Source of the DNA: Streptosporangiaceae bacterium
GTDB taxonomy: Bacteria > Actinomycetota > Actinomycetes > Streptosporangiales > Streptosporangiaceae
DNA length: 14,770 nucleotides
Direction: 5' to 3'
Assembly (NCBI GenBank): GCA_030045295.1
Contig: JASIGD010000215.1
Location: forward strand, 1 to 14,770
Shown here piece after piece: positions 1-14,770 of this stretch (positions are counted from its first letter, which is position 1; every line of letters starts with the position of its first letter). Made by a program: the position numbers and the translations under genes. The notes beneath the pieces were generated by a model. The model was not told the origin of the DNA. It saw nothing but the letters and a program-made list of their open reading frames with translations, and searched no databases.

Positions 1-328
1 GTCCAGGCAGGCGGTCGACCGGCTGCTCGCCGCCGTGGGCGTGGCGCCTCCGGTGCTGTCGGAATTCGAGGGCATGTCCACGATCGTGAGCCTGGTGGCG
101 CGCGGGATCGGCATCGCCATCCTGCCGCGGCTGGCTGTCGCGGCCGCAGAGCGCCGAGTGGCGGTACGCGACCTGCCGCACGGCCTCGACCTAGCCCGGG
201 ACGTCCACGCGGTGGCGCGTACGGCCAGCGTGCGCAGGCCGTCGGTGGCGGTGATCCTGACCGCGCTGCGCGCCGCGGCCAAGGCCATGCCGGCCCGGGC
301 CGCCAGCGGCGCCCGGGCGCCGACCTAA
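1..328 (+). CDS. LysR-type transcriptional regulator, C-terminal fragment (5' end outside window)
   Basis: An open frame enters from the left edge (reading from base 2) and stops with TAA at 326-328, leaving about 108 codons. The stretch FEGMSTIVSLVARGIGIAIL followed by P matches the second half of the LysR substrate-binding domain, where a turn plus 'lVaaGlGvallP' precedes the last strands. The Ala/Arg-rich tail that follows is typical of high-GC homologues. The N-terminal helix-turn-helix lies outside the window, so the target and effector cannot be inferred. The gene runs in the same direction as dapE, 9 nt upstream of it, but nothing shows that it regulates dapE. The family call is fairly secure; a different periplasmic-binding-fold regulator is the alternative. 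Confidence 0.7.
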   Translation, partial: SRQAVDRLLAAVGVAPPVLSEFEGMSTIVSLVARGIGIAILPRLAVAAAERRVAVRDLPHGLDLARDVHAVARTASVRRPSVAVILTALRAAAKAMPARAASGARAPT

Positions 329-331
329 GCT
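326..331 (+). promoter_or_regulatory. Candidate -10 element (TAAGCT) of a leaderless dapE transcript
   Basis: TAAGCT fits the actinobacterial -10 pattern TAnnnT and ends 6 nt before the dapE GTG. The LysR stop codon TAA is its first half. No Shine-Dalgarno sequence precedes the GTG, which agrees with leaderless initiation. No convincing -35 is visible at the expected distance. Confidence 0.35.
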
Positions 332-337
332 GGCCCG

Positions 338-2356
338 GTGGACCTGGACCTGGATCTTGACGGCGCGGCGCTGACCGCGCAACTTGTTGACATTCCCTCG
401 GTCAGCGGCGAAGAAGGCCCGCTGACGGACGCGATCGAGGCCGCGCTGCGCCTGCTGCCGCACCTGGACGTCCGCCGCGACGGCCACGCGATCGTGGCGC
501 GGACCGAACTCGGGCGGCCGGAACGGGTGGTCCTGGCCGGGCACGTCGACACGGTGCCGCTGGCCGGCAACGTTCCCTCGCGCTCCGAGGGATCCCGCCT
601 CTACGGCTGCGGCACCTCGGACATGAAATCCGGAGTAGCGGTGCAACTGCGGCTGGCCGCGCACCTCACCTCGCCCGTCCGGGACGTTACGTACGTCTTC
701 TACGACTGCGAGGAGGTCGCCGCCGAACGCAACGGGCTGCTGCGGCTCAGCCGGCACAGCCCGGAACTGCTCACCGGCGACTTCGCGGTCCTGATGGAGC
801 CCAGCTCCGGCGAGATCGAGGGAGGATGCCAGGGCACGCTGCGCGCCGAGATCACCGCCGCGGGCCAGCGGGCGCACACCGCGCGCTCGTGGATGGGGCG
901 TAACGCGATCCACGAGGCGCGCGACATCCTCGACGTGCTGCGCGCGTACACGCCCAGGGAGCCCGAAGTCGACGGGCTGCGCTACCACGAGGGCCTGAAC
1001 GCGGTCGGCATCCGCGGCGGCGTCGCGGGCAACGTGGTCCCCGACGAGTGCGTGGTGACGGTCAACTACAGGTTCGCGCCGGACCGGGACGCGGCGCAGG
1101 CGGAAGATTTCGTGCGGTCACTGTTCCGGGCCTGGCCGGTCACGATGCTCGACGTGGCCGAGGGGGCCCGGCCGGGTCTCGGGCACCCCGCCGCGGCCGC
1201 GTTCGCGGCGGCGGTCGGCGGAACCCCCCGCGCCAAGCTCGGCTGGACCGACGTCGCCCGGTTCGCCGCGCTCGGCGTCCCGGCGGTGAACTACGGCCCC
1301 GGCATCTCGGAGATCGCGCATACGGCCGGCGAATACGTGCAGACCGGCCAGATCGCCGAGTGCGAAGCCCGGCTGCGCGCGTGGCTGGCGGGCGCCGCGC
1401 CGTTACCTGGCCGGGCCGGTGCCCAGCGTCATGGCCGCCGTGTGCCTGGCGCCGCCGGTGTCCTCCCAGCTGACCGACACGACATCACCGGGGTGGTACC
1501 TGGCCGTGATGCCGGTCAGCGAGCCCGGGGTCGTGACGGCCGTGCCGTTGACGGCGGTGATGACGTCGCCGGCCGCCAGGCCCTGGGCGTCCGCCGCCGT
1601 CCCGCACAAGATACCGACGATAAGCGCGCCGGTGCCGGCCGGCGCGATGGTCCCCGGCACCGCGGGTTCCTGGCCCGCGCTCACGCAGCCCGACCCGTTC
1701 CCGCCGCCGAACCGGGGAACTCCGCGGCCGTTGCCCAACTGCTGTTCGTCGGCGGCCTGCTGCTGCGGGCTGGCGCTGCCGCTCTGCGCGACCTCCACGC
1801 CGAGGAAGCCGGGTACTCCGATGTACACCGAAGAGCTGGCCTGTCCGCGCGCGATCTGACCGGCGATGGCCAGCGCGCTGTCGATCGGGATGGCAAAGCC
1901 GATCGTCCCCCCGGACTGCCCGTATTGATCCGAGGTGTTCGCGGCGGTGACCATCCCGATGACCTGCCCGGCGTTGTCGGCCAGCGCGCCGCCCGAGTCG
2001 CCCTGCTGGATCTGGGCGTTGGTCTGCAGCATGTGATTGAGGTCCTCGATCGTGTCCGATCCTTCGTCGCTGGCCTGGATCGAGCGGTTCAGCGCGTCGA
2101 TGACGCCCGCGGCGGGCGTCACGCCGCCGCGCCCCTCGGCGTTCCCCAGCGCGAGGACCGCGGTGCCGACCTTGACCTGCGACGAGTTGCCGAACCTGAC
2201 GGTGGCCAGGCCCGAGGCGCCGTCGAGCTGGAGCAGCGCGACGTCGTCGGTGCTGTCGTAGCCCACCACCCGTGCCTGGTAGGTGCGGCCCGAGTCAGCC
2301 AGCGACGCGGTGACCGAGGTGGCCCCGTCGATCACGTGGTTGTTGGTCAGCACTAG
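338..2356 (+). CDS. dapE: Succinyl-diaminopimelate desuccinylase (M20 family), with no stop at its normal end
   Basis: DapE removes succinate from N-succinyl-L,L-diaminopimelate in the cytoplasm, giving diaminopimelate for lysine and peptidoglycan. The first ~355 residues form a complete M20 di-zinc peptidase: GHVDTVP at 68-74 (metal His69, bridging-type Asp71), SDMKSG with Asp95, catalytic/metal Glu125-Glu126 in YDCEE, Glu154 in MEPSSG, His180 in the lid domain (RAHTARSW), and the final metal His328 in EIAHTAGEY. Actinobacterial DapE usually ends after 'LRAWLAG', here residue 352. This frame has no stop there and continues to 2356 (672 codons), with the last ~317 codons antisense to the convergent protease gene. 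Codon 356 is TTA, exactly opposite the protease's TAA stop. The extra tail looks like non-functional antisense sequence. Either the stop was lost by mutation or sequencing error, or the protein carries a long junk tail. The function call is firm for 338 to about 1402; the true 3' end is uncertain. Confidence 0.75.
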   Translation: MDLDLDLDGAALTAQLVDIPSVSGEEGPLTDAIEAALRLLPHLDVRRDGHAIVARTELGRPERVVLAGHVDTVPLAGNVPSRSEGSRLYGCGTSDMKSGVAVQLRLAAHLTSPVRDVTYVFYDCEEVAAERNGLLRLSRHSPELLTGDFAVLMEPSSGEIEGGCQGTLRAEITAAGQRAHTARSWMGRNAIHEARDILDVLRAYTPREPEVDGLRYHEGLNAVGIRGGVAGNVVPDECVVTVNYRFAPDRDAAQAEDFVRSLFRAWPVTMLDVAEGARPGLGHPAAAAFAAAVGGTPRAKLGWTDVARFAALGVPAVNYGPGISEIAHTAGEYVQTGQIAECEARLRAWLAGAAPLPGRAGAQRHGRRVPGAAGVLPADRHDITGVVPGRDAGQRARGRDGRAVDGGDDVAGRQALGVRRRPAQDTDDKRAGAGRRDGPRHRGFLARAHAARPVPAAEPGNSAAVAQLLFVGGLLLRAGAAALRDLHAEEAGYSDVHRRAGLSARDLTGDGQRAVDRDGKADRPPGLPVLIRGVRGGDHPDDLPGVVGQRAARVALLDLGVGLQHVIEVLDRVRSFVAGLDRAVQRVDDARGGRHAAAPLGVPQREDRGADLDLRRVAEPDGGQARGAVELEQRDVVGAVVAHHPCLVGAARVSQRRGDRGGPVDHVVVGQH

Positions 2357-2968
2357 CCCCGAGGCGGACAGGATCATCCCGGTGCCCTCGGCCGTCTCGC
2401 TGTCGTACTTGAGCGTGGCGGTGATGTCGACCAGGCCCGGCTTGACCTTGTTCACGACCGCCGTCTGGTTGAGCGATGATGAGGACCCGCTGCCCGCCGC
2501 GTTGTTGCGCGGCGCCGGGACCGCGTTGGAGATGCCGGCCGAGGAGCCCGCGTCATGGTGGGCCAACGCGACGGTGACCCCCGCGCCGATCCCGGCCGCC
2601 AGCGCGGCGATGGCGACGTAGACCAGGAAATGCCCGCCGCGCCGGGAACGCCGCGGTGGCGGCGGGATCGGAGGTCCCCACTGGCCCCGGTCCCCGTAAC
2701 CACCGTGACCGGCCGGGCCTGGGTAGCTCCCGTAGCCGCCATCGTCGTCGTATCCCTGGTCGTCGGCCTGGCCGGGATAGCCGAGCGGATAAGGGTCCCG
2801 GCGATAGCCGTCCGCGTCGGTGGGGCTGCCGAAGGCGATGGTGTCCTGATCGTCGTCTTCCGGCCGGGGAGCCGCGCCTGCCCCGCCCGCGTCGCGCGGT
2901 GCCCAGGGGCCGGCGTACTCCGGCGGCGGCCAGTCGCTCCCGCTGTCGCTCTCGTTCTCGCGCATCAT
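1403..2968 (-). CDS. Membrane-anchored HtrA/DegP-type trypsin-like serine protease with C-terminal PDZ domain
   Basis: This is a 521-residue envelope quality-control protease of the actinobacterial HtrA/PepD type. A Pro/Gly/Tyr/Asp-rich, probably disordered cytoplasmic segment (1-112) precedes one membrane helix (about 113-137). The protease domain (about 170-375) has the full triad: His211 in TNNHVIDG, Asp242 in TDDVALLQ, Ser325 in GDSGGAL. A PDZ domain follows (about 440-517) after a Gln/Gly/Ser-rich linker. Cys428 and Cys455 flank the start of the PDZ and could form a disulfide outside the cell. The start is ATG at 2968 or the adjacent ATG at 2965; GAGGGCGAGG lies directly upstream and favours the second ATG for spacing. 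The stop at 1403-1405 lies inside the extended dapE frame of the opposite strand. Substrates are unknown. Family identity is secure. Confidence 0.9.
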   Translation of the reverse strand: MMRENESDSGSDWPPPEYAGPWAPRDAGGAGAAPRPEDDDQDTIAFGSPTDADGYRRDPYPLGYPGQADDQGYDDDGGYGSYPGPAGHGGYGDRGQWGPPIPPPPRRSRRGGHFLVYVAIAALAAGIGAGVTVALAHHDAGSSAGISNAVPAPRNNAAGSGSSSSLNQTAVVNKVKPGLVDITATLKYDSETAEGTGMILSASGLVLTNNHVIDGATSVTASLADSGRTYQARVVGYDSTDDVALLQLDGASGLATVRFGNSSQVKVGTAVLALGNAEGRGGVTPAAGVIDALNRSIQASDEGSDTIEDLNHMLQTNAQIQQGDSGGALADNAGQVIGMVTAANTSDQYGQSGGTIGFAIPIDSALAIAGQIARGQASSSVYIGVPGFLGVEVAQSGSASPQQQAADEQQLGNGRGVPRFGGGNGSGCVSAGQEPAVPGTIAPAGTGALIVGILCGTAADAQGLAAGDVITAVNGTAVTTPGSLTGITARYHPGDVVSVSWEDTGGARHTAAMTLGTGPAR

Positions 2969-2987
2969 CCTCGCCCTCGACCAGACC

Positions 2988-3006
2988 AGGGTATGTCCCG
3001 ATCGGG
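2988..3006. promoter_or_regulatory. Perfect 10-bp palindrome CCCGATCGGG next to a candidate htrA -10
   Basis: The palindrome occupies 2997-3006 in the 102-bp gap between the divergent protease and lipoprotein genes. On the minus strand TACCCT (2993 down to 2988) fits TAnnnT, which would place the palindrome in the spacer between -10 and -35 of the protease promoter, a classic operator position. No -35 match is convincing. A ten-base GC-rich palindrome can arise by chance in this DNA, so this is tentative. Confidence 0.3.
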
Positions 3007-3033
3007 TGTGCCGGCTCGCTTCCCGCGGGGGGA

Positions 3034-3063
3034 TTGCCGCCTCGCCGAGCCGTGGGCCAGACT
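3034..3063 (+). promoter_or_regulatory. Candidate promoter TTGCCG-N18-CAGACT for a leaderless transcript
   Basis: TTGCCG at 3034-3039 matches four of six bases of the -35 consensus. CAGACT at 3058-3063 is a near match to the actinobacterial -10. The -10 ends 7 nt before the GTG start at 3071, and no Shine-Dalgarno sequence lies in between, so transcript and coding region would begin together. Confidence 0.35.
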
Positions 3064-3070
3064 GGGCGCC

Positions 3071-3928
3071 GTGCGCTGGAGCCGGTGGCGCAGCTACGCC
3101 GCGACAATGGCGACCGGGGTTGTGCTGGCGGCGGTGGTAACCGGGTGCTCAAGCCAGCCCGCGGTGGCCCGGGGTTCGGCGAGCTCGTGCTTCCAGGTCG
3201 CCCTGGCCGCGATCCAGCGTCACGTCACGGTGAGCGCGGTTCCGGCCGCCTGCCAGGGACTGAGCCAGCTCGAGGTGAACGTAGCGGTCCACCGGGCGCT
3301 GCAGGCCGAGGCGGCCGGAGTCGCCGGGAAGGTCCGGCAGCGCCAGCTCATCGGCCGCGACAGCCGGTACGTGGCCGACTTGATCCGCGCCGTCCCCGCG
3401 CCCGGCCAGCCTGCGGCGGCGGCTCCCCCGTCACGCCCGCCCAGCCGGGCCGCGCTCAGCCTCGCGGCGCTGGTCGCCTGGCTGGTCACCGCCGGCCTGG
3501 GAGCGTCGATGATGGCCCGGTGGATCACCCGCACCCGGCGGCGCGGCGCGCGGCCGGGCCACCGGCGGGGGCCAGTGCTGAACTTCACCCACTTCGGGCT
3601 GGCCCTCACCGGCCTGGTGATCTGGATCATCTACCTGGTCACCGGCGTCACCGGCCTGGCCTGGGCCGGCTGCGGGCTGCTGGTCGCGGTGGCGAGCCTG
3701 GGCATGGCCCTGGTCTTCCTCACCCCGGCCTCCAGCGCGACCGCCTCCCCTAGCCCGGCCGCTTCCCCGAGCCCGGCCACCTCCCCGGTCACCGCCGCAG
3801 CCGCGGCCCGGCGCGGGGATGACCGGCCACCCGTCGGGCGTCCACCCATCCCCGTCATCGCCGCGCACATCATCGCCGCCTGCACCACCATCCTGCTCGC
3901 CGTGCTCGCCGCCACCGGCTCCGGGTAA
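3071..3928 (+). CDS. Putative lipoprotein with four C-terminal membrane helices, function unknown
   Basis: This 285-residue protein begins MRWSRWRSYA, a basic n-region, then a hydrophobic stretch ending in lipobox VTGC with Cys26 as the likely lipidated residue. An extracytoplasmic segment (27-125) contains Cys40 and Cys61, possibly a disulfide. Helices follow at about 128-149, 172-191, 195-217 and 260-281. A Pro/Ser/Ala-rich linker (218-259) separates the last two. His174 at the start of helix 2 and His266 in helix 4 are potential cofactor ligands, but this is a guess. GTG 3071 was chosen because it gives a normal signal peptide and lies 7 nt after a -10-like element. In-frame ATG 2993 would make the signal too long and ATG 3107 would remove the basic residues. 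The gene is divergent from htrA. I do not recognise a named family. Confidence 0.65.
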   Translation: MRWSRWRSYAATMATGVVLAAVVTGCSSQPAVARGSASSCFQVALAAIQRHVTVSAVPAACQGLSQLEVNVAVHRALQAEAAGVAGKVRQRQLIGRDSRYVADLIRAVPAPGQPAAAAPPSRPPSRAALSLAALVAWLVTAGLGASMMARWITRTRRRGARPGHRRGPVLNFTHFGLALTGLVIWIIYLVTGVTGLAWAGCGLLVAVASLGMALVFLTPASSATASPSPAASPSPATSPVTAAAAARRGDDRPPVGRPPIPVIAAHIIAACTTILLAVLAATGSG

Positions 3929-3997
3929 GTCACCGCCGTGAGGCAAATCACGCACCTGCGCGGTGCCCGCGCGCGCCGCGGGTGGATTATCCCGAAT

Positions 3998-4046
3998 AGC
4001 GTGGTACGCTGCGTCAAAGACGCGATATGACGTGAACATCGCACGT
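3998..4046 (+). promoter_or_regulatory. Candidate -10 (TACGCT) and two short inverted repeats upstream of the small membrane protein gene
   Basis: TACGCT at 4005-4010 fits TAnnnT and lies inside the inverted repeat AGCGT-ggt-ACGCT (3998-4010). A second dyad, ACGTG-aacatcg-CACGT, occupies 4030-4046, between the putative start site and the ribosome-binding site. No clear -35 is present. The arrangement could be a promoter with an operator, but arms of five bases are weak evidence. Confidence 0.25.
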
Positions 4047-4069
4047 GGTGCTTGAAGGGCAGGGACTCG

Positions 4070-4528
4070 ATGTCCGCACCGACTCACAATGAGCAGGATC
4101 TCTCCCGGCGCGAGGAGATGTCGGTTTCCGGCGCGGCCATGTCGTCGGCGCCGTGGACCGCCGCCGCGGCGACCGGCGGGGTCGTCGCGGTCGCTGACCT
4201 GGGGCTGCACCTCATCCACGCCAGCTTCGGCGTAGGCGCCCTGAGCGGGTCGCTGGCGCTGGGCGCGGTGGCGTTCTTCGTCGTCGCCGCGGCCGGTGCG
4301 CTGTGGCGGGCCAAGCCGAGCCGTGCCATCCGCTGGGCCAGGGCTCACCCGTGGCGCTTCGCCATCCTGCCCGCGATCGCCTGCGCCGCCGTCGCGCTGG
4401 TCCTGTCGGTCGTCACCGGCGGCGGAATGATCGACGGGGTGCTGAGCGGCCTTTGGCACGGCGGCGCCGTGTACGGCCTGACTGGGGCGGCCGGCCTGGC
4501 CAGCAAGTCGAGGAAGCCGGCCAGCTAG
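4070..4528 (+). CDS. Small multi-pass membrane protein, function unknown
   Basis: This is a 152-residue protein of unrecognised family. A short polar N-terminus (1-27) is followed by about four hydrophobic segments (28-48, 56-79, 96-117, 120-143) and a basic C-terminus (SKSRKPAS). His47 and His50 (LHLIH) lie within or next to the first helix, and His130 precedes the last. The ATG at 4070 is preceded at a workable distance by AAGGGCAGGG. An in-frame TTG at 4052 would add six residues but overlaps that purine tract. The TAG stop shares the four bases CTAG (4525-4528) with the stop of the convergent thioredoxin gene. No function can be assigned. Confidence 0.65.
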   Translation: MSAPTHNEQDLSRREEMSVSGAAMSSAPWTAAAATGGVVAVADLGLHLIHASFGVGALSGSLALGAVAFFVVAAAGALWRAKPSRAIRWARAHPWRFAILPAIACAAVALVLSVVTGGGMIDGVLSGLWHGGAVYGLTGAAGLASKSRKPAS

Positions 4529-5133
4529 GCGGCGCTTGCTGACCGGTTTCCGGTGGCCAGGGCGATGCCATGGTGGATGTCGGCGAGCGTAAGCGCGCCG
4601 AAGACGCGATCGACGACCTGGTGCCTGGCGTTGAGGAAAAAGGTTTGCGGCAGCGCGGCGACGCCGTAGGCGGATGCGGCGATGATCCCGGGATCCCAGC
4701 CCACCGGATAGGTGACGCCATGGTCACGGGTGAACGACAGCGCGTTGGCCACGACGTCGTTCTCGTCCAGCCCGACGAGTGCGACCTTGCCGTGCTCGGA
4801 TCGGTAGAAGCTGGCTAGCAGCGGGGTTTCCTGCTTGCACGGGTCGCACCAGGACGCGAAGAAGTTCAAGATAAGCGGTTTGCCGCGGTAGTCGGCGAGC
4901 GAGACCCGCTGCCCGGAATGGCCGAGTACGGGGAGGCTGAACGCCGGCGCCACGGGGTCGGCGGCCGGCTTGGCCGAGCCCGCGGCGCCCGAGCCCAGGC
5001 CGACCAGGACGATTGCGACCAGCGACGCCGCGACGCACAGCGCGACGATTCCGGTGGCGAGCTTGTGCGTACGTGCCGTTCGCCGCATCTCGCCGATGGC
5101 GCCCGCCCACGTCCGCTGTCCCATACCGGTCAC
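4525..5133 (-). CDS. TlpA/ResA-like membrane-anchored thioredoxin
   Basis: This 202-residue protein is an extracytoplasmic thiol-disulfide oxidoreductase of the TlpA/ResA/AhpC-TSA-like group. One N-terminal helix (about 25-46) anchors it, and the thioredoxin fold covers about 60-195. The redox motif is WCDPC (Cys96, Cys99) in FFASWCDPCKQETP, and the cis-proline is Pro162 in ALPQTFFLN. Such proteins reduce apo-cytochrome c or CuA cysteines; given the oxidase operon about 4 kb away, CuA or cytochrome maturation is a reasonable inference only. GTG at 5133 overlaps the kinase TGA as GTGA, a coupling arrangement that supports this start; ATG at 5124 is the alternative. It is the last gene of the regulator-kinase-thioredoxin operon and ends convergently in the shared CTAG. 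Confidence 0.85.
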   Translation of the reverse strand: MTGMGQRTWAGAIGEMRRTARTHKLATGIVALCVAASLVAIVLVGLGSGAAGSAKPAADPVAPAFSLPVLGHSGQRVSLADYRGKPLILNFFASWCDPCKQETPLLASFYRSEHGKVALVGLDENDVVANALSFTRDHGVTYPVGWDPGIIAASAYGVAALPQTFFLNARHQVVDRVFGALTLADIHHGIALATGNRSASAA

Positions 5134-6332
5134 GGCTTTCGTGCGAGTTCGTCGTCGGCGGCGTCCGCCCGGATCGGCGCCGACGACGGGAGCGCCAGCG
5201 GTCCCGTAGGCCCGGGCAGCCGCAGCTCGAACTCGCTGCCCCGGCCGGGGCGGCTGCGCACCAGGACCTCCCCGCCGTGCGCGCGCGCTACCGCCTGGAC
5301 CAGCGCCAGTCCCAGGCCGGTCCCGCTGGGGTGGTTGCCGTCACCACTGCGGAACCTGTCGAACACGTGCGGCACCAGGTCGGCCGGGATGCCCTGGCCG
5401 CCGTCGGCCACGAACACGCGGACCGGCATGCCGTATTCGCCCGCCACGACCGACAACCTTATGACATCGCCGTCACCGGTGTGCCGCACCGCGTTCTCCA
5501 TTAGCGCGTCGATGGCCAGGCCCAGCCTCTCCCGGTCCGCCTGCACGGTGGCCTTGTCCAGCCGGCCGAGCTGCCAGCGGCGATTGACGGTAGGCCGCCA
5601 CCTGCGCAAGGTTTCCACGATGAAGGTGTCCAGCGCGACCGGCTCGAGGCGCAGGAACTCCGGGCCCTCGGCGGCCGCGATGACCAGCAGCCGCTCCGCG
5701 ATCCGGCGCAGCCGGTTCAGCTCGCCGAGCACCACCTGGATGTCGTTCCCCTCCGGCCGGCCCGCCAGGTCGCCGGCCAGCAGTTCGGCGTGCCCCATCG
5801 CGATGGTGATCGGCGTGCGGAGCTGATGCGAGGCGTCCTGCAGGAACCTGCGCTGCATGGTGAGCAGCCGGGCGTTCTGCTCACCGACCAGGCGGGACTC
5901 CTGCTCGGCGGCCAGCTTACGCCGCGCGTGCCAGGCCACAGCGACGAACAGGGCCGCCATCAGCGGGACCTCGCTCAGCTCGGCGGCCGGTTCTGAGCCG
6001 CGGACGACGGCCAGGCCGGTACCCGCGGCGGTCGCCGCCATGACCAGGCCCAGCACCCAGAGCGTGGGTCCGAGCGCCCAGATGCGGAACCCGTACAGCA
6101 GCGTGAAGCTGATCCAGATCAAGTGGAAGGGGATTGCCTCCCAGCCGGGATAGGCCAGCAGGAGGATCAGGTTGATCGCGGAGAAGACCGCCCACGCGGC
6201 GTCGAGCAACCCGGGCCGGAACGGCCAGCTGAGCCCGATGGCGGACCTGCTCAGCCTGACGGCGGACCGGCCGAGCCCGGAGATGCGGTCGGCGCTCCCG
6301 TCGTCAGTAGTCGGCGAGCTGATAGCCTTCAC
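5130..6332 (-). CDS. Membrane sensor histidine kinase
   Basis: This 400-residue kinase has four predicted helices (about 42-62, 66-82, 89-110, 121-135) with very short loops, so it probably senses something in or at the membrane rather than through a large external domain. A DHp domain follows with phospho-acceptor His169 in DASHQLRTP. The ATPase domain has Asn280 (ENAVRHT), the G1 box DGGQGIP (310-316), the F-box region HVFDRF and the G2 box GTGLGLAL (337-344). The GTG start at 6332 overlaps the response regulator gene by 29 nt, and the TGA end overlaps the thioredoxin GTG by 4 nt. The stimulus cannot be read from sequence. The linkage to a thioredoxin and a CtaG-like gene suggests a redox, respiratory or copper cue, which is inference. 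Confidence 0.9.
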   Translation of the reverse strand: MKAISSPTTDDGSADRISGLGRSAVRLSRSAIGLSWPFRPGLLDAAWAVFSAINLILLLAYPGWEAIPFHLIWISFTLLYGFRIWALGPTLWVLGLVMAATAAGTGLAVVRGSEPAAELSEVPLMAALFVAVAWHARRKLAAEQESRLVGEQNARLLTMQRRFLQDASHQLRTPITIAMGHAELLAGDLAGRPEGNDIQVVLGELNRLRRIAERLLVIAAAEGPEFLRLEPVALDTFIVETLRRWRPTVNRRWQLGRLDKATVQADRERLGLAIDALMENAVRHTGDGDVIRLSVVAGEYGMPVRVFVADGGQGIPADLVPHVFDRFRSGDGNHPSGTGLGLALVQAVARAHGGEVLVRSRPGRGSEFELRLPGPTGPLALPSSAPIRADAADDELARKP

Positions 6333-7050
6333 CGCGAATCGTCTTGATCAGGTCGAAGCCCAGCTTCGACCGCAAGCGCCGCACGCATACGTCGACCACG
6401 TTGGAGCCGGGGTCGAAGTCGTAGCCCCACACGGTAGCGAGCAGCGTTCCCTTGGATACCGACTGGCCTGCGTGTTCGGTCAGCTCCCTGAGCAGCAGGA
6501 ATTCGAGCCGCGTCAGCGGCACCGGGCCGTTCCCGATGTCCGCGACGAGCCGCCCGACGTCCAGGACCAGCGCTCCGGCCGCGATCACCTCGCCGCCTGC
6601 CGGGGCCGCGTTGGGCCGAGCCGCGTCCTCGCGGGGATGCGCGTCCACGCGCAGCCTGACCCGGGCCAGGAGCTCGGCCAGCGAGAAGGGCTTGGTCAGG
6701 TAGTCCTGGGCGCCCCGCTCCAGGCAGCCGACCTTGGTCGCCACATCGGCCAGGCAGGACAGCACGATGACCGCCTGGTCCTGCCGGTCGCTCAGCAGGC
6801 GATCCAGGAACTCCCGGCCCTCCAGGTCCGGCATGACCAGGTCGAGGATGATCAGGTCGAAGTGATCGGCCAGCGCCTGCCGCAGCCCCGTCGCTCCGGT
6901 GCTCGCGAACTCCGTCACGTACCCGGCGGCGGTCAGAGCCCGGCCGATGAAGGAGCGGATCTGGGGTTCGTCATCGACGATGAGGATGCGTTTCGCGGTC
7001 CGGTCCGGCCCCGGGTTTACCGCAGTCCGCGCCGCTCCGTCGTGCGACAT
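6304..7050 (-). CDS. OmpR/PhoB-family response regulator
   Basis: This 248-residue two-domain regulator is the likely partner of the adjacent kinase. The receiver domain (about 20-135) has acidic pair Asp26-Asp27 (IVDDEP), phospho-acceptor Asp70 (LDLVMPDLEG), Ser98 at the switch position and Lys120 (LTKPF). The winged-helix effector domain (about 150-248) shows LTRLEFLLLRELTEHAG, then VWGYDF and VVDVCVRRLRSKLG, followed by IRGEGYQL, all standard for OmpR-type DNA binding. ATG at 7050 is preceded by GAGG about 10 nt upstream. It is first in a three-gene operon and divergent from the CtaG-like gene across 239 bp, so it may control both directions; no repeated binding half-site stood out there. 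Confidence 0.92.
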   Translation of the reverse strand: MSHDGAARTAVNPGPDRTAKRILIVDDEPQIRSFIGRALTAAGYVTEFASTGATGLRQALADHFDLIILDLVMPDLEGREFLDRLLSDRQDQAVIVLSCLADVATKVGCLERGAQDYLTKPFSLAELLARVRLRVDAHPREDAARPNAAPAGGEVIAAGALVLDVGRLVADIGNGPVPLTRLEFLLLRELTEHAGQSVSKGTLLATVWGYDFDPGSNVVDVCVRRLRSKLGFDLIKTIRGEGYQLADY

Positions 7051-7289
7051 ATGCCCGCTACCTCGGTCCGTGTCGTGCGGCCTCGGGCGGCAGGCCTTCC
7101 GCGACGGGGCCAGAGCAGTACAGTCCTCCCCAAAGGCGATCGTGCCCGTGATACCGGGCTCGGGTCAAGCGGCAGGTCAGGGTGGCGGGCATTGTTACGG
7201 CCCTGTCACACAATCGGTTGCAATTCTTACCTGGCGGCATCGGGCCACCCCTGGCCTTCAAGCGGAGCCCTGGGTTAGCTTGTCGTCTC
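7051..7289. promoter_or_regulatory. Divergent intergenic region between the response regulator and the CtaG-like gene
   Basis: This 239-bp stretch must carry promoters for both divergent units. On the plus strand TAGCTT (7276-7281) fits TAnnnT and ends 8 nt before the ATG at 7290, with no Shine-Dalgarno sequence, suggesting a leaderless transcript; its -35 is not convincing. An AT-richer patch (about 7191-7230, containing TTGTTA and TTGCAATTC) stands out against the GC-rich surroundings. It could hold a regulator site or the minus-strand promoter. No clear direct repeat or palindrome was found. Confidence 0.3.
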
Positions 7290-8258
7290 ATGGAAGCGAA
7301 GCTGCGCGATAACGCGGACCCGTCACCGCCCCGACGCGGGTCACGCCGCTGGCTGGCGGCGGCCGGAGCCGTGCTCATCGTGGCGTGCCTGGTGCCGCCG
7401 ATCGGCGTTCTCGCGCGGCGGTACCTGTTCGTCGAGTCGATCCAGTTCTGCGTGTTCGCCATGGCCGGCCCGGCCCTCATCGTGCTTGGAGCGCCCTGGC
7501 GCACCCTTCGCCTGTCAACCGGCGAGGCCCGTCTCGTCGACCGGCTGGCCGGTGCACGGCGGCGTCGGCCGCAGATCATCTGGGCGCTGGGTTACCTGAT
7601 CGCGTGGGTCGTGATCTGCCTGTTCTGGAGGCTGCTGCCCATTCTCGACGCGCTGGCCCGCCACCCCGCCCTGGTCGCGGCGGAGGCGATCACGCTGTGC
7701 GCCGCCGGAATCGGGCTCTGGCTAGAGCTGGTGACCTCGCCGCCGCTCGAGCCGCGGCTCACGCGTGCGCAGCGCGGGCTGATCGCGACGCTGGCCATGT
7801 GGTCCATCTGGGTTGCCGCCTACCTACTGGGATTCGCGGGCCATCCCGTGGTGCCCGCCTACGACCCGCCGGGCGGTCACCTGACCCCGGTCGACGACCA
7901 GGAGATCACGGCCTTCGTGATGTGGGCCGTGGCCGCCGCCTCGTTCATCCCGGTCATCGCCGTGGCGTTGCTCGCCTGGACGAAAGACGATGCCGCGCCC
8001 GCGGAACCCGCCGACGCGACGCCGTATCCCCGCGTCCGGGGCTGGGGAAGACCGGCGCGCGACTCCCGCGCCGCGCCACCAGGCCTGACAGACGCGTCAA
8101 CCGGGGCTGGCGCCGCACCCGGGGCTGCGCCTGACCCGATCCTGGCCAGCGGCTCTCAGCCGGGCAGGCCCGGAGGCGCCACGTCGGCGGACAGCGACTT
8201 ACTGGCCGCGTCGATCATGCCGTCGATCGTGGCGCGCTCCCCGTCGAGCACGCGCTGA
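7290..8258 (+). CDS. CtaG-like (caa3-type) cytochrome c oxidase assembly protein
   Basis: This is a 322-residue membrane protein with six clear helices (about 21-42, 50-69, 95-115, 125-147, 164-184, 206-230). FAMAGPALIVLGAPW (56-70) matches the 'a.PllvlGaP' helix of the caa3 CtaG family, and DQEITAFVMW (203-212) matches its 'DQ.lgg.iMW' motif. Family members aid assembly or copper loading of aa3/caa3 oxidases. The His residues often found before the 'PllvlG' helix are not present here (VESIQFCVF), so the copper role may differ. A low-complexity Ala/Pro/Gly tail (about 232-322) has no obvious function. ATG 7290 was chosen over in-frame GTG 7182 because the helix set begins cleanly and a -10-like TAGCTT lies 8 nt upstream. 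The last 103 bp overlap the convergent gene. Family identity is likely, not certain. Confidence 0.7.
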   Translation: MEAKLRDNADPSPPRRGSRRWLAAAGAVLIVACLVPPIGVLARRYLFVESIQFCVFAMAGPALIVLGAPWRTLRLSTGEARLVDRLAGARRRRPQIIWALGYLIAWVVICLFWRLLPILDALARHPALVAAEAITLCAAGIGLWLELVTSPPLEPRLTRAQRGLIATLAMWSIWVAAYLLGFAGHPVVPAYDPPGGHLTPVDDQEITAFVMWAVAAASFIPVIAVALLAWTKDDAAPAEPADATPYPRVRGWGRPARDSRAAPPGLTDASTGAGAAPGAAPDPILASGSQPGRPGGATSADSDLLAASIMPSIVARSPSSTR

Positions 8259-8776
8259 TCACGGTGCAGCTGCGCGGTGGCGAGGCGGACCGCTGACGGC
8301 GTGCGCGCGAGCAGCAGCGTGGCGACGTCGGTCTGCACCCGCTGGGCGTCCGGGAACCCCCAGGTGACCAGATCGTTCACGGTCGTGTCCAGATGGAACG
8401 AGAACAGCGACTCGGGGACCTGGTACTGGACGAGGTCGTCCATGGGCATGCTGTTAGCCGGGGAACAGTTCGCCGCGCCCGTGACGGCGATGCTGACCGC
8501 GGTCTTGGTGTCATGGCTGGCCCCGGACTGGATCTCCTGCAGCGCGGTCAGCGACTCGCTGACGCCGCCGGCGCACGATTCGATGTCGGACTTCATCTCC
8601 TGCACTACTCCGCGCAGGTCGGATGCGCGTTCGGAGGTGGACGGATGATGGGGGATCGCAACCAGCGTCATCCCGACGACCAGTACCCCAGCCCCCGCGA
8701 GCATCCACCGCGGAGTGCGCAGCACTGGCCAGCCCGAAAGCCGCCTGGGTCCGTCCCCGGTCGGTGCTGCCGTCAT
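8156..8776 (-). CDS. Exported, single-helix-anchored protein with two cysteines, function unknown
   Basis: This 206-residue protein has a short cytoplasmic N-terminus, one membrane helix (about 24-41) and an extracytoplasmic domain with exactly two cysteines (Cys68 in ESCAGGVSESL, Cys104 in GAANCSPAN), likely a disulfide. The domain appears helical, with MDDLVQYQVPESL and WGFPDAQRVQTDV as distinctive segments. I do not recognise a characterised family. ATG 8776 was chosen because GGAGGA (minus strand, 8786-8781) lies 4 nt upstream of it. In-frame ATGs at 8842 and 8839 would add 22 or 21 Arg/Ala-rich residues without comparable ribosome-binding sites. It converges on and overlaps the CtaG-like gene by 103 bp at the 3' ends. 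TATGAT on the minus strand (8843-8838) could be its -10. Confidence 0.65.
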   Translation of the reverse strand: MTAAPTGDGPRRLSGWPVLRTPRWMLAGAGVLVVGMTLVAIPHHPSTSERASDLRGVVQEMKSDIESCAGGVSESLTALQEIQSGASHDTKTAVSIAVTGAANCSPANSMPMDDLVQYQVPESLFSFHLDTTVNDLVTWGFPDAQRVQTDVATLLLARTPSAVRLATAQLHRDQRVLDGERATIDGMIDAASKSLSADVAPPGLPG

Positions 8777-8780
8777 CGGT

Positions 8781-8786
8781 TCCTCC
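8781..8786 (-). promoter_or_regulatory. Strong ribosome-binding site GGAGGA that decides the start at 8776
   Basis: On the minus strand GGAGGA-ACCG-ATG gives a near-perfect Shine-Dalgarno sequence 4 nt before the ATG. It is the reason for preferring 8776 over the upstream in-frame ATG codons. Confidence 0.6.
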
Positions 8787-8922
8787 AGGGCCGGCCGACC
8801 ACGGGTACCGCACTGGGTGGCCGCCCGGTCCGCCGCCATCATAAAGGTGTTTTCCGCAGCGCGGACGCCGGCCGCTCCGGCCCGCCGGGGCCACGGTGAC
8901 GGCAGATCCCTGCTGCAAACGG

Positions 8923-8951
8923 TTGTTCCTCGCCTTCAAGGTCGGTAAGGT
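8923..8951 (+). promoter_or_regulatory. Candidate promoter TTGTTC-N17-TAAGGT for the oxidase operon
   Basis: TTGTTC at 8923-8928 and TAAGGT at 8946-8951 are separated by exactly 17 nt and match the primary-sigma -35 and TAnnnT -10 patterns. It is the best plus-strand promoter in the 403-bp gap before the oxidase operon. It would give a long 5' leader of roughly 220 nt before the GTG at 9180, and that leader contains several inverted repeats. Confidence 0.45.
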
Positions 8952-8955
8952 ACCC

Positions 8956-9034
8956 GAACTGTGAGTCATCGTCGCAGTTCAGGACCATAACTTGGTCGGC
9001 CTCCGGCGAAGCGGAGACATGACAATTTGGTCAT
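8956..9034. promoter_or_regulatory. Cluster of four inverted repeats directly downstream of the candidate oxidase promoter
   Basis: Four dyads follow one another: GAACTG/CAGTTC (8956-8961, 8975-8980), GACC/GGTC (8983-8986, 8994-8997), CTCCG/CGGAG (9001-9005, 9012-9016) and ATGAC/GTCAT (9019-9023, 9030-9034). The second and fourth share an imperfect direct repeat, AAyTTGGTC, starting at 8989 and 9024, 35 bp apart. The first begins 5 bp after the candidate -10, so a protein bound there would overlap the transcription start. These are candidate operators; no known consensus was recognised. Confidence 0.4.
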
Positions 9035-9045
9035 CTGAGATCACA

Positions 9046-9088
9046 GAGGTTGCCTCGGGCCACCGGTCGATTCGATGATCGACCCGAG
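9046..9088 (+). promoter_or_regulatory. Leader hairpin with a competing small stem upstream of the oxidase operon
   Basis: CTCGGG (9054-9059) can pair with CCCGAG (9083-9088), and TCGAT (9067-9071) with ATCGA (9078-9082), making an 11-bp hairpin with a 7-nt bulge on the 5' side and a 6-nt loop. A smaller stem, GAGG-ttg-CCTC (9046-9056), uses part of the same left arm and so excludes the outer stem. No T-tract follows, so it is not a standard intrinsic terminator. It may be an mRNA-stability or regulatory structure, or the perfect dyad GTCGAT/ATCGAC (9066-9083) may bind protein. Confidence 0.4.
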
Positions 9089-9179
9089 CAGGCATCAAAC
9101 CGGCTGGGCCGCGACGTCTACCGCACGGCCGGTCCCCTGCGTTCAGCCTTGCGCTCAGAAGAAGCGAGGTGGTGATCGA

Positions 9180-9911
9180 GTGTCCGTGCCTGCCCGAGCG
9201 GCGGCTTTGATCGTGGCCTTCCTCCTCGTGGTCGGGTTGGGGGTGTTCGTTGCCTACTACTACATAGGCTCGGCGACAACCCAGCTGACCACTGTTCACT
9301 ACGCCGCCTCCCGCGGCACGGTCCACGTGGTTCTTCAGGAAGACCCGCAGAACAACACCGCGACCAGGCCGGACTGGGTGAGTTATTACACCCAGGACCC
9401 GACGAGCAAGCAGTGGATCCACACGACGCTGTTCTCGGTGCCGGCCAACACGAGGGTTGACGTAACCATCTACGGCTACGACGGCTGCACGCCGCTGCGG
9501 AACAATTACTGGAGCAAGGTCCAGGGCACCCTTGGCGACACCGTGACCGTGCAGCAGTTCGACAAGAACAACCATCCCATCGGGGGACCGAAGACGACGG
9601 GATTGATCAACTCGTGGTCGGACTGCAACGTGGGGCACACGTTCGCCATCCCGGACCTGGGGGTGTTCGTGCCGGTCGCCTCGCCCAACGCGGAGAACTC
9701 GGTGAACAACCTGTGTAGCTCGTCGCCGTGCACGCCCACCTCGGGTGGCGCGTACTCGCTGGAGACGTTCAGCTTCATGTCTCCGGCCCAGACCGGCCCG
9801 TACCGCTGGCAGTGCCTCATCCCGTGCGGCGGCGGATTCCTCCACGGTAACGGCGGTCCGATGCAGACCCTCGGCTGGATGACGGGCTTCATGTACGTGG
9901 ACGCGACATGA
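9180..9911 (+). CDS. Membrane-anchored cupredoxin-like protein of the oxidase operon
   Basis: This 243-residue protein has one N-terminal helix (about 7-30) and a beta-rich extracytoplasmic domain. Cupredoxin features are His153 in GHTFAIPDLGV, the usual first copper His, and a C-terminal ligand loop containing Cys212, Cys216, His222 and Met228. The loop reads C-x3-C-x5-H-x5-M, resembling but not equal to the CuA loop of subunit II (C-x3-C-x3-H-x2-M) and longer than the usual blue-copper loop. Four more cysteines (103, 149, 179, 184) could form disulfides. It may donate electrons to subunit II, deliver copper, or act as an extra subunit. GTG 9180 was chosen because AGGTGG lies 7 nt upstream; in-frame ATG 9075 adds an unlikely segment covering the leader hairpin. 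Its stop overlaps the subunit II start as ATGA, which ties it to the oxidase. Confidence 0.7.
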   Translation: MSVPARAAALIVAFLLVVGLGVFVAYYYIGSATTQLTTVHYAASRGTVHVVLQEDPQNNTATRPDWVSYYTQDPTSKQWIHTTLFSVPANTRVDVTIYGYDGCTPLRNNYWSKVQGTLGDTVTVQQFDKNNHPIGGPKTTGLINSWSDCNVGHTFAIPDLGVFVPVASPNAENSVNNLCSSSPCTPTSGGAYSLETFSFMSPAQTGPYRWQCLIPCGGGFLHGNGGPMQTLGWMTGFMYVDAT

Positions 9912-10894
9912 CAGCGGCCGACACCCCAGCGGAAGTCGGCGGAGACGCCAAGGCTGAGCCGCCGCACGGTTGGCGCTTGTTCTTCATCTGGCTCATCCTG
10001 TCCCTCGCCGCCAGCCTGGTCATCTGGTTCGCCTGGAAGCCCCACCTGCCGCCCGGCGACATGTCGAGCTCGGCCAGGCACCAGCAGTTCGACATCGCGG
10101 TGCTGGCGGTGGCCGGCGCTCCGGTCGTCATCGGCGTGGTGCTCTACTTCATCTACGCGATCGTGGTCTGGCGGGCCAAGCCCGGCGACGACAGCGACGG
10201 CGCCCCGATCCACGGCAACACCGCCGTCCAGGCGACCTGGATCATCGGAACCTCGGCGATAGTGCTGTTCCTGGCGGTGTTCGGCACGGTCGAGCTCATC
10301 GGGCCGGCCGGCGCGGGCGCCGGCGAGGGCCCGTCGCCGATCTGGACGCTGGCCGGGACCAACTCGGCCACCTGGACTCCCGGTAACAACCACATCCTGC
10401 AGGTCCAGGTGATCGGCCAGCAGTGGGTGTGGACCTACCGGTACCCGCAGTTCGGCGGGTTCGAATCGACGGTGCTGGACCTGCCGATCAACACGCCGGT
10501 GGAGTTCCACGTCACGTCGCTGGACGTGATCCACAGCTTCTGGGCCTACAAGCTCGGCGTGAAGGCCGACGCCAACCCGATGGTGGACAACGTGGCCTTC
10601 ACCACGCCGGAAGCGCTCGGCGGGTTCGAGGTCCGGTGCAACGAGCTGTGCGGCATCTGGCACGGCGCCATGTACAACTCCGGGCAGGTCATGACCCAGT
10701 CCGGGTTCGAGACCTGGGCCACCGGCGTGCGGGCCAAGGAGCAGGCATCCGGGGTGCTTGCCGCGCTGCCTCCGTTCGCGTTGACCTACGACCCGACCGT
10801 GATCCCGCAGCTCGGCAAGAACCTGGTCAAGATAGTCGGCGTCACCGGTGCCGCGGGCTACTTCTACGGACCCAGCAACCCGGTGCAGCCATGA
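9908..10894 (+). CDS. Cytochrome c oxidase subunit II with complete CuA site
   Basis: This 328-residue protein receives electrons from cytochrome c or a cupredoxin at the dinuclear CuA centre and passes them to subunit I. All CuA ligands are present: His209 (VIHSFW), Cys244, Glu246 (backbone ligand and Mg-site residue), Cys248, His252 and Met255 in CNELCGIWHGAM. The aromatic electron-entry stretch QQWVWTYRYP is at 171-180. Three hydrophobic segments precede the soluble domain (about 24-43, 66-88, 108-132); the usual number is two, so the first may be an uncleaved extra helix. There is no lipobox and no fused cytochrome c domain. A C-terminal extension of about 60 residues follows the CuA loop. 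The ATG overlaps the cupredoxin stop (ATGA). Confidence 0.92.
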   Translation: MTAADTPAEVGGDAKAEPPHGWRLFFIWLILSLAASLVIWFAWKPHLPPGDMSSSARHQQFDIAVLAVAGAPVVIGVVLYFIYAIVVWRAKPGDDSDGAPIHGNTAVQATWIIGTSAIVLFLAVFGTVELIGPAGAGAGEGPSPIWTLAGTNSATWTPGNNHILQVQVIGQQWVWTYRYPQFGGFESTVLDLPINTPVEFHVTSLDVIHSFWAYKLGVKADANPMVDNVAFTTPEALGGFEVRCNELCGIWHGAMYNSGQVMTQSGFETWATGVRAKEQASGVLAALPPFALTYDPTVIPQLGKNLVKIVGVTGAAGYFYGPSNPVQP

Positions 10895-10956
10895 GGCGCT
10901 TCCCGCCGCAGAGTGCGGCGCACGTTCTGTCCGCCATGACGTCGGCGAAGGAGTGA
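10891..10956 (+). CDS. Possible 21-residue linker ORF between subunits II and I
   Basis: ATG at 10891 overlaps the subunit II stop as ATGA, and the frame runs 21 codons (MRRFPPQSAAHVLSAMTSAKE) to a TGA that ends 3 nt before the subunit I ATG. The subunit I Shine-Dalgarno AAGGAG lies inside its last two codons. Ribosomes finishing subunit II could re-initiate here and be carried to subunit I, making it a coupling ORF. The frame is also open upstream inside subunit II as a shadow, so its openness alone is weak evidence. The peptide itself has no recognisable domain. Confidence 0.3.
   Translation: MRRFPPQSAAHVLSAMTSAKE
10904..10920 (+). promoter_or_regulatory. GC hairpin between subunits II and I
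   Basis: CGCCGC (10904-10909) and GCGGCG (10915-10920) form a perfect six-base-pair stem with loop AGAGT. There is no T-tract, so termination is unlikely. Candidate roles are attenuation of ribosome flow, protection of an mRNA end, or chance in GC-rich DNA. Confidence 0.35.
10948..10953 (+). promoter_or_regulatory. Ribosome-binding site AAGGAG of subunit I
   Basis: AAGGAG lies 6 nt before the ATG at 10960, the best Shine-Dalgarno in the operon, and fixes the start of subunit I. That in turn shows the two extra N-terminal helices belong to the protein. Confidence 0.6.
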
Positions 10957-10959
10957 CGG

Positions 10960-12939
10960 ATGGCTATCGAGGTCCAGCCTGAGCGAGCAGAACCCACGGG
11001 CCGTGGTCCCGAGGTCCCGGCCGCCGGGCGGCCCTGGTGGCTGCGCCCGGGCGTGCACACCGGCGTGATCGGCGCCGTGATCGGCTACTTCTTGGGTCAC
11101 TGGCTCGGCAACTTCCTCGGCGGCGGGTACGCCCGCAGTGCCCTGGCCGACACGAACGACGTGGCGATCGTGCTCGGGTACGTCTTCGGGATAATTGGCT
11201 GGCTGGCCGGGCTCGGCGTGTTCAACGACCTGCTCGGGCTGATGGTGGGCAGGCCGCTGCCCGAGGAGCCCAGGCTGTACGGCGCGGAAGACCCCGGCCT
11301 GGCCAAGTACTTCAGGTACACGCTCGACCACAAGGTGGTGGGGATCCAGTACCTGTTCGGGATGATCGGGTACTTCCTCACCGGCGGACTGTTCGCGATG
11401 GCCATCAGGACCGAGCTGCTGTCGCCGACCTACCACATCATCGGCCCCGAACAGTACCTGATGGTGGTCGGCGAGCACGGCACGATGATGATGATGATGA
11501 TGTCCTCGGTCATCCTGGGGCCGTTCGGCCAGTACTTCGGCCCGCTGCTCATCGGCTCGAAGCGGGTCGCGTTCCCGCGGCTGGAGGCGCTCGGCTTCTG
11601 GCTCACCCCGGCCGCATACGTGATCTTGTTGTCCGCCGTCCTGATGGGCGGGTTCCCCACCGGCTGGACCGGCTACGAGCCGCTGGCCACGCAGGCCACG
11701 CAGGGCATGGACGCGTACTTCGTCGCGTTCGGCCTGATGGGCATCTCGATGATCCTGGCCGGCTTCAACATGATCGTCACGGTCATCAACTACCGCGCGC
11801 CCGGCATGCGCTGGGGCCGGCTGCCGGTGTTCGTCTGGTCGATGTTCACGGTGTCGTTCCTGCAGGTGCTGGCGGTTCCGGTGCTGGTCGGCGCCTGTTA
11901 CATGGGCCTGACTGACCGGACCTTCCAGACCGCGTTCTTCACCAACCAGCTCGGCGGCTCCAGCTACCTCTGGCAGAACCTGTTCTGGTTCTTCGGCCAT
12001 CCCGAGGTGTACATCCTGGCCTTGCCCGGCTTCGGCGTGATCTCCGAGATCGTCTCGGTGTTCTGCCGCAAGCCGCTGTTCGGCTACAAGGTCATGGTGG
12101 CCGGGATGTTCGGCGTGGCCATCCTCAGCTGGTTCGTCTGGCAGCACCACCTGTTCGACAGCGGGATCAACCCGGACATGCGGCCGCTGTTCATGCTGAC
12201 CACCGAGCTGATCTCGATCCCGACCGGGTTCATCTTCCTGGTCGGCATGGGGACGTTCTGGAAGGCGAAAATCAGGTTCACCATTCCGATGCTGTTCGCG
12301 CTGGCCTTCTACTTCAACTTCCTGCTGGGCGGGATCAGCGGCGTGTTCCTGTCCGACGTCCCCGCGGACACCACCGAGCACGGTTCCTTCTTCGTCATGG
12401 CGCACTTCCACTACACGATCATGGGCGGCCTGATCTTCGCGTTCTTCGGCGGCATCTACTACTGGCTGCCGAAGATGTTCGGAATCAAGCTCAACGAGAC
12501 GCTGGGCAAGATCCACTTCTGGACCATGTTCATCTTCTTCAACTCCACCTTCCTGCCTTTGTTCGCGCTCGGCATGGCGGGCATGCCGCGCCGGGTGTTC
12601 GAGTACGCGCGGAACCTGGAGACGCTCAACGACTGGGTGTCGATCTCCGCCTTCCTGCTGGGCGGCTCGATCCTCATCTTCCTGATCAACTTCGTCATGT
12701 CGATGCTGTTCTGGCGGGAGCGCGAGGTCGGCAACCCGTGGCGGGCGCGCAGCCTTGAGTGGCAGCTGTCCACGCCGCCGCCGCCGGAGAACTTCAAGCG
12801 GGTGCCGGTGATCTTGTCCAGCCCCTACGATTACGGCAACCCGGACGCCTTGCCGGTGGCCGACCTGAACCCGCCGCTCGGCGTGGTCGGATCCGCCTAC
12901 TCAGGAGCAGGGGCCCGAGCGGCTGGAGTGGAGGCGTAG
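10960..12939 (+). CDS. Divergent heme-copper oxidase subunit I with altered proton-channel residues
   Basis: This 659-residue catalytic subunit has two extra helices (about 33-54, 66-95) before the conserved core that starts near YFRYTLDHKVVG. Catalytic residues are present: low-spin heme ligand His173 (EHG), CuB ligands His347 and His396-His397, Tyr351 and Glu349 in GHPEVY, heme ligands His482 and His484 (AHFHY), Arg544-Arg545. From His347 to Arg545 the spacing equals that of Rhodobacter subunit I as I recall its numbering. On that alignment the K-channel Lys is Ile425 (PTGFIF), the Mg-site Asp is Gly475, the D-channel entry Asp is Arg202 (IGSKRVAFP), and two D-channel Asn are Gln191 and Glu209; a third Asn is kept as Asn270. 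Met176-181 form a six-Met run. GHPEVY places it near A1-type oxidases. Identity as an oxidase-superfamily subunit I is secure; oxygen versus another substrate is not settled by sequence. Confidence 0.93.
   Translation: MAIEVQPERAEPTGRGPEVPAAGRPWWLRPGVHTGVIGAVIGYFLGHWLGNFLGGGYARSALADTNDVAIVLGYVFGIIGWLAGLGVFNDLLGLMVGRPLPEEPRLYGAEDPGLAKYFRYTLDHKVVGIQYLFGMIGYFLTGGLFAMAIRTELLSPTYHIIGPEQYLMVVGEHGTMMMMMMSSVILGPFGQYFGPLLIGSKRVAFPRLEALGFWLTPAAYVILLSAVLMGGFPTGWTGYEPLATQATQGMDAYFVAFGLMGISMILAGFNMIVTVINYRAPGMRWGRLPVFVWSMFTVSFLQVLAVPVLVGACYMGLTDRTFQTAFFTNQLGGSSYLWQNLFWFFGHPEVYILALPGFGVISEIVSVFCRKPLFGYKVMVAGMFGVAILSWFVWQHHLFDSGINPDMRPLFMLTTELISIPTGFIFLVGMGTFWKAKIRFTIPMLFALAFYFNFLLGGISGVFLSDVPADTTEHGSFFVMAHFHYTIMGGLIFAFFGGIYYWLPKMFGIKLNETLGKIHFWTMFIFFNSTFLPLFALGMAGMPRRVFEYARNLETLNDWVSISAFLLGGSILIFLINFVMSMLFWREREVGNPWRARSLEWQLSTPPPPENFKRVPVILSSPYDYGNPDALPVADLNPPLGVVGSAYSGAGARAAGVEA
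11485..11502 (+). repeat. Six tandem ATG codons inside subunit I
   Basis: Six uninterrupted ATG triplets encode Met176-Met181, two residues after the low-spin heme ligand His173. It is a short trinucleotide repeat, so slippage could change the Met count in steps of one without breaking the frame. Confidence 0.85.
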
Positions 12940-12942
12940 GCC

Positions 12943-13620
12943 ATGGCTGAGGCTGACATGTCGGCGTTCACGCCGGCCGAGACGGAAGCCGCGCGGGCGG
13001 CCGAGGAGGAGGGCTTCTACCACGAGGCGGGGATCAACGCGGCCTGGACGGGTTCCCGGCTGGCGATCGGCGGGCTGGTGTTCCTGTACGCCTGCTTCGC
13101 GTTCGCCTACTTCTACCTGCGGTCACTGAACTCCGCGGGCCGGTGGGCCAACACCGACTTCCGCGGGCCGTCGACGTTGCTCGGCACGATCATCATGCTG
13201 GCCATGCTGACCAGCGCCTTCGTGAACTACTACGGACTCCAGCGGATCAAGTCCGGGCACAAGGTGGTCTGGCAAGCCTGCGGGGTGGCGGCCATGCTCC
13301 TCGGGCTCGGCGCGGTCGTGCTGCAGCTCATCGAGCTCATCCACTTGCCGTTCCCGCCGGGCAGTTCGGGCTACGCGAGCGTCTTCACCGGCTTCTACCC
13401 GGTGTTCGTGGTGACGCTGGTGGGGGGGCTGATCTGGCTGGAGATCCTGCTGGTCGGGTCCCACTCCATCCCGGCCATATCGTTCGTGGAGCAGCCGCCG
13501 ACGTTTGCCGAGGTCCGCAAGGTGCAACGGTTCCAGGCGTCGCTGAGCAGTTTCACGACGGTCTGGACCTTTATGGCCCTGATGGCGCTGCTGTTCTGGT
13601 TCCTGTTCTACGCTTTGTAG
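12943..13620 (+). CDS. Cytochrome c oxidase subunit III
   Basis: This 225-residue protein has five hydrophobic helices (about 37-59, 77-97, 110-131, 146-172, 203-224), the short five-helix bacterial form of subunit III. Glu131 in QLIELIH corresponds to the conserved buried Glu near the entrance to the oxygen/D-path region, and SGYASVFTGF matches the 'YGSvFF..tGfH' helix. The His pair usual in that helix (GFHGLHV) is replaced here by Tyr152 and Phe155 (GFYPVFV). The ATG lies 3 nt after the subunit I stop, with GGAGG 8 nt upstream, so translation is probably coupled. Family identity rests on position, length, helix pattern and these partial motifs. Confidence 0.85.
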   Translation: MAEADMSAFTPAETEAARAAEEEGFYHEAGINAAWTGSRLAIGGLVFLYACFAFAYFYLRSLNSAGRWANTDFRGPSTLLGTIIMLAMLTSAFVNYYGLQRIKSGHKVVWQACGVAAMLLGLGAVVLQLIELIHLPFPPGSSGYASVFTGFYPVFVVTLVGGLIWLEILLVGSHSIPAISFVEQPPTFAEVRKVQRFQASLSSFTTVWTFMALMALLFWFLFYAL

Positions 13621-13656
13621 TACGCAGCGGCCCGAAACGAAGAAAGGGAATGCGCG

Positions 13657-14004
13657 GTGCACGTTCTGAGCTCGGCTCCGCTGGCCGACAGCGCGTGGAG
13701 CTTCGGCGGGTCGATACTGACCTTCGCGTTCCCGATGATCTTGTTCATCGCGGTCGCGGCCACGCTGTGGGTCCTGTACACCAAGCCCGAAGTGGTACCC
13801 GGGCAGCCGGCCGGGTCTCCCGAACGACCGGTGTCCTACACTCCCATGCCTGGCCGGCCCGCGGTCGAGGTGGCCGGCCCGCGTGACCCAGCCGCGGCCC
13901 AGGGTGCCCAGGCGGCCGCGGGCCAACCGGGCCAGGCCCCGGCCGAACAGGGCGAGGCGAGGATCGGCGACGGCGAGGCAGCCAGGACCGAGGACGGGGA
14001 GTGA
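13657..14004 (+). CDS. Small one-helix protein of the oxidase operon (possible subunit IV analogue)
   Basis: This 115-residue protein has a short N-terminus, one membrane helix (about 17-41, ending [11 protein letters not shown]) and a long Pro/Ala/Gly/Gln/Glu-rich, probably disordered tail. Many bacterial oxidases carry a small one- or two-helix accessory subunit at this operon position, so this role is inferred from location. The GTG at 13657 is preceded by GAAAGGGA at about 8 nt. An out-of-frame ATG at 13650 is not used. Its TGA overlaps the ctaB GTG (GTGA, 14001-14004). The tail is compositionally simple and may vary between strains. Confidence 0.65.
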
Positions 14005-14770
14005 CCGCTGCCCCTGCGCTCCCAGCACTTGACCACCGGGGTGCCCCTCCCGGTGGCCGGCGCCCGGTGCGGGTCATCGCGAACGCGCTCGTCGCGCTGA
14101 CCAAGCCGCGGATCATCGAGCTGCTCCTCGTTACGACGGTCCCGGCCATGCTGCTGGCCCAGCGCGGCCTGCCGCCGCTCCAGCTCGTCCTGGTCACGCT
14201 GGTCGGCGGCACGCTGGCCGCGGGCAGCGCCAACACGATCAACTGCTACCTCGACCGCGACATCGACGCGGTGATGAAGCGGACCTCGCGCCGCCCGCTG
14301 GTGGTCAACGGGCAGGGCGTCATCAAGCCGTGGGAGGCGCTGGCCTGGGGGATCGCGCTCGGCGCCGGCGCCACGCTGCTGCTCGGCCTGATGGCCAACT
14401 GGCTGGCGGCGGCGCTGGCCGACGCGGCGATCCTGTTCTACATCTTCGTGTACACGCTGCTGCTCAAGCGGCGCAGCCCGGCCAACATCGTGATCGGCGG
14501 CGCCGCGGGCTGCTTCCCGGTCCTGGTCGGCTGGGCGGCGGTGACCGGCACGGTCAGCCTGCCCGCCGTGGTGCTGTTCGCGGTGATCTTCTTGTGGACC
14601 CCGCCGCATTTCTGGGCGCTGGCCATGAAGTTCCGCAAGGACTACGCCGCCGCGAACGTGCCGATGCTGCCGGTGGTGGCCTCGCCCGCCGCGGTCGCGC
14701 GGAAGATCCTCTGGTACTCCTACGCCATGGTGGCGGCCACGCTGGCCCTGATCCCGTACGCGGGCTGGAT
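14001..14770 (+). CDS. ctaB: Protoheme IX farnesyltransferase (heme O synthase), 3' end outside window
   Basis: CtaB is a membrane UbiA-family prenyltransferase that attaches a farnesyl group to the heme b vinyl, giving heme O, the precursor of heme A or the heme used directly by the oxidase. The visible 256 codons show a polar N-terminus, [19 protein letters not shown] (33-51), the first Asp-rich motif [20 protein letters not shown] (81-100, with Asn81, Asp85 and Asp89), the helix [20 protein letters not shown], then [10 protein letters not shown] and [17 protein letters not shown] (210-226), all characteristic of CtaB. The GTG start overlaps the stop of the small subunit as GTGA, so the gene is translationally coupled to the oxidase. 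No stop occurs before the window end. Identity is secure. Confidence 0.93.

Follow-up and report, generated by a model that had tools for sequence, protein, structure and literature searches.

Exchange of conserved proton-channel residues, with an apparent inward move of the D-channel acid, in an A-family oxidase subunit I encoded by a Streptosporangiaceae bacterium

Subunit I (CoxI) of a heme-copper oxidase from a Streptosporangiaceae bacterium, encoded at positions 10960-12939 of the forward strand of a 14,770-nucleotide stretch of DNA (contig JASIGD010000215.1; hereafter the window), combines an intact active site with proton-feeding residues that are exchanged in an orderly and conserved way, and the enzyme can be regarded as a natural counterpart of well-known laboratory mutants. 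As judged from aligned sequences, the acid of the D-channel has moved seven residues inward, the acid at the mouth being exchanged for one at the asparagine gate of the same channel. The reading that we prefer, to which we assign a probability of roughly one half, is that of a cytochrome c-dependent O2 reductase with re-engineered proton uptake from the cytoplasm via the altered D-channel, in which pumping would be reduced or absent. The means by which oxidases keep chemical and pumped protons apart are debated, and much of the argument leans on laboratory mutants at Asp132, Asn139, and Lys362 (Rhodobacter sphaeroides numbering, used below for sites; residues carry window numbers). Many related natural sequences carry changes at all three of these positions together, and an intermediate set lacks the lysine only.

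The reading frame is open throughout and encodes 659 amino acids with a match to COX1 (PF00115, 413.9 bits); the score against TIGR02891, 559 bits, is below the cut-off of 670.75. The first-pass annotation had called the protein an A1-like oxidase, and membership of the A-family was borne out by the COX1 chains in the PDB, where ba3 chains matched at E 1.3e-6 or weaker versus 6e-120 to 2.7e-51 for the other chains. All of the best 50 Foldseek matches listed for CoxI belong to the A-family, and the model is nearest to COX1 of Paracoccus and R. sphaeroides, which form the first rows among the matches listed with TM-scores (target length) of 0.88-0.90. Canonical actinobacterial CtaD, of the mycobacterial and Corynebacterium bcc-aa3 type, is the best PDB match (41-42 percent identity in the fold search) and carries the same catalytic ligands but, unlike the window protein, it has the Asp and Asn pair and the Lys; the text of PMC8795186 gives CtaD Asp116 and Lys341 and CtaC Glu110 as the proton entries in C. 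glutamicum. The closest named proteins and loci, among the best matches listed, are from Streptosporangiaceae bacteria and Trebonia kvetii (85-91 percent identity). A plasmid search with CoxI returned 909 records, of which the best 40 are 41-44 percent identical and mostly annotated as ctaD.

Two extra transmembrane helices are predicted in the region of residues 32-95 (11053-11244, forward strand), before canonical helix I (residues 124-152), the predicted helical segments being 32-54, 67-85, and 89-95. According to the text of Degli Esposti et al. (2021; PMC8239418), two such helices mark a basal "2TM" clade of COX1 that includes iron oxidizers, and on helix prediction the window CoxI possesses this feature. 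The likeness extends to an A-family COX1 with caa3_CtaG often nearby; the proposed link of the window enzyme to iron oxidizers is one of architecture. That paper also states that K- and D-channel variants exist, detailed in its supplements, and its text as covered names neither the exchange at Asp132/Asn139 nor a Glu at site 353. Neither feature is described in the open-access article text that was covered. The window enzyme belongs to the A-family and to a clade type that is already known. Its CoxI has two additional helices at the N-terminus, its subunit II carries CuA, and a cupredoxin-like gene adjoins; the relocations were not found described in the text covered.

Residue assignments were checked by alignment with two kinds of reference, canonical CtaD of related genomes and the mycobacterial COX1 chains in the PDB. 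The gap-free spacing to R. sphaeroides claimed previously, from the HPEVY motif to the Arg pair, was reproduced with an offset of 63 relative to the R. sphaeroides motif numbers, which residue lists in PMC12901375 and PMC3084760 support; the Asp132 site was anchored in the alignment by the AFPR motif. For the window, all five substitutions proposed are correct by alignment, namely Lys362 to Ile425 (12232-12234), Asp132 to Arg202 (11563-11565), Asn121 to Gln191, Asn139 to Glu209 (11584-11586), and the Mg-site Asp412 to Gly475 (12382-12384), as is the retention of Glu349 and Tyr351 (the Glu286 and Tyr288 sites, 12004-12012), Asn270, Thr415, Thr422, and Ser362. The first-pass annotation had overlooked two helix-VIII residues, Glu416 and Ser419 (12205-12216; R. 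sphaeroides sites 353 and 356), Gln395 next to the CuB ligand His396 (12142-12144), Asn453, Asp466, Thr486, Gln108 of subunit II, the two extra N-terminal helices, and the inward move of the D-channel acid; all these coordinates are on the forward strand.

The pattern exceeds what chance would give: in the 80 family rows taken from loci, Glu209 and Glu416 are present in 80 (all being readable at site 209), Lys425 is absent from 80, and site 202 is Arg in 69, Lys in 10, and Gln in 1. Gln191 and Ser362 were rejected as clade features on family counts: the 80 loci rows have Asn (72), Gln (7), or Gly (1) at site 191, the 210 swap rows defined below, a set rich in close kin of the window, have Gln (126), Asn (83), or Gly (1), and Ser362 occurs in 11 of the 80 loci rows. 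A separate observation concerns six consecutive Met residues (176-181; 11485-11502) closely following His173, a ligand of heme a. Stretches of at least five Met occur somewhere in the protein in 153 of 210 swap rows, 0 of 122 step-1 rows, and 0 of 14 canonical rows.

Conservation was assessed in 354 aligned rows, comprising the window, 78 of the 80 loci, 35 rows from loci of other genomes, and 240 proteins that were the best matches of two protein searches; left out were eight repeat loci (before the 80 rows were counted), duplicates, a fragment (L077), and a frameshifted gene (L104). Since the rows are related and were picked by similarity to the window or to locus L130, the counts are not independent. 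Three sets were defined: the swap set by Glu209, the step-1 set by Asp202 together with Asn209 and Glu416, and the canonical set by Lys425. The swap set holds 210 rows, window included, all with Glu416 and Gln395 and none with Lys425; site 202, readable in 209 of them, is Arg in 188, Lys in 11, His in 6, Glu in 2, and Gln and Gly in one each, and never Asp. Lys425 is likewise absent from all 122 step-1 rows, 11 of which have Gln395. The canonical set (14 rows) has Asn209 in 14, Asp202 in 13 with one gap, Leu, Phe, or Met at site 416, and Ala at sites 395 and 419 throughout. Asp202 accompanies Asn209 in 136 rows, and three pairings are absent from the 354 rows: Asp202 with Glu209, Asn209 with any of Arg, Lys, His, Gln, or Gly at 202, and Glu416 with Lys425. 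Eight rows fall outside all three sets. One of them, P0229, has Lys at 416 and no Lys at 425; two others (L105 of genome G006 and L109 of genome G003) represent a third CoxI type with the motif GHPVVY, in which Val stands for Glu286, Glu for Lys362, Ala or Arg for Asp132, and Thr for Asn139; their matches to actinobacterial aa3 models are below cut-off.

Catalytic ligands, Glu286, Tyr288, Asn207, Tyr33, and the Arg pair are kept in the swap set in 210 of 210 rows or in 209 with one gap (Glu349 and Tyr351 each in 210), and His26 in 208 of 210. The substitutions are genuine and characterise a clade; they do not reflect local decay. That the gene is a decaying or assembly-only paralogue is hardly credible: another COX1 (PF00115) is present in 12 of 12 genomes of relatives, chosen from the loci, but the ligands and the ordered pattern are conserved over 210 rows with genomes drawn from two phyla, and CoxII and the cupredoxin-like gene lie nearby. 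The second COX1 is readable at the Lys site in 11 of these 12 genomes (14 proteins) and bears the canonical Lys in all 11; its gene in G012, the remaining genome, is broken across two reading frames.

The claim that both canonical proton entries are gone as such holds, and other routes or poorer pumping are a reasonable expectation from it, but the D-channel acid is not simply lost, since a Glu occupies the Asn139 site. An alignment with the acid and Lys shifted to nearby positions of the same channels had been named as grounds for giving up the claim; such a shift was found for the D-channel (Glu209) and not for the K-channel, where no shifted Lys is seen and a Glu (Glu416) lies nine residues earlier on the same helix in 210 of 210 rows. 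A salt bridge at site 202 is not required, because Glu, Gln, and Gly also occur there. If the acid has merely changed places, the enzyme could still be a normal pump that translocates about one proton per electron. The strict coupling of sites 202 and 209 over 354 rows and the retention of Glu286, Asn207, Tyr33, and the Arg pair favour this, as does the likeness to the D132N/N139D double mutant, which, in work attributed to Branden in 2006, reportedly regains pumping, which suggests that a swap of this kind can still deliver protons and even pump them. That mutant is said to have kept Lys362, the subunit-II Glu, the Ser365 site, and the Mg-site Asp412, but in the window group Lys362, mostly the subunit-II Glu, the Ser365 site (Val428 in the window; Val in 188 of 210 swap rows), and Asp412 are changed as well, the last being Gly in 208 swap rows (Ala 1, gap 1) and in 117 step-1 rows (Asp 4, gap 1). 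We regard normal pumping as unlikely.

Conservation on the K-channel side can be read differently, with the D-channel closed and protons passing instead by way of Glu416, Ser419, and Asn453, a new path that might start at the outer side, like that of cytochrome c-dependent NO reductase; turnover would then be weakly electrogenic or not at all. In the sets with Glu416, Ser419 is present in 332 of 332 rows, Asp466 in 330 (two gaps), and Asn453 in 313. The mouth residue is Arg, Lys, or His in 205 of 209 readable swap rows, and the Ser201 site, Ser in 108 of 122 step-1 rows, is the less polar Met in 180 of 210 swap rows. The last point also counts against our preferred reading, as it could mean that the upper D-channel is closed; the site is also variable among the 14 canonical rows (Thr 6, Gly 4, Ser 3). 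However, 122 rows pair Glu416 with an intact Asp132 and Asn139, so that Glu416 goes with the absence of the K-channel Lys and not with the change in the D-channel; moreover, a closed channel leaves the conserved Glu209 unexplained, and uptake from the outer side would presumably waste proton motive force. A closed D-channel is on this evidence quite improbable.

The motifs by which other members of the superfamily are recognised were inspected as well. The A1 K-channel given in the text of PMC3084760 (Lys354, Thr351, Ser291, and Tyr280 in P. denitrificans) corresponds to Ile425, Thr422, Ser362, and Tyr351 in the window, without the Lys, and three of the eight D-channel residues listed there (Asp124, Asn199, Asn113, Asn131, Tyr35, Ser134, Ser193, and Glu278) are kept, the window residues being Arg202, Asn270, Gln191, Glu209, Tyr131, Gly212, Met264, and Glu349. 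The alternative K-channel of B-type oxidases replaces Lys, Thr, and Ser by Thr, Ser, and Tyr, and the window has Ile425, Thr422, and Ser362. Thermus ba3 resembles the window enzyme in that Asp132 is replaced by Arg and Lys362 by a residue other than Lys (PMC12901375, Table 2). It differs in using Met for Asn139, Ile for Glu286, and Thr/Ser along its K-route, where the window has Glu, Glu, and Ile/Thr. A B-type identity was rejected on these motifs.

NO reduction had been suggested as another job for the enzyme. Missing pumping residues, which are typical of NO reductases, are a point in its favour. Neither NO reductase motif given in the text of PMC3084760 (H-X-Arom-X-E and HH-X-Arom-Arom-X17-E) occurs in CoxI, which has HPEVY and HHLFD instead; its helix-VIII Glu lies 19, not 21, residues after the second His, and with this difference of two in spacing Glu416 would be a tentative counterpart of the helix-VIII Glu of NO reductases. 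With the His-Tyr pair intact, Tyr351 present in 210 of 210 rows, and CuA present, NO reduction or another non-oxygen function is very unlikely, and that suggestion is not supported.

The catalytic ligands are all preserved, as are CuA, the Arg pair, Glu286, and Tyr288, which makes O2 reduction likely. Under our preferred reading, electrons would enter via CuA of CoxII, possibly with the assistance of the cupredoxin-like protein, and O2 would be reduced at the heme a3-CuB-Tyr site, whose residues are all in place. The branch as a whole has no K-channel Lys (lost or never possessed, depending on the root) and carries the helix-VIII pair Glu416 and Ser419 instead, and in the nested group of the window the mouth Asp is exchanged for Glu209 at the asparagine gate. 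Chemical protons may then come from the cytoplasm mainly through the altered D-channel, from Glu209 to Glu349, with Glu416 as a putative donor near the active site, and pumping would be reduced or absent. We expect uptake of this kind with reduced pumping, at a moderate level of confidence, because the natural enzymes carry analogues of all three mutant changes plus a new Glu. According to the text of PMC12901375, whose authors prefer a different pumping route, O2 reduction survives and pumping is lost when Asn139 is replaced by Asp, Thr, or Ser, and the P-to-F step returns when such a mutation is introduced into a Lys-to-Met mutant. These R. sphaeroides and Paracoccus mutants share with the window enzyme an acid at the asparagine gate, which has been paired experimentally with removal of the K-channel Lys, but have Asp instead of Glu, no Arg at 132, and no Glu353; the positive mouth residue and the use of Glu count against the preferred reading. 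A bolder version, which we offer tentatively and as the less probable one, is that a large natural group of A-family oxidases dispenses with both textbook inputs for protons and uses a third kind, in which Glu416 with Ser419 and Asn453 would replace the K-channel and a D-channel driven by Glu209 would replace that of Asp132, tuned for non-pumping turnover against a steep pH gradient. Names of organisms and samples (bog, palsa, Acidithrix, Ferrithrix) suggest acid habitats for carriers, which need not hold for all. Pumping in the swap and step-1 sets could reveal how protons are divided between the channels, and any advantage of decoupling in such habitats.

The order of the changes was read from a tree of 78 hand-picked rows, built by a quick method with no bootstrap and rooted on the two divergent A-type rows L105 and L109. 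It contains a clade of 64 rows with Glu416 and no Lys (SH-aLRT 99), within which a clade of 41 rows with the 202/209 swap is nested (SH-aLRT 99). Glu416, Glu209, and Gln395 each require one change, and Asp132 and Lys362 two each, the second falling on the outgroup rows, which also lack both. The swap is derived for any root outside the swap clade. Whether the Lys was lost rather than gained depends on the outgroup: should the extra-helix branch be basal, the polarity of the Lys change reverses, and the text of PMC8239418 argues for such a position, grouping it with iron-oxidizer COX1 below A1/A2 when family C is the outgroup. Step-1 rows come from Chloroflexi (the phylum of genome G011) and from proteins that bear the name Ktedonobacterales; a single row each is named Acidimicrobiales and Actinomycetes. 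The oxidase type is uncommon in the phylum of Trebonia (G001), since 7 of 396 genomes drawn from it match at 1e-200, two of which were already known. Trebonia kvetii (G001; L003) has two copies (L111 and L118), 85 and 72 percent identical to the window protein.

CoxI lies in an operon-like run of forward-strand genes. The run begins with the CuB assembly factor CtaG (Caa3_CtaG, 7182-8258; PF09678, 85.3 bits; matched within 8 kb in 52 of 80 loci), followed by a membrane-anchored cupredoxin-like protein (9075-9911, likely start near 9180) and CoxII (9908-10894; PF00116). Downstream of CoxI are a CoxIII-like subunit (12943-13620), found near CoxI in 75 of 80 loci, with a weak PRK10663 match (E 0.00027) and no Pfam match at 0.001; a small protein (13657-14004), possibly subunit IV by position, without a match in family searches and matched within 8 kb in 9 of 80 loci; and the heme O synthase CtaB (14001-14768; PRK04375, 349.6 bits versus a cut-off of 246), cut by the window end. 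CoxII carries the CuA motif CNELCGIWHGAM at 10637-10672, and its CuA Cys, His, and Met columns are conserved in 79 of 79 rows (the fragment L077 left out); the K-channel entry site Glu101 is Gln108 (10229-10231), with Gln in 64 and Glu in 4 of the 79 rows.

The gene order cupredoxin, coxB, coxA, coxC, with a membrane-anchored cupredoxin adjoining subunit II, is that of the aa3/AcoP locus of Acidithiobacillus ferrooxidans as described in the text of PMC4059628, PMC5982212, and PMC2754497. ORF 9075-9911 likewise directly precedes coxB, overlapping the CoxII start, and is predicted to form a helix (residues 3-32) followed mostly by strands. Of the AcoP ligand set C-x6-H-x4-M, the window protein keeps the overall spacing, from C251 to M263, but all 77 rows have Gly (Gly258 in the window) in place of the His, and all share a C-x3-C pair. 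The sole sequence link to AcoP is a weak match to 7z3g (E 0.34, with an unrelated CobN match at E 0.33); 7z3g is not among the best 50 matches listed for either cupredoxin fold search, which weighs neither way. The ORF was rejected as AcoP for want of the ligand His. It could be a copper carrier, although SCO1-type proteins are likewise encoded near the oxidase copy of Trebonia kvetii at L003. Positions 9636-9881 hold a His (His188), Cys247-x3-Cys251, and two Met (Met263 and Met269), with no conserved second His, a combination that differs from the AcoP ligands and falls short of a complete CuA site.

Electron donors were sought by Pfam among 19 ORFs beside L023 (Acidithrix) and L003 and one ORF of L053; neither a cytochrome c nor another cupredoxin was matched, and several of these ORFs have no family. 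On the reverse strand of the window, a protein near CtaG without a family match (8156-8842) has matches within 8 kb in 31 of 80 loci, many at 24-37 percent identity. Also on the reverse strand, a ResA/TlpA-like thioredoxin (by family match) and a sensor kinase and response regulator (read from translations) adjoin the oxidase genes at 4525-7050, with matches near CoxI in 38, 18, and 19 of the 80 loci, respectively.
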